NCBI RefSeq assembly: GCF_002797895.1
Contig: NZ_PGES01000001.1
Coordinates: forward strand, 1,860,001 to 1,924,000
Source: Janthinobacterium sp. 67
Lineage (GTDB): Bacteria > Pseudomonadota > Gammaproteobacteria > Burkholderiales > Burkholderiaceae_D
Direction of reading: 5' to 3'
Length of the DNA stretch: 64,000 nt
Part shown: in pieces, positions 1 to 64,000 of the stretch
Numbering within the stretch: the stretch's first letter is position 1
Layout of the letters: each line of letters begins with the position of its first letter
Notes under the pieces: model-generated
Seen by the model: only the letters and a program-made list of their open reading frames with translations
The model's database searches: none
What the model was told of the DNA's origin: nothing
Translations under genes and position numbers: made by a program

Positions 1-1279
1 CGTGTCGGCCATCGCGGCGCAGGCCGCCGTCGCGCTCGACAATACGCGCCTGTACGCGGCCGCCACGCGCGCCGCCGAAGAGCGCAAGGTGCTGCTTGAC
101 AGCGAACGCGAAGCGCGCGCCGAGGCCGAGCGCACGAACCAGCTGAAAGACGATTTCCTCACCACCCTGTCGCACGAACTGCGCACGCCGCTGTCGGCCA
201 TCCTGGGCTGGGCGCAGGTGCTGCGGCGCGGCACGCGCGACCAGGCAGACCTGCACCGCGGCCTGCAAAGCATCGAACGCAATGCGCGGGCGCAGGCGCA
301 ACTGATCGAGGACCTGCTCGACATGAGCCGCATCACTTCCGACAAGGTGCTGCTGGACCTGCAAACCATCGTGCCTGCCAGCATCATCGCCTCGGCCATC
401 GAAACCCTGCGCCCGGCGGCCGACGCCAAGCACATCGCCGTTCACAGCGACATCGCCAGCGATGCGGGCACCATCACGGGCGACCCCAGCCGCATCCAGC
501 AAGTGATCTGGAACCTGCTGTCGAATGCCCTGAAATTCACGCCGCAAGGGGGACGGGTCGACATCGGCGTGCGCCGCGAGGCGAGCCGGCTGGCCATCAC
601 GGTGGCCGACAACGGCGTCGGCATCAGGAAAGACTTCCTGCCCCACGTGTTCGACCGCTTCCGCCAGGCCGACGCCTCCACCACGCGCCGGCATGGCGGC
701 CTGGGGCTGGGACTGGCGATCGTCAAGCACCTGGTGGAGCAGCATGGCGGCACGGTCACGGCCAGCAGCGCCGGCGACATGCAGGGCGCGAGCTTTACCG
801 TGCGCCTGCCCCTGGGAACGCGGTCCGCGCCGGCGCGCCCCAAAGGTGGCGACCTGTCCGCCGGCCATGACTTGCGCGGCGTCACCGTGCTGCTGGTCGA
901 TGACGAGGCCGATGCGCGCGAACTGACGGCGCGCATCCTGCGCGACCACCACGCCGAAGTGCATGGCGCCGGCAGCGTGGCGCAAGCGCTGCAACTGCTG
1001 GAGCAAGTAAGCCCGCACGTGCTGGTCAGCGACATCGGCATGCCCGACGCCGACGGTTTCGACTTGCTGGCGCGCATACGCGCGCACGCTTCCCCCGATG
1101 CGGCCAGTCTGCCCGCGCTGGCGCTGACGGCGTTCGCGCAACCGCAGGACCGCCAGCGGGCGCTGGCCAGCGGCTTCCAGGCCTGGGTCTCGAAACCGCT
1201 GGACCCGGCCGAACTGCTGGCGGCCGTGGCGCAGCTGGCTGCCCCGCGCCATGACCCCGGCCGCAAGGCAGTTCCCTGA
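1..1279 (+). CDS. Hybrid sensor histidine kinase, C-terminal part (cut by window edge)
   Basis: Reads in from the left edge, so the N-terminus is missing. The first ~20 visible residues look like the end of a GAF domain (AAQAAVALDNTRLY), followed by a short coiled linker. A HisKA dimerisation box follows (SHELRTPL, phospho-accepting His about residue 58 of the visible part). Next comes a HATPase_c domain with N box (NLLSNALKF), G1 (DNGVGI) and G2 (GLGLGLAI). A C-terminal receiver has the acidic pair (LVDDE), phospho-Asp (VSDIGMPDADGF) and Lys (SKPLD). There is no HPt domain, so phosphate probably passes to a separate HPt protein or the receiver regulates the kinase. The input signal cannot be told from this part. 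Kinase class is certain; pathway unknown. Confidence 0.93.
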   Translation, partial: VSAIAAQAAVALDNTRLYAAATRAAEERKVLLDSEREARAEAERTNQLKDDFLTTLSHELRTPLSAILGWAQVLRRGTRDQADLHRGLQSIERNARAQAQLIEDLLDMSRITSDKVLLDLQTIVPASIIASAIETLRPAADAKHIAVHSDIASDAGTITGDPSRIQQVIWNLLSNALKFTPQGGRVDIGVRREASRLAITVADNGVGIRKDFLPHVFDRFRQADASTTRRHGGLGLGLAIVKHLVEQHGGTVTASSAGDMQGASFTVRLPLGTRSAPARPKGGDLSAGHDLRGVTVLLVDDEADARELTARILRDHHAEVHGAGSVAQALQLLEQVSPHVLVSDIGMPDADGFDLLARIRAHASPDAASLPALALTAFAQPQDRQRALASGFQAWVSKPLDPAELLAAVAQLAAPRHDPGRKAVP

Positions 1280-1584
1280 AAAGATGATGCAAAGAAATAA
1301 ATAGTGCAGTACAAAATGACTATTTTCATGGGTTAGCCTTCCTACTTGCAGACGCGGCACTGTCCTACAAGCAACTAAGCTGAAGTTTGCTACACTGAAA
1401 TGAAGAAGCACACCTGCAAGGCATGCTGGAGACGGCGGCCCTGCCCGACGAGATGCAAAAATCAAGCTCATGCGCTGTTGTGCGCCCTATCTTGTTGCAA
1501 GGCGCTACACTCGCTCCGATCACCGTCAGCCCATCATCTGCGGTAGAAGCCAGCGTTGCATAGACCGTATAACCGAGACCCTAC
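1280..1584. other. 305-bp intergenic region, no gene seen
   Basis: Noticeably more AT-rich than the flanking genes. I see no convincing coding frame and no clear terminator for the upstream kinase. Two TACACT hexamers (around 1391 and 1508) could be -10 elements, one with an extended TGC just upstream, but neither has a good -35. It presumably carries the promoter of the REC-GGDEF gene at 1585. Confidence 0.5.
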
Positions 1585-2568
1585 ATGCCCAGCCAAGATG
1601 AGATTTTGAAAGCCAAAATTTTGGTCGTTGACGATTCCCCCGACAATGTTGACCTGATGCTGGAAATCCTGCGCGATGCAGGCTATACCAACGTCACGGC
1701 CACCATGCGTCCGGCCCAGGTCTGCCCCCTGCACCGGGAACATTGCTACGACCTGATCTTGCTGGATCTGCAAATGCCGGAGCTCAATGGTTTCCAGGTC
1801 ATGAAAGGCTTGAAGGAAATCGAGCATGGCGGCTACCTGCCCGTGCTGGCCCTGACGGCACAGCCGAGTTTCAAGATCGCCGCCTTGGAAGCAGGCGCGC
1901 GCGACTTCATCAGCAAACCGTTCGACCTGATGGAAGTGCACAAGCGCATCCACAACATGCTGGAAGTGCGCCTGCTGTACAAGGAGCTGGCCCAATACAG
2001 CAAGCAGCAGCAGGAACTGGCCTTGCACGACCCGCTGACGGGCTTGCCGAACCGGCGCCTGCTGGAAGACCGCATCGAGCATACCCTGCAGCAATCGGCC
2101 CGCAGCCGCGGCAAGTCGGCCATCCTGTACCTGGACCTGGACGGTTTCAAGGCCATCAACGACAGTTACGGCCACGGCTATGGCGATGAAATCCTGAAAA
2201 TGGTGGCGGCCCGCCTGGTGGGCGCCTCGCGCAAGGAAGACACGGTGGCGCGCATCGGCGGCGACGAATTCGTCATCGTGCTGGGCAACCTGGCCGGCAA
2301 GGGCGACGCGCGCGAGCCGGCCGCCAAGCTGATCGAAGTCATTTCCGAGCCGTATTTCATCAACGACCTGACCCTGCGCCTGTCGACCAGCATCGGCATC
2401 GCCATCTATCCGGACGATGCCAGCACCGTCGAATCGCTGCTGGGCTCGGCCGACACGGCCCTGTACGAAGCCAAGCGCGCCGGCAAGAACCGCTTTTGCT
2501 GCATTCCGCACGAGGTGATCGCTTCGCAGGTCAACGTGCAGAAAAGCAGCATCCCGTCGATCGCCTGA
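1585..2568 (+). CDS. Response regulator with GGDEF output (diguanylate cyclase)
   Basis: 327 residues. An N-terminal receiver (about 10-125) has LVVDDS, phospho-Asp at about residue 61 (LLDLQMPELNGF) and the conserved Lys in SKPFD. A GGDEF domain follows (about 145-310) with an intact GGDEF at 225-229 and an I-site RKED (216-219) five residues upstream. It should therefore make cyclic di-GMP, with product inhibition, when the receiver is phosphorylated. It is cytoplasmic with no membrane segments. It follows a hybrid kinase on the same strand after a 305-bp gap, so a partnership is possible but not shown. The frame ends just before a strong bidirectional terminator. Confidence 0.95.
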   Translation: MPSQDEILKAKILVVDDSPDNVDLMLEILRDAGYTNVTATMRPAQVCPLHREHCYDLILLDLQMPELNGFQVMKGLKEIEHGGYLPVLALTAQPSFKIAALEAGARDFISKPFDLMEVHKRIHNMLEVRLLYKELAQYSKQQQELALHDPLTGLPNRRLLEDRIEHTLQQSARSRGKSAILYLDLDGFKAINDSYGHGYGDEILKMVAARLVGASRKEDTVARIGGDEFVIVLGNLAGKGDAREPAAKLIEVISEPYFINDLTLRLSTSIGIAIYPDDASTVESLLGSADTALYEAKRAGKNRFCCIPHEVIASQVNVQKSSIPSIA

Positions 2569-2588
2569 TTTTTACGCCGCGCGGCGCA

Positions 2589-2618
2589 TAAAAAAAACCG
2601 GCAAGCCGGTTTTTTTTG
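2589..2618. terminator. Bidirectional intrinsic terminator
   Basis: Perfect stem ACCGGC/GCCGGT with an AA loop (2597-2610), preceded by eight A and followed by eight T. It therefore works in both directions. It separates the REC-GGDEF gene (+) from the convergent small gene (-) ending at 2630. Confidence 0.95.
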
Positions 2619-2629
2619 CATGGGCCATC

Positions 2630-3295
<666 letters not shown>

Positions 3296-3307
3296 TCACG
3301 GGGCGCT

Positions 3308-4021
3308 ATGTCCGCACAAACAGATCCGAACAAGGAAACGGCCCAGGCCGATGCGGAACGCGCCGCCGACCTCAGCGAGTTGCTCGGTCACGTCAACACC
3401 AGCTGGGACAATGAACGGCGCGCCCTGTCGCGCCAGCTGCACGACAGCCTCGGCTCGTCGCTGACGGCGCTGACCATGCATTTGTCGCTGCTGACGCAAA
3501 AAATGCCGCAGGAAGCGGCCCTGCTCGACCGCGCGGCGACCATGAAGCAATTGCTGCTCAATGTGATCGAAACCAACCGCCAGATGCAGATGAAGCTGTG
3601 GAACGACAAGCTCGAGTTTCTCGGCGTCAATGTCGCGCTGGGCGAACTGGCCACGCAATTTGCCGAACAGCACAAGATCACCGTGCGCTGCAGCCTGCCC
3701 GAAGATGAATTGATTTGCCCCCGCAACGTGGGCGTGGCCTTGCTGCGCACCCTGGAAGAAGCGCTCGGCAACATCGCCGCGCACGCGCACGCCACGCAGG
3801 TGGACATCATCATCGACGACAATGACGAAGCGCTGATGATGACCGTCAAGGATGACGGCGTGGGCTTGCCGGCGAGCGAACCCGTCGAAATGAGCAAGCA
3901 CGGCCTGCGCGCCGTGCGCGAGCGCGTGCACTACCTGGGCGGCACCCTGAACCTGGCGGCCAATCCGCAAGGCGGCACGGCCCTGACCGTCGTCTTGCCG
4001 CGTATTGCCCCGAAAGAATAA
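3308..4021 (+). CDS. Cytoplasmic histidine kinase of the NarX/HisKA_3 class without sensor domain
   Basis: 237 residues. The HisKA_3-type box LSRQLHDSLGSSLTAL has the predicted phospho-His at residue 45. A HATPase_c domain follows, with N-box region (RTLEEALGNIAAHAHA), DDGVGLP and a final GGTAL stretch. There is no transmembrane segment, PAS, GAF or other input domain, and no response regulator is adjacent. It either senses through a partner or acts as an accessory kinase. The ATG at 3308 follows a GC-rich stretch with only a weak ribosome site, but no better start is seen. Next gene starts 56 bp downstream. Confidence 0.88.
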   Translation: MSAQTDPNKETAQADAERAADLSELLGHVNTSWDNERRALSRQLHDSLGSSLTALTMHLSLLTQKMPQEAALLDRAATMKQLLLNVIETNRQMQMKLWNDKLEFLGVNVALGELATQFAEQHKITVRCSLPEDELICPRNVGVALLRTLEEALGNIAAHAHATQVDIIIDDNDEALMMTVKDDGVGLPASEPVEMSKHGLRAVRERVHYLGGTLNLAANPQGGTALTVVLPRIAPKE

Positions 4022-4077
4022 TCTTTGCCCGGCCGGGGCGCCCCGAACCGCCGAACGATCCGACGACAGGAGACCGC

Positions 4078-4593
4078 ATGCGAGGACTGATTCCCACCCT
4101 GCTGGCAGCGTTGCTGGCCATGGGCGCCGCCAGGGCCGCCGACAAGACCGTGCCGCCGCCGGAAACCGTGGACAAGCTGGCCTGGCTGGCCGGCTGCTGG
4201 AACGTCGACGGCGCCGAACCCGGTTCCGGAGAACAATGGAGCACGGCCGCCGGCGGTACCCTCCTCGGCACCAGCCGCACCGTCAAGGGCGGCAAGACGA
4301 CGGCCTTTGAATTCGTGCAGATCCGCCTCACCGAGCCGGGCCAGCTGGCCTACATGGTGCAGCCGTCGGGCGAGCCGCCCGTGATCTTCAACCTGCTGCG
4401 CCAGGACAAGCCGAATGAGTTCATCTTCGCCAACCTGGACAATGACTTTCCCAGCCGCATCATCTACCGCCACGACAGCGAGCGCATCTTGCACGCCAGC
4501 ATTACCGGCACCTTGAAGGGCAAGCTCACCACCATCGCCTTCCCCATGACGCGGGGCCGCTGCGAAGCGGCGCCAATTACGCGCAACAAATAA
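4078..4593 (+). CDS. Exported DUF6265-like protein
   Basis: 171 residues with a signal peptide (about 1-20, ending ARAA) and a domain beginning KLAWLAGCWNVDG. That opening, with its conserved Trp, Gly and Cys, is typical of the DUF6265 beta-barrel-like family. Family function is not established; a small-molecule-binding fold is plausible. AGGAG lies 6 bases before the ATG, which fixes the start. It is 56 bp downstream of the sensor-less kinase on the same strand and could be co-transcribed. Confidence 0.8.
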   Translation: MRGLIPTLLAALLAMGAARAADKTVPPPETVDKLAWLAGCWNVDGAEPGSGEQWSTAAGGTLLGTSRTVKGGKTTAFEFVQIRLTEPGQLAYMVQPSGEPPVIFNLLRQDKPNEFIFANLDNDFPSRIIYRHDSERILHASITGTLKGKLTTIAFPMTRGRCEAAPITRNK

Positions 4594-4644
4594 CAACCGG
4601 CGTCAAGGCAGGAACCAGGGCCGCATCTTGCTGCCTTTCTTGCG

Positions 4645-5139
4645 TCAAGGCTGCAAGCGAATGCCCGCACCCGCAGGAGGAAGCATGGTGAAGGCGGCGG
4701 CCATGCCCAGCCAGCCAGCGAACCAGGCAATGAAAGCCGCCACGTGGCCATACTCCCAGCGGGCACGCAGGCGCGCATAGGCTGCGGCGAACTCCGCCTG
4801 GCTCACGTCGGCGCTACTCCCCCACTCCCCATTGACGGGGGCGACAAGGAAAGCCCACAGCAGCAAGGAGGCAAGCAGTGCGGCTGCCGACGCGGCCAGC
4901 AGGCGGCCCTGGGGCAGGCGCCTGGAGCGAAAAGCCAGCACGGCCACGGTCACCATGGCGGCCATTTGCACGGCGCCCCCTACCGGGCCAAACAGGGCAT
5001 ACAGCGTGCTTGTCACCTGCGCATACAGCGCTGGCGGATACGCCAGCTTGACGGGCAGTTCCAGCAGATGTGCGGCACCCGGCGCGAGCCCCAGGGCCGT
5101 CAAGGTCAGGGCAATGACTTGCAGTAAGCGTGATGGCAT
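4645..5139 (-). CDS. Small integral membrane protein, DUF1772-like
   Basis: 164 residues with four predicted membrane helices (about 5-25, 50-70, 80-100, 132-155). Features such as HLLELPVKL near the N-terminus, a central GPVGG and the loop NGEW are reminiscent of DUF1772-type anthrone-oxygenase-like membrane proteins. I call this family only tentatively. Start ATG at 5139 is preceded by GGGAGG. It is convergent with the DUF6265-like gene. Confidence 0.72.
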   Translation of the reverse strand: MPSRLLQVIALTLTALGLAPGAAHLLELPVKLAYPPALYAQVTSTLYALFGPVGGAVQMAAMVTVAVLAFRSRRLPQGRLLAASAAALLASLLLWAFLVAPVNGEWGSSADVSQAEFAAAYARLRARWEYGHVAAFIAWFAGWLGMAAAFTMLPPAGAGIRLQP

Positions 5140-5254
5140 GCCTGCCTCCCCTCATCAAGCTGTCCGCTCATGGCGCGTGTGCTTGCCCTTGTTATGACCG
5201 CGGGACGGCGCTGCGGTTCCCGGCCCACGCCACTCGCGCAATGCGTACGCTGCC

Positions 5255-5282
5255 ATAAAAAACGGGGCCTTGCGGCCCCGTT
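5255..5282 (-). terminator. Intrinsic terminator of the ndh transcript
   Basis: Stem AACGGGGCC/GGCCCCGTT with a four-base loop (5261-5282). On the minus strand it is followed by six T. It lies 23 bp after the ndh stop codon. Confidence 0.93.
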
Positions 5283-5304
5283 GGATTTCCTTACTTACCA
5301 CACA

Positions 5305-6603
5305 TCAATGCAGCTTGACCTGCGGCGTGCTGCGCTTGATCAGGAAACGGCCCATGGCCATGACGGCCGTGCGCACGCTGCCCAGCACGGCGTTGTGGTG
5401 CATCAGGTGCAGGCTGACATACATCATGCGCGCGACAAAGCCTTCGACGAACCAGCTCAGGCCCTTCAGCGAACCCATCAGGGTACCGACCGAGGTAGTG
5501 CGGCCGAACGACACGAGCGAACCGTAGTCCAGGTATTCGTACGGCTTGGTCTGCGGCGGCTTGCCCTTCACTTGCAACAGGAAGGTTTTCAGCAGGTAAT
5601 CGGCTTGCTGGTGGGCCGCCTGGGCGCGCGGCGGCACCAGCTTGCCGTCCGGCCCCGTGCAGGCGGCACAATCGCCCAGCGCGTAGATATTCGCATGGCC
5701 CTGCACGTTGAGCATGCCCGTCACTTCCAGCTGGCCGGCGCGGTTGGTCGGCAAGCCCAAGGTGGCGAGGAATTCCGGCGCGCGGATGCCGGCGGCCCAC
5801 ACGCAGATGTCGGCCGCATAGCTGGTGCCGCTGGCGACCGTCACCTTGTCCGCCTCGATCGAGGTGACGCGCGTCTCGGTCACCACGGTGATGCCATGCT
5901 GGTGCAGCAGTTTCGAGGCGGCGATCGAGACGCGCTCGGGCAGCGGCGCCAAAATGCGCGGCGCCCCTTCGAGCAGGGTGATGCGCACATCCTTGATGGC
6001 GTTGAGATTCTGGAAACCATACGCGGCATACACGCCGCTCGCTTCGCGCAATTCCGCCGCCAGCTCCACGCCCGTGGCACCGCCGCCGATGATGACGATG
6101 TCGACGCCGGGATGGCCCGCGTCGCCCTGGCGCTGCTCGGCCATGGCCAGCAGTTTCAGCAGGGTCAGACGGAAACGTTCGGCGTCTTCCGTGGCGTTCA
6201 GGGAAATCGTGTTTTCCTGGGCGCCGGGCACGCCGAAGTAATTCGACGTGCTGCCCACGGCCAGCACCAGCTGGTCGTAACGGACAGTGCGCTGCGGCAA
6301 GAGCTGTTCATCCTTGTCCGTGGCGATGGCGCCCACGGTAAGGCTGTTCGACGCGGCGTCGAGCGCGATCAAGGGGCCATAGACATAGGTAAAACCATTG
6401 TCATGCGCCAACATCTGGTACGACAGGCCCTCTTGATGAATGTCCAGGGTGCCGGCCGCCACTTCATGCAGCGACGGCTTCCAGATATGGTACAGACGGC
6501 TGTCGACCAAGGTGACCTGGCCGGGGCCGAGCTTGCGGCTGAGTTTGCAGGCCAGCTCCAGGCCGCCTGCACCTCCTCCTACGATAACGATTTTACTGTG
6601 CAA
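5305..6603 (-). CDS. ndh: Type II NADH:quinone oxidoreductase (NDH-2)
   Basis: 432 residues. An N-terminal FAD-binding GGGAGGLELA and a second NADH-binding IIGGGATGVELAAEL (about 172) give the two-dinucleotide architecture of non-proton-pumping NADH dehydrogenases. The C-terminal part holds the amphipathic region used for membrane attachment. The enzyme passes electrons from NADH to quinone on the inner face of the membrane. The start appears to be TTG at 6603, because AGGAGG sits five bases upstream and no ATG is nearby. It lies 15 bp after the histidine-rich secreted protein gene, so the two are almost certainly one transcript ending at the terminator at 5255-5282. Confidence 0.94.
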   Translation of the reverse strand: MHSKIVIVGGGAGGLELACKLSRKLGPGQVTLVDSRLYHIWKPSLHEVAAGTLDIHQEGLSYQMLAHDNGFTYVYGPLIALDAASNSLTVGAIATDKDEQLLPQRTVRYDQLVLAVGSTSNYFGVPGAQENTISLNATEDAERFRLTLLKLLAMAEQRQGDAGHPGVDIVIIGGGATGVELAAELREASGVYAAYGFQNLNAIKDVRITLLEGAPRILAPLPERVSIAASKLLHQHGITVVTETRVTSIEADKVTVASGTSYAADICVWAAGIRAPEFLATLGLPTNRAGQLEVTGMLNVQGHANIYALGDCAACTGPDGKLVPPRAQAAHQQADYLLKTFLLQVKGKPPQTKPYEYLDYGSLVSFGRTTSVGTLMGSLKGLSWFVEGFVARMMYVSLHLMHHNAVLGSVRTAVMAMGRFLIKRSTPQVKLH

Positions 6604-6618
6604 AGATCCTCCTGCTTG

Positions 6619-7116
6619 TTAATCCCTGTGCCCGTTGCCGTTGCCATTCCCGCGACCATTGCCATGGCCCTTGCCCGGATGGTCATCATGCTTGTCGCGC
6701 TTGCCTTCATGCTTGTCGCGCCTGTCATCATGGCGGTCGTCATGACGGCCGCGGTCGCCGTAATCGGGCCGGCCATGGTCGCCATGCTGCTGGCGGTAAC
6801 GGGGCACATATTGGTTGTTATACCAATTATCTTGAACGAAATATACCTCTTGGTTACAGGCATTATACTTGCGGCAGTGCTTGGACCAGTGTTTGGCATG
6901 GCCGGGCGGTACGCGCAGGTAGATCGGGGCGGCCGAATAGTACTGGGGGCGTTGCACGATGACGGGCTGGGCATAGATCAATTGCGGCGCGGGATAGTCG
7001 CCGATGTCGAGGCGTCCGTAAAAGCCTGGCTGGCCGACGGTAACGGAGACGCCGACCTGGGCGACGGCGGCGGTGGCTGCCGACAGCAAGGCGGCAGCAA
7101 GAATCAGGGTTTTCAT
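6619..7116 (-). CDS. Secreted His/Asp/Gly-rich protein
   Basis: 165 residues. A clear signal peptide (about 1-19, cleavage after AVA) precedes a conserved-looking globular part with four aromatic clusters and the paired cysteines C..C in HCRKYNACNQEVYF. The last ~55 residues are low-complexity, built from HD, DR, GN and GNGNG repeats. The tail could bind divalent metal or act as a flexible linker. Start ATG has GGAGTG upstream. It is the first gene of a two-gene unit with ndh. Similar short secreted proteins with HGN-rich tails occur in Burkholderiales, but no role is known to me. Confidence 0.85.
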   Translation of the reverse strand: MKTLILAAALLSAATAAVAQVGVSVTVGQPGFYGRLDIGDYPAPQLIYAQPVIVQRPQYYSAAPIYLRVPPGHAKHWSKHCRKYNACNQEVYFVQDNWYNNQYVPRYRQQHGDHGRPDYGDRGRHDDRHDDRRDKHEGKRDKHDDHPGKGHGNGRGNGNGNGHRD

Positions 7117-7205
7117 GGTGACACTCCTTTAGTTATGCCGTCATTGTAGACCTTGTGTGACCAACTGTTTGTTCGCAAGGACACATAAGGAATGGCGTCG
7201 CAATC

Positions 7206-7973
7206 TCACCACAGTTTGCCCAATGGCACGACCAAGCCGCTGAACAGCGACCAGTCCGGGGACGCCGCCGTCAAGCCGCGCGCCATGCCGATGTCGATGG
7301 CCAGTCGTGGCGTGGGACTGTAGGTGGCCGCCAGCAGCAATTGCGCCGTGGCCGGTGCGCCGCGCAGGCGCGTGCCCGACACTTCCGCCGTGGCGCCCCA
7401 GCGCTCGCTGACGGGCGTGGAAAAGGAGGTCGCCCAGCCCGTCTGCACCCTGCCCGTATTCGGGTCGGAGGCCCCCAGGCGCGTGGCGTTCAGGTTGGCA
7501 TCCATGTGCACGGCGCCCACGTCGCGGCTGAAAATCCCGTTCAGCGATACGTCGCTCTTGCCGCTGCCGATGCTGTCCTTGGCAGTCGGCAACTTCCAGC
7601 CCAGTTCCAGGCCCAGCGCCGTCGCGCTGTCGAGCAAGAATGCGCGCTTGAGCACGACCGTCGTGTCGCCCACGCCCGTTTCGCGCCGCCCCGTGTCATC
7701 GCGGGCGCGCACAACACCCTCGCCCTCGAGCAGCACGCCCCATTCGGGCGTGAACGCCAGTTTGAAGGTATATGGCAGGCTGGCGCGGCGCGTGCCGTCC
7801 GTTTTCGACAGCAGGCCGCCGGCCTCGAATTCCAGCTGGCCCGGCACGGGCAGCTGGGCGGGACTGGCCACCGAAGGACGGTAAGGCAGGACGGGATCGC
7901 TATCCTGCGCCTGCGCCAGGGGGGCCAGCGACAGCAACAGCAGGGATAAGCAAAGCAAGCGGGGAGACGGCAT
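7206..7973 (-). CDS. Predicted outer-membrane beta-barrel (transporter-like) protein
   Basis: 255 residues. The signal peptide MPSPRLLCLSLLLLSLAPLAQA fixes the start at 7973; 15 further codons upstream would spoil it. The body is made of alternating strands (GQLEFEAGGLLSKTD, YTFKLAFTPEWGVLLEGEG, GLELGWKLPTA) and closes with a C-terminal aromatic residue (GKLW), as in outer-membrane barrels of the phenol-degradation meta-pathway/transporter type. The substrate is unknown. It lies 77 bp after the chemoreceptor gene on the same strand. Confidence 0.8.
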   Translation of the reverse strand: MPSPRLLCLSLLLLSLAPLAQAQDSDPVLPYRPSVASPAQLPVPGQLEFEAGGLLSKTDGTRRASLPYTFKLAFTPEWGVLLEGEGVVRARDDTGRRETGVGDTTVVLKRAFLLDSATALGLELGWKLPTAKDSIGSGKSDVSLNGIFSRDVGAVHMDANLNATRLGASDPNTGRVQTGWATSFSTPVSERWGATAEVSGTRLRGAPATAQLLLAATYSPTPRLAIDIGMARGLTAASPDWSLFSGLVVPLGKLW

Positions 7974-8050
7974 GAAAGACCCGGAAGTGATAAACGCGCA
8001 ATAGCGACAGCCTACCACCGCCGCGCCGATTGCGCTCGGTCAAACCGCTT

Positions 8051-9706
8051 TCAGGCCAGGCGCCGCACGCCCTGCCTGGCGGCCGGCACTGGGCGGCGCA
8101 GCGGCGTGACGTTGCTGGATGCTGGCACGGCCAGCCCTTGCTCCTGGGCATGCAGACGGAACACGCCCACCAGTTCCGTCAGGGTCTGGGCCTGGTCTTG
8201 CAGCGATTCGGCGGCCGCCGCCGCCTCTTCCACGAGGGCCGCGTTTTGCTGCGTCACCTGGTCCATCTGCAGCACGGCCTGGTTGACTTGCTCGATGCCG
8301 GCGCTTTGCTCGGCGCTGGCGGCCGTGATTTCCTGCATGATGTCGGCCACCTGGCGCACGCTGGTCACCACTTCATCCATCGTCTTGCCCGCGTCATGCA
8401 CGAGTCTGGAACCGATTTCCACCTGCTCGACGGAGTCGCCGATCAGGGTCTTGATTTCCTTGGCGGCGCTGGCGGAACGTTGCGCCAGGTTGCGCACTTC
8501 GGACGCCACGACGGCGAAACCGCGTCCCTCTTCGCCCGCCCTGGCCGCTTCCACGGCCGCGTTCAAGGCCAGGATATTCGTCTGGAAGGCGATGCTGTCG
8601 ATGACGCTGATGATGTCGACGATCTTGCGCGAGGACGCATTGATCGATTCCATCGTCCGCACCACCTGCCCCACCACGGCGCCGCCCTTGCCCGCCACGT
8701 CGGACGCGGCGCCGGCCAGGGCATTGGCCTGGCGCGCATTGTCCGCGTTCTGCCGCACGGCCGACGTCAGCTGTTCCATCGACGACGCCGTTTCTTCCAG
8801 CGAACTGGCCTGCTCTTCCGTGCGCGACGACAAGTCGAGGTTGCCCTGGGCGATTTCGCCCGAGGCCGTATTGATGGTGTCCGTGCCCGAACGCACCTGG
8901 CTGACGATGCCCACCAGCTTGTCGCGCATGGTCTTCATGGCAAACAGCAGGCTGGTGCTGTCGTGGCCGGCCGTGCGGATTTCCACGGTGAGGTCGCCCT
9001 CGGCGATGGCGCCGGCGATCTTGACGGCATATGCGGGCTCGCCGCCCAGCTGGCGCGTCAATCCGCGCGTGATCAGCGCCCCCAGCGCCAGGCCGGCCGC
9101 CATGCTGCCCAGCACAAGCGCGATCATGAAGCTGCGGCTGGCCTGGTACACGCCGGATGCCTGCTCGGCCGCCGCCTTGGCCCGCGCTTCCTTCTGCAAT
9201 GACAATTTATCGAGCACGCCGTCGAGCTCATCGGCATGCAGGCGCGTCTTGTTGAGCAGTTCAACCAGCTGCACGCTGCGCTGGGCCAGCGGTTCGGCCG
9301 CCGCCAGGATCAGCGCCTGCTGCATGGTGGCAACGTACTCGGCTTCGACAGCGGCGAAGCGGGCAAACAGTTCCTTGGCGGCCGGCGTGACGAACAGCGG
9401 CCGGGCCTTGTCCAGGTTGCTCTTGTTCTCTTCCAGGTATTTGCCGATATCGGCCTGGCGCCCCGCGCGCTCTTCGCTGGTGGTCGCCAGCAGAAAATTG
9501 CTGCGCGCGCGGCCCACCTTGATCAGGGCGATATTGGCTTCCTTGATGTACGACAGCCCCAGCAATTCATGGTTATACATCTGCCCTGCCATGGTATCGA
9601 TCTTGCCCATGTTGAAGATGCCGATGCCGGCCACGATGGCGCCGAGCAGCGCCACGCAAAAGAAGGCCGCGAGCAGGCGCGTCCCCACTTTCATTTGATT
9701 CAACAT
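8051..9706 (-). CDS. Methyl-accepting chemotaxis protein
   Basis: 551 residues. The start at [12 protein letters not shown] is fixed by GGGAGGAAAC immediately upstream; 33 in-frame codons before it lack a site. TM1 is at about 12-32, then a four-helix-bundle periplasmic domain, TM2 at about 190-210, a HAMP domain and a long coiled-coil signalling domain. The signalling domain has the invariant hairpin [20 protein letters not shown], which contacts CheA and CheW. No C-terminal CheR-docking pentapeptide is seen (ends GVRRLA). The ligand is unknown. It stands alone without che genes nearby. Confidence 0.95.
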
Positions 9707-9770
9707 GTTTCCTCCCAGACAAGACGGTAGCCAATAATTTAAGCTATGACTTGAATATAAGGAAAAAACA

Positions 9771-9798
9771 GTCACTAAAATGCTCGAATTGTCACTAA
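9771..9798. repeat. GTCACTAA direct repeat upstream of the chemoreceptor gene
   Basis: GTCACTAA occurs at 9771-9778 and again at 9791-9798, exactly 20 bp apart, so both copies face the same side of the helix. The site is 65-92 bp upstream of the chemoreceptor start in an AT-rich gap. It could be an activator or repressor site; identity unknown. Confidence 0.35.
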
Positions 9799-9828
9799 CC
9801 AACAATTCCTTGATTCAAAGCAACATAT

Positions 9829-9859
9829 CCCGGGACTTGCCATGCTGGCAAGTCCCGGG
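9829..9859 (-). terminator. Strong hairpin after the copper operon
   Basis: Perfect 14-bp stem with a 3-base loop (arms 9829-9842 and 9846-9859), placed 4 bp after the multicopper oxidase stop codon. There is no good T-run on the minus side, so it may end transcription weakly or mainly protect the mRNA 3' end. Confidence 0.7.
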
Positions 9860-9863
9860 GGCA

Positions 9864-11249
9864 TCAATGGCCGCTGTGCGCGCCCGGCTTGCGCACCGTC
9901 ATCTCCACGCCGCTTTTTACCGCCGGCTTGCCCGCGCCCTGGCCGCGCACCGGTTCCGGCACGGCGCCCGTCCACTCATAGGCCAGCGTGCCGGCCGGGT
10001 GTTTATACCAGCCCGGGTCGCGGTAGTCGCCCGGTTTCTGGTCCTTGCGCACTTTGACCGTGGTAAACATGCCGCCCATGCCGATGGCGCCGAACGGGCC
10101 GTCGCCCGCCATCATCGGCAGGGTATTGTCGGGGATAGGCATCTGCATCTCGCCCATGTCGGCCATGCCTCGCTCGCCCATCACCATGTAGCCGGGCACG
10201 AGCTGGTTGATCTTCGCGGCCACGCCCTGGTGGTCGACGCCGATCATGGTCGGTACGTCATGCCCCATGGCATTCATCGTGTGGTGCGACTTGTGGCAGT
10301 GGAAAGCCCAGTCGCCCAGGTCCGTGGCGGTAAACTCCACCGCGCGCATCTGCCCCACGGCAATATCGGTCGTCACTTCGGGCCAGCGCGATTCGGGGCG
10401 CGTCCAGCCGCCATCGGTGCCCGTCACCTCGAATTCGTGGCCATGCATGTGGATCGGGTGGTTCGTCATGGTCAGGTTGCCCACGCGCACGCGCACCTTG
10501 TCGCCCTGGCGCACGACCATGGGGTCGATGCCGGGGAAGACGCGGCTGTTGAAGGTGAACAGATTGAAGTCCGTCATGGTCATGATCTTCGGCGTGTAGC
10601 TGCCCGGATCGATGTCATAGTTGCTGAGTAAGAAGACGAAATCGCGGTCCACCTTCATGAAGTTCGGGTCTTTCGGATGCGTGACCCAGAAACCCATCAT
10701 GCCCATGGCCATCTGCGTCATTTCATCGGCATGCGGGTGGTACATGAAAGTGCCGGGTCGCTTGGCGACGAATTCATAGACAAAGGTCTTGCCAGGAGGA
10801 ATCCCCGGCTGGGTCAGGCCCGTGACGCCATCCATGCCGTTGGGCAAGCGCTGGCCATGCCAGTGCACGCTCGTGTGTTCCGGCAATTTATTGGTGACAA
10901 AGATACGCACGCGGTCGCCCTCCACCACTTCAATCGTGGGACCGGGCGACTGGCCGTTGTAGCCCCACAGGTTCGCTTGCATGCCGGGCGCCAGTTCGCG
11001 CACGACGGGCTCGGCCACCAGATGGAATTCCTTGACGTTGTTGTTCATGCGCCAGGGCAAGGACCAGCCGTTCAGGGTGACGACGGGATTGTACGGGCGC
11101 CCGTTCGGCGGCGGTGGCGGTGCTTTCGTATCGGCGCCAGCCATGCTGACGGCTTCCGGCAACGACGCCGCACCGACTCGGCTGACGGCGGCGGCACTGA
11201 GGGCGACGGCGCCCGCATTCATGAAAAAGTTTCTACGTGTAATCATCAT
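9864..11249 (-). CDS. Tat-exported multicopper oxidase
   Basis: 461 residues. The N-terminus TRRNFFMNAGAVALSAAAV is a twin-arginine signal. Copper-ligand motifs are present in order: HWHG (type 2/3), HPHADE, NHPIHMHGHEFE, and HCHKSHHTMNAM, which holds the type 1 Cys with its axial ligand region. Members of this family oxidise Cu(I) or other substrates in the periplasm and are common in copper-resistance loci (CopA/CumA-like). Met-rich stretches such as QMAMGMMGF and MVMGERGMADMGEMQM fit copper binding. The start overlaps the TolC-like gene stop (TAATG), with AAGGAA just upstream; the second ATG three bases on is an equally possible start. Confidence 0.93.
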   Translation of the reverse strand: MMITRRNFFMNAGAVALSAAAVSRVGAASLPEAVSMAGADTKAPPPPPNGRPYNPVVTLNGWSLPWRMNNNVKEFHLVAEPVVRELAPGMQANLWGYNGQSPGPTIEVVEGDRVRIFVTNKLPEHTSVHWHGQRLPNGMDGVTGLTQPGIPPGKTFVYEFVAKRPGTFMYHPHADEMTQMAMGMMGFWVTHPKDPNFMKVDRDFVFLLSNYDIDPGSYTPKIMTMTDFNLFTFNSRVFPGIDPMVVRQGDKVRVRVGNLTMTNHPIHMHGHEFEVTGTDGGWTRPESRWPEVTTDIAVGQMRAVEFTATDLGDWAFHCHKSHHTMNAMGHDVPTMIGVDHQGVAAKINQLVPGYMVMGERGMADMGEMQMPIPDNTLPMMAGDGPFGAIGMGGMFTTVKVRKDQKPGDYRDPGWYKHPAGTLAYEWTGAVPEPVRGQGAGKPAVKSGVEMTVRKPGAHSGH

Positions 11250-12607
11250 TATTCCTTGTTGGCGGGGCCGCTGCCATTGATGGCGCCTTGCAGTTCGGTT
11301 TGCGCGATCCAGAAATCGCGCTGGGTTTCGATGGCGCTGTTGACGCTGGCGACCTGTTCGCGCGCGTCGGCCAGCAGTTCGAAGACGCTGGCCAGCATGC
11401 CGTTGTAGCGCAACAGCACCTCGTGCGAGATCGTCTTGCGCAGCGGCACGACTTCATCGCGATAGTGGCGCGCCAGGTCGTAGGCCGTGCGGTAGCTGGA
11501 ATACGCCTCGCGCACTTCCGAGCGGGCTTTGACGGCCGTGCCCGCCGTGCGCTGCAGCGACTGCTCATACAGGGCTTGCGCCTTCGCATTGCGCGCCGAA
11601 CCCCAGTCGAACAGCGGCAGTTCCAGCGACACTTCATAGCCGTTTTCGCGCGGCGCTACGCTCGTGCTCTTGTTGGTATAGCCCACGTCGAGCACATTGA
11701 TGAAGCCCGTCACCTTGGCCAGACCCAGCGCATCGGCCGTCGCGTGCGCGTCGAGTTTCGCTCTTTGCACGTCGAGGCGCTGCTCCATCGCTTGCGCCTC
11801 GATATTGCCCGCGTCCGCCGCCTGGGCCGGCAAGTCGGGCAAGCGCGATGGCAAAGTAAAGCTGGTTTGCTTGCCCCACAGGCCCAGCAAGCGCGTCAGG
11901 TGCTCGCGCGTCACCAATGCCTGGTGGCGGGCGCGCGCCAGGTCGCCGACGGCGTCCGCATAAAACACTTGCTGGCGCGCCTGGTCGAGGCGGCTCCAGT
12001 TGCCCGCCCGCTGCAGGCGCGTGGCCAGTTCGGCGCCCGCCTCGGCCGACAGCAGCGCGCGCTGCATGAACGCTTCCGTCTGCACGGCGGCCACGGCATT
12101 GAAATAGGCCCTGCGCGTATCAAGCGCCAGTTGCACGGCGCTGCTGGCGGCCTGCAGCTTGGCTTGCTCGAAACGGCCCCGCTCGATGTTCACGCGCATC
12201 GGCATGGTCAGCAAGCCGGCCAGGTCGAAGCTGACGCCACGGTCGATTTCATTGCCATGGCTGCCGTGCGAACGGCCGAACGACAGGCCGGGATTGCGCA
12301 AGCGCCCCGCTTGCACGAGGTCCGCCTCGGACGCGCCCAGTTCGGCCAGCGCCATTTTCATGCCGTGGTTGTTCATCAGAGCGATGCGCACGGCGCTGTC
12401 GGCGTCCAGGGGCTGGGCCAGCAAGGCAGCCAATTTGTCCTCGCCGCCCGTGTCCGTCAGCGCCGCGGGCGCGCCCGTGCGGGCGTCGGCCAGCGCGGAG
12501 ACCGCCTGCATGCCGCCATCCTGGCTGAAGCTGGCGCAGCCGCCGAGCAGCAGGACGGCCGCCAGGGCCAGCGGCGTGAGGCAATACGATTTCTTGAGAC
12601 GCGTCAT
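11249..12607 (-). CDS. TolC/CusC-family outer-membrane lipoprotein
   Basis: 452 residues. A lipoprotein signal with lipobox LLGGC (cysteine at about residue 24) precedes two OEP repeats rich in long helices (for example MKMALAELGASEADLVQAGRLRNPGLSFG and VLLRYNGMLASVFELLADAREQVASVNSAIET). Such proteins form trimeric outer-membrane channels for efflux. No RND or membrane-fusion partner is adjacent, so the partner must be elsewhere or the protein works differently. Start ATG at 12607 follows AAGGA and lies one base after the stop of the small His-rich gene, indicating translational coupling. Confidence 0.9.
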   Translation of the reverse strand: MTRLKKSYCLTPLALAAVLLLGGCASFSQDGGMQAVSALADARTGAPAALTDTGGEDKLAALLAQPLDADSAVRIALMNNHGMKMALAELGASEADLVQAGRLRNPGLSFGRSHGSHGNEIDRGVSFDLAGLLTMPMRVNIERGRFEQAKLQAASSAVQLALDTRRAYFNAVAAVQTEAFMQRALLSAEAGAELATRLQRAGNWSRLDQARQQVFYADAVGDLARARHQALVTREHLTRLLGLWGKQTSFTLPSRLPDLPAQAADAGNIEAQAMEQRLDVQRAKLDAHATADALGLAKVTGFINVLDVGYTNKSTSVAPRENGYEVSLELPLFDWGSARNAKAQALYEQSLQRTAGTAVKARSEVREAYSSYRTAYDLARHYRDEVVPLRKTISHEVLLRYNGMLASVFELLADAREQVASVNSAIETQRDFWIAQTELQGAINGSGPANKE

Positions 12608-12608
12608 G

Positions 12609-12965
12609 TCAGTGTCCTTCATGCTGGTGGTGCTGGTGTTGCTGATGTTGCGGGGCAGGCTGGGCATCGGGCTTGGGAATGGGCTGAGCCATCGGCATCT
12701 TGTGCCCTTCCATCTTGTGGCCGTCCATTTTCATCATGCCCATGTGGCCGCCGGCCTTGCCGACTTTCTCGTTGACGGCGCGCCACGTCTGGTCGGGCGT
12801 GGCCTCGTCCTCGGCGGCGGGTCGGTAGCCGGCAAAGGCGGAGCGGTAGGTGGTGGCCGGCACGGATGCTTGCGCCTCTTGCGGGGAGTACGGGGACGGC
12901 GACGGGGATTGCGCTGCGGCGGCCAGCGGCAGCACAGCCAGCGCAAGGCTGAACAGATATTTCAT
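12609..12965 (-). CDS. Small periplasmic Met/His-rich protein of the copper operon
   Basis: 118 residues. The signal peptide MKYLFSLALAVLPLAAAAQ is followed by a Pro/Ser-rich linker, a short conserved-looking segment (TWRAVNEKVGKAGGHMGMMK) and a tail made of Met/His repeats (MDGHKMEGHKMPMA) ending in a His/Gln cluster. The composition fits a copper or other soft-metal chaperone or sponge. I cannot place it in CusF or CopK. It sits between the CueR-controlled first gene and the TolC-like gene, so copper handling is inferred from context. AAGGAA precedes the ATG. Confidence 0.85.
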   Translation of the reverse strand: MKYLFSLALAVLPLAAAAQSPSPSPYSPQEAQASVPATTYRSAFAGYRPAAEDEATPDQTWRAVNEKVGKAGGHMGMMKMDGHKMEGHKMPMAQPIPKPDAQPAPQHQQHQHHQHEGH

Positions 12966-13085
12966 GGTATTCCTTGAATGACAGGGTATGGCGCGGCGGG
13001 CGCGCGACTGGAACGCTGGCGCGGCCGGTGCAAGGCTCAGGATGCCGGGACGTGCGACGGCGGCACCGCCAGGTTCAACGGGCGG

Positions 13086-13502
13086 TCAGGCGGAGCGCGT
13101 GCTTCTCGGGGGACGTTCGGGACCAGGCGGGATATGCCCGGCGAACGGGGAATCGGGCGCCAGCGCCGGAGGCGGCGCGCGCAGGGTCAGGGCGTGCAAG
13201 GCGGGCATGCCCGGCGGCGCCGTGGCGCCCACGGTGCACGCGCCGTGGTTGCTGCAATCGTGGCCGTGGTGCGTGGCGCCGCCATCGTCCATGGCCATTT
13301 TCATGGGCTGGTCCGCCATCTGCATGTCCGCCATGTCGTGGCACGGGGGCGCCTGCATTGCCTCGACGGTGACCGTGGCAACTACCGCCAGCTCATCCAC
13401 GCAGCAGCTGCGCATGGCCGACGCAAATCCCTGCAGGGGCAGCGTGACGGCCAGCAGCCAGAGCAGCGAGCGGGCGAGAAAGCGGAAAAAGGCACGGTTC
13501 AT
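13086..13502 (-). CDS. Small secreted Cys/Met/His-rich protein, first gene of the copper operon
   Basis: 138 residues. An N-terminal hydrophobic segment (FFRFLARSLLWLLAVTLPLQGFASA) is followed by CCVDE, a Met/His/Cys-rich stretch (CHDMADMQMADQPMKMAMDDGG, HHGHDCSNHGAC) and a Pro-rich tail. The architecture resembles DUF2946-type or CopL-like copper-responsive small proteins, but I cannot assign it firmly. The ATG at 13502 has no ribosome site, and the CueR-type promoter directly upstream would start RNA at or within a base or two of it. The message may therefore be leaderless. Confidence 0.75.
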   Translation of the reverse strand: MNRAFFRFLARSLLWLLAVTLPLQGFASAMRSCCVDELAVVATVTVEAMQAPPCHDMADMQMADQPMKMAMDDGGATHHGHDCSNHGACTVGATAPPGMPALHALTLRAPPPALAPDSPFAGHIPPGPERPPRSTRSA

Positions 13503-13508
13503 GGCACA

Positions 13509-13539
13509 ACTATAAACCTTCCCACACGAGGAAGGTCAA
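13509..13539 (-). promoter_or_regulatory. CueR/MerR-type copper promoter and operator
   Basis: On the minus strand: -35 TTGACC (13539-13534), a 19-bp spacer and -10 TATAGT (13514-13509). Inside lies the perfect inverted repeat ACCTTCC, 7 bp, GGAAGGT (13536-13516). The over-long 19-bp spacer with a centred dyad is the hallmark of MerR-family promoters. This particular dyad matches the CueR sites of copper-export genes. It predicts Cu(I) induction of the four genes from 13502 to 9864. Confidence 0.92.
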
Positions 13540-13543
13540 GCCC

Positions 13544-14080
13544 CTATTTGCGCCCGTAGCCGTGCGTCAGCCAGATCACGTAGACGCCGTAGTAGCCCTG
13601 CCCTTCGAAGATGGCGTAGCCATCGGCAAAGGAGACTGTCTCCACTTCATTGACGATGAAATACGCGCGGTTGTCCGCCGCCTCCACGTCGCCCCAGTAG
13701 CGTGGAACCCGGCTCCGGTAGCCGCTGGCCCGCCCGATCGCATCCATTAAATCGCTGATCATGAAGTCATACAGCATTTCGGCCAGCAGCGGCCGGTGGC
13801 CTGCCAGCATGGCCGTGATGTCGGGGTAGCCAGCGTCCTTAAGCGCGGGCAAGTCGCTTTCCTCGTCCTGCAGGTCGTCTTCGCGGCAAGTCTGGATAAA
13901 ACTGTTGAACGGTTCGTCGAGCAGGGGCGCCAGCGCCGCTTCCGGCACGCTCAGGCGGAACGGATGCAGCGGCAGCACGCTGTGCTGGCCATAGTTGAGT
14001 CCGCGGCAGCCGAGGTAGGCCAGGGGGTGAAGCTGGCCGTCGACTTCGCAACGGATGCCATGTGCTTGCTCAAACGTCAT
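13544..14080 (-). CDS. Hypothetical protein
   Basis: 178 residues, soluble, no signal peptide, acidic. It opens MTFEQAHGIRCEVDGQLHPLAYLGCRGLNYGQHS and ends with a strand-rich segment (AYFIVNEVETVSFADGYAIFEGQGYYGVYVIWLTHGYG). I do not recognise the family. A GATGG ribosome site precedes the ATG. Its stop lies only 4 bp upstream of the CueR-type promoter, so it is outside the copper operon although on the same strand. Confidence 0.72.
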   Translation of the reverse strand: MTFEQAHGIRCEVDGQLHPLAYLGCRGLNYGQHSVLPLHPFRLSVPEAALAPLLDEPFNSFIQTCREDDLQDEESDLPALKDAGYPDITAMLAGHRPLLAEMLYDFMISDLMDAIGRASGYRSRVPRYWGDVEAADNRAYFIVNEVETVSFADGYAIFEGQGYYGVYVIWLTHGYGRK

Positions 14081-14197
14081 CGATATCCATCCCCGCCATG
14101 CCCGCCATCCTCGTTGTACCTGATCAGGGTCACATGGTAAGCGCTGGCGGGCAAACGGGACAGGCTCAGATGCAACAGAAAACAGCGGATCAGTTTC

Positions 14198-15781
14198 TCA
14201 GGCAGGCTCCGTGATGCCCACGCAATTGCGGCCGCTTTCCTTGGCCACGTACAGGGCCGCGTCGGCGGCCAGCAGCACGGCGTCCGCGCCGCCAACCTTG
14301 CCCGCCTCCTGTTCCGACGACACGACGCCCAGCGACACCGTGATGGCGCCCGCGCCGGGAATCACGGCGGCGCCCACCTTGGCCCGCAGGCGCTCGGCCA
14401 CCTGCAGGGCCACGTCCAGGTCGGCGTCGGGCAAGAGCATGATGAATTCATCGCCGCCATTGCGGCACAGCACGTCGGCACCGCGCGAACAGGCGCGCAT
14501 CAGTTGCGCCAGGCGCAGGATGACTTCATCACCCACGGCATGGCCCCACTGGTCGTTGACTTGCTTGAAATGGTCGATGTCGATGGCGATGACGGAAAAC
14601 GGCCGTGCCTGCGCCTGCCAGGCGCCCAGCGCCGCCGCCATGCCGCGCCGGTTCGACAGGCCCGTCAGCGGGTCCGTCTCCACGTCGGACTTCAACTTGC
14701 CGATCTTGTTCTGCAACAAGGCCAGGCCCTTCAGCAGGGCTTTCTTGATCTGCGCCGCCTCCACGTACCAGGCGCGGATGGCGCCGATATGCTCGGCCGT
14801 GCCGGCCGCATCCATGCGCCGCGCACCGTCGGCCAGCTGCATCAGGGGCCGCGAAATCAGGCTGGCCAGCCACCAGATGAATGGCAGGCTCAGCAAGGCG
14901 ATCGGCAGCGAATGCCATACCGTGTTGGCCATCAGCTGTTTCAGCGGGGCCAGGGTCATGGCCGTCGGACGCTGCGCCACGATGCCCCAGCCCGTCGATG
15001 GCATGACGGCGTAGCCGGCCAGCATGTCCACGCCCAGGCTGTTGCGCATGCGCCGGTTGCCGCCGCCCTGCTGCGCGATGATGGTATCGATGACGTCATT
15101 GCTGCCGGCCACTTCGCCCAGGCGTTCGGGATTCGGGTGGTACAGCAGGCGCCGGTTCTGGTCCACCACGTACAGGTAGGAACCGTCACGGTAATAATGC
15201 TGGCCCAGCATGGTGTACAGGATGTTTTTCTGTTTCAGGTAGATACTGCCGCCCACATAGCCGAGGTAACGGCCATCCTTGCCAACGATGGGGTGCGAAA
15301 TGAAGACCACCAGGTTGCCGGCCGAGGAGACGTAAGGCTGCGTCACCAGCGGGCGCCGTTCGCGCAGCGCCTGGATGGCGCCGGCCGAATCGAGCGTGCG
15401 GTTTTTCAGGGCCAGCGTTTCGGGCGACACGCCCAGCACCTTGCCGTCCGCATTGACGATGAGCACGGAATTGAAGCTGTTCGTTTGCAAACGCAGCCGC
15501 TGCGCCTCGTCCGTCAGCCACTGCTCGTCACCCATGCGCGACGGCAGGCTGCCGGCGCTGTAGGCCAGCTGCTGGCGCGCCGACTGGAGGAAATCCTCGG
15601 CCGTGCTGGCCAGCTTGCTCGCATACGCGTGGTTCGCTTCCAGGGTGGTGTCGATCAGCAACTGGCGCTGCACGCTGTAGCTGGCATAGAAGGTATTGGC
15701 CAGGGACACCAGGGCGCTGGCAAAAGCCACGAGCACGATCAAACGGCGCAGATTCATGCGCGGAACAGGTTTAGTCCACAT
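14198..15781 (-). CDS. Membrane-bound diguanylate cyclase with Cache sensor
   Basis: 527 residues. TM1 (about 11-30), a periplasmic double-Cache domain (about 35-280), TM2 (about 290-310), a HAMP-like linker and a GGDEF domain with intact GGDEF and I-site RGAD five residues before it. It should make cyclic di-GMP in response to an extracytoplasmic ligand and be product-inhibited. The start is either 15781 or the ATG eight codons in (15757); neither has a clear ribosome site, and the longer form is given. A sigma-70-like promoter with a 22-bp palindrome over its -35 region lies just upstream. Confidence 0.93.
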   Translation of the reverse strand: MWTKPVPRMNLRRLIVLVAFASALVSLANTFYASYSVQRQLLIDTTLEANHAYASKLASTAEDFLQSARQQLAYSAGSLPSRMGDEQWLTDEAQRLRLQTNSFNSVLIVNADGKVLGVSPETLALKNRTLDSAGAIQALRERRPLVTQPYVSSAGNLVVFISHPIVGKDGRYLGYVGGSIYLKQKNILYTMLGQHYYRDGSYLYVVDQNRRLLYHPNPERLGEVAGSNDVIDTIIAQQGGGNRRMRNSLGVDMLAGYAVMPSTGWGIVAQRPTAMTLAPLKQLMANTVWHSLPIALLSLPFIWWLASLISRPLMQLADGARRMDAAGTAEHIGAIRAWYVEAAQIKKALLKGLALLQNKIGKLKSDVETDPLTGLSNRRGMAAALGAWQAQARPFSVIAIDIDHFKQVNDQWGHAVGDEVILRLAQLMRACSRGADVLCRNGGDEFIMLLPDADLDVALQVAERLRAKVGAAVIPGAGAITVSLGVVSSEQEAGKVGGADAVLLAADAALYVAKESGRNCVGITEPA

Positions 15782-15825
15782 GGGGTTGGCAAGATCTGGA
15801 AAGTATTGCGCTAAAGAAAGAGCGC

Positions 15826-15865
15826 ATTATACCGAGACCCCCGTGCCAATATTGAAATATTGGCA
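15826..15865 (-). promoter_or_regulatory. Promoter with overlapping palindromic operator, upstream of the Cache-GGDEF gene
   Basis: Minus-strand TATAAT at 15831-15826. The perfect inverted repeat with arms TGCCAATATT and AATATTGGCA around a 2-bp centre (15844-15865) covers the -35 position. A bound protein would block polymerase. Which regulator binds is unknown; a start around 15819 would give a short leader. Confidence 0.7.
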
Positions 15866-15923
15866 TCCATGGTCAAAGAAAGCGTACAAGCGGCAACGCA
15901 AAACGCTGCCGCTTTGATCTGCA

Positions 15924-16481
15924 TCAAGCGTGGATCGCGTGCTTGCGGACCCAGTCCGCGTAGCGCTGCATCCAGCCCTGGAAGAAACCGAGGCTGGCCG
16001 GACCGATGCCGCCATGTTCGTCAAACAGACCATCCTTGGCCTGGATAAACATTTCCGGTTGTCCCAGCAGCGGCACGTCCAGGTAGGACAGTATATTGCG
16101 CAAATGCTGCTGCGCCAGCGCCGTGCCCGTGGCGCCGACGGACACGCCAAGCACGGCGCCCGGCTTGCCGCCCCACACGCTCTGGCCATACGGACGCGAG
16201 CCGTGGTCGAGGGCGTTTTTCAGCACGCCGGGGATCGAGCGATTGTATTCGGGGGTGAGGAAGAGCAAGGCTTGTGATGCGGAAATGTCGGATTTGAGGC
16301 GCAGCACCTGCTCGGCCTGGGCGCCGTCATCGTCCTGGTCGTACAGCGGCAAGTCGCCAATTTCGATGTGCTTGAAAGAAAACTCGGGCGGCGCCAGCTT
16401 GATGAGGGCATCGGCCAGCTTGCGGTTGAAGGAATCCTTGCGCAGGCTGCCGACGATGATAGCAACGTTATATTGGCTCAT
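15924..16481 (-). CDS. NADPH-dependent FMN reductase (ChrR/YieF-like quinone/chromate reductase)
   Basis: 185 residues, flavodoxin-like fold. The phosphate-binding loop GSLRKDSFNRKLA near the N-terminus and LFLTPEYNRSIPGVLKNALD (flavin-site Pro-Glu-Tyr-Asn) are the family signatures. Length matches the family. Such enzymes reduce quinones by two electrons and incidentally chromate and other oxidants. The protein is cytoplasmic. The start ATG has only GGGGAT upstream. It follows the dadX terminator and precedes the Cache-GGDEF promoter, so it is probably monocistronic. Confidence 0.92.
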   Translation of the reverse strand: MSQYNVAIIVGSLRKDSFNRKLADALIKLAPPEFSFKHIEIGDLPLYDQDDDGAQAEQVLRLKSDISASQALLFLTPEYNRSIPGVLKNALDHGSRPYGQSVWGGKPGAVLGVSVGATGTALAQQHLRNILSYLDVPLLGQPEMFIQAKDGLFDEHGGIGPASLGFFQGWMQRYADWVRKHAIHA

Positions 16482-16499
16482 ATATATCCCCGATGATGG

Positions 16500-16539
16500 T
16501 AAAAGAATAGCCCTGGAGTGAAGCTCACTACAGGGCTAT
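16500..16539 (-). terminator. Intrinsic terminator after dadX
   Basis: Nine-bp stem ATAGCCCTG/CAGGGCTAT (16507-16515 and 16531-16539) with an inner GTGA/TCAC stem. On the minus strand it is followed by TCTTTTA. It lies 30 bp after the dadX stop codon and 18 bp before the FMN reductase start. Confidence 0.8.
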
Positions 16540-16569
16540 CTTGCCACACAATCATGGGTTTCGCGCTGC

Positions 16570-17697
16570 TTAACGTGCGCCGGCAAGCCCTTGATACTCG
16601 CGGTAGTAGCGCCCGCCCAGGTTCGTCAATACCTCATAGCCGATGGTATTGGCCATGGCCGCGACGGCGTCGACCGGGTGTTCGGCGCAGATCAGGTCAA
16701 CCAGGCTGCCCGGCGCCACGCGTTCTTCGGCGATGGCGCTTACGTCAAGCGTGATGGAATCCATCGAGATGGCGCCGATCTGCGGCACTTTCACGCCGTC
16801 GACGATGGCCAGGCCCTGGTTGCTCATGCTGCGCAGCCAGCCATCGGCATAGCCGACGGACACCGTGGCCACCTGGCGCGGCTCGCTGGCCGTGTAGCGG
16901 CGGCTGTAGCCCACGTGGTCGCCGGCGGCAATCGTGCGCGTCTGCAGCACCTTGCCTTGCAGGCGCACGACCGAGCGCAAGGGATTCGGTTCGCCCCCCT
17001 GCGGCCCGATGCCGTACAGGGCAGCGCCCGGGCGCACCAGGTCGAAGTGATAATCGGGCGACAAGAAGATGCCCGAGGAATTGGCCAGGCTGGCGCGGTA
17101 TTGCGGCAAACGGGCGCGGATGGCGATGAAACGGGCCAGCTGCTCGCCATTCATGGGGTTGCTGCGCTCATCGGCGCACGCCAGGTGGCTCATGACGTAG
17201 CGCACCTTGATGCCGTCGAGGAAGTGTTCATCCGCCAGCCAACCATCGATTTCCTGCGGCGACAGGCCCATGCGCGACATGCCCGTGTCCACCTGCACGA
17301 TGGCGTCCAGGGTGGTGTCCAAGGCCTTTGCGTGCTGGCGCCAGCCCGCCACCTGCGGCTCGCTGTTGAGCACGGGAATCAGGCCGTGGGCCGTGAATTC
17401 ACCTTCCGTGCCGACGGGCGGACCGTGCAACACGAAGATGGCCGCGTCGGGCGCCACGTGTGGACGCAGGCTGATGCCCTCTTCCAGGTGCGCCACGAAG
17501 AAATGGCGGCACCCTTCTTCATACAGGGCTGCGCCCACTTGCGCGGCGCCCAGGCCATACGCGTCGGATTTGACGACGGCCGAGCAGGCGGCCGGGTGCG
17601 CCTTGTCGCGCAGCAAGCGGTAGTTGGCGCGCACGGCGTCCAGGTCCACCGTCAGGATGGCGCCGCTACGTTCCTTTGGAGGCATGCTGGCCGCCAT
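16570..17697 (-). CDS. dadX: Catabolic alanine racemase
   Basis: 375 residues, PLP-dependent fold-III racemase. The catalytic Lys is in AVVKSDAYGLG and the second-site Tyr lies in the GYSRRYTA region. Motifs such as QVDTGMSRMGL and RPGAALYG are typical. It interconverts L- and D-alanine so that DadA can oxidise the D form. I place the start at 17697, one base after the dadA stop (TGAGATG); a second ATG four codons later is possible. The tight link to dadA marks it as the catabolic enzyme rather than the biosynthetic Alr. Confidence 0.93.
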   Translation of the reverse strand: MAASMPPKERSGAILTVDLDAVRANYRLLRDKAHPAACSAVVKSDAYGLGAAQVGAALYEEGCRHFFVAHLEEGISLRPHVAPDAAIFVLHGPPVGTEGEFTAHGLIPVLNSEPQVAGWRQHAKALDTTLDAIVQVDTGMSRMGLSPQEIDGWLADEHFLDGIKVRYVMSHLACADERSNPMNGEQLARFIAIRARLPQYRASLANSSGIFLSPDYHFDLVRPGAALYGIGPQGGEPNPLRSVVRLQGKVLQTRTIAAGDHVGYSRRYTASEPRQVATVSVGYADGWLRSMSNQGLAIVDGVKVPQIGAISMDSITLDVSAIAEERVAPGSLVDLICAEHPVDAVAAMANTIGYEVLTNLGGRYYREYQGLAGAR

Positions 17698-17698
17698 C

Positions 17699-18988
17699 TC
17701 AGGCCGCCGCGTGTTGCAGTTTGCCATGGCCCTGCGCGCCGCTGTAGCGGCTGACGGACAGGTCATCGGCCAGGATGGCCGGCTTTTTCGACGACATCAG
17801 GTCGGCCAGCAATTGCGCCGAACCGCAGGACATGGTCCAGCCCAGGGTGCCGTGGCCCGTGTTCAGGAACAGGTTGCGCAGCGGCGTGCGGCCGACGATA
17901 GGCGTGCCGTCCGGCGTCATCGGCCGCAAGCCCGTCCAGAATGTCGCTTCGGCCGTGTTGCCGCCGCCGGGGAACAGGTCGTTGACGACCATTTCCAGGG
18001 TTTCGCGGCGGCGCGGGTTCAGGTTCAGGTTGTAGCCGGCGATTTCCGCCATGCCGCCCACGCGGATGCGGTCGTCGAAACGGGTGACGGCAATTTTGTA
18101 GGTTTCATCGAGGATGGTCGACACGGGCGCCTTGGCCGCGTTGACGATAGGCACGGTGATCGAATAACCCTTCAATGGATACACGGGAATGTCGAGCAGC
18201 GGCTTCATGAAGCCCGTCGAGTAGGAACCGAGGGCCACCACATAGGAATCGGCCTTGACGATTTCCGCGCCGCATTGCACGCCGGCGATTTCATCGCCCT
18301 GCGTCAGCAAGGCGTCGATGGACACGCCGTAGCGGAACTTCACGCCCAGCGCCTCGGCCATCTCGGACAGGCGGGTGGTAAACAGCTGGCAATCGCCCGT
18401 TTCATCGTTGGGCAGGCGCAAGCCGCCGAACAGTTTCTCCTTGACGGCTTCCAGGGCCGGCTCGGCGCGCGACAGCTCGTTGCGCTGCAGCACTTCATAC
18501 GGCACACCTGCTTCTTTCAATACTTCGATATCCTTGGCGGCGTCGTTGTATTGCTTTTCGGTACGGAACAATTGCATCGTGCCTTGCTGGCGGCCTTCAT
18601 AGGTGATGCCCGCCTCGGCGCGCAGCACCTTGAAGCAGTCGCGGCTGTATTCGGCCAGACGCACCATGCGTTCCTTGTTCACGGCATATGCTTCCGGTGT
18701 GCAATTACGCAACATCTGCCACATCCATTTGAGCTGGGCGGCGCTGCCGTCGAGCGAAATGGCCAGGGGCGCGTGGCGCTGCATCATCCACTTCACGGCT
18801 TTCAGGGGAATGCCGGGCGCGGCCCATGGCGAAGCGTAGCCGGGCGAGATTTGCCCCGCATTCGCGAAGCTGGTTTCCAGTGCCGGGCCCGGCTGGCGGT
18901 CGATGACGGTCACCTCATGTCCTGCCTTGGCCAGATAGTAAGCACTGGTGACGCCGATGACGCCGCTACCCAGAATCACGATACGCAT
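17699..18988 (-). CDS. dadA: D-amino acid dehydrogenase, small subunit type
   Basis: 429 residues. The N-terminal [30 protein letters not shown] is the FAD-binding Rossmann motif. The C-terminal [16 protein letters not shown] and [16 protein letters not shown] are conserved in DadA. It oxidatively deaminates D-alanine and other D-amino acids, passing electrons to the respiratory chain at the inner membrane. GAGGAAA precedes the ATG. It forms an operon with dadX and is divergent from an Lrp-type regulator, the usual arrangement for control by L-alanine. Confidence 0.96.
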
Positions 18989-19093
18989 AGTTTCCTCATT
19001 ATATTTTTTAGGCTGACGCCAGATTAACCGCTATCATATTGGGAAAGAGCCAGTATTTGTTCACGTATAAATCGAGATATTCAGCAATAAATC

Positions 19094-19594
19094 ATGAGAA
19101 TCCTTAAAGAATCGGCACGTGGCCTCGACAAGCTGGACCGCCACATCCTGCGCATCCTGCAACAGGATGGCCGCATCTCGATGAAAGACCTCGGTGAACA
19201 GGTGGGCCTGTCCATCACGCCCTGCATCGAGCGGGTCAAGCGCATGGAACGCGACGGCGTCATCACGGGCTATCACGCCAAGGTGAACCCGGCCGCGCTG
19301 GGCGCCAAGCTGCTCGTCTTTGTAGAGATTACGCTCAATCAAAAATCCGCGTCCGCCTTCGAGCAATTCCGCCGCGAAGTGCTGCAGATTCCCGAGGTGC
19401 AGGAATGCCATCTGGTGTCGGGCGATTTCGATTACCTGATCAAGGCGCGCATCCATGAAATGGCCGAGTACCGCAAGCTGCTGGGCGACATGCTGCTGCA
19501 ACTGCCGGGCGCCGCGCAATCGAAAAGCTATGTGGTGATGGAAGAAATCAAGGAAACCCTGGCGCTGTCGACCGACGTGCTGCAGAACCGCTAA
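19094..19594 (+). CDS. Lrp/AsnC-family transcriptional regulator, probable activator of dadAX
   Basis: 166 residues. An N-terminal winged helix-turn-helix (about 10-60: LDRHILRILQQDGRISMKDLGEQVGLSITPCIERVKRMER) is followed by the RAM effector domain (about 75-160). The sequence is close to the leucine-responsive protein type, including KSYVVMEEIKETLAL at the end. It is divergent from dadA with a 105-bp AT-rich gap that should hold both promoters. By analogy with other bacteria it should sense alanine and switch on dadAX. No specific operator is obvious to the eye in the gap. Confidence 0.92.
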   Translation: MRILKESARGLDKLDRHILRILQQDGRISMKDLGEQVGLSITPCIERVKRMERDGVITGYHAKVNPAALGAKLLVFVEITLNQKSASAFEQFRREVLQIPEVQECHLVSGDFDYLIKARIHEMAEYRKLLGDMLLQLPGAAQSKSYVVMEEIKETLALSTDVLQNR

Positions 19595-19639
19595 AAGTAT
19601 CGCCTGGCGACACCAACGGCACCGGATTGTGCGCCTTTG

Positions 19640-19645
19640 TATAAT
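19640..19645 (+). promoter_or_regulatory. Possible -10 element (TATAAT) for the small lipoprotein gene
   Basis: Exact TATAAT preceded by TTTG, about 100 bp upstream of the start at 19743. No good -35 is seen at the right distance, so this is tentative. Confidence 0.35.
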
Positions 19646-19742
19646 CTGGTAGCACATTGCGTGGTTCGCAAGCACACTCCTGCTCAGACATCACGCCCGT
19701 CCCCTCTGAGATTGGAAGCAGTGATGCACACTGGGAGTCCCT

Positions 19743-20090
19743 ATGAACACATTGATCAAACTGGCAGTTTCCTGCCTCGCGGGCCTGGCCGTGGCCATGT
19801 GCACCGCCAGTGAATACAAGGTCAACCGCGCGCCGGACAATGGCGCCATCTATCAGAACATCAAGGTCGGCAAGACCACCCGCCTCGACCTCGACGCGGC
19901 CCTGGGCAACGCCACCGTCGTCAGCTTCGATCCCGGCTATGAAGTATGGGTCTACAAGAACCAGCTGCAAGCGCCGAAGGTAACGCGGCTGATCCCCCTG
20001 CTCGGCGAAAAAGGCACGCGCGAAGTGGCCGTGATGTTCGACCAGGCGGGCATCGTCAGGAAATTCCGGATACACGAGCCGCGCAACTAG
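19743..20090 (+). CDS. Small BamE/SmpA-like probable lipoprotein
   Basis: 115 residues. The N-terminal signal ends near LAVAMC, an imperfect lipobox. The mature part (YQNIKVGKTTRLDLDAALGNATVVSFDPGYEVWVYKNQL ... EVAVMFDQAGIVRKFRIHE) has the layout of the BamE-like fold: a helix after a G-K-T turn, then three strands. It may be an outer-membrane accessory lipoprotein, but it is not the essential BamE by context. GGGAG precedes the ATG. Its last 35 bases overlap the end of the convergent EamA gene. Confidence 0.75.
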   Translation: MNTLIKLAVSCLAGLAVAMCTASEYKVNRAPDNGAIYQNIKVGKTTRLDLDAALGNATVVSFDPGYEVWVYKNQLQAPKVTRLIPLLGEKGTREVAVMFDQAGIVRKFRIHEPRN

Positions 20091-21000
20091 GCGGCCGGTG
20101 CGCCGCGGCGCACGCCAGCACGCCCGCCAGCAGCAGGATCGTCGCCGCCGCTTCCGCAGGCGTGGGCAAGCGCTGCTCCCACAAGTAGCCGTACAGCAAG
20201 GCAAACAGGAACTCAAAGACGATCATCTGTCCCATCATGGTCAGCGGCAGGACGCGGCTGGCCTGGTTCCACAAGCCGTTGCCGACGACAGAACACAGCA
20301 GCGCGACACCGGTCACGACGCCGGCAAATTGCAGCCAGGCCGTGCCGCCATGCTTACCAGGCGCGGCCAGCGCGACGGGAATGGCCAGCAGCAGCGCGGC
20401 AGCGCCCGTGACCACGCCCGTCAACAGATTCCACTCCTGCGCCGAGACCGAACGCAGCCGTCCCAGCCAGCGGCTGTTGCCGACCGCATACACCGTCCAC
20501 GACAGCAGCGCCGCCAGCGCGCACAGCAGCCCCAGCAGGGACGCATGGCGGGGGCTGGCCAGCGACTGCCAGCTGATGCAGGCTAGCCCGCCCGCGCTCA
20601 GCAGCAAGGAAGGCATCAATTTGCGCAGCGGCACGGCATGGCGGTCGCGGCTGCCGACGAGCGTGACGACCAGCGGCAGCAAGCCGATCACCATCGACGT
20701 CATGGCCACCCCGCCCGTCTGCACGGCGCTGGCCAGCAGCACGTAATACACGATATTGCCGGTCAGGCTGAGCCAGACCAGGCCGCGCCATTCGCGCCAG
20801 CCCAAGGTGCGCAGCAGGCGCCGCCACGACGGCGCGACGAGCACGGCCGCGATCAGGCCATACGCGAGGTAGCGGCCCACGGACAATTCCAGCGGCTGGA
20901 AGGCGGGGATCAGCGCGGGCGCCAGGAATACCAGCCCCCATAGCGCGCCCGCGGCGATGCCGGCAAGCATACCCCGCCGGCTCTTGTTTTCCTGATGCAT
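20056..21000 (-). CDS. EamA-family (DMT superfamily) membrane transporter
   Basis: 314 residues with about ten hydrophobic segments in two EamA repeats (starting near GMLAGIAAGALWGLVFLAPAL and near ASLLGLLCALAALLSWTVYAVGN). The start at MHQENKSRRG is fixed by AGGAG seven bases upstream; reading further upstream enters the next intergenic region. Members export metabolites or amino acids. The substrate is unknown. It lies next to an AraC-type regulator on the same strand, 58 bp apart. Its 3' end overlaps the convergent lipoprotein gene by 35 bp. Confidence 0.9.
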   Translation of the reverse strand: MHQENKSRRGMLAGIAAGALWGLVFLAPALIPAFQPLELSVGRYLAYGLIAAVLVAPSWRRLLRTLGWREWRGLVWLSLTGNIVYYVLLASAVQTGGVAMTSMVIGLLPLVVTLVGSRDRHAVPLRKLMPSLLLSAGGLACISWQSLASPRHASLLGLLCALAALLSWTVYAVGNSRWLGRLRSVSAQEWNLLTGVVTGAAALLLAIPVALAAPGKHGGTAWLQFAGVVTGVALLCSVVGNGLWNQASRVLPLTMMGQMIVFEFLFALLYGYLWEQRLPTPAEAAATILLLAGVLACAAAHRPPSCAARVSGIS

Positions 21001-21058
21001 GGTCAATCTCCTGAAAAGGAGATTGTGGCAAGTCTGCCGCGTCCATTCTTGGCGCCAG

Positions 21059-21832
21059 CTACTGCCTTGTTGACCATTTCTCCCATTTATCGCGACATGC
21101 GCGCCGGTAGGCCGCCGGCGTGACATCCATGCCGTCGCGCATGGCGCGCGTCAATGCGCTCTGTTCGGAAAAGCCGGCCGCCAGCGCGATCTCGGCCAGG
21201 CTGGCATCGCCGGCGGCAAGCAAGTCGCAAGCGCGCGCCATGCGCTGCTGCCGCAGCCAGGCATGCGGACTGATATCCATTTCCTCTCGGAACAGCGCAT
21301 GCAAACGGCTGACGCTGAGATTGGCAAAGTGCGCCATCGACGCCGTCGACCACGGCAAGCCCGGCTCGGCTTGCACACGAGCAAGCAACGCGCCAAGACG
21401 CGAACGGGGCTGCGGCTCTCCCAGCAACAAGGTATCGAGCAACAGCGGCGTCCAGCCCGTGACAACGGCCGGCGTCAGCGCCCGCTGCTGCGCCATGACA
21501 CCCAGGTATTCAATCAGCTTGCGGGCGCCCGGCCCGATCGCCGTGTAGGAGCCGTCCAGCAGGCGCTGCCAGCCGCTGCGCGCCACGACGGCCGCGTCCA
21601 CGTCGACGATGATGGAGTGATTGGCCACCTGGCTATGCTGGGCATGCCAGGCGTGCGCCGGGATCACCACGCCCAGCTGCGTATCGACTTTCCCCTGCTT
21701 GCCGTCGATTTCCAGCAACAGCTGTCCGCTGAGGGGCAGCACCAGCTGCACGAAATCGTGGCGGTCCGGCGCGCCGATGTGCGCATAGCTGCGAAAGCTG
21801 AGGTCGATGGCAGAGTGTGATGAACTGGACAT
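21059..21832 (-). CDS. AraC-family transcriptional regulator
   Basis: 257 residues. An N-terminal cupin-like ligand domain (about 15-150: FVQLVLPLSGQLLLEIDGKQG, IPAHAWHAQHS) is followed by a C-terminal double helix-turn-helix (about 160-250: MAHFANLSVSRLHALFREEMDISPHAWLRQQRM and LAEIALAAGFSEQSALTRAMR). I start at MSSSSHSAIDL; upstream codons are arginine-rich and unlike a protein start. It lies just before the EamA transporter gene on the same strand and may control it. Confidence 0.9.
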   Translation of the reverse strand: MSSSSHSAIDLSFRSYAHIGAPDRHDFVQLVLPLSGQLLLEIDGKQGKVDTQLGVVIPAHAWHAQHSQVANHSIIVDVDAAVVARSGWQRLLDGSYTAIGPGARKLIEYLGVMAQQRALTPAVVTGWTPLLLDTLLLGEPQPRSRLGALLARVQAEPGLPWSTASMAHFANLSVSRLHALFREEMDISPHAWLRQQRMARACDLLAAGDASLAEIALAAGFSEQSALTRAMRDGMDVTPAAYRRACRDKWEKWSTRQ

Positions 21833-21957
21833 GGCGAGACCGCCCGGGCGAAGAAGTCTCCATTTTATCAGTTCGGTTATTCCTTGCCGATGCGCCGATG
21901 CGGGCGCCTTGCGCCGCCGTCTTGCCCTACACTGGCGTTTTCTCCTCCGGTGCTTCC

Positions 21958-22818
21958 ATGCAATTACCCGCAAGCCTCGCCCACATCTCGGCGGAACAAG
22001 ACTGGCAACACTCGACAGCGTATCCACCGCTCGGCTTCACCCCGTTTGCCGAAGGCGCGCTGGGCAATGGTGACAGTTTCGGCCTGTACTGGCCCATCGG
22101 CCGCGAAGCGAGCGAGCCCATCGTCGTCGAAACGTGGCACGATGAATGGCGCATCCAGCCGCACTTTTCCAGCCTGGCGGCGTTCCTGCAAGCCCACGCT
22201 GCAGCGGAAGACGAGTATGTCGGCACGCCAACGCTGGACGACGACCCCGCCTCGCCGCGCGCCGCCTTCCTGTCGGCCAAGGAATTGATCGCGCAGCGCA
22301 AGCCGGACGCGGCCATCGCCCTGCTGGAAGCGGCGCTGGCCATCATTCCCGAATATACGGACGCCCTGGCCTTGCTGCACGGCCTGTACGTGCGCGCGGG
22401 AAGAACCGCTGACGCCGCCAGGGTGGCCATCCAGGCCATCATCTCGCCGCCCTCGTTTGGCGGCCCGCCCCTGAAAGCCCTGCAATGGCTGCGCACGCAG
22501 CCGGTGCCGGATGGCGAACCTGACCCCATCTGGCGCGCCTGCGGGCAGCTGTCGTTCCACTTTGGCGGCAGCAAGGACAATGGGGATTATCGCGTGCTGC
22601 TGGCCGCCATCGACGACTACCTGGCCCAGGGCGACTCGATACGCGCCTCGACCCTGATGCAAACCTACGCCGAACTGATGAGCGCCGAAACCGTCTCGTT
22701 CCAGGAACGCTACGCCTTCGATCCAACCGCCTTCATCGCGCGGCAAATCGCCGTCAGCGCGGGGCTGCCGCAGGGAAGCCGGGATCCCGCCATGCTATGG
22801 TCAGGCGACCTGGCCTAG
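21958..22818 (+). CDS. SMI1/KNR4-like protein with helical-repeat C-terminus
   Basis: 286 residues, cytoplasmic. The N-terminal ~100 residues (YPPLGFTPFAEGALGNGDSFGLYWPIG ... VETWHDEWRIQPHFSSLAAFL) resemble the SMI1/KNR4 superfamily. That fold is frequent among immunity proteins of polymorphic toxins but is also found in housekeeping proteins. The rest contains TPR-like helix pairs (AAFLSAKELIAQRKPDAAIALLEAALAIIPEYTDALALLHGLYVRAG). No toxin gene is adjacent. Start ATG at 21958 is my choice for the first residue of the conserved part. Its end overlaps the convergent GlxA-type gene by 18 bp. Confidence 0.72.
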   Translation: MQLPASLAHISAEQDWQHSTAYPPLGFTPFAEGALGNGDSFGLYWPIGREASEPIVVETWHDEWRIQPHFSSLAAFLQAHAAAEDEYVGTPTLDDDPASPRAAFLSAKELIAQRKPDAAIALLEAALAIIPEYTDALALLHGLYVRAGRTADAARVAIQAIISPPSFGGPPLKALQWLRTQPVPDGEPDPIWRACGQLSFHFGGSKDNGDYRVLLAAIDDYLAQGDSIRASTLMQTYAELMSAETVSFQERYAFDPTAFIARQIAVSAGLPQGSRDPAMLWSGDLA

Positions 22819-23793
22819 CTGCTGCCGGAACAGCTTGCGATACGCCGATGGCGACGTCTGCAAGCTGGCCCGGAAATGCTGGCGCAGCGACAGGGCCGTG
22901 CCGAAGCCGGCCTCTTGCGCCACGACGTCGATCGAGGCCGCGCTCTTTTCCAGCAAGCCTTGCGCATGCGCCAGGCGCTGGTTCAGCAGCCACTGCTTGA
23001 ACGAAGTGCCCATGGCCTGGCGGAAGTGGCGCGTGAAATTGCGCCGGCTCATGGCGGCCTGTTCGGCCAGCGCGTCGATGCTGTGCGCCTTGCCCAGGCT
23101 GGCCGTCACGCTGGCCAGCACGTCGGCAAAGCGCCCTTCGCTGCCGGACACGGGCAGCGGACGCTCGATGAATTGCGCCTGCCCGCCCTGGCGGTGCGGC
23201 GCCACCAACAGGCGGCGCGCCACCCGGTTGGCCACCTCGGCGCCCGCCAATTGGCGCAGCAGATACAGGCAGCAATCGAGGCCGGCCGCCACGCCGGCCG
23301 ATGTCAGCACGGCGCCATCGTCCACGTACAGCACTTCCCGGTCCACCCTGACCTTGGGATAACGGGCAGCCAGCCAGTCCGCCATGCCCCAGTGCGTGGC
23401 TGCGCTCTTGCCGTCCAACAAGCCCGCCTGTGCCAAAGGAAATGCGCCCAGGCACAGGCCCACCATGCGTGCGCCGCGCCGGCTGGCCGCCTGCAGCGCC
23501 GCGACCAGGGGCGCCGCCGCGTCGCGGCAATCATCGTGCCAGGCCGGCATGATGACGATATCGGCCCCGCCCAATCCTTCCAGGCCGAACTCGGGCGTGA
23601 TGCCGAAGCCGGCCGCCGTGCGCATGGGCACGGGATCGGCGGCGCATACGCGCACGTGGAAAGACGGCAGATCGGCCTCGTCCGTCTGGGCGCCAAACAC
23701 GAGGCAAGGCACGGACAAGTGGAATGGCGTCATGCCGTCGAAGGCAATCACGGCCACCGTCAACGGAGCGACAAGGGCAAGAGTAGTAGTCAT
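22801..23793 (-). CDS. GlxA-type transcriptional regulator (DJ-1/PfpI + AraC HTH)
   Basis: 330 residues. An N-terminal class I glutamine amidotransferase-like domain (about 10-185) has MVGLCLGAFPLAQAGLLDGKSAATHW around the usual nucleophile-elbow Cys. A C-terminal AraC helix-turn-helix pair (about 225-320) follows. Such regulators are usually coded beside the genes they control. It is divergent from the isochorismatase-like hydrolase gene with a 112-bp gap, so that hydrolase is the likely target. Confidence 0.93.
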   Translation of the reverse strand: MTTTLALVAPLTVAVIAFDGMTPFHLSVPCLVFGAQTDEADLPSFHVRVCAADPVPMRTAAGFGITPEFGLEGLGGADIVIMPAWHDDCRDAAAPLVAALQAASRRGARMVGLCLGAFPLAQAGLLDGKSAATHWGMADWLAARYPKVRVDREVLYVDDGAVLTSAGVAAGLDCCLYLLRQLAGAEVANRVARRLLVAPHRQGGQAQFIERPLPVSGSEGRFADVLASVTASLGKAHSIDALAEQAAMSRRNFTRHFRQAMGTSFKQWLLNQRLAHAQGLLEKSAASIDVVAQEAGFGTALSLRQHFRASLQTSPSAYRKLFRQQLGQVA

Positions 23794-23905
23794 GGCCCGA
23801 TTTTATCGCAGATAGTCCTTCGGGCCACTTTTAATTTGCGGCCCGCAGCCTGAAAATGGCTGTATCGAGGAGCCGTTTCCTCTTTCAACCACTCAAGGAG
23901 AAGCC

Positions 23906-24538
23906 ATGTCCACCACCCCGCGCCGCGCCCTGCTCGTCATCGACGTACAAAATGAATACTTCACGGGCGACATGCCCATCGAATATCCATCCGTCGACAT
24001 TTCCCTGCCGAACATCGTCCAGGCCATGGCCGCCGCCCGCGCCGCCGGCGTGCCCGTGATCGTCGTCCAGCACGATGCGCCGGAAGCCTCGCCCATTTTC
24101 GCCAAGGGCAGCGACGGCTGGCAGCTGCATCCGCAAGTGGCCGCCTTTGCCGCCGACCACCGCATCAACAAGACCATGGGCAGCGCGTTTGCGGGCACGG
24201 ACTTGCGCGAATGGCTGGCCGACCACGGCATCGACACCCTGAGCGTGATCGGCTACATGACGCACAACTGCGACGCGGCCACCATCTACCACGCCGCGCA
24301 CGACGGCTTGCAAGTGGAATTCCTGCAGGACGCCACCGGCACCCTGCCCTACGCCAACGCGGGCGGCACGGCCAGCGCCGAGGAAATCCACCGCGTCTTC
24401 AGCGCCGTATTCCACTCGAATTTCGCCGCCGTGTCCAGCACGCAGGATTGGCTCAAGGCCGTAAGCGAAGGCAAGCCGCTGGCAATGGACAATATTTATC
24501 TGTCGAACCAGCGCGCGCGCAAGGCGCAGGCGAACTGA
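23906..24538 (+). CDS. Isochorismatase-family cysteine hydrolase
   Basis: 210 residues with the complete catalytic triad of the family: Asp in LLVIDVQNEYF (about residue 12), Lys in HRINKTMGSAF and Cys in GYMTHNCDAATIYHA. The cis-peptide region before the Cys is normal. Family members hydrolyse isochorismate, nicotinamide, N-carbamoyl compounds or similar amides; the substrate here is not clear. AAGGAG precedes the ATG. Divergent GlxA-type regulator suggests inducible expression. Confidence 0.93.
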   Translation: MSTTPRRALLVIDVQNEYFTGDMPIEYPSVDISLPNIVQAMAAARAAGVPVIVVQHDAPEASPIFAKGSDGWQLHPQVAAFAADHRINKTMGSAFAGTDLREWLADHGIDTLSVIGYMTHNCDAATIYHAAHDGLQVEFLQDATGTLPYANAGGTASAEEIHRVFSAVFHSNFAAVSSTQDWLKAVSEGKPLAMDNIYLSNQRARKAQAN

Positions 24539-24546
24539 CACCAGTA

Positions 24547-24575
24547 GGAATGGACGGGTATCATGCGTCCATTCC
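24547..24575. terminator. Hairpin between hydrolase and YdcF-like genes
   Basis: Perfect 10-bp stem GGAATGGACG/CGTCCATTCC with a 9-base loop, 8 bp after the hydrolase stop and 17 bp before the next start. There is no T-run, so it may be a weak terminator or a stabilising 3' hairpin. Confidence 0.5.
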
Positions 24576-24592
24576 CTATTTGATGATGAACG

Positions 24593-25153
24593 ATGCGAAA
24601 AATAACTGTGCTCGGTTCAAGCGCTGTTGGCGTATTCCTGCTGGCCACCGCCGCCCTGATGCTGGCGGGCCTGAACGACAAACTGGCTCCCGCCGATGTG
24701 ATCGTCGTGCCGGGCAATACGATTGCGCCCGACGGCACGCCCAGCCCCCGGCTGCAGGCGCGGCTCGACGTGGCGCTGAAACAGTTTCAGGAACACAGGG
24801 CGCCGCGCATTCTCGTCAGCGGGGCGACGGGCAAGGAAGGGTTTGACGAGGCCGCGGCTATGGCCCGCTACCTGCAGTCGCGCGGCGTGCCGGCCGGCGC
24901 CATCATCGAAGATAACCAGGGCTGGACGACGGACGCCACGGCGCGCAATGCGGCCGTTCTGATGCGCACGCATGGCTGGAAGACGGCCATGGTCGCCACA
25001 CAATATTTCCATGTGCCCCGCTTCCGGCTGGCGCTGGAGCGCAGCGGCATCGCCGTCAGCGGCAACGTGCACGCGCCCTATTTCGAGCTGCGCGACCTGT
25101 ATTCCGTGCCGCGCGAAACGGTGGGCTATGCCGTGTATTTCATGCGCAATTGA
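24593..25153 (+). CDS. YdcF/DUF218-family protein
   Basis: 186 residues. One N-terminal membrane segment (about 7-27) precedes the DUF218 domain: ADVIVVPGNTIAPDGTPSPRLQARLDVAL, ILVSGATGKEGFDEAAAMARYLQSRGVP and NAAVLMRTHGWKTAMVATQYFHVPR. Family members include SanA, ElyC and YdcF, which act around the cell envelope; the biochemical role is not settled. Convergent with glpK, 19 bp apart. Confidence 0.9.
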   Translation: MRKITVLGSSAVGVFLLATAALMLAGLNDKLAPADVIVVPGNTIAPDGTPSPRLQARLDVALKQFQEHRAPRILVSGATGKEGFDEAAAMARYLQSRGVPAGAIIEDNQGWTTDATARNAAVLMRTHGWKTAMVATQYFHVPRFRLALERSGIAVSGNVHAPYFELRDLYSVPRETVGYAVYFMRN

Positions 25154-25172
25154 TCCTGGCTTATTCCCTAAC

Positions 25173-26666
25173 TCACTCGCTCCAGTCGCGCGACCGCTCC
25201 ACGGCCCGCTGCCATTTGTGCAGCCGCGTCAACCGTTCATCGGCGGCCATCTTCGGCTCGAAACGGCGTCCCACCTGCCACTGGGCGGCGATTTCTTCCT
25301 GCGATTCCCAGAAACCCACGGCCAGGCCCGCCAGGTAGGCGGCGCCCAGGGCCGTCGTTTCCGTCACCACGGGACGCACCACGGGCACATTCAAGATGTC
25401 GGCCTGGAACTGCATCAGCATGTCGTTGCGGGCCGCGCCGCCGTCCACGCGCAATTCCGATAGCGCGATGCCCGCGTCGTCCTGCATGGCGGACAGGACG
25501 TCCACGTTCTGGTAAGCCACGCCTTCCAATGCCGCGCGCGCGATGTGCGCCTTGCCCGTGCCGCGCGTGATGCCGATCAGGGTGCCGCGCGCATACGGGT
25601 CCCAGTATGGCGCACCGAGGCCAGCGAACGCGGGCACGAAGACGAGGCCGCCCGAATCGGGCACGCTGGTGGCCAGCGCTTCCACTTCGGACGAGTCGCG
25701 GATGATGCCGATGCCGTCGCGCATCCATTGCACGGCCGCACCCGCGATGAAGGCGCTGCCTTCGAGCAGGTAATCGGTCTTGTCGCTGCCGGCGCCCAGG
25801 CTCCAGCCCACCGTCGTCAGCAGCCGGTTTTTCGATGGCAAGGGGCGCTTGCCCACGTTCATCAGCATGAAGCAGCCCGTGCCGTAGGTATTCTTGGCCA
25901 TGCCCGGCTTCAAACAAGCCTGGCCGAAGGTGGCGGCCTGCTGGTCGCCCGCGATGCCGGCGATCGGCACGGACACGCCCAGCAAGGCCGCATGCGTGTG
26001 CGCGGCCACGCCGCTCGAGGGCACGACGTCGGGCAGCAGGGAGGCGGGAATGCCGAGCAGCGCCAGCAAGTCCGTGTCCCATTGCAGGGTGTGGATATTG
26101 AACAGCATGGTGCGCGCCGCGTTGCTCGTGTCCGTCAAGTGGGCGCCGCTCATCTTGTAGATCAGCCAGCTGTCGACGGTGCCGAAGGCCAGCTCGCCCC
26201 GTTCGGCGCGCGCGCGGGCGCCGGGAACGTTGTCGAGCAGCCATTTGAGCTTGGTGGCGGAAAAATAGGCGTCCAGCACCAGGCCCGTCTTTTGCTGGAT
26301 CAAGTCCGCCTTGCCCTGCTCGACCAGTTGCTCGCAATAGGCCGCATTTCTGCGGTCTTGCCAGACGATGGCGTTGGCGACGGGCTCGCCCGTAACGCGG
26401 TCCCACAGCACCGTCGTTTCGCGCTGGTTGGTCACGCCGATGGCGGCCACGTCGGAAGCGGCCACGCCGCTGTCGCACAGCACCTGCTGCAATACGCCCT
26501 CTTGCGAGGCCCAGATTTCGTTCGCGTCATGCTCGACCCAGCCCGGCTGGGGAAAAATCTGGCGGAACTCGCGCTGCGCGCTGGCGTGCGGCCGGCCCGC
26601 ATGGTCGAACAGGATGGCGCGCGAGCTGGTGGTGCCCTGGTCTAAAGCAAGTATGTATGTGGTCAT
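25173..26666 (-). CDS. glpK: Glycerol kinase
   Basis: 497 residues, the normal length. The FGGY-family opening [21 protein letters not shown] and the C-terminal [24 protein letters not shown] and [13 protein letters not shown] signatures are present. It phosphorylates glycerol with ATP to glycerol 3-phosphate. The start at 26666 is the first residue of the conserved fold, with only a weak ribosome site. It is the last gene of the glp cluster, but an intrinsic terminator ends only about 20 bp before its ATG. Expression therefore depends on read-through or on RNA processing. Confidence 0.97.
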
Positions 26667-26686
26667 TGTCTGGTGGTGCAAATCGG

Positions 26687-26721
26687 GTAAAAACAGGCAC
26701 GGAGCCATCAAGCTCCGTGCC
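26687..26721 (-). terminator. Intrinsic terminator between glpV and glpK
   Basis: Ten-bp stem GGCACGGAGC/GCTCCGTGCC (26696-26705 and 26712-26721) followed on the minus strand by TGTTTTTA. It starts 21 bp after the glpV stop and leaves no room for a separate glpK promoter. Confidence 0.85.
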
Positions 26722-26741
26722 CTCAGCACTGCGGCGGCAGT

Positions 26742-28469
26742 TTACCTTACCTTGCCTTCTTTCCAGGCTTGCAGCAGCTTGTCGTAGGCTATCGTTTCAC
26801 CCTTCGGTTTTTCATTCGCCAGCTTTTTCCATGGAGCGTGCTGGTCCGACAGATACTGGTTCGGATCGCCCTTCGGATTGAGCTTGGGCGCGCACGCCTT
26901 CATGCCGGCCCGCTGCAGGCGCGCCATGACCTGGTCCATTTCCTCGGCCAGGTTATCCATGGCCGCTTGCGGCGTTTTTTCCGCCGTGATGGCCGTTGCC
27001 ACGTTCTTCCACCACAGCTGCGCCAGCTTCGGATAGTCGGGCACGTTGTTGCCGGTCGGCGTCCACGCCACGCGGGCGGGGCTGCGGTAGAACTCGATCA
27101 AGCCGCCGTACTCGTTCGCGTGTTTCGTGAAGTAATCGTGACGGATGTCGGAGTCGCGGATGAAGGTCAGGCCGACGATCGATTTCTTCAGCGACACGGT
27201 TTTCGACGTGACGAATTGCGCGTACAGCCAGGCGGCGGCCTTGCGGTCATCGGGCGTGGACTTGAACAGGAACCAGGAACCGACGTCCTGGTAGCCGTTC
27301 TGCATGCCCTCTTTCCAGTACGGGCCGTGCGGCGACGGCGCCATGCGCCATTTCGGCGTGCCGTCCTTGTTCACCACTGGCAAGCCCGGCTTCGTCATGC
27401 CGGCTGTAAACGCCGTGTACCAGAAGATTTGCTGGGCGATTTCACCCTGCGCCGGCACGGGGCCCGATTCCGAGAAATTCATGCCGTTCGCCTGCGGCGG
27501 CGCGTATTTCTTCATCCAGTCGATGTATTTCGTCAGCGCAAAGACGGCCGCCGGCGAATTGGTGGCGCCGCCGCGCGACATCGAGGCGCCCACGGGCGTG
27601 CACTTGTCAGCCGCCACCTTGATGCCCCATTCGTCGACAGGCATGCCGTTCGGAATGCCCTTGTCGGCCGCGCCAGCCATCGACAGCCACGCATCGGTAA
27701 AGCGCCAGCCCAGCGACGGATCTTTCTTGCCGTAGTCCATGTGGCCATACACTTTCTTGCCGTCCAGTTCCTTCACGTCATTCGTGAAGAAGTCGGCGAT
27801 GTCTTCATAGGCGGACCAGTTCTGCGGCACGCCCAGCTCGTAGCCATACTTGGCCTTGAACTTGGCTTGCAGATCCTTGCGCGCGAACCAGTCGGCGCGG
27901 AACCAGTACAGGTTGGCAAATTGCTGGTCGGGCAGTTGATAGACCTTGCCATCGGGCGCCGTCGTGAAACTGATGCCGATGAAATCTTTCAAGTCCAGGC
28001 CGGGATTGGTAAATTCCTTGCCCTTGGCGGCCATGTAGTCGGACAGCGGCTCGACGGCGCCATAGCGGTAGTGGGTGCCGATCAGGTCGGAATCGGAAAT
28101 CCAGCCGTCATAGATGCTCTTGCCGGACTGCATGGAGGTCTGCAGCTTTTCCACCACGTCGCCTTCCTGGATGATGTCGTGGCGCACCTTGATGCCCGTG
28201 ATTTCCTCGAAGGCCTTGGCCAGGGTCTTCGATTCGTAGACATGGGTGTCGATGGTTTCCGAGACGACGGAAATTTCCTTGATGCCCTTGGCTTTCAGCT
28301 TGGCCGCCGCATCGATGAACCATTTCATTTCAGCAAGCTGTTGCTCCTTGCTCAGGCTGGAAGGCTGGAATTCCTTGTCGATCCAGGTTTGCGCCTGCTT
28401 GGCGTCGGCCAGGGCCGCATTCGACACGAGCATGGCCGCAGCCGCGAAGACCGTGAACTTCAATTTCAT
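26742..28469 (-). CDS. glpV: ABC transporter substrate-binding protein for glycerol
   Basis: 575 residues. The signal peptide MKLKFTVFAAAAMLVSNAALA fixes the start at 28469, with GGAGATT upstream. The large two-lobed binding protein (type 1 solute-binding family, longer than sugar-binding MalE types) resembles the GlpV protein of the Rhizobium leguminosarum glpSTPQUV glycerol transporter. Mature region begins QAQTWIDKEFQPSSLSKEQQ. It captures glycerol in the periplasm for GlpP/GlpQ. A hairpin at the end of glpU upstream and a terminator downstream bracket it, which may raise its mRNA level relative to the other subunits. Confidence 0.93.
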   Translation of the reverse strand: MKLKFTVFAAAAMLVSNAALADAKQAQTWIDKEFQPSSLSKEQQLAEMKWFIDAAAKLKAKGIKEISVVSETIDTHVYESKTLAKAFEEITGIKVRHDIIQEGDVVEKLQTSMQSGKSIYDGWISDSDLIGTHYRYGAVEPLSDYMAAKGKEFTNPGLDLKDFIGISFTTAPDGKVYQLPDQQFANLYWFRADWFARKDLQAKFKAKYGYELGVPQNWSAYEDIADFFTNDVKELDGKKVYGHMDYGKKDPSLGWRFTDAWLSMAGAADKGIPNGMPVDEWGIKVAADKCTPVGASMSRGGATNSPAAVFALTKYIDWMKKYAPPQANGMNFSESGPVPAQGEIAQQIFWYTAFTAGMTKPGLPVVNKDGTPKWRMAPSPHGPYWKEGMQNGYQDVGSWFLFKSTPDDRKAAAWLYAQFVTSKTVSLKKSIVGLTFIRDSDIRHDYFTKHANEYGGLIEFYRSPARVAWTPTGNNVPDYPKLAQLWWKNVATAITAEKTPQAAMDNLAEEMDQVMARLQRAGMKACAPKLNPKGDPNQYLSDQHAPWKKLANEKPKGETIAYDKLLQAWKEGKVR

Positions 28470-28528
28470 CGTGAATCTCCTTTTATAGTTTTTACCGGCC
28501 GCCTGCTGGCGGTACGGCATCCATCAAC

Positions 28529-28542
28529 ACCGGCAAGCCGGT
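28529..28542 (-). other. Short hairpin at the glpU-glpV junction
   Basis: ACCGGC AA GCCGGT, a perfect 6-bp stem that begins at the glpU stop codon. With no T-run it is not a terminator; it could protect the glpV message from degradation or be incidental. Confidence 0.4.
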
Positions 28543-28844
28543 TATCCCCAACGCATGACAATCAACAACAACACAAAACTGATGGCAGCCCCGATGGCCT
28601 GCTGCATTTCCGTAAACCCCGCCCACGCCAGATTCACATACGCCGCCGTGAGCAAGCCGATGAACAGCCGGTCGCCGCGCGTCGTCGGCATGGGCAAAAA
28701 ACCCTTGCGCTCGATGCTGGGCGAGCGGATTTGCCACACCGTCATGCCGGCCAGCATCAGGCCGATGCAAATGAAGAAGATGGCCACTTCCGGCGTCCAC
28801 GCCATCCAGCCGAACAGGCTGGCCGTGCTATCGGTATTTTCCAT
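28542..28844 (-). CDS. glpU: Small membrane protein of the glycerol ABC operon (DUF2160)
   Basis: 100 residues with about three hydrophobic segments (FGWMAWTPEVAIFFICIGLMLAGMTVW, LFIGLLTAAYVNLAWAGF, AIGAAISFVLLLIVMRW). Matches the small conserved membrane protein GlpU coded within glpSTPQUV-type glycerol transport operons; its exact role is unknown. I start at MENTDS, one base after the glpQ stop, rather than an in-frame upstream codon inside glpQ. Confidence 0.88.
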   Translation of the reverse strand: MENTDSTASLFGWMAWTPEVAIFFICIGLMLAGMTVWQIRSPSIERKGFLPMPTTRGDRLFIGLLTAAYVNLAWAGFTEMQQAIGAAISFVLLLIVMRWG

Positions 28845-28845
28845 G

Positions 28846-29652
28846 TCACACCCTCCCCATCGCGAAACCCTTGGCAATGTAATGCCGCACGAACCAGATC
28901 ACCAGCGCGCCGGGCACGATGGTCAGCACACCCGCCGCCGCCAGCACGCCCCAGTCCATGCCGGCCGCCGACACGGTGCGCGTCATGGTGGCGGCGATCG
29001 GCTTGGCGTTGACGGACGTCAAAGTACGCGCCAGCAGCAATTCCACCCAGCTGAACATGAAGCAGAAGAAGGCCGTCACGCCCACGCCCGACTTGATCAT
29101 CGGCAAGAAGATGCGGATGAAGAAACGCGGGAAACTGTAGCCGTCGATATATGCCGTCTCGTCGATTTCCTTCGGCACGCCGGACATGAAGCCTTCCAGT
29201 ATCCACACGGCCAGCGGCACGTTGAAGACCATGTGCGCCAGCGCCACGGCCAGGTGCGTATCCATCAGGCCCACCGTCGAATACAGCTGGAAGAAGGGCA
29301 CGAGGAAGACCGCGGGCGGCGTCATGCGGTTGGTCAGCAGCCAGAAGAACAAATGCTTGTCGCCCACGAAGTTGTAGCGCGAGAAAGCATAGGCGGCCGG
29401 CAAGGCGACCGTGACCGACATGACCATGTTCAAGGCCACGTAGATCATGGAATTGATGTAGCCGCTGTACCAGGACCGGTCGGTAAAAATCGTGTGGTAG
29501 TTGGCGAACGTCAGTTGCTGCGGCCACAGACTCAAGACCCCGACGATTTCCTCGTTGGTCTTGAGCGACATATTGAGCATCCAGTAGATGGGCAACAGCG
29601 AACCCAGCAAAAAGACGACGAGGATGGTGCTGCTCATTTTCTTGTGCATCAT
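28846..29652 (-). CDS. glpQ: ABC transporter permease for glycerol
   Basis: 268 residues with six membrane helices. The MalG-type cytoplasmic EAA loop is visible as EIDETAYIDGYSFPRFFIRIFLP. It begins MMHKKMSSTILVVFLLGSLLPIYWMLNMSLK; the first ATG overlaps the glpP stop (ATGA), showing coupling. It pairs with GlpP as the channel of the glycerol importer. A long run of sense codons upstream in this frame lies inside glpP and is not part of the protein. Confidence 0.94.
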   Translation of the reverse strand: MMHKKMSSTILVVFLLGSLLPIYWMLNMSLKTNEEIVGVLSLWPQQLTFANYHTIFTDRSWYSGYINSMIYVALNMVMSVTVALPAAYAFSRYNFVGDKHLFFWLLTNRMTPPAVFLVPFFQLYSTVGLMDTHLAVALAHMVFNVPLAVWILEGFMSGVPKEIDETAYIDGYSFPRFFIRIFLPMIKSGVGVTAFFCFMFSWVELLLARTLTSVNAKPIAATMTRTVSAAGMDWGVLAAAGVLTIVPGALVIWFVRHYIAKGFAMGRV

Positions 29653-30533
29653 TTCTGGTCTCCCGTGCCAACGCGCTGCATCCACGTGTACAGCACAAAG
29701 CAGAACAGCAGGATGATGAGGAAATAGATCAGGGAAAACGCGGACGCCGGCCCCAGGTCGAACTGGCCCACGGCCTTTTGCGTCAGGTATTGCGACAGGA
29801 ACGTGGTGGCATTGCCCGGCCCGCCGCCCGTCAGCACGAACGGTTCCGTGTAGATCATGAAACTGTCCATGAAGCGCAGCAAGACGGCGATCATCAGCAC
29901 ATTGCGCAGTTTCGGCAGCTGGATGTAGCGGAACACGGCCAGGCGCGAGGCGCCGTCGATGCGCGCCGCTTGGTAATACGCGTCGGGAATGGCGCGCAAG
30001 CCCGCATAGCACAGCAGCACGACGAGAGGCGTCCAGTGCCAGATATCCATCACCATCACCGTCAGCCACGCGTCGAGCGAATTGCCGTTGTAGTTGTAGT
30101 CAAAGCCCAGCTGGTTCAGGGTGTAGCCCATCAGGCCGATGTCGCCGCGGCCAAAGATTTGCCAGATGGTGCCCACCACGTTCCAGGGTATCAAGAGGGG
30201 CAGCGCGATCAGCACCAGGGCGAGGGACGCCTTCCAGCCATCGGCCGGCATGCACAGGGCAATCAAAATACCCAGCGGAATCTGGATGGCCAGCACGGAG
30301 CCGGAAAACAGCAGCTGGCGCAGCAAGGCGCTGTGCAGATCGCCGTCCAGCATGACCATGCGGAACCACTCGGTGCCCACGAAAACCTTTTGTGTGGGGC
30401 TCAGAATATCCTGCACGGAATAGTTCACCACCGTCATCAGGGGCAGGATGGCGGAAAAGGCCACGCACAGCAGCACGGGCAGGATCAATAGCCAGGCGCG
30501 GCGGTTGTTATCGGTTTTACCGTTATGTATCAT
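29649..30533 (-). CDS. glpP: ABC transporter permease for glycerol
   Basis: 294 residues with six membrane helices. The MalF-type EAA loop reads YYQAARIDGASRLAVFRYIQLPKL. The N-terminal helix RAWLLILPVLLCVAFSAILPLMTVVNYS is typical. The start ATG shares one base with the glpT stop (TGATG). Partner of GlpQ; together they form the inner-membrane pore driven by the GlpS/GlpT ATPases. Confidence 0.94.
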   Translation of the reverse strand: MIHNGKTDNNRRAWLLILPVLLCVAFSAILPLMTVVNYSVQDILSPTQKVFVGTEWFRMVMLDGDLHSALLRQLLFSGSVLAIQIPLGILIALCMPADGWKASLALVLIALPLLIPWNVVGTIWQIFGRGDIGLMGYTLNQLGFDYNYNGNSLDAWLTVMVMDIWHWTPLVVLLCYAGLRAIPDAYYQAARIDGASRLAVFRYIQLPKLRNVLMIAVLLRFMDSFMIYTEPFVLTGGGPGNATTFLSQYLTQKAVGQFDLGPASAFSLIYFLIILLFCFVLYTWMQRVGTGDQK

Positions 30534-31645
30534 CAGGCCACCCGCTTATCGTTGACATAGAAAAGGGTGCGTTGCGGCGGAAAGCGCAGCCGCACAGACT
30601 GGCCTAACTGCGCCCCGGCGACGGCGTCGATGGCGCGCAGCTTGGCCGCCACCTTCGCGCCGCCCAGCTGGAATTCCGCCAGGTAATGCGTGCCCATATT
30701 GCGCACGGCCGTGACCGTGGCGTCCAGGCAATGGTCGCCACCTTCGCCACCCTCGCCCGCCTGCACGCATTCGACGAATTCCGGCCGCACGCCCAGCGTG
30801 ATCTTGCCTTGCGCGCCAGAGAGCGCCGCGCGGGCGGCAGCGGACACGGCCAATAGCTGTCCCGCCACGCGCACGCCACCGTCGTCCAGGGTGCAACCGA
30901 GCAAGTTCATGCCCGGGTTGCCGATGAAATAGCCGACAAACGTGTGCTCGGGCTCCTCGAACAGCGCTTGCGCACTGCCCGTCTGCACCACTTCGCCCTG
31001 CGTCATGACGACCACCTGGTCGGCAAAGGTCAGCGCTTCCACCTGGTCGTGCGTGACGTAGATCAGGGACAATTTCAGTTCGTGGTGGATCTCCTTCAAT
31101 TTTCTGCGCAACAGCCATTTCAGGTGCGGGTCGATCACCGTCAGCGGTTCGTCGAACAGCACGGCCGCCACGTCAGGGCGCACGAGGCCGCGGCCCAGCG
31201 AAATCTTTTGCTTGGCGTCCACTGACAAGCCGCTGGCGCGCAGCTTCAAGTCGCCCGTCAATTCCAGCATCTGCGCCACTTGCTGCACGCGCTTTTTCAC
31301 CTCGATCTCTTTCCAGCCGCGATTACGCAGCGGAAACGCGAGATTGTCGTGCACGGTCATGGTGTCGTAGATGACGGGAAACTGGAACACTTGCGCGATA
31401 TTGCGCGCCTCGGTCGGCAGCTGCGTGACGTCCTTGCCGTCGAACAGCACCTTGCCATGCGACGGCTTGACCAGGCCGGAGATAATGTTGAGCAAGGTCG
31501 TCTTGCCGCAGCCGGACGGCCCCAGCAAGGCGTAGGCGCCGCCGTCATGCCACGCCATGCTCATGGGCCGCAGCGCATAGTCGGCGGGGGCCGTCGGGTT
31601 CGGTTTGTAGGCGTGGGCCAGGTCGACCAGTTCGATGCGCGCCAT
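30533..31645 (-). CDS. glpT: ABC transporter ATPase, glycerol importer
   Basis: 370 residues: nucleotide-binding domain followed by a TOBE-like C-terminal part. Walker A is LLGPSGCGKTTLL and Walker B is AAVLFDEPLTVID, with a normal Q-loop FQFPVIYD and switch His (YVTHDQVEA). The ABC signature is degenerate: GLSVDAKQKISLGRG stands where LSGGQ is expected. GlpS carries a full signature, so the heterodimer is asymmetric. AAGGAGG precedes the ATG. It starts one base after glpS ends. Here glpT means the ABC subunit, not the glycerol 3-phosphate antiporter. Confidence 0.93.
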   Translation of the reverse strand: MARIELVDLAHAYKPNPTAPADYALRPMSMAWHDGGAYALLGPSGCGKTTLLNIISGLVKPSHGKVLFDGKDVTQLPTEARNIAQVFQFPVIYDTMTVHDNLAFPLRNRGWKEIEVKKRVQQVAQMLELTGDLKLRASGLSVDAKQKISLGRGLVRPDVAAVLFDEPLTVIDPHLKWLLRRKLKEIHHELKLSLIYVTHDQVEALTFADQVVVMTQGEVVQTGSAQALFEEPEHTFVGYFIGNPGMNLLGCTLDDGGVRVAGQLLAVSAAARAALSGAQGKITLGVRPEFVECVQAGEGGEGGDHCLDATVTAVRNMGTHYLAEFQLGGAKVAAKLRAIDAVAGAQLGQSVRLRFPPQRTLFYVNDKRVA

Positions 31646-31646
31646 G

Positions 31647-32741
31647 TCACACCCCTCCTTGCGCAGGAGCAAACAGCAGGCCGCCATCGCTGGCGAAGAT
31701 CAGCAAGGCGTGCGGCTGGCAATACACGGTGCAGGCGCTGCCGATCTCCAGGTTGTGCACGCCTCCCAGTTGCGCCACCAGGGCCAGGTCGCCACGGCGC
31801 GCATGCACATAGGTTTCCGAGCCGCTGATTTCCGCCAGATCCACCGTAGCTGCGATGGCCACGTCGCCCTCGGACTGCGGCGACAGATGCAGGCTGTGCG
31901 CGCGCACGCCGAGGATCACCGCCGTGCTGTCGCCCAGACGGGCGCGCTGCGCGCCGCTCAAGTGTATCGACAGGCCGTCGGCCGCCTGCGCCACGCCGTG
32001 CGCATCCACGCGGGCGGGGATCAGGTTGATGGGCGGGTCGCTGAAGGTGCGCGCCACGTCGATGGAGTTGGGGGCGTTGAAGACGTCCAGGGTCGGACCT
32101 TGCTGCAGCAAACGTCCCTCGTGCAGCACGGCCACGTGGCCGCCCAGCTGCAGCGCTTCCAGCGGTTCCGTGGTCGCGTACACGACCGTCGTGCTGCCGC
32201 TGGAAAACAGTTCCGTCAATTCGCGGCGCAATTCCTCGCGCAGCTTGTAGTCGAGATTGACCAACGGCTCGTCGAGCAGCAGCAAGGACGCATCCTTGAT
32301 CAGCGCGCGCCCCAGCGCCGTGCGCTGCTGCTGGCCGCCCGACAATTCTCCGGGCGTGCGCTGCAGGTAGGGCGTGATGTGCAGGCGTTCGGCCAGCGCC
32401 AGCACTTTCGTGCGTATCTGCTCCTCGGGCACCTTGCGCAGGCGCAAGGGCGAAGCGATATTGTCATAGACGGTGAAGGCCGGATAGTTGATGAATTGCT
32501 GGTACACCATGGCCAGGTTGCGTTTGCTGACGGGCACGCCCGTCACGTCGACGCCATCGGCCGTCACCGTGCCCCCGCTGGGCTTGTCCAGGCCCGCCAT
32601 CACGCGCATCAGGGTCGTCTTGCCGGCACGCGTGGTGCCCAGCAAGACGTTGATGGCGCCCGGCACGAGGGCCAGCGACATCGGATATAAAAAGTCGTCA
32701 GCCCCCTGCTTCCTGCTGATCTTGTCCAGTACCAGTTGCAC
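31647..32741 (-). CDS. glpS: ABC transporter ATPase, glycerol importer
   Basis: 364 residues. Walker A is LLGTTRAGKTTLM, the signature is a full LSGGQQQR and Walker B is LLLLDEPLVNLD, followed by a TOBE-like C-terminal domain. The switch-His position is occupied by Thr: VYATTEPLEAL in place of the usual THD motif. The start is a GTG at 32741, because GGAGGAG lies just upstream and the protein then opens VQLVLDKISRKQGADDF as in relatives; upstream codons run into glpD. With GlpT it powers glycerol import. It lies 74 bp after glpD. Confidence 0.92.
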   Translation of the reverse strand: MQLVLDKISRKQGADDFLYPMSLALVPGAINVLLGTTRAGKTTLMRVMAGLDKPSGGTVTADGVDVTGVPVSKRNLAMVYQQFINYPAFTVYDNIASPLRLRKVPEEQIRTKVLALAERLHITPYLQRTPGELSGGQQQRTALGRALIKDASLLLLDEPLVNLDYKLREELRRELTELFSSGSTTVVYATTEPLEALQLGGHVAVLHEGRLLQQGPTLDVFNAPNSIDVARTFSDPPINLIPARVDAHGVAQAADGLSIHLSGAQRARLGDSTAVILGVRAHSLHLSPQSEGDVAIAATVDLAEISGSETYVHARRGDLALVAQLGGVHNLEIGSACTVYCQPHALLIFASDGGLLFAPAQGGV

Positions 32742-32815
32742 GCGCTTCTCCTCCAGTGATGGTTTCTTATTCTTCGCCGCAACCTCTGCGGGGCGCGGTC
32801 GGCAACGTTTTGTGC

Positions 32816-34372
32816 TTATGGCAAAGGGTGCTGCAACAGCCAGGCGTCGAGCGTGCCCGCCGTCTCGCGCGGCAGGTGCAAGCCCAGCTTGGAGCGCCGC
32901 CACAGGATGTCGGCCGCGCTGACGGCCCATTCATGGCGCCGCACATAGTCCACTTCCGCCGCGTACAGGCCGGCGGCAATTTCCTCGCCCATGGCCGCCA
33001 CGTCCGCCCTGCCCTCGAGCAGCATGTGGATGCGCGTGCCGTAGGCGCGTGCATAGCGCGCCACCAGCGCCGCCGGCAGCCACGCATACTCGCGCTGCAA
33101 GCCTTGCACGAACTGGCCGAACTCGCGCACGGCCCGGTTCTGCGGCACGGCGCCATACACGTCGCCGCCGGGCAGGCAAGCCCGCTCCGTCCAGGCCGGC
33201 AGCGTATTGCCCAGCAAGGGCGCCAGCAGGTCCATGGCTTCCTCGGCCAGCTTGCGGAAGGTGGTGATCTTGCCGCCGAAAATACTCAGCAGCGGCGCAC
33301 CTTCCCGGTCCAGCTCGAAACGGTAATCGCGCGTGACGGCCTTGGCGTCGGCCGCCGCGTCTTCCACCAGCGGGCGCACGCCCGCATACGTCCACACCAC
33401 GTCGGCCGGCACGATCGGCTTGCTGAAATAGTAACTGGAAAGCTCGCACAAGTAACGAATTTCCTCGTCATCGATTTCCACCTTGCCACGGTCGCCTTGG
33501 TAGTCGAGGTCGGTGGTGCCGATCAGGGTGAAATCGTGCTCATACGGAATGGCAAACACGATGCGCCCGTCCGGATGCTGGAAGATATAGGCGTGATCAT
33601 GGTCGAACAGGCGCTTGACGACGATATGGCTGCCCTTGATCAGGCGCAAATGCCGGCCCTGCCCGCCGGGCGCCGCCTGCTGCAGGAACTCGGCCGTCCA
33701 CGGCCCGGCCGCATTGACGACACTGCGCGCGCGCACGGACAGCTCACGCCCGTCGCCTTGCTGCAGAGTAGCCTGCCAAGTAGCGTCCGCACCCGCTCCA
33801 TCGCGCCGCAGGGCCGTGCAGCGCGTGCGCGTCAGCACGTGCGCGCCCTTGTCGGCCGCGTCGATGGCATTGAGCACCACGAGGCGCGCATCGTCGACCC
33901 AGCCGTCGGAATACACGAAGCCGCGCTTGAACTGGGGTTTTAACGGTGTGCCGGCCGCATGGCGCGTCAGGTCGATGCCGCTGGAGGCCGGCAGGATTTC
34001 CCGCTTCGCCAGCATGTCGTAGAGGAACAGGCCGGCGCGTATCAGCCAAGCCGGGCGCTGGCCCTTGGCGTGCGGCATGACGAAGCGCAGCGGCCACATG
34101 ATGTGCGGCGCCGAGCGCAGCAACACTTCGCGCTCGATCAGCGCCTTGCGCACGAGGCCGAATTCATAGTATTCGAGGTAGCGCAGGCCGCCGTGTATCA
34201 GCTTGGTGGAGGCGGACGAGGTGTGGGAAGCCAGGTCGTCCTTTTCGCACAGCACCACGGACAAGCCCCGTCCGGCCGCGTCGCGCGCGATGCCGGCGCC
34301 ATTGATGCCGCCGCCGACCACCAGCACGTCGCATTTGATCGCTGTCTCCACACCCTGCTGTGCTGCGGCCAT
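32816..34372 (-). CDS. glpD: FAD-dependent glycerol-3-phosphate dehydrogenase
   Basis: 518 residues. The FAD-binding VVGGGINGAGIARDAAGRGL is near the N-terminus, then SSASTKLIHGGLRYLEYYEFGLVRKAL, a strongly conserved GlpD stretch, and the C-terminal helical domain. It oxidises glycerol 3-phosphate to dihydroxyacetone phosphate at the inner membrane and feeds electrons to quinone. First gene of the leftward glp operon, divergent from glpR. GGAG lies seven bases before the ATG. Confidence 0.97.
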   Translation of the reverse strand: MAAAQQGVETAIKCDVLVVGGGINGAGIARDAAGRGLSVVLCEKDDLASHTSSASTKLIHGGLRYLEYYEFGLVRKALIEREVLLRSAPHIMWPLRFVMPHAKGQRPAWLIRAGLFLYDMLAKREILPASSGIDLTRHAAGTPLKPQFKRGFVYSDGWVDDARLVVLNAIDAADKGAHVLTRTRCTALRRDGAGADATWQATLQQGDGRELSVRARSVVNAAGPWTAEFLQQAAPGGQGRHLRLIKGSHIVVKRLFDHDHAYIFQHPDGRIVFAIPYEHDFTLIGTTDLDYQGDRGKVEIDDEEIRYLCELSSYYFSKPIVPADVVWTYAGVRPLVEDAAADAKAVTRDYRFELDREGAPLLSIFGGKITTFRKLAEEAMDLLAPLLGNTLPAWTERACLPGGDVYGAVPQNRAVREFGQFVQGLQREYAWLPAALVARYARAYGTRIHMLLEGRADVAAMGEEIAAGLYAAEVDYVRRHEWAVSAADILWRRSKLGLHLPRETAGTLDAWLLQHPLP

Positions 34373-34563
34373 CGGGACTCCATGTCTGTCGGGGACACGC
34401 CGGCGAGGAAAGACTAGGCATCGCCAGCGACTGTCGTTAAGATCACCATTTCGTAATACACATGCAATATGGATAAGGTTACGCCAGAATACGAACCCAT
34501 AGCAACATATTTTTAGTACTATTTGTTCGTTTTTGTTCGTTTGTGATTTTTAAAGAGAGCACC
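34373..34563. promoter_or_regulatory. glpD-glpR divergent control region with candidate GlpR sites
   Basis: Holds both promoters. TTTGTTCGT occurs twice in tandem (34522-34530 and 34532-34540), 10 bp apart. The complementary core CGAAC lies at 34492-34496. GlpR-type DeoR repressors recognise TTCG/CGAA cores, so these repeats are the natural operator candidates. TACTAT (34516-34521) is a possible -10 for glpR, which would place the repeats over its start site (autorepression). Confidence 0.6.
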
Positions 34564-35322
34564 ATGATCTTGAATCCCCGCCAGCGCCGCCTGCTTGAAG
34601 TGGTGCGCCAGAAGGTCACCATGTCCGTCGAAGAGCTGGCCCAGCAGCTGGACGTGACGCCGCAAACCGTGCGCCGCGACGTCAAGCAGATGGAAGAAGC
34701 CCGGCTGCTGGCCCGCTACCACGGCGGCGTGGGCTTGCCCTCGTCCGTGGAAAACATCGATTACAGCCAGCGCCAGGTGTTCAACAGCGACGCCAAGCGG
34801 CGCATCGCGGCCGCCGTCGCCGCGCAAGTGCCGCACGGCTGTTCGCTGCTGATCAATATCGGCACGACGACCGAGGAAGTGGCGCGCGCGCTGGGCCGGC
34901 ACACGGGCTTGCACGTGGTGACGAACAACCTCAACGTGGCCGCCATCCTGGCCGACAACGCGGCCTGCGAAGTCATCGTGGCCGGCGGCGTGGTGCGCGG
35001 CCGCGACCGCGGCATCGTTGGCGAAGCCACCATCGACTTCATCCGCCAGTTCAAGGTCGACATCGGCATCATCGGCATTTCCAGCATCGACGAAGACGGC
35101 AGCCTGCGCGACTTCGACGCGCGCGAAGTGAAGGTGGCGCAAGCGATCATCGAGCAGTCGCGCGAAGTGTGGCTGGTGGCCGACCAGCATAAATTCGGCC
35201 GCAAGGCGCTCGTGCGCCTGGCCGACCTGGCGCAAATCGACGTCCTGTTTACGGATGCGCCACCGCCGCCCCGCTTTGCCGAAGTGCTGCGCGAGGCGGG
35301 CGTGAAGGTGGTGCTGGCCTGA
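34564..35322 (+). CDS. glpR: DeoR-family glycerol regulon repressor
   Basis: 252 residues. N-terminal DeoR helix-turn-helix (RQRRLLEVVRQKVTMSVEELAQQLDVTPQTVRRDVKQMEE) and a C-terminal sugar-phosphate-sensing domain (INIGTTTEEVARAL, GIIGISSIDEDGSL). It should repress the glp genes in the absence of glycerol 3-phosphate. I start at MILNPRQRR; an in-frame ATG seven codons upstream is possible. Divergent position beside glpD supports the assignment. Confidence 0.95.
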   Translation: MILNPRQRRLLEVVRQKVTMSVEELAQQLDVTPQTVRRDVKQMEEARLLARYHGGVGLPSSVENIDYSQRQVFNSDAKRRIAAAVAAQVPHGCSLLINIGTTTEEVARALGRHTGLHVVTNNLNVAAILADNAACEVIVAGGVVRGRDRGIVGEATIDFIRQFKVDIGIIGISSIDEDGSLRDFDAREVKVAQAIIEQSREVWLVADQHKFGRKALVRLADLAQIDVLFTDAPPPPRFAEVLREAGVKVVLA

Positions 35323-35678
35323 GCGGACTGCATTTCTGCGGGAAAACCTCACCCTGTCGCGTGGGCAATACGTCTTGTGTGGGCCAGCATACAGAATGAT
35401 ATGAAATATTTATCAATTCGGCAAAAATGCTGTTACCATTGATGCAACATGAGTTATTTTTTTAATCTTCCTCGCTCACAATACGATTATTTGCTTGATA
35501 TTGCTTTTTATTTATCTAGAGTAAGGAAAAAGGAAAAAACTCTTTGTCGCTAAGTGATTTCCTGTGAAAACAATGTTAGAAATACCTCAAGCACGACGAT
35601 TGTTCCCAAACAAACCACTCGACAGCAAGCGTGAAGGCCTTAACCATGCCGGCAACGCCGCCCAGTGAAGGAAGAGAA
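35323..35678. other. 356-bp AT-rich intergenic region
   Basis: Clearly lower in GC than its surroundings, with runs such as TTATTTTTTTAA and GGAAAAAGGAAAAAACTC. No credible coding frame. It probably contains the MarR gene promoter; TTGATA, 16 bp, TAGAGT (around 35496-35523) is one possibility. No RNA motif recognised. Confidence 0.5.
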
Positions 35679-36182
35679 ATGAGCCACAATTTTGAATCGG
35701 CCGCCATGCCGCAAGCCGCCCATCCCAACAGCGTCCCCGTCAGCGAGCTCGAAGCCCACCTCGGTTACTGGCTGCGTTTCGTTTCCAACCACGTCTCCCA
35801 CAGCTTCCAGAAGAAGGCCGAAGCCAATGGCGTGACCGTGTCCGAATGGGTGGTGCTGCGCGAAATGTTCCGCCTGGGCTGCACCTCGCCCACGGTGCTG
35901 GCGCAAGTGTCCGGCATGAGCAAGGGCGCCGTCTCGAAACTGATCGACCGCCTGGAAAGCAAGGGCATGGTCAGCAAGTCCATCCTGCTGGCCGACCGCC
36001 GCCAGCACTCGATCGAACTGACGACGGAAGGCGAAGCGCTGGTGCCCGTGCTGGCCGAGATGGCCGACCAGAACGACGAGGAATTCTTCGGCAAGCTGCC
36101 GCGCCAGCTGCGCGACGACCTGCTCGAAGCGATGAAGGAAGTGGCGCGCACGCACCAGCTCAAGAGCGCCCCGCTGAACTAA
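35679..36182 (+). CDS. MarR-family transcriptional regulator
   Basis: 167 residues. Winged helix-turn-helix core (EWVVLREMFRLGCTSPTVLAQVSGMSKGAVSKLIDRLESKGMVSKSILLADRRQHSIELT) with the DxR wing motif and flanking dimerisation helices. The start at MSHNFESAAM is fixed by GAAGGAAGAGAA directly upstream; an earlier in-frame ATG lacks a site. Target unknown. The next gene on the same strand, 78 bp on, codes for a serine/threonine dehydratase-like enzyme. Confidence 0.92.
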   Translation: MSHNFESAAMPQAAHPNSVPVSELEAHLGYWLRFVSNHVSHSFQKKAEANGVTVSEWVVLREMFRLGCTSPTVLAQVSGMSKGAVSKLIDRLESKGMVSKSILLADRRQHSIELTTEGEALVPVLAEMADQNDEEFFGKLPRQLRDDLLEAMKEVARTHQLKSAPLN

Positions 36183-36260
36183 GCCAATCCCGGCAAGGGT
36201 GACGCGGCGGCGCGCGTGCTTCGGCTATGATGCTGGCCTGACTGTTTACCAGGAACACGC

Positions 36261-37178
36261 ATGGCCCTGCACATCGAAACCCCCTTGCTCAACTCGCGCG
36301 CCCTGAGCCTGCACAGCGAGCGCGCCATCTGGCTCAAGCTCGAAGCCTTGCAGCCACCCGGCTCCTTCAAGATCCGCGGCATCGGCCTCGCCTGCGAAGA
36401 ATACGCGCGGCGCGGCGCCAGCCGTTTCATCTCTTCTTCCGGCGGCAATGCCGGCATCGCCGTCGCCTATGCGGGCCGCCAGCTGGGCATTCCCGTCATC
36501 GTCGTCGTGCCGGAAACGACGAGCGAACGGGCCAAGGCCCTGATCGCGCAGGAAGGTGCCGAAGTCATCGTGCACGGCGCCGCCTGGCAGGAAGCCAATG
36601 CGCTGGCGCAGTCGATGCTCACGCCGCAAGACGCCTTTTTGCACCCGTTCGACGACCCGCTGCTGTGGCAGGGCCATGCCGGCATGATCGATGAAGTGGC
36701 CCGCGCTGGCCTGAAACCGGACGCCGTGGTGCTGTCGGTGGGCGGCGGCGGCCTGCTGGCCGGCGTGGCCGAAGGCTTGCAGCGCAACGGCTGGGATGAC
36801 GTGGCCATCGTGGCCGTGGAAACGCAAGGCGCCGCCTCGCTGGCGGCGGCCGTGGCCGCGCGCGAACACGTGGCCCTGCCAGCGGTCACCAGCATCGCCA
36901 CCTCGCTGGCCGCGCGCCAGGTGTGCGCGCAGGCATACGCCATCAGCCAGACGCGCCTGCTGCACAGCGTCGTGGTGTCCGACCGGGCCGCCGTCGACGC
37001 CTGCCAGCGGTTTATCAACGACCAGCGCCTGGTGGTGGAACCGGCCTGCGGCGCGGCGCTGGCGGCCGTCTACGGCAAGGCGCCGGAACTGGCGCCCTAC
37101 CGCAAGGTGCTCGTCATCGTCTGCGGGGGCGTGACGGCCACCACGCAGCAGCTCGACCACTGGAGCGCCACCCTGTAG
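36261..37178 (+). CDS. PLP-dependent serine/threonine dehydratase-like enzyme
   Basis: 305 residues, fold-type II PLP enzyme. The Schiff-base Lys is in LQPPGSFKIRG, the phosphate-binding or substrate loop is SSSGGNAGIA, and the Gly-rich PLP loop is SVGGGGLL. Short length and lack of a regulatory ACT domain match catabolic L-serine/L-threonine deaminases that give pyruvate or 2-oxobutyrate. AGGAA precedes the ATG. Convergent with the GGDEF gene (3-bp gap). Confidence 0.9.
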   Translation: MALHIETPLLNSRALSLHSERAIWLKLEALQPPGSFKIRGIGLACEEYARRGASRFISSSGGNAGIAVAYAGRQLGIPVIVVVPETTSERAKALIAQEGAEVIVHGAAWQEANALAQSMLTPQDAFLHPFDDPLLWQGHAGMIDEVARAGLKPDAVVLSVGGGGLLAGVAEGLQRNGWDDVAIVAVETQGAASLAAAVAAREHVALPAVTSIATSLAARQVCAQAYAISQTRLLHSVVVSDRAAVDACQRFINDQRLVVEPACGAALAAVYGKAPELAPYRKVLVIVCGGVTATTQQLDHWSATL

Positions 37179-37181
37179 CCG

Positions 37182-39179
37182 CTACGGCGCCGCCTCGAGC
37201 AGCGCCACGCCATCGCGGCCCTGCCCTTTCGCGGCATACAGGGCCTGGTCGGCCAGGTCCAGCAGCTGCGCCGGCGTCAGCGCGCCTTCGCGGAAGATGG
37301 CGATGCCGATGCTGGTCGTCACCGGCAGCGGGCCGCTGGCCAGCTCGAAGGGCTGGCGGATGGCGTCGACGATCTTGGCGCCGACCTGGCGCACTTCGGC
37401 CGCGCCGTTCACTCCTTGGAGAATGATCACGAATTCATCGCCGGCCAGGCGCGCCACCAGGTCGCTGGCGCGCACGCTGCGCACCAGGCGCGAAGCGAAT
37501 TCCTTCAGTACCTCGTCGCCCGCCTTGTGTCCCAGGCTGTCGTTGATCGCCTTGAAACGGTCGATGTCGAGATAGGCGAGCGCCATCGGCGCGCGCGCGG
37601 CCCGCGTGCGCTGCATGCTTTGCGCCAGCTGCTCGTCGAAGCGGCGCCGGTTGGCGATGCCCGTCAGGGTGTCGGTGGCGGCCGCGAACTGCAGCGCCGT
37701 GTGCATCGCCTTGGTCTTGGTGATTTCGTGGATCAGCCCATATACGCCTTCCACCGCGCCGCGCTCGCCCACGTCGGGCACGTAGCTGGTATGGAAGGTG
37801 CGCTCTCCCGCCTCGTTGTCGACCGTGAATTCATAGTCGACCTCCTCGCCCGCGAAGGCGCGCAGCAGGTGCTGCTCGCGCAGCTGGTAGGCCTGCTCGC
37901 CCAGCACCTCGCGCATGGAATGCATCAGGCTCTCCCTGGCCGAGACGCCGAACCACTTTTCAAACGTCGCATTGATGAACTGGTAGCGGTGTTCGCGGTC
38001 GATATACACGATCACCACGGGCACGTGGTCCGTCAGCAGTTTCAGGCGCCGCTCGCTGTCGCGCGTCTGCGCCTCGGCGATTTCACGCTCGGCCACCAGC
38101 GAATAAAAATCGCGGCTCAAGTCGCCGATCTCGTCGCGCCGGCCGATTTGCAGCACGTCGATACCGAGGCGATGGCGGCGGATCTCATGCACCTGGTGGC
38201 GCAAGCGCGCCAAAGGCTGCAACAGGCGCAGCACGATGCGCCAGCCGGCCAGGCCCGCCAGCGCCGCCAGCAGCACGGCGGCCAGCAATATCTTGCTGCG
38301 GATGGCGTGCAGCGGCGCGAAGGCCTCGCTCATCGGATATACGGACGCCAGTATCCAGCCCGTCGAAGCGATGCGGTGGTAGGCGAACAGGGCATCGACG
38401 CCTTGCGTGGTGGTGCCCGTCATCCAGCCCTCGTAGCCCTGCATGGCGCGCCGCGTGGGCACGCTGATGGGGCCATGGGCTTCGATATGCTGCATGATGC
38501 GCGACTTGTCCGGATGCTCGACGATGACGCCTTCGCTGGTCATGATGTACAGGTAGCCGCCCGGGCCAGGCTTGAGGGCGCCCAGACGGCCGAGGAAATC
38601 GGGCTGGCGCAGGTTGACGCTGGCCGCCAGCACATAGCGCACGCCGCCGTGCGCATCGAACACGGGCTGCGTCACCACCACGATGGGCATGCCGGAAATG
38701 CTGCCGTTGAGCGGCGACGAAATCACGGAACGCCGGGTCGCCAGCGTCCGTTCAAAGTAAGGGCGGCCCTTCACGTTCAGCCCCGCCTGCGGCTTGAAGG
38801 GACTCACGCTGGCCAGGACAATGCCGTCGGCGCCGACCACGCCGGCCGAATAAAACTCCTTGCCCAGCACCGTTTGCGCGGCCAGGAAACGCTGCAGGCT
38901 GGCGCCGTCGTGCGCACCGCCGGCCGCCAGGCTGTCCGCGATCGCGCGCAGCACATTGCGCTTCGCATCGAGTTCCTCGTCGATGAAGACGGCGGCGCTG
39001 GCCAGCGATACGTATTGCTGGCGCCCCATCACGTCGCGCATGCCGCGCTCGGCCACGGCCAGGGTGGCCAGCGCCAGCGAGGCGACCGCGCCCAGCACGA
39101 GCAGGAAGACGACCACGCTCATGCGCGCCTTCAGGCTGGCGGGCAGGCGACGGCGCAGCTGTTTTCGCCAGTTCGTCAC
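37182..39179 (-). CDS. Membrane-bound diguanylate cyclase with Cache and PAS domains
   Basis: 665 residues from a GTG at 39179 that overlaps the cysC stop (GTGA); a GTG eight codons upstream is also possible. TM1 (about 20-42), double-Cache periplasmic domain, TM2 (about 270-290), HAMP-like linker, PAS ([33 protein letters not shown]) and GGDEF. The active-site motif is AGDEF instead of GGDEF; this variant is often still active. The I-site RASD is in place. Should make cyclic di-GMP. Tight coupling to cysC is unusual. Confidence 0.92.
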
Positions 39180-39706
39180 GGACGCTGCTGAAGGTAGTGG
39201 CACAGGCGTTCGACCGACTCGTGCAGCGCCAGGGTGTCCGTGTCCAGGGTCAGCGCGGCCGCCAGCGGCGCTTCATACGGCGCCGAGATGCCCGTGAATT
39301 GCGCAAGCTGCCCCGCGCGCGCCTTGGCATACAGGCCCTTGGGATCGCGCGCCTCGCACACGGCCAGCGACGTGCTGACGTGGACTTCGACGAAATGCGC
39401 CGCGCCGATGATGGCGGCGGCCATGGCCCGGTCGGCGCGGCAGGGCGAGATGAAGGCAGCGATGACGACCAGGCCCGCCCCGTTCATCAGGCGCGCCACT
39501 TCGGCCGCGCGGCGGATGTTTTCATGCCGGTCTTCGGGCGTAAAACCGAGGTCGCGGTTCAAGCCGTGGCGCAACTGGTCGCCGTCGAGCACCGCCACGG
39601 CGCGGCCCTGCGCCTTGAGCTGGCGCGCCAGCGCGCCGGCGATGCTGGACTTGCCGGCGCCGCTCAAGCCCGTCAGCCAGACCGTGTCGTGTTGTCCTGC
39701 TGTCAT
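39176..39706 (-). CDS. cysC: Adenylylsulfate (APS) kinase
   Basis: 176 residues. P-loop GLSGAGKSS, then [42 protein letters not shown] and [12 protein letters not shown], all typical of APS kinase. It makes PAPS from APS and ATP. There is no cysD, cysN or cysH in the window, so it stands apart from the usual sulfate cluster. The ATG at 39706 is preceded by a purine-rich AGGAGAGAGG. It lies 64 bp after nasA on the same strand with no clear terminator between, and 63 bp is enough for its own promoter (TATATT near 39735). Confidence 0.94.
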
Positions 39707-39769
39707 CACACTGCCTCTCTCCTTGTAGAGCTGGCAATATAACAAAGCCGCGCGGGAAAGGACAGATGA

Positions 39770-42439
39770 TCAGGCAGCGCTGCGCGCCTCAAGCAGCAAC
39801 TGTCGTATCTCCGGCACGCAGGAGCCGCAATTGCCGCCCGCCTTGACGCAAGCCGTCACCTGCGCCGTCGTCGTCAGTTTTTGCTCCACAATGGCCGCGC
39901 AAATGGTGTTGCGCCCCACGCCAAAGCACGAGCACACGATGGGACCGGCATCGACGCCCTTGCCGATGGGCTGGCCCAGCAGCACACCGGCGCGGTCCGC
40001 CGCATCCATCTGCGCGTGCGCAAACAGGCCCGCCAGCCAGCTGCGCGACGGCAGGTCGGGCCGCGGCGAGACATACACGCATTGCGCGATGCGCCCGTCT
40101 TCCAGGTGCACGGCGCGGTACACGCCGGCGCTGGCGTCCGCATAATCGAGCCAGTCGGCGTTGTCGTCCGTGACGCCGAGCAGCGCGCGCGCCCAGGCGC
40201 CGAGATCATCGATGCGCTGGCGGCCGGCCAGTTCGTAGCGCAGGAATTGCTCGCCCTGGATGCGCGTCCAATGCGCCACGCCGTCCAGGTCCAAGGGCGT
40301 GCGGCTCAACACGAATGCATGCCAGTGCACGCGGAACTGCTCGATGCGCACGGGCGTGTGCTTGAATTCGGGTTCGCCCGAGACGGGGTCGACGACGGGG
40401 TTGACGACGGCGCCCACGCGCGCGTCCGACGCATTCGCGTCGCTCCAGTGGATCGGCACGAAGACCTGGCCGCGCGCGATGCCGCCGCCATGCACGACCC
40501 GCGCCACCATCGCGCCCCAGGCGCTGGACACGCGCGCCAGCTCGCCTTCGCGCACGCTGTACAGCAGCGCATCCTGCGGGTGGATATCGATGAACGCTTC
40601 GGCGACGTGGCCCGACAGCTTGGCCGCCTTGCCCGTGCGCGTCATCGTATGCCACTGGTCGCGCACCCGGCCCGTATTCAGGATGAGCGGATAGTCTTCG
40701 TCGGGCATGTTGCGCGGCGCGCGCGGCGCCGTCGGCACGAAGCGCGCGCGGCCATCGGCATGCGCGAAGCGGCCGTCGCCGAACAGGCGCGCCTGGCCCT
40801 GCGGCCACTGCTGCGGCGCCAGGGCGTCGTAGCGCGCCGCATCCAGGCCCGCCAGGTGGCCCAGGTTGAACAGACGCTTTGTGGCCCCGTCATTGCGGAA
40901 GGCGGACAGGCGCGCGTGTTCATCGAAGATGGCTTGCGGCGCCGTGAAATCGAAGCCGGCATACCCCATGCGGCGCGCCACGTCGCACAGCACGTCCCAG
41001 TCGGCGCGCGCTTCGCCGGGCGCCGGCAAGAAGGCGCGCTGGCGCGAGATGCGGCGCTCGGAATTGGTCACCGTGCCATTCTTTTCGCCCCAGCCCAGGG
41101 CCGGCAGCAGCACGTCGGCATGGGTGTTCGTGTCCGATCCGGCGCTGATGTCGGACACCACCACCAGCTCGCACTTGGCCAGCGCCCGGCGCACCTGGTC
41201 GGCATCCGGCATGCTGACCAGCGGATTGGTGGCGATGATCCACACCGCCTTGACCTTGCCCGCCTCGATGGCGTGGAACAGCTCCACCGCCTTCAGGCCA
41301 GGCTTGTCGGCCATGCGCGGCGCATCCCAGAAGGTTTGCACGGCTTCGCGGTGCGCCGGCTTGTCGAGATCCAGATGCGCCGCCAGCATATTGGCCAGGC
41401 CGCCCACTTCGCGCCCGCCCATGGCGTTCGGCTGGCCCGTGAGGGAAAACGGTCCCATGCCGGGCTGGCCGATGCGCCCCGTCGCCAGGTGGCAGTTGAT
41501 GATGCTGTTGACCTTGTCCGTGCCGGAAGACGACTGGTTGACGCCCTGCGAAAAGGCCGTGACGACCTTGCGCGTGGCGGCGAACGCCTGGTAGAACGCC
41601 AGCAAGGCTTGCGGGTCGACCTTGCAGATTTTCGCCACCCGCAAGGGATCGGAACAGTCGACATGGGCGGCCGCCAGCGCCTCATCGAGGCCGCTGCTGT
41701 GCCGCGTCACAAAATCATCGGCGATCACCCCTTCCCGCGCCAGATAGCACAATAGACCGTTGAACAGCCACACGTCGGTGCCCGGTTTCACGGGCAGGTG
41801 CAGGTCGGCCAGCTCGCAGGTGGCCGTGCGGCGCGGGTCGATCACCACCAGTTTCATCTCCGGCCGGGTTTCGCGGATGCGGGCGATGCGCTGGAACAGG
41901 ATGGGGTGGCACCAGGCCGTGTTCGAGCCCACCAGCACCACCATGTCGGCCAGTTCCAGGTCTTCATAGCAGCCCGGCACGATATCCTCGCCGAACGCCC
42001 GCTTGTGACCGGCCACGGCCGACGACATGCACAGGCGTGAATTGGTGTCGATATTCGCGCTGCCCACATAGCCCTTCATGAATTTGTTGGCGATGTAATA
42101 GTCTTCCGTCAGCAGCTGGCCCGAGACGTACAAGGCGACGGCGTCGGGGCTGTGCTTGTCGATGATGGCGCGCAGGCCGCCCGCCACCTGGTCCAGCGCG
42201 GCATCCCAGGAGGACGGCTGCAGGACGCCATCGACGCGTACCTGTGGTTGCAGCAAACGGTTCTCCAGGTCCAGGGTGTCGCCGAGGGCAGAGCCTTTCA
42301 CGCACAGCTTGCCTTGGTTGGCCGGGTGCGCAATGTCGCCGGCGATGCGGATGGCGCCGTCGGGCAGGCGTGTCGCTTCCACGCCGCAGCCGACGCCGCA
42401 ATATGGGCAAGTGGTTTTCACGGGCGTGCAAGTGGTCAT
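39770..42439 (-). CDS. nasA: Assimilatory nitrate reductase, catalytic subunit
   Basis: 889 residues. N-terminal 4Fe-4S site (TTCPYCGVGCGVEA ... GKLCVKG), molybdopterin oxidoreductase core, molydopterin-dinucleotide-binding domain (about 560-680), then a C-terminal BFD-like [2Fe-2S] domain with four Cys (VCSCFGVGRN and KAGGNCGSCVPE). Cytoplasmic enzyme reducing nitrate to nitrite. The extra Fe-S domain is the likely docking point for the FAD reductase coded just upstream. Start ATG follows AGGAC. It lies 20 bp after the FAD reductase gene in the narK-nirBD operon. Confidence 0.96.
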   Translation of the reverse strand: MTTCTPVKTTCPYCGVGCGVEATRLPDGAIRIAGDIAHPANQGKLCVKGSALGDTLDLENRLLQPQVRVDGVLQPSSWDAALDQVAGGLRAIIDKHSPDAVALYVSGQLLTEDYYIANKFMKGYVGSANIDTNSRLCMSSAVAGHKRAFGEDIVPGCYEDLELADMVVLVGSNTAWCHPILFQRIARIRETRPEMKLVVIDPRRTATCELADLHLPVKPGTDVWLFNGLLCYLAREGVIADDFVTRHSSGLDEALAAAHVDCSDPLRVAKICKVDPQALLAFYQAFAATRKVVTAFSQGVNQSSSGTDKVNSIINCHLATGRIGQPGMGPFSLTGQPNAMGGREVGGLANMLAAHLDLDKPAHREAVQTFWDAPRMADKPGLKAVELFHAIEAGKVKAVWIIATNPLVSMPDADQVRRALAKCELVVVSDISAGSDTNTHADVLLPALGWGEKNGTVTNSERRISRQRAFLPAPGEARADWDVLCDVARRMGYAGFDFTAPQAIFDEHARLSAFRNDGATKRLFNLGHLAGLDAARYDALAPQQWPQGQARLFGDGRFAHADGRARFVPTAPRAPRNMPDEDYPLILNTGRVRDQWHTMTRTGKAAKLSGHVAEAFIDIHPQDALLYSVREGELARVSSAWGAMVARVVHGGGIARGQVFVPIHWSDANASDARVGAVVNPVVDPVSGEPEFKHTPVRIEQFRVHWHAFVLSRTPLDLDGVAHWTRIQGEQFLRYELAGRQRIDDLGAWARALLGVTDDNADWLDYADASAGVYRAVHLEDGRIAQCVYVSPRPDLPSRSWLAGLFAHAQMDAADRAGVLLGQPIGKGVDAGPIVCSCFGVGRNTICAAIVEQKLTTTAQVTACVKAGGNCGSCVPEIRQLLLEARSAA

Positions 42440-42459
42440 GGGGGTCCTGTTGGTCGCTG

Positions 42460-43698
42460 TCAGGCGGCCTGGGCGCACAGCGCCTGGCCAAACAATAAAT
42501 GGGCGCGCAGCTTGCTGATGTCGCGGCGCTGCTGGATCAGGTCGAAATACCAGGGACCGTCCTGCACGTCGCCATACAGCACGGCGCCGGCCAGGCGGCT
42601 GCCCTGCACCACCAGGCGCTTGTAGACGCCACGGCGCGGATCGCGCAGCACCAGGTCTTCACTGCCCTCGCCGCCGATGATGTCGCCGGCCGAATACAGG
42701 TCGATGCCCGTCACTTTCAATTTGGTGGCGCTGGCCTGCTGCACGTAGCGGCGATGCCCCGCGCCGGCCAGGTGGGCGCCGCACACGCGCGCCTGCTCCC
42801 AGATGGGTGCGACCAGGCCGAAGGTAGCGCGCCGGTGCTGCACGCATTCGCCCACGGCGTACACGCGCGGGTCGTAGCTTTGCAGGCAGTCGTCGACGAC
42901 GATGGCCCGTTCGCAATGCAGGCCGGCCGCTTGCGCCAGCGCGATATTCGGGCGCACGCCGGCCGTCATCACCACCAGGTCAGCGGGGATGCTGCTGCCG
43001 TCCGCAAACTGCACGCCTTCCACGCGGGTGTTGCCGATGATGGCGGATGTCTGCGCGTGCATCAAAAAACGCAGGCCGCGCGCTTCCAGCGCCGATTTCA
43101 ACAGCATCGACGCGGGCGCGTCCAGTTGCTGGTTCATCAGGGCGCCGCTCATGTGCACGACCGTGACATCCATGCCCTGGCGCTGCAAGCCGTTGGCCGC
43201 TTCCAGTCCCAGCAAGCCGCCGCCGATGACCACCGCGTGGCGGTGCTGGCGCGCCGCCTGCAGCATGGTATCGACGTCGCTGATATCACGAAAACCGATC
43301 ACGCCGGGCAGGTCGTGGCCCGGCACGGGCACGATGAAGGGCGTCGATCCCGTGGCCAGCAGCAGGCGGTCGTATCCGACCGTGATGCCGGACAGCGATT
43401 GCACGGTGCGCGCCTGGCGGTCGATGCGCACGACGGGGTCGCCCGCATGCAGGGTGATGCCGTGCTGCGCGTACCAGTCGCGCGTGTGCAGCATGATGTC
43501 GTCGACCGACTTTTCGCCGGCCAGCACGGGCGACAGCAAAATGCGGTTGTAATTGCCGTGCGGTTCGGCGCCGAACACGGTGATGTCGTACAGGTCGGGC
43601 GCCAGTTTCAACAGTTCCTCGACCGTGCGCATGCCGGCCATGCCGTTGCCGACGACAACGAGCGAGGGGCGCGCAGCGGCCTTGACTGGCGGATTCAC
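42460..43698 (-). CDS. FAD/NAD(P)H reductase of the nitrate assimilation operon (NasC/NirB-N-like)
   Basis: 412 residues. Rubredoxin-reductase-type fold like the N-terminal third of NirB: VVGNGMAGMRTVEELLKLAP (FAD), VVIGGGLLGLEAANGLQ (NAD(P)H) and AVGECVQHR. No sirohaem or BFD domain, so it is an electron-transfer flavoprotein, most simply the NADH-to-NasA reductase (Klebsiella NasC role). Start is a GTG at 43698 that overlaps the nirD stop (GTGA); the first residues NPPVKAAARPSLVVV then follow. Codons further upstream belong to nirD in another frame. Confidence 0.88.
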   Translation of the reverse strand: MNPPVKAAARPSLVVVGNGMAGMRTVEELLKLAPDLYDITVFGAEPHGNYNRILLSPVLAGEKSVDDIMLHTRDWYAQHGITLHAGDPVVRIDRQARTVQSLSGITVGYDRLLLATGSTPFIVPVPGHDLPGVIGFRDISDVDTMLQAARQHRHAVVIGGGLLGLEAANGLQRQGMDVTVVHMSGALMNQQLDAPASMLLKSALEARGLRFLMHAQTSAIIGNTRVEGVQFADGSSIPADLVVMTAGVRPNIALAQAAGLHCERAIVVDDCLQSYDPRVYAVGECVQHRRATFGLVAPIWEQARVCGAHLAGAGHRRYVQQASATKLKVTGIDLYSAGDIIGGEGSEDLVLRDPRRGVYKRLVVQGSRLAGAVLYGDVQDGPWYFDLIQQRRDISKLRAHLLFGQALCAQAA

Positions 43699-44057
43699 AG
43701 GGCCACCCACACCATGTCGGCAAACACGCGCGCCGGCCAGGCGGCGACGGAGTGCTCGGGCGCTTCGATGCATTCGCCGCTGGCCAGGTCGAAATGCTGC
43801 TTGTAGATGGGCGAGGCGACGACGACGCGCTCGCCGATGCTGCCGACCAGGCCCCGCGACAACACGGAAGCGCCCGCGTTCGGGTCGATATTGTCGATGG
43901 CGTACACGCGCGGCGCGGCATCGCCGACGCGGAACACGGCCACGTGGCGGCCACCCAGCAGCGCGCACACGCCCGTGTCGGGCACGATATCGGTCAAGGG
44001 ACAGATCGCCACCCAGTTGTCGGCGGTGGCGCCGGAAAGTTCATTCATCGCATTCAT
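43695..44057 (-). CDS. nirD: Nitrite reductase (NADH) small subunit
   Basis: 120 residues, Rieske-like fold of the NirD type: NIDPNAGASVLSRGLV and ASPIYKQHFDLASGECIE. As in other NirD proteins the Rieske Cys/His iron ligands are absent, so it is structural. It partners NirB in reduction of nitrite to ammonium. Start ATG lies three bases after the nirB stop, with GGAGG inside the nirB end. Confidence 0.95.
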   Translation of the reverse strand: MNAMNELSGATADNWVAICPLTDIVPDTGVCALLGGRHVAVFRVGDAAPRVYAIDNIDPNAGASVLSRGLVGSIGERVVVASPIYKQHFDLASGECIEAPEHSVAAWPARVFADMVWVAL

Positions 44058-44060
44058 GGC

Positions 44061-46613
44061 TCAAGCCTCCACGGCAAGGATGGGGATCACGGTGCTGCGG
44101 CGTTCCAGTTCGGTGGCGGGCCGGATCTGGCCCCGCTCTTCGACGAACACCACGTTTTCATCGCTCTTCTCGCTGTTGACGAAATGGCGGAAGCGCTGGC
44201 GCACGGCGGGGTTGGAAATGGCTTCCTTCCACTCGCAGGCATAGGTGTCGACCACGTGCTGCATGTCCGCTTCCAGCTCGTGGGCGATGCCCAGGCTGTC
44301 GTCGATGATGACGCGCTTGAGGTAATCGAGGCCCCCTTCCAGGTTGTCGCGCCACACGCTGGTGCGCTGCAGGCGGTCGGCCGTGCGCACGTAAAACATC
44401 AGGAAGCGGTCGACATAGCGCACCAGGGTCGCTTCATCGAGATCGGAGGCGATCAGTTCCGCATGGCGCGGCTTCATGCCGCCATTGCCGCACACGTACA
44501 GGTTCCAGCCCTTTTCCGTGGCGATCAGGCCGATGTCCTTGCCCTGCGCCTCGGCGCATTCGCGCGTGCAGCCGGAAACGCCGAACTTGATCTTGTGCGG
44601 CGTGCGCAAGCCCTTGTAGCGGTTTTCCAGCTCGATGGCAAAGCCCACGCTGTCGGCCACGCCGTAGCGGCACCAGGTGGAGCCGACGCACGATTTCACC
44701 GTGCGCAGCGACTTGCCATAGGCGTGGCCCGACTCGAAGCCGGCCGCGATCAATTCTTCCCAGATGGCCGGCAACTGGTCGACTCTTGCACCGAACAGGT
44801 CGACCCGCTGGCCGCCCGTGATTTTCGTATAGAGACCGTATTTTTTCGCCACCATGCCCACGGCGATCAGGCCGTCTGCCGTCACTTCGCCGCCCGGCAT
44901 GCGCGGCACGACGGAATACGTGCCATCCTTCTGGATATTGCCGAGAAAGTAGTCATTGCTGTCCTGCAGGCTGGCATGCACGGGAGAGAGCACGAAATCG
45001 TTCCAGCACGAGGCGAGGATATTCGCCGCCACGGGTTTGCACACGTCGCAACCGAGGCCCTGGCCATGGGCCGACAGCAGCGCGCCGAAGCTGCGGATTT
45101 TGCCGACGCGGACCAGGTGGTGCAGTTCCTGGCGCGAGTAGGCAAAGTGTTCGCACACGTGGTTGTTCACCATCAGGCCCTGCTTCTGCATTTCCGCCTT
45201 CATGATCTGCGTGACCAGCGGCACGCAGCCGCCGCACGCGGTGCCGGCCTTGGTGCAGCTTTTCAGGGCGGCTATGGTGGTGGCGCCCTCGGCGACGGCC
45301 GCGCACAGCGCGCCTTTCGACACGTCGTTGCACGAGCAGATTTGCGCCGACTCGGGCAAGGCGTCCACGCCCAGGCCCACCTTTTGCTGGCCATCGGCCT
45401 GCGGCAGGATCAGGAATTCGGGCGATGCCGGCAACTCGATTTTATTGAGCATCATCTGCAAGAGCGTGCCGTATTCGCTGGCGTCGCCCACCATCACGCC
45501 GCCCAGCAGGTATTTGCCGCAATCGGAGACGACGATCTTCTTGTAGATCTGCTTGCGTTCATCCATGAACTGGTAGGAGCGGCTGCCCGGCGCATTGCCG
45601 TGCGGGTCGCCAAGGCTGGCCACGTCCACGCCCATCAGTTTGAGCTTGGTGCTCATGTCGGCGCCCTTGAACGACGCTTCGCCCTCCTCCTGCAGCACAT
45701 GGCGCGCCGCGATGCGGGCCATTTCGTAGCCGGGCGCCACCAGGCCGAACACCAGGCCGCCCCATAGCGCGCATTCGCCGATCGCATAGATGTCCGGGTC
45801 GGACGTGACGCAGCTGTCGTCGATGGCGATGCCGCCGCGTGGTCCCACGTCCAGGCCGCAGGCGCGCGCCAGTTCGTCGCGCGGACGGATGCCGGCCGAG
45901 AAGACGATCATGTCCGCTTCCAGGTGGCTGCCGTCGGCGAACTGCATGCGGTGCGTGGCCGATTCGCCGTCGACGATGGCCAGGGTGTTCTTTTGCGTGT
46001 GCACGGTCACGCCCAGTTCCTCGATCTTGCGGCGCAGGACGCGCGCGCCGCCCTCGTCCACCTGCACGGCCATCAGGCGCGGCGCAAATTCCACCACGTG
46101 GGTGTCCAGCTTCAAATCGCGCAAGGCTTTCGCGCATTCGAGGCCCAACAGTCCGCCGCCGATCACCACGCCCGTCTTCGACTTTCCGCCCCAGGCCAGC
46201 ATGGCTTCCAGGTCGTCGATGGTACGGTAGACGAAGCAGCCTTCTCTCTCCTTGCCGGGCAGCGGCGGCACGAACGGCGTCGAGCCGGTGGCGAACACCA
46301 GCTTGTCGTAGGCCAGCACTTCACCCGTGCTGGCCGTGACGGTTTTGGCCACGCGGTCGATGGACACGGCGCGTGCATTGAGTTTCAGGACGACGTTGCC
46401 CTTGTCGAAAAAGCCGGGCGCCACCAGGGACAGGTCCTCGGCCGATTTGCCGCTGAAAAATTCGGACAGGTGCACCCTGTCGTAGGCGGGGCGCGGCTCT
46501 TCGCACAAGACCGTCACGGACAGGCGCGTATTGTTTTCCAGCGCCAGCCGTTCGAGGAATTTATGCCCGACCATGCCATGACCAAGGACGACGATATTCA
46601 GGGGGTGGTTCAT
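44061..46613 (-). CDS. nirB: Nitrite reductase (NADH) large subunit
   Basis: 850 residues. N-terminal FAD/NAD domain (VVLGHGMVGHKFLERL; VVIGGGLLGLECAKALRDL), BFD-like [2Fe-2S] domains (ICSCNDVSKGALC ... TACGGCVPLV; CDVCKP), ferredoxin-like repeats and a sirohaem/4Fe-4S site (CVGSTWCRYG ... GVSGCTRECAEAQ). It reduces nitrite to ammonium with NADH. GAGGAG lies upstream of the ATG. Second gene of the operon, 10 bp after narK. Confidence 0.97.
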   Translation of the reverse strand: MNHPLNIVVLGHGMVGHKFLERLALENNTRLSVTVLCEEPRPAYDRVHLSEFFSGKSAEDLSLVAPGFFDKGNVVLKLNARAVSIDRVAKTVTASTGEVLAYDKLVFATGSTPFVPPLPGKEREGCFVYRTIDDLEAMLAWGGKSKTGVVIGGGLLGLECAKALRDLKLDTHVVEFAPRLMAVQVDEGGARVLRRKIEELGVTVHTQKNTLAIVDGESATHRMQFADGSHLEADMIVFSAGIRPRDELARACGLDVGPRGGIAIDDSCVTSDPDIYAIGECALWGGLVFGLVAPGYEMARIAARHVLQEEGEASFKGADMSTKLKLMGVDVASLGDPHGNAPGSRSYQFMDERKQIYKKIVVSDCGKYLLGGVMVGDASEYGTLLQMMLNKIELPASPEFLILPQADGQQKVGLGVDALPESAQICSCNDVSKGALCAAVAEGATTIAALKSCTKAGTACGGCVPLVTQIMKAEMQKQGLMVNNHVCEHFAYSRQELHHLVRVGKIRSFGALLSAHGQGLGCDVCKPVAANILASCWNDFVLSPVHASLQDSNDYFLGNIQKDGTYSVVPRMPGGEVTADGLIAVGMVAKKYGLYTKITGGQRVDLFGARVDQLPAIWEELIAAGFESGHAYGKSLRTVKSCVGSTWCRYGVADSVGFAIELENRYKGLRTPHKIKFGVSGCTRECAEAQGKDIGLIATEKGWNLYVCGNGGMKPRHAELIASDLDEATLVRYVDRFLMFYVRTADRLQRTSVWRDNLEGGLDYLKRVIIDDSLGIAHELEADMQHVVDTYACEWKEAISNPAVRQRFRHFVNSEKSDENVVFVEERGQIRPATELERRSTVIPILAVEA

Positions 46614-46623
46614 GCTTGTCTCC

Positions 46624-47919
46624 TCAGGCCGCGGCCATGTTCGGTTCGGCCGCCAAGCCCGTGAAGCGGGCGGCGATGGCGCACAGGGCCGAGATCACCA
46701 CCAGCGCGCTGAGGATGATCAGGGTCTGGCGGATGTCGCCCGTGCCTTTCATCAGGAAACCGGCCGCCACGGCGCCCACGTTGCCGCCCGCGCCGATGAT
46801 GCCGGCCACGCCGCCCAGCGCGCGGCTGTCGATGAAGGGCACCAGCGCATAAGTGGCGCCGCAAGCCATGTGGGTGAACAGGCCGAAGACCAGCATGGCG
46901 ATGACGGCCCAGGTGACGCTGTCGACTTTTGCAAACCACAGCAGGCCCACGCCTTCGCCTATCATCAGCATGAACAGCAAGGTCACGCGGCTGTTCAGGT
47001 TGCCGCGCAGGGCCAGCTTGTCGGACATCCAGCCGCCCAGGGCGCGGGCAAACAGGGCCAGCAAGCCGAAGCTGCCGGCGGCCAGGCCGGCCGATTTCAG
47101 GGACAGGCCGAAATGGTCGACGTAGTACACGGCGGCGATATTGTGGATGAAAATCTCGATGCCGAAGCAGGCGCCGTAGGTGACGAACAGCAGCCACACG
47201 CGGTAGTTGGAGCTGGCCGCCTTGAAGCTGGCCCAGCCACCCTTTTTACCACCTTCAATGGCCACGCCGGCGGCGCGCAAGTCCGAGTAATTACCTTCAG
47301 GGCAATCCTGCGTATAGCGCCAGTAGAGAACGGCCATCACCAGCATCAGCACGCCCGGCACCAGCAGAGCCACGCGCCAGCCCAGCGACTCGGACACACC
47401 CAGCATCAGCACGGCACCGAGCAGCAAGGGCATCAGCGCCTGCGCCGCGCCGCCGCCCGCATTGCCCCAGCCGGCGGCGGCGGCATTGGCCGTACCCACC
47501 ACCCGAGGCGCGAACATCACGGAGGTGTGATATTGCGTGATGACAAAACTGGCGCCGACGGCACCGATGCCCAGGCGGAAGAACAGAAAGCTTTCATAGC
47601 TTTGCGACGCGGCCACGCCCAGCACGGGAATGGCGCCCAGCAGCAGCAAGCCCGTGTAGGTCTTGCGCGGGCCGTAGCGGTCGCACAAGGGACCCACGAT
47701 CAGGCGCACGAGGATGGTGATGGCGACGGCCGCGATATTGATGTTCGCCACTTGCGCCAGGGACAGGCCGAACTCGCCCTTGATGACGGGCATCAGGGGG
47801 GCGCAGGCGAACCAGGCGAAGAAACACACGAAAAATGCCATCCACGTCAGGTGGAATGCACGCATGGGCGGCGTGGCGAGGGAGAAGAGCGCGATGCGCG
47901 TTGCTTTTTGGCTGGCCAT
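46624..47919 (-). CDS. narK: Nitrate/nitrite transporter (MFS, NNP family)
   Basis: 431 residues with twelve predicted helices. The nitrate signature AGWGNAGGGAAQ and its C-terminal counterpart (GIIGAGGNVGAVAAGF) are both visible. It imports nitrate (and may exchange nitrite). The start at MASQKATRIALF is where the conserved N-terminus begins, with GGGAACC upstream; 91 sense codons before it lie in the untranslated leader. First gene of the assimilatory operon narK-nirB-nirD-FAD reductase-nasA. Confidence 0.94.
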   Translation of the reverse strand: MASQKATRIALFSLATPPMRAFHLTWMAFFVCFFAWFACAPLMPVIKGEFGLSLAQVANINIAAVAITILVRLIVGPLCDRYGPRKTYTGLLLLGAIPVLGVAASQSYESFLFFRLGIGAVGASFVITQYHTSVMFAPRVVGTANAAAAGWGNAGGGAAQALMPLLLGAVLMLGVSESLGWRVALLVPGVLMLVMAVLYWRYTQDCPEGNYSDLRAAGVAIEGGKKGGWASFKAASSNYRVWLLFVTYGACFGIEIFIHNIAAVYYVDHFGLSLKSAGLAAGSFGLLALFARALGGWMSDKLALRGNLNSRVTLLFMLMIGEGVGLLWFAKVDSVTWAVIAMLVFGLFTHMACGATYALVPFIDSRALGGVAGIIGAGGNVGAVAAGFLMKGTGDIRQTLIILSALVVISALCAIAARFTGLAAEPNMAAA

Positions 47920-47942
47920 GATAGGTTCCCGAAGTATCCCGT

Positions 47943-48000
47943 TATAAAACAAAACGGCGCCCGCCCCCGCCGATGAAAAATCAGCCTGGGCGGACGCCGT
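47943..48000 (-). terminator. Leader terminator (attenuator) of the nitrate operon
   Basis: Minus-strand stem ACGGCGTCCGCCC with GGGCGGGCGCCGT (arms in 48000-47954), followed by TTTTGTTTTATA. It sits between promoter and narK start, so unless relieved it stops transcription about 25 bp before narK. Its 5' arm shares bases with the third hexaloop hairpin. Confidence 0.9.
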
Positions 48001-48059
48001 TGTCCATGTGGTCCGTCGTTGGACCGTTGTGCGTTTATTCAGGGGATCGCCGTTGATCC
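47992..48059 (-). promoter_or_regulatory. ANTAR-type antitermination leader: three hexaloop hairpins
   Basis: Read on the minus strand: hairpin 1 GGATC-AACGGC-GATCC (48059-48044), hairpin 2 GGTCC-AACGAC-GGACC (48025-48010), hairpin 3 GGAC-AACGGC-GTCC (48005-47992). All three loops are six bases with A at position 1 and G at position 4, the recognition rule for ANTAR proteins such as NasR and NasT. Hairpin 3 uses bases needed for the terminator 5' arm, so binding would favour read-through. No ANTAR gene is in the window. Confidence 0.88.
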
Positions 48060-48072
48060 GTATCTCCTTTGT

Positions 48073-48088
48073 AGCAAACGCCGTGCCA
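48073..48088 (-). promoter_or_regulatory. Sigma-54 promoter of the nitrate operon
   Basis: Minus-strand TGGCACGGCGTTTGCT, preceded by C, matches the -24/-12 consensus YTGGCACG-N4-TTGCW at every fixed position. RNA would begin near 48062, so hexaloop hairpin 1 starts within a few bases of the 5' end. Confidence 0.93.
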
Positions 48089-48139
48089 GCTTGCCGCAGG
48101 GGTAAATGCCCTTGTCGATACGAGGTTTGCGCCAGATCA

Positions 48140-48177
48140 TGGCCAATCACGGTGCAAGCACGCCACTTGCTGGTGCA
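48140..48177 (-). promoter_or_regulatory. Candidate NtrC enhancer sites
   Basis: Two TGCACC half sites on the minus strand (48156-48151 and 48177-48172), 21 bp apart, about 90 and 112 bp upstream of the predicted sigma-54 start. The first continues as TGCACC-N5-TGGCCA (48156-48140), an imperfect match to the NtrC dyad TGCACC-N5-GGTGCA. Position and spacing fit an NtrC enhancer; the right half is degenerate. Confidence 0.6.
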
Positions 48178-48241
48178 TGCGGGAACCAGCAAGTGGCAAC
48201 TCTTGTCTAACTACCATCTGAAGCAGTAGCGGGAGGCCACG

Positions 48242-49933
48242 ATGGTCAAGACACTGCGGCGTCGCTTGCGACCGCCATGGCTGGCATGTGCGTGCGCCGG
48301 ACTGTTGCTGATGGCATGGAGCAACACTGCGGCCGCGCAAGAGACTAAGGAGCACAGCGAACTCGATGCCACCGTTGTCGCGCCCTTCCGCGCCGCGCGC
48401 GGCGAGCGGGTCACGCAGGCGCGCACCTTTCTTGTTCGCCTTACCTATCCCGACGAGGGGCGCGCACATGCCGTGCGCTGGACCTTGACCTTGTCCGGCC
48501 CCGGCCCGCAAGGCCCCGTGCTGCGGCGCTGGTCGGGCACGGAACAGGTGGGGGCCAACGGCAAGAACGTGAACCTGCCCTGGGATGGCCGCGCCGATGC
48601 CGATGCCCGCGAACGGCGCGTGCTGGCGCCGGACGGCTTGTACGAACTGCGCTTGCTGGCCGTGGCCGATGCGGGCTCGCCGCAGGAAGCGCAGGTGGAA
48701 CAGCAGTGGCCCGTCCAGGTGCAGCGGGGCGCAAGCACGGCGCCCACGGTACCCGCCTTCCAGGCCGGCCTGCGACAGCTGACCAGCCTGGAAGGCCAGC
48801 CCGGCTACCGCGTCGTCTACGCCAACCTGCACAGCCAGACGCGCCACAGCGACGGCGGCGCCCCGCTCGACGCCTGCCATGGCGCGCAAGACCCGCAAAC
48901 AGGGGCCTACGGCCCCATCGATGCCTATAAATATGCGCAAGACCACGGACTCGACGCCCTGCTGACGTCCGAGCACAACCATATGTATGACGGCTCCGAC
49001 GGCACCAACAGTGCTGCGGTCGCAGCGGAAGCCAAAGCGCTGTACCAGACGGGACTGGCCGAAGCGGCCGCGTATTCGGCCGCCCATCCCGGTTTCCTGG
49101 CCCTGTACGGCATGGAATGGGGCGTCATCAACAAGGGCGGCCACCTGAATATCTTCAATAGCGAACAGTTGCTGGGCTGGGAAAAAAATGCCCAGGGTGA
49201 ATTGCTGGCCGATATCGAGACGCCGAAGGGCGATTACGCGGCCCTGTACGCGCTGATGCGCGAGCGGGGCTGGATAGGCCAGTTCAACCATCCTGCCTAT
49301 GCGGGCCAGTTCCTCGTCAACGGCCAGCCGCTCGGCTACACGGCGGATGGCGACGCGGCCATGGTGCTGTGCGAAGTGATGAATACGTCCGCCTTTTCCA
49401 CGAACGACGAGGAAACGGAAACCCGGCGCAGCAATTACGAGGCGGCATGCAACCGGGCCCTGGCGGCCGGCTACCACGTGGCTTTCAGCAGCAACCAGGA
49501 CAACCACTGCGCCAACTGGGGCGCCTCGTATGGCAACCGCACGGCCGTGCTGGTGACAAACAAGGCTGCCGATACATCATTGTCGCGCGACAGCTTGCTC
49601 GAAGCGCTGCGCGCGCGCCGCGTGTTTGCCACCATGGACAAGCATGCGCAACTGCTGTTCACGGCCAACGGCAAGCTGATGGGCGAGCGTTTCGACAACC
49701 ACGGTCCCTTGCACCTGGCCACCAGTTTCAGCAACGGCGCCGGGCGGCAGGCGGCCGCCGTCGCCATCTTCCACGGCGTGCCGGGCGGCAATGGCTCCGT
49801 GACACCCATCACGGACCAGGCAGATGTCACCGTCACGCCCGCGCCCGGCCCCCATTTCTATTACGCGCGGCTGACGCAGGACGATGGCAATATCGTCTGG
49901 TCGGCACCCGTGTGGGTCAATCAACTGCCGTGA
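48242..49933 (+). CDS. Exported PHP-domain (CehA/McbA-like) metal-dependent phosphoesterase-like protein
   Basis: 563 residues. Signal peptide (about 1-33, ending TAAAQ), an N-terminal beta-rich domain (about 40-190), then a PHP-type domain: YANLHSQTRHSDGG (metal ligands), LLTSEHNHMY, GMEWG, GQFNHPAY, SSNQDNHCANWG. These are the spaced His/Asp/Glu ligands of the CehA/McbA subgroup. Predicted periplasmic hydrolase; the substrate is not known. GGGAGG precedes the ATG. It is divergent from the nitrate operon, and its promoter must share the ~160 bp that hold the NtrC-like sites. Confidence 0.88.
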   Translation: MVKTLRRRLRPPWLACACAGLLLMAWSNTAAAQETKEHSELDATVVAPFRAARGERVTQARTFLVRLTYPDEGRAHAVRWTLTLSGPGPQGPVLRRWSGTEQVGANGKNVNLPWDGRADADARERRVLAPDGLYELRLLAVADAGSPQEAQVEQQWPVQVQRGASTAPTVPAFQAGLRQLTSLEGQPGYRVVYANLHSQTRHSDGGAPLDACHGAQDPQTGAYGPIDAYKYAQDHGLDALLTSEHNHMYDGSDGTNSAAVAAEAKALYQTGLAEAAAYSAAHPGFLALYGMEWGVINKGGHLNIFNSEQLLGWEKNAQGELLADIETPKGDYAALYALMRERGWIGQFNHPAYAGQFLVNGQPLGYTADGDAAMVLCEVMNTSAFSTNDEETETRRSNYEAACNRALAAGYHVAFSSNQDNHCANWGASYGNRTAVLVTNKAADTSLSRDSLLEALRARRVFATMDKHAQLLFTANGKLMGERFDNHGPLHLATSFSNGAGRQAAAVAIFHGVPGGNGSVTPITDQADVTVTPAPGPHFYYARLTQDDGNIVWSAPVWVNQLP

Positions 49934-50039
49934 ATGCCGCGTATCAGGGAACGGCAACCGCGACGGAATCCATTCTTCTTCGCAGGTGTTGTGTTGCTAT
50001 ACTCATGCAATAAAAACGCTGAGTCCCGATTTTACTTTC

Positions 50040-50498
50040 ATGCATTCCATTAAATTCATTCTGGCATTCATCGCGCTTCTCGCCCCCCTTGCGGGCTGCC
50101 ATGAAAAAGCGGAACAGTATCAAGGATTGGCCGAACGCGCAGTGACCAGCCCTGCGACTGTCAATGGTACGGCATGCCAAAATCATGGCTCGGTATCTTA
50201 TTCCTATGTAATCGATGGAAAAAGATATTACGGCTGGACTTCTAGCTCAGAATTATCGGTTTCTTCGTGTTCGGATATCAGGCCTGGCCATGCTTTTTCC
50301 ATTTATTATGCCCCCCTGCATCCATCGGTCAATTCGATCAAGGAACCCTGGGAAGAATATGAAAGCAGGCGGGGCTACCATATCCCTGGATGGCTGATCT
50401 ATTTCCTGCCGCTTTTTATTCCCTTTTTCGTACTCGGCATTGAAATACTGAAAGACAAACAAAACGACACGAGCGCGCCTGCGCATGGCGATCACTAG
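50040..50498 (+). CDS. AT-richer lipoprotein with C-terminal membrane helix (DUF3592-like)
   Basis: 152 residues. Lipobox LAGC at about residue 20, then a strand-rich domain (GSVSYSYVIDGKRYYGW ... GHAFSIYYAPLHPSVNSI) and one membrane helix (PGWLIYFLPLFIPFFVLGIEIL). The YY-P-HPSxNS pattern is that of DUF3592-like proteins. Base composition is visibly more AT-rich than its neighbours, hinting at separate origin or relaxed selection. Start chosen at the signal peptide. Function unknown. Confidence 0.75.
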   Translation: MHSIKFILAFIALLAPLAGCHEKAEQYQGLAERAVTSPATVNGTACQNHGSVSYSYVIDGKRYYGWTSSSELSVSSCSDIRPGHAFSIYYAPLHPSVNSIKEPWEEYESRRGYHIPGWLIYFLPLFIPFFVLGIEILKDKQNDTSAPAHGDH

Positions 50499-50650
50499 CC
50501 AAGCGTGTGCTGCACGCAAACAATATTGGAAAAGTAATTATTTTTTAAGCAGCCGTCCATAGACACTGGTTCCCCAAAGCAATCCATGGCACCATGGCTA
50601 CGCCGTTTTGCCTGCAACGCGGCCTCCATCGGACCAACCAGGAACCCTCT

Positions 50651-52756
50651 ATGTCGTCATATCGCATTCTCGCCGGCAGCATGCTGCTCGGTCTGGCCAC
50701 CGCGGGCATCGCCCATGCACAAGCCCCCGCCCCTGCCGCCGCCAACGCCGATCCCCATTTGTGGCTGGAAGAAGTCCTCGGCGACAAGCCGCTGGCCTGG
50801 GTCAAGCAGCACAATGCCGTCACCACCAGGGAACTGGAAGCCCAGCCCGGCTTCCCCGCCCTGCAGGCGCGCCTGAAAACCATCCTCAATTCGAAGGAGC
50901 GCATTCCCTACGTCAGCAAGGAAGGCGAGTTTTACTATAATTTCTGGCGCGACGCCCAGCACGTGCGCGGCATCTGGCGCCGCACCACCCTGGCGCAATA
51001 CCAGCTGGCCGAACCCGTCTGGGAAACCGTGATCGACCTCGACCAGTTGGCCACCGGCGAGAGTGAAAACTGGGTCTGGGGCGGCGCGTCCTGCCTGTAT
51101 CCGAAGGGCGAACGCTGCCTCATTTCCCTGTCGCGCGGAGGCGGCGACGCCAAGGTGGTGCGCGAATACGACGTGGCCAAGCGCGCCTTTGTCGATGGCG
51201 GTTTTACCTTGCCCGAAGCGAAGGGCAGCGCCAGCTGGATCGACCAGGATACCCTGTTCGTCTCCACCGATTTCGGCCCCGGCTCGATGACCAGTTCGGG
51301 CTACCCGCGCATCATCAAGCAGTGGCAGCGCGGCACGCCGCTGGCGCAGGCGCAAACCTTGTACGAAGCCAAACCCGACGACCTGAGCGCCGGCGCCTAC
51401 AAGGATTTCACGCCCGGCTACGAACATCAATTTATCGAACGGCAGATCGATTTCTACAGCGGCGAAACCTTTTTGCGCGATGGCGCCGAGTTGAAGAAGG
51501 TGCCGAAGCCGGACGACGCCACGGCCTTCACCGTACGCGACCAATTGATCATCACCCTGCGCTCGGACTGGAAAGTGAACGGCAAGACCTACCTGCAAGG
51601 CTCCTTGCTGGCCACCGACTTCAAGGCCTTCATGCAGGGCAAGCAGGACCTGGAAGTGCTGTACGCGCCCACGGCCACGTCGTCGCTGGACAATGTCACG
51701 GCGACCAGGTCCGCCATCCTCGTCACCACCCTGGACAAGGTCAAGAACCGCCTGACGGAACTGCGCCACGTGAACGGCAAGTGGCAGCGCCGCGCCGTCG
51801 ATGCGCCCAAGCTGGGCACCCTGGCCGTCAGCGCGCTCGACCCGGTCGACTCGGACCAGTACTTCCTGACGGTGACCGACTTCCTCAACCCGACCACCTT
51901 GTACCTGGCCACGGCGGGCAGCGACCAGCGCACGAAGATCAAGTCGCTGCCCGCCTACTACGACGCCACGCCGTACAAGGTCGAGCAGTTCGAATCGACG
52001 TCGAAGGATGGCACGAAAGTGCCGTATTTCGCCATCATGGGCAAGCAGACGAAGTTCGACGGCAGCAACCCCACCGTGCTGTATGGCTATGGCGGCTTCG
52101 AAGTGTCGCTCAAACCCAGCTACAGCGGCACCACGGGCGTGGCGTGGCTGGAAAAGGGCGGCGTGTACGTGCTGGCGAATATCCGCGGCGGCGGCGAGTT
52201 CGGTCCCCGCTGGCACCAGGCGGCGCTGAAGGAAAACCGCCAGCGCGCGTATGACGATTTCATCTCGGTGGCGCAGGACCTGATCAAGCGCAAGGTCACC
52301 AGCCCGCGCCACCTGGGCATCATGGGCGGCAGCAATGGCGGCCTGCTGACGGGCGCCGTGCTGGTGCAGCGTCCCGATTTGTTCAACGCCGTCGTCAGCC
52401 AGGTGCCGCTGCTCGACATGCGCCGCTATAACAAGATGCTGGCGGGCGCTTCGTGGATGGGAGAGTACGGCGACCCGGACGTGCCGGAACAATGGGCTTA
52501 CATCAGCAAGTACTCGCCGTATCAGAACGTCTTCAAGGACAAGAAATATCCGCGCGTGCTGTTTACCACCTCGACGCGCGACGACCGGGTCCACCCCGGC
52601 CATGCGCGCAAGATGGTGGCGAAGATGGAAGAGCAAGGCCACGACGTGCTGTACTGGGAAAACACGGAAGGCGGCCATGCTGGCGCGGCCAACAACGACC
52701 AGCAGGCGCTGATGTGGGCGCTGACCTATACCTTCCTGTGGGAGCAGCTGAAATAA
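50651..52756 (+). CDS. Exported prolyl oligopeptidase (S9A family)
   Basis: 701 residues with a signal peptide (MSSYRILAGSMLLGLATAGIAHA). N-terminal seven-bladed propeller (PHLWLEEVLGDKPLAWVKQHN opening) and a C-terminal alpha/beta hydrolase with catalytic Ser in GIMGGSNGGLL, Asp in TSTRDDRVHPGHA and His in TEGGHAGA. Cleaves short peptides after proline, here in the periplasm. AGGAA precedes the ATG; upstream in-frame codons would bury the signal peptide. Confidence 0.95.
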   Translation: MSSYRILAGSMLLGLATAGIAHAQAPAPAAANADPHLWLEEVLGDKPLAWVKQHNAVTTRELEAQPGFPALQARLKTILNSKERIPYVSKEGEFYYNFWRDAQHVRGIWRRTTLAQYQLAEPVWETVIDLDQLATGESENWVWGGASCLYPKGERCLISLSRGGGDAKVVREYDVAKRAFVDGGFTLPEAKGSASWIDQDTLFVSTDFGPGSMTSSGYPRIIKQWQRGTPLAQAQTLYEAKPDDLSAGAYKDFTPGYEHQFIERQIDFYSGETFLRDGAELKKVPKPDDATAFTVRDQLIITLRSDWKVNGKTYLQGSLLATDFKAFMQGKQDLEVLYAPTATSSLDNVTATRSAILVTTLDKVKNRLTELRHVNGKWQRRAVDAPKLGTLAVSALDPVDSDQYFLTVTDFLNPTTLYLATAGSDQRTKIKSLPAYYDATPYKVEQFESTSKDGTKVPYFAIMGKQTKFDGSNPTVLYGYGGFEVSLKPSYSGTTGVAWLEKGGVYVLANIRGGGEFGPRWHQAALKENRQRAYDDFISVAQDLIKRKVTSPRHLGIMGGSNGGLLTGAVLVQRPDLFNAVVSQVPLLDMRRYNKMLAGASWMGEYGDPDVPEQWAYISKYSPYQNVFKDKKYPRVLFTTSTRDDRVHPGHARKMVAKMEEQGHDVLYWENTEGGHAGAANNDQQALMWALTYTFLWEQLK

Positions 52757-52765
52757 TGTGGTGGT

Positions 52766-52977
52766 GTCGGATTACGCGCTCACGCGCTAATCCGACCTAC
52801 CGGGCTGTCGGTAGACGTAGGCCGGCGTAGGTCGGCGTAGGTCGGCGTAGGTCGGCTTAGCCCAACGGGCGTAAGCCGACAACATTGTTGGCCCGCCCGC
52901 GATGATGTTGGATTACGCGTTCCGCTAATCCAACCTACCGGGCGTAGGTCGGGTTAGCCCACCGGGCGTAACCCGAC
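52766..52977. repeat. REP/BIME-like palindrome cluster with 10-bp tandem repeats
   Basis: Four imperfect palindromes of one family: 52766-52796 (arms GTCGGATTA/TAATCCGAC), 52851-52880 (GTCGGCTTA/TAAGCCGAC), 52907-52934 (GTTGGATTA/TAATCCAAC) and 52948-52977 (GTCGGGTTA/TAACCCGAC). Between them are four copies of GTAGGYCGGC in tandem (52817-52856). Lies between two convergent genes, where such elements often block transcription or protect 3' ends. Confidence 0.85.
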
Positions 52978-53012
52978 AAACATTGTTGACATGGGCCGGT
53001 GGTAAAATATCC

Positions 53013-53636
53013 TTACTTCGCCTGCGCGCTGGGGCGTTCGGCGATGCGGTCGCGGTAGGCCTGCAGGTTGGCCAAGCCTTCCGCGCCGGGCCGGTACTTC
53101 ATCAGGCCGCGCGCGAATTCCAGCGCGCAGAAGGCCGTGATGTCGGCAATCGTGAAGCGGTCGCCGGCGATGTAGGGCTGGTGGGCCAATACCTGGTCCA
53201 GCCATTGCGCCGTCTCGCGCAGCTTGCCCGCCTGCGCCGTGGCGAAGTCGGGGAACTGCGGGTTTTCCAGCGCCACCAGGGCCGGATGGCCGTGGCGCAC
53301 CCAGTTGGCGGCGGCGCTGAACAAATGCAGTTCCACGCGGCGGTCGGCCATCTCGATAAACGCGCGCTCCTCGTAACCCTCTCCCATCAGGTTCGGCTGC
53401 GGCTGCAAGCCTTCCAGGTAGGTGCAGATGGCGCGCGTCTCGGTCAGCACGCGCCCATCGTCCAGCTCCAACACGGGCACGCGGCCCAGCGGGTTTTTCG
53501 CCAGGAAGGCGGGATCGCGATGATGGCCCGCCATCAGGTCGAGCGCCACTTCCTCGATGCCGGTGATGCCCTTCTCGGCGATGAACATGGTGACGCGGCG
53601 CGGATTGGGCGTACGGGGGCTGATAGTCAGTTTCAT
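53013..53636 (-). CDS. Glutathione S-transferase
   Basis: 207 residues. N-terminal thioredoxin-like domain with the GSH-binding cis-Pro region (NPLGRVPVLELDDGRVLTETRAICTYLE, residues ~48-76) and an all-helical C-terminal domain with the N-capping motif AGDRFTIADITAF. The class is uncertain (beta/zeta-like). Probably conjugates or reduces electrophiles in the cytoplasm. Convergent with the prolyl oligopeptidase across the REP-like cluster. Confidence 0.93.
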   Translation of the reverse strand: MKLTISPRTPNPRRVTMFIAEKGITGIEEVALDLMAGHHRDPAFLAKNPLGRVPVLELDDGRVLTETRAICTYLEGLQPQPNLMGEGYEERAFIEMADRRVELHLFSAAANWVRHGHPALVALENPQFPDFATAQAGKLRETAQWLDQVLAHQPYIAGDRFTIADITAFCALEFARGLMKYRPGAEGLANLQAYRDRIAERPSAQAK

Positions 53637-53751
53637 GTGCTTGGGTCTCGTCTTGTTATGTTAGTGGACGCGGCTGCGGGACTGGCCTGCGGCAGCATGG
53701 TCACGCGTCCATCATACCAGCGCACCGCCATGGTGCGGCGCCCCTGGCGCG

Positions 53752-53780
53752 TTGACTTTGCCCCCGTTTCGCCTTAGATT
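53752..53780 (+). promoter_or_regulatory. Sigma-70 promoter of the M1 aminopeptidase gene
   Basis: TTGACT (53752-53757), 17-bp spacer, TAGATT (53775-53780). Predicted start near 53787, about 100 bp upstream of the coding start. Confidence 0.7.
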
Positions 53781-53833
53781 GCTGTACGGGAACGCTGGCC
53801 GCCAGTTCCAGCGATGTCCCCCACACGTCATCA

Positions 53834-53866
53834 ACGCCCGCAGCCTACCCGGCTGTCGGGCGTTTT
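53834..53866 (+). terminator. Terminator-like hairpin in the leader of the M1 aminopeptidase
   Basis: Arms ACGCCCGCAGCC (53834-53845) and GGCTG-CGGGCGT with one bulged T (53851-53863), followed by TTTTA. It lies between the promoter at 53752 and the start at 53889, with no upstream + gene to terminate. Candidate attenuator. Confidence 0.65.
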
Positions 53867-53888
53867 ATCCATGAAACTAGGGCATACC

Positions 53889-56600
<2,712 letters not shown>

Positions 56601-56610
56601 GTGATTGGCT

Positions 56611-56640
56611 TCCCGGCACCGCGGCGCTGCGGCGCCGGGA
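56611..56640 (+). terminator. Hairpin after the aminopeptidase gene
   Basis: Stem TCCCGGC/GCCGGGA with inner GC pairs, 10 bp past the stop codon. No T-run, so a weak terminator or a 3' protecting structure. Confidence 0.5.
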
Positions 56641-56658
56641 GCTGAGGAAAACGCAGGC

Positions 56659-56694
56659 AAAAAAAACCGGCTTCGCAAGGTGCGGTAGCCGGTT
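56659..56694 (-). terminator. Minus-strand intrinsic terminator with no gene assigned to it
   Basis: Arms AACCGGCT (56665-56672) and AGCCGGTT (56687-56694) with an inner CGCA/TGCG stem. Minus-strand tail of eight T. The nearest minus-strand gene upstream (LysE exporter) ends over 1.1 kb away, so the transcript it ends is unexplained. Confidence 0.8.
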
Positions 56695-57052
56695 GAAACG
56701 CTGTTTCAGAGCGCAGGGATAAAACGGGAATACATGAAAAACACATGAAAAAGTGGAAATCGTGCCGGTCATTGAGGTGTCCGGCAACCTTGCGCCCGGG
56801 GTTTCCGTGCGCCATGTATCCACTATGCCAGCCCTTCATGAAGACAGGCTTAGGACTTCATTAAATCCCCGCCCGATTCCCGTATTTCCCCTGCCCCACC
56901 CTGCAATCATTACTACAAAACAAGTTTTACGTGTCTGGTGCCGATGGTTGAGCTCACCGGCTAAGCTGTTGAGTCATGCCTGCATCCTATCGCTCCCGGA
57001 GCGTAGTGATCTGCGCATCGCATGCTGTGTGCCAACAAAAGCATCATAACAG
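56695..57052. other. Intergenic region without recognised gene
   Basis: About 360 bp. Several short frames exist on both strands but none looks like protein. On the minus strand it leads into a strong terminator, so a small non-coding RNA is possible; no clear promoter or known RNA motif was found. A hairpin with arms GCCGG and CCGGC lies around 56764-56785. Confidence 0.4.
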
Positions 57053-57075
57053 CGTCATATGACCGCCATATGACG
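57053..57075. promoter_or_regulatory. Perfect 9-bp inverted repeat, candidate operator
   Basis: CGTCATATG, 5 bp, CATATGACG. It lies about 90 bp upstream of the YceI-like gene. A dyad of this length with a 5-bp centre is typical of a dimeric repressor site; the regulator is unknown. Confidence 0.6.
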
Positions 57076-57164
57076 TAGCTCTAACATTGCACGCGCACCA
57101 ATGCGCGGATCGCGTACTATTCCCCCATCACCCATCCCCTTGTTCCATCTATTCCATCCGCCCC

Positions 57165-57887
57165 ATGTTCAGCCAGAATCTTCGTACCGTTTTTCTGCTT
57201 GCCTGCGCCGTGCTGGCCGCTTGCACGCCCTTGCCGCCCGCACCAGCTCCTGCACCGGCCGCCGCTGCCTCCATGCCGGCACCGCCGTGGCAGCGGCCCG
57301 GCGTGCAGCTGCTGCACATCGCGCCCGACGAATCGCTGCTGACCATCACCGTGCGCCGCGGCGGTGCGCTGGCGCGGCTCGGGCATGACCACGTGGTGGC
57401 CAGCCATACCCTGCAGGGCGTCGTGGCGCCCGCGCCGGGACGCGCGCAGTTCCGTTTCCGGCTCGACGAGATGACTGTGGACGAAGCAAGCCTGCGCCAG
57501 GCGGCCGGTTTGACGACGACGCCGTCGGCCGACGCCATCGCCGGCACGCGCCACAATATGCTGGTGCGCGTGCTCGAGGCGGAACGCTATCCGTGGGTCG
57601 GCATCGACGCACGGCGCACGGGCGACAAGCAGGTGTTCGACGCCGACATCACCCTGCATGGCGTGACGCGCACGGTACAGCTGCCGGTGCGCATTGAAGA
57701 AACGGCCGGTGGACGCCGCCTGCAGGCCAGCGGCAGCCTGCTATTGAAACAGAGCGACTTCGGCATCGTGCCTTTCGCCATCCTGGGCGGCGCCATGGCC
57801 GTGCAGGATCAGATGGAACTGGCGTTTCGCATTACCGCTCGGCAAGACGTCAGCGCGCCAGGATCAATCGCAAGCCCAGGCCGATGA
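57165..57887 (+). CDS. YceI-family lipoprotein
   Basis: 240 residues. Lipoprotein signal with lipobox LAAC (cysteine at about residue 19), a Pro/Ala-rich linker, then a YceI-like lipocalin domain (ESLLTITVRRGGALARLGHDHVVASHTLQG ... VFDADITLHGVTRTVQLPVRIEE). YceI proteins bind isoprenoid-type lipids such as polyprenyl chains. The start is fixed by the signal peptide. A perfect palindrome lies upstream. The last 38 bp overlap the end of the convergent LysE gene. Confidence 0.85.
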   Translation: MFSQNLRTVFLLACAVLAACTPLPPAPAPAPAAAASMPAPPWQRPGVQLLHIAPDESLLTITVRRGGALARLGHDHVVASHTLQGVVAPAPGRAQFRFRLDEMTVDEASLRQAAGLTTTPSADAIAGTRHNMLVRVLEAERYPWVGIDARRTGDKQVFDADITLHGVTRTVQLPVRIEETAGGRRLQASGSLLLKQSDFGIVPFAILGGAMAVQDQMELAFRITARQDVSAPGSIASPGR

Positions 57888-58479
57888 AAATCGTGCCGGC
57901 CACCCGGTCCAGCCACAGGCCCGCACGCGGACGGCGATTCAGCCACAGGCCGACGGCGCCGGAAAAATAGCCGAGCAGACCGAACAGCACGCAGGCCTGC
58001 GCCGTGAAGACAAGGCCCAGCTGTGCCGTCTGCCAGCTGGCGCTGCCCTGGCCCGCGACGATGAACTGCGGCAGGAACGACAGGAAAAACAGCACGACTT
58101 TCGGATTGATACTGTTGGCGAACAATCCCTTGCCAAAAAGACGCAGCAGGGATTCATCGGGCAAGGCCGCCGCGCCATCGACTCTGGCGCCGCCACGGCT
58201 ACGCAAGGCGCCGATACCCAGCCACACAAGATACAGCCCGCCGGCCACTTTCAGCATGGTAAATGCCGTGGGCGAGGCGGCCAGCAGGGCCGACACGCCG
58301 ATGGTCGCCAGCACCGTGTGCGTGAGGCAGCCGAGGGCGCAACCGAGGCCGAAGGCCATGCCCTGGCGGCGCCCGCGCGACATGCCCACGCCCAGCACCA
58401 TCAGGTTGTCGGGGCCGGGGCTGGCGGTGATCAACACGGCGGCGGCCAGAAAGGCCAGAAACTGGTCGGGACTGAGCAT
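57850..58479 (-). CDS. LysE-family exporter
   Basis: 209 residues with six predicted helices. The family signature ITASPGPDNLMVLGVGMSRGRRQGMAFGLGCALG is near the N-terminus and NPKVVLFFLSFLPQF lies in the middle. Exports amino acids such as threonine or homoserine lactones in characterised members (RhtB/LysE group); substrate not predictable. Start at MLSPDQFLAFLAA is the conserved first residue. Confidence 0.93.
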   Translation of the reverse strand: MLSPDQFLAFLAAAVLITASPGPDNLMVLGVGMSRGRRQGMAFGLGCALGCLTHTVLATIGVSALLAASPTAFTMLKVAGGLYLVWLGIGALRSRGGARVDGAAALPDESLLRLFGKGLFANSINPKVVLFFLSFLPQFIVAGQGSASWQTAQLGLVFTAQACVLFGLLGYFSGAVGLWLNRRPRAGLWLDRVAGTIFIGLGLRLILAR

Positions 58480-58635
58480 GAGTATCTCGCGGGCAAAGGC
58501 GCCATGATACCGGAGCGGGCGCCAGGCGGACAGGACATGAAATTGCCCGTGTGTCACCAAGAGTCGATTAAAATGGGCATTCCATAGCACACGGCGCTGC
58601 CGCCGGTTCCCGCGCGATCATCACCATATCCATCG

Positions 58636-61508
<2,873 letters not shown>

Positions 61509-61524
<16 letters not shown>

Positions 61525-62420
61525 GGCATCCAGCCATGCGCTTGCAGCCACGCCAGCAAAAGCCGTGGCCACGCGGCCGGCTCGCTGCCTGGCTTGCCCA
61601 GGCCCCAGCCATGTCCTCCGCTCTGGAACTGGTGCAGCTCGACGGGCACGCCTGCGCGGCGCAGGGCGGCGGTCATCAATGTACTGTTATCGGGCGGTGA
61701 AATCGGATCGTCGAGCGCCTGCGCGATGAAGGTGGGCGGCGTGCGCGCATCGACGTGCAATTCCACCGACAAGGCGTCGCGCGCGGCCTGCGCGGGATGG
61801 GCGCCCAGCAGCTGTTTCTTCGCATGCGTCGTGTCGAATGGCCGCTGCATGGTCAGCACCGGGTACAGCAGCACGGCAAAGTCGGGCCGCGCGGAGACGC
61901 CATCCATCGCATCGATGGGCGCATAGCGGGCGGCATCGGGCTGCACGGCCGTCATGCCGGCCAGGTGCGCGCCGGCGGAAAACCCCAGCATGCCGATGCG
62001 CGCCGGGTCGATATGCCACTCGGCGGCGCGCGCACGGATCACGCGCATGGCGCGCTGGCCATCCTGGAATGGCGCGACCACCCCGCCGCCTTCCTGCGGC
62101 AAGCGGTACACGAGTTCAAACGCCGTGACGCCCTGCGTTTGCAGCCAGTTGGCGGTGGGGCCGCTCTCCTTGCCCGCCTCGATATGCGCATAACCGCCGC
62201 CGCTGACCAGCAGAATGGCGATGCCGTTCGGCTGCGCCGGGCGGTGCACGATCAGGTAAGGCTGCTTGACCTGCGTGATGGAACCCTTGGCGCTGTCGCG
62301 CTGCGGGCCCGGCGCCGCGCCACCGGGCGGCGCGCCCGGCCACAGCACGATCGCGCCGGGCGGCGCCGCGCCCGCGTGCAAGTGGAACAGGACTAGACAC
62401 GACAGCATCAGGCGCCGCAT
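61509..62420 (-). CDS. Exported alpha/beta hydrolase (esterase/acetylxylan-esterase-like)
   Basis: 303 residues. Signal peptide MRRLMLSCLVLFHLHAGA. Oxyanion loop VSGGGYAHIEAGKE, nucleophile elbow GMLGFSAGAHLAG (Ser), acid in ALDDPISP and His in FQSGGHGWG. The layout (BD-FAE/esterase type) suggests carbohydrate ester hydrolysis. Start fixed by the signal peptide, with AAGGAT upstream, two bases after the FAD oxidoreductase stop, so the two are coupled. Its 3' end overlaps the convergent kinase gene by 16 bp. Confidence 0.9.
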
Positions 62421-62422
62421 GG

Positions 62423-64000
62423 CTAGAAATCCTTCTCGCCCTGGATCACGGCCGGATAGCCCGTCATGGCGCGCGACGTCTGCATCCCCGCCATCACGGC
62501 CGCCTCGACGCAGCCCGCGTTGAGGCCCGTCCTGATCCAGTCGCCCGTGAGGAACAGGTTGCTGAACCCTGACTGGTCGGTGGCCAGCCGGTACTGCGTG
62601 CTGCCCACCACCGACATCACGTAGCGCTCGGACGGGTCGACGTTGGCGCGCCAGTACTGGCTGTCGAAGCGCGCCGGTCCCGCCCCCTCCTGCGCATCGA
62701 CCAGCCATTGCCATGGAAACGCGCCCGGCGCGCCCGCCTCCGACCACAGCGCGCCGATCTCGCGCTCGAGCTGGTGCAGCGCGCCCTGCTTCGCCCTGGC
62801 CGCGCAGCGGGCCGGGAAATCCGTGTCGGTGACGGGCGGGTAGCTGTCGACGGGGAAGGCGCTGCAAAAATACGAGACGTTTTTCGGCTCCAGCCCCGCC
62901 GGCCAGTCTTCACGCGCCAATAACTGATCCATCGGCGCCCACGTGTCGTATGGCTCAGTAAAAGCCGACAGCACCGGCTGCTGGCCTTGCGGCTGCGTGG
63001 TCCAGCCCATCTGCGCCAGATTCTTGTTGAGCCACACCTGGTAAGCCTGCGTGGCCACGGTTTGTACCTTGTCGGCCGCCAGTTGCAGGGCCGGGCTTTG
63101 CGCCAGCAATTGCGGGCACAAGGCTTGCAGCGAGCCGATGGAAATGCCGAACACCACCTTGTCGAAGTCCACGCCCTTCTTCAATACCGTGGCGGGCAGC
63201 GCGCGGCCGAACGTCTGCCGGTACTGCTGCGGCCAAGCGCTCCAGTACGATTCCAGGTTGACGTCCTGCGCCTGCAGCAGCGCGGCCTCGGCCGGTTCGA
63301 TCTGCGCATAGTCGGGCGCGCTGGGCCAGCAATCGAGGCCCTTGACATCCACCAGCGGCGCGTAGCCGGCGGCCGGATCCTTCAATTGCACCTGCTGCGT
63401 GATGCGGATGCTGTCGATGTCGCCCGCGCCCGGCACCAGCTCTTCCACGCGCTGGAAGAACTTGAATTCCACGCCCCTTTTCTTCAGCACTTCGTACATC
63501 GGCGTGAAAATCGTGTCGCCCATGCCGGCCTGCATCTTGAACATGATGCCGCCCTTGTAGGCCAGGCCGATGCGCGCCATCGAGCGCAAGAGCGTCCCCG
63601 CCTCGATGTTCGGCCTGGAAAAATCGCCGCCTTCGTAGGCAAACACCAGGTCGTAGAAACCGCGCACGGGCGCCGAGTTGACGCTGAACTGCTCGTCGCC
63701 GCCATGTTTTCTCAGCCAGGCACGGAAATCGATATCGTTGATGACGTCAAAGCCGTTCTTGAACACGCCGTCCTCGAACATGCCCTTCATGACCGTGATG
63801 CCCAGGTCCAGGCAGGTGAACAGGCGGCGCAATTCATCGTCGCCATCGATCAGGGCGCGGTAGCGCAGGCGCAGCCACGCGCGGATGCCGTTCAGGGTGC
63901 TGGCCAGCAGCTGGTGGCGGGCCTGGTCGTGGCGCGTGGAATCGGGCGCCAGGTCGGCCACCAGCGCCACCATCGCGCCGACGGACAGGCCCACGTCCAG
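62423..64000 (-). CDS. FAD-dependent amine-oxidase/desaturase-like oxidoreductase (N-terminus outside window)
   Basis: 525 codons visible; the N-terminal FAD Rossmann part lies beyond the right edge. The visible C-terminal end LFLTGDWIRTGLNAGCVEAAVMAGMQTSRAM is the flavin-binding closing motif of the amine oxidase/phytoene desaturase superfamily. The middle contains GMGDTIFTPMYEVLKKRGVEFKFF, matching the region that builds the substrate domain. Substrate unknown. Forms a two-gene unit with the exported hydrolase. Confidence 0.85.
   Translation of the reverse strand: MDVGLSVGAMVALVADLAPDSTRHDQARHQLLASTLNGIRAWLRLRYRALIDGDDELRRLFTCLDLGITVMKGMFEDGVFKNGFDVINDIDFRAWLRKHGGDEQFSVNSAPVRGFYDLVFAYEGGDFSRPNIEAGTLLRSMARIGLAYKGGIMFKMQAGMGDTIFTPMYEVLKKRGVEFKFFQRVEELVPGAGDIDSIRITQQVQLKDPAAGYAPLVDVKGLDCWPSAPDYAQIEPAEAALLQAQDVNLESYWSAWPQQYRQTFGRALPATVLKKGVDFDKVVFGISIGSLQALCPQLLAQSPALQLAADKVQTVATQAYQVWLNKNLAQMGWTTQPQGQQPVLSAFTEPYDTWAPMDQLLAREDWPAGLEPKNVSYFCSAFPVDSYPPVTDTDFPARCAARAKQGALHQLEREIGALWSEAGAPGAFPWQWLVDAQEGAGPARFDSQYWRANVDPSERYVMSVVGSTQYRLATDQSGFSNLFLTGDWIRTGLNAGCVEAAVMAGMQTSRAMTGYPAVIQGEKDF

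Follow-up and report, generated by a model that had tools for sequence, protein, structure and literature searches.

The window, that is, the 64,000-nucleotide stretch of DNA analyzed here, contains on its minus strand, 5' of narK-nirB-nirD-(nirB-like)-nasA, a leader of approximately 140 nt that is a real, conserved leader for ANTAR antitermination, with three loops in place of the two hexaloops of the described motif. The leader carries three hairpins with stems of 4-5 bp (H1, H2, and H3). We consider it very likely that the leader is a nitrate-responsive ANTAR-class transcription attenuator of the nitrate-assimilation operon, with stepwise antitermination by NasT; the roles assigned below to single loops are putative.

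Three hairpins and a mutually exclusive terminator

A previous sequence-only reading had proposed that a leader of this length before a nitrate operon holds three hairpins with loops AACGGC, AACGAC, and AACGGC, each with A at position 1 and G at position 4 (A1 and G4). The sequence confirms the loops and places them on the minus strand, and family-model matches, some of them below cut-off, give narK-nirBD-nasA as the operon (Table 1). The NasA/NasC-type reductase carries a C-terminal NirB/NifU-like stretch. The genome comprises 6.4 Mb in 2 contigs, and the nearest named narK loci among the matches listed are from Janthinobacterium.

Table 1. Leader and operon features, in window coordinates
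Feature	Position	Strand	Basis
Putative sigma54-type (-24/-12) promoter, TGGCACG-gcgt-TTGCT	48073..48088 (48088-48073)	(-)	sequence; sigma54 consensus; kept in relatives
H1 (hairpin 1), GGATC-AACGGC-GATCC; sits 5'-terminal (predicted)	48059-48044	(-)	sequence, folding, conservation
H2 (hairpin 2), GGTCC-AACGAC-GGACC	48025-48010	(-)	sequence, folding, conservation
H3 (hairpin 3, antiterminator), GGAC-AACGGC-GTCC; bases common with terminator	48005-47992	(-)	sequence, folding
Intrinsic terminator: stem-loop 48001-47953, U tract 47954-47946	47946..48001	(-)	folding; kept in relatives
narK, NarK-family nitrate/nitrite MFS transporter	46624..47919	(-)	TIGR00886, 298.3 bits, slightly below 311.7 cut-off
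nirB, nitrite reductase large subunit	44061..46613	(-)	family model, above cut-off
nirD, nitrite reductase small subunit	43695..44057	(-)	TIGR02378, above cut-off
NirB-like FAD/NAD oxidoreductase half-protein	42460..43638, start provisional	(-)	TIGR02374, 428.5 bits, below cut-off
Molybdoprotein reductase, assimilatory nitrate reductase-like (NasA/NasC type)	39770..42478	(-)	family scores shown all below cut-offs

The element upstream of the leader fits the sigma54 consensus, and we take it to be a sigma54-type promoter; a scan for sigma70-type promoters found none. The usual promoter spacing predicts a +1 at approximately 48062, approximately 3 nt 5' of H1, coinciding with the leader edge in the sequence-only reading. 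The region that separates the promoter from the divergent gene contains an inverted repeat, CCACTTGCTGGT/ACCAGCAAGTGG (48196-48163, minus strand), and NtrC-like half sites on the minus strand, GCACCA-gcaag-TGGCGT (48176-48160) and TGCACC-gtgat-TGGCCA (48156-48140); judged by the NtrC consensus, the half sites and inverted repeat at 48140-48196 are possible enhancer sites. The divergent neighbor (48242-49933, plus strand) matches a CehA/McbA family metallohydrolase model.

An ANTAR target is defined as a pair of stem-loops, each with a stem of 3 bp or more and an A1/G4 hexaloop, joined by a variable linker (Ramesh 2012, PMC3369931), and the NasR study describes a two-hairpin motif for which SELEX prefers a C:G closing pair (2020, PMC7496416). 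The window leader has three such stem-loops, and A1, G4, and the C:G closing pair are present on all three hexaloops. Dinucleotide shuffles of a 168-nt stretch (n = 20,000), in which we counted hairpins of this kind with at least 4 Watson-Crick pairs, yielded three hairpins in 0 cases, two in 7, and one in 660. Among overlapping 168-nt tiles of both strands of the window, 2 of 3192 have three hairpins, the number expected if both cover the leader site. The folding z-score of the leader stretch is -4.41 for the minus strand and -2.19 for the plus strand.

The hairpins are separated by 18 nt (H1-H2) and 4 nt (H2-H3), and sequence and folding corroborate the earlier claims that H3 lies 4 nt from H2 and shares bases with a terminator arm: the terminator stem, AACGGCGTCCGCCC/GGGCGGGCGCCGTT (48001-47988/47966-47953), followed by TTTTGTTTT, uses in its 5' arm the whole loop and 3' arm of H3. 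Folding of an RNA that ends after H3 gives closing-pair probabilities of 0.994 (H1), 0.982 (H2), and 0.92 (H3); folding of an RNA that reaches the U tract gives 0.995, 0.998, and 0.0, respectively, with the terminator at 0.995. The computation thus reproduces the mutual exclusion of H3 and terminator that had been proposed, and H3, as the final hairpin, overlaps an intrinsic terminator and precludes its formation, as in ANTAR target RNAs. Because H3 pairing drops to 0.0 once the terminator is made, and because stand-alone energies are -4.0 kcal/mol for H3 and -38.6 kcal/mol for the terminator (-5.3 for H1, -7.3 for H2), H3 needs stabilizing by something in order to win, the same need as in the published ANTAR model (PMC3369931, PMC3369936).

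According to the mechanism that we propose, under nitrogen limitation sigma54 polymerase would start approximately 3 nt 5' of H1, as the promoter predicts; with no nitrate, NasS would hold NasT and the terminator would form; with nitrate, NasT would be freed, would be recruited to H1 and H2 as they emerge, and would then stabilize H3, the loop and 3' arm of which form part of the terminator 5' arm, so that polymerase would read through into narK-nirBD-nasA. NasT is probably recruited at H1/H2, with H3 as the switch; binding to each loop, and the order of binding, are presumed, and the nitrate response is assigned by analogy with published NasS-NasT systems.

Conservation in narK relatives and across families

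We aligned the window leader with 74 distinct leaders from the best 80 narK loci of a longer list (75 rows; 4 leaders were identical to others and 2 contigs end too near). The alignment, a comparison that the sequence-only reading had suggested, shows that all three loops are conserved: all three A1/G4 hexaloops are kept in 66 of the 75 leaders from these best loci. The H2 hexaloop is absent in seven (L086, L093, L098, L100, L102, L105, and L106), and a single leader, L084 (Duganella sp. CF458), has no H1; thus neither H1 nor H2 is indispensable everywhere. On the NarK tree, the presence of the H2 hexaloop changes once. H3 is present in L068 with 3 of 4 pairs. A terminator-like 3' arm plus T run is found in 74/74 related leaders, and the strict sigma54 element TGGCA[CT]N5TTGC precedes 71 of the 74.

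RNAalifold returns H1, H2, and H3 exactly from the alignment, with double changes at 9 of 14 pairs. In the named structure, pairing holds in 94.0% of cells, and both partners differ at 11 of 17 pairs. None of 500 shuffles does equally well, and sliding the structure leaves no more than 51% of cells paired, both controls being flattered by the relatedness of the rows and by the derivation of the structure from the same alignment. The stems of H1 and H2 covary, the covariation on which the earlier proposal had staked itself, and H3 is nearly invariant and therefore adds nothing on this point. The closing pair is C:G in 74 of the 75 rows for H1, in 41 for H2 (with U:G in 27 more), and in 75 for H3.

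To survey the order and the class, we used the H3 word GGACAAHGGCGTCC, which occurs in 116/399 order genomes and 59/369 class genomes; since its reversed control also matches many genomes in both, the word alone is not specific, and we therefore demanded a terminator. The sites surveyed, a subset of all those listed, were the loci returned by the order and class word searches plus 120 further sites; they gave 191 H3 matches, 89 with a terminator by rule, 83 of them unique, including the site in the window and further sites from the same family. A1/G4 hairpins upstream of H3 occur in both zones in 31 of these 83 leaders (shuffled expectation, 0.07), in the far zone only in 22, in the near zone only in 21, and in neither in 9. 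The 31 three-loop leaders span 15 families. Three of them, L198-L200, are doubtful, since the outer hairpin overlaps promoter TTGC; the remaining 28 span the same 15 families. A stricter ensemble test finds a pair of upstream loops in 27/83 leaders (0.05 in shuffles). It misses the site in the window (L131), we think because the folded stretch included promoter bases. Ten ORFs selected downstream of the 31 leaders comprise 3 MFS transporters, 5 NMT1_2 proteins, and 2 NirB-like oxidoreductases.

In own-genome searches, leader model R1 gave no further three-loop leader (the next-ranking match has 13.1 bits, E 6.45), a negative that covers the three-loop type because R1 may miss two-loop leaders; a loose hairpin word was uninformative (105 + 93 matches vs. 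218 + 238 for the reversed control). The three-loop layout is not peculiar to this genome, and in the predicted sigma54-type transcript H1 occupies the 5' end.

ANTAR regulators and their co-occurrence with the leader

A genome-wide search finds two ANTAR genes, whose absence would have spoken against the sequence-only reading, and places both outside the window, where that reading too had seen no regulator. One, approximately 1.4 Mb from the leader (L001, at approximately 484 kb on G000:C1), specifies an ANTAR protein, and a gene for an NMT1_2 protein comes after it. From this pairing we name the two NasT and NasS; the genome thus encodes both partners of a NasS-NasT regulated leader. In a sequence search, this NasT matches the solved ANTAR proteins 1s8n, 6wsh, and 4akk and AmiR 1qo0. 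The genome's second ANTAR protein (L002, 1090-1722) is a receiver-ANTAR response regulator; its neighbors resemble thiE and an alcohol dehydrogenase.

Across 116 family genomes (cut-offs, E <= 1e-20 for NasT homologues and E <= 0.01 for R1, which can match two-loop leaders too), NasT is found in 74 and R1 in 57; 51 have both, 23 have NasT without R1, and 36 have neither. NasT is thus present in 51/57 leader-positive vs. 23/59 leader-negative genomes (odds ratio 13; Fisher test p = 9e-9, flattered because related genomes are counted as independent; R1 matches below approximately 30 bits are counted as scored, and the single one inspected is chance). In 31 of the 51 genomes having both, at most 5 kb separates the leader from nasT. 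Among the six genomes with R1 but no NasT, five carry an ANTAR domain within a 410-470-codon open frame, and the two of these longer proteins that we examined (L346, 430-1689; L347, 1465-2694) are NIT-ANTAR (NasR-type) proteins, one being close to 4akk, a nitrate regulatory protein of solved structure. The sixth, G079 (29.6 bits), the sole leader-positive family genome without an ANTAR match, was rejected as chance, since the flanks of its site (L135) have neither sigma54 element nor terminator. With NIT-ANTAR proteins in the two examined leader genomes that lack NasT, the leader seems to keep its layout while working with either of two types of nitrate-sensing ANTAR protein, an apparent exchange of regulator.

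Loop roles and relation to known RNAs

The ANTAR literature covered (including PMC3369931, PMC3369936, PMC8934654, PMC7496416, and PMC8164766) describes a two-loop motif, as the sequence-only reading had said of NasR/NasT leaders: P. denitrificans has two hairpins, HI and HII (2017, PMC5424462), actinobacterial ANTAR RNAs have dual stem loops (2021, PMC8164766), and Luque-Almagro (2013, PMC3795266) mentions "a series of regulatory hairpins", with no number attached to the phrase; B. diazoefficiens NasT is treated in PMC6759348 (2019). The window leader resembles the dual-hexaloop RNAs of E. faecalis eut, K. oxytoca nasF, and P. aeruginosa amiE (PMC3369931) in its A1/G4 hexaloops, short stems, last hairpin overlapping a terminator, and genome-encoded ANTAR protein, but differs in having three hexaloops, the first at the predicted 5' end. 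Against the reading of a nitrate-responsive attenuator with stepwise NasT antitermination, we count the 23 NasT genomes without a leader match, the seven leaders without an H2 hexaloop and the single one without H1, and the gaps of 18 and 4 nt, which fall outside the 5-12 nt of eut leaders, where a linker of 3 or 14 nt lowers induction (Ramesh 2012, PMC3369931), a range that may or may not apply to NasT.

It is unlikely that H2 and H3 constitute an ordinary dual motif and that H1 serves only as RNA 5'-end protection or as a spare. Such a role would suit the position of H1, which starts 2-6 nt past the predicted +1 in 69 of 71 strict-promoter leaders, and the absence of H1 from L084; the NarK tree argues against it, with one change each at H1 loop positions 1, 2, and 4 and 16 at position 3, as do the Burkholderia/Paraburkholderia leaders, which retain H1 and H3 without H2.

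We regard as rather more doubtful the possibility that only H1 and H3 form the functional ANTAR pair, with H2 acting as a strut that brings the two closer together and with its loop incidental. This assignment draws on the 22 of 83 leaders with only the far loop and H3, in which the middle segments fold with z < -2 vs. shuffles in 11 of 21 cases (the 22nd is a duplicate), and on two Cupriavidus leaders that retain a middle hairpin with loop TCTTCA (z -4.3 and -4.7). It is opposed by the 21 of 83 leaders with only the near loop and H3, by four Burkholderia/Paraburkholderia middle segments with no notable fold (z 0.1 to 1.5), and by the NarK tree, on which positions 1 and 4 of the H2 loop show 2 and 3 changes, vs. 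6, 11, 13, and 18 for positions 2, 3, 5, and 6, while the stem turns over. That the hairpins are chance products of a GC-rich stretch beside an ordinary terminator is scarcely credible: approximately 3% of shuffles carry one such hairpin, but three in none of 20,000, together with conservation and covariation, contradicts it.

In far-loop-only leaders (L121, L178, L208, L236, L269, L271, and others), a strong non-ANTAR middle hairpin is frequent, perhaps as a strut. Their H1-H3 distances of 29-62 nt deserve attention because lengthening the linker by 20 nt abolishes EutV antitermination (Walshe 2022, PMC8934654). Two accounts exist of how a dimeric ANTAR protein engages its loops: two loops bound simultaneously (Ramesh 2012, PMC3369931; Stewart 2012, PMC3369936) or loops bound successively, one at a time (Walshe 2022, PMC8934654). 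The natural H1+H2+H3, H1+H3 (long middle), and H2+H3 leaders are ready-made constructs for this question, and they come from genomes with NasT and from genomes with NIT-ANTAR proteins instead.

Searching the literature for a third ANTAR hairpin in a nitrate leader, we found none; Pseudomonas NalA/P11 work was only partly covered, and priority of the three-loop description is therefore uncertain. EutX/Rli55 RNA combines a dual motif with an additional single hexaloop, but it is a small RNA that sequesters EutV, not a cis nitrate leader (PMC8934654). P11 (RF00625)/NalA of Pseudomonas nirBD resembles the window leader: NalA has a sigma54 promoter and NasT (review, 2026, PMC12830290), and in L109, the only Rfam match at gathering cut-offs in 20 relatives, a terminator overlaps GGAC-AAAGGC-GTCC; a difference is that the H1 stem there is longer and imperfect. 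We infer that P11 and NalA are the same leader. Of the best 30 P11 loci by score (L109 and L299-L327), 25 form three A1/G4 hexaloops in succession when folded, and the other 5 form two. A P11 match (E <= 0.001) occurs in 51/79 genomes of the family of G277, 41 above the P11 cut-off; we take this family as Pseudomonas-like only because P11 is a Pseudomonas RNA. The window itself has no Rfam match at gathering cut-offs, scoring 20.4 bits for P11 (gathering, 70) and 19.4 bits for narK RNA (RF03032; gathering, 43.2).

The layout implies that P11-type RNAs bear three ANTAR loops. As a tentative extension, which we consider improbable as a whole, the NasT-type leaders of Pseudomonas and Burkholderiales could ancestrally have had three hexaloops and not two, with a relay from H1 at the 5' end through H2 to H3, and the released leader could be a NasT decoy that sets the induction threshold; because termination destroys only H3, the released RNA would still show two intact hexaloops. 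If so, P11-type small RNAs would gain a direct molecular role; P11 is discussed as a small RNA in C. elegans pathogen avoidance (PMC12080996). The RF03032 model, 72 nt with a single annotated hairpin, has an AACGGC hexaloop hairpin, and 11 of its 23 order matches cover the H3 word of ANTAR leaders; from these sequences the family looks to be, at least in part, ANTAR leaders.
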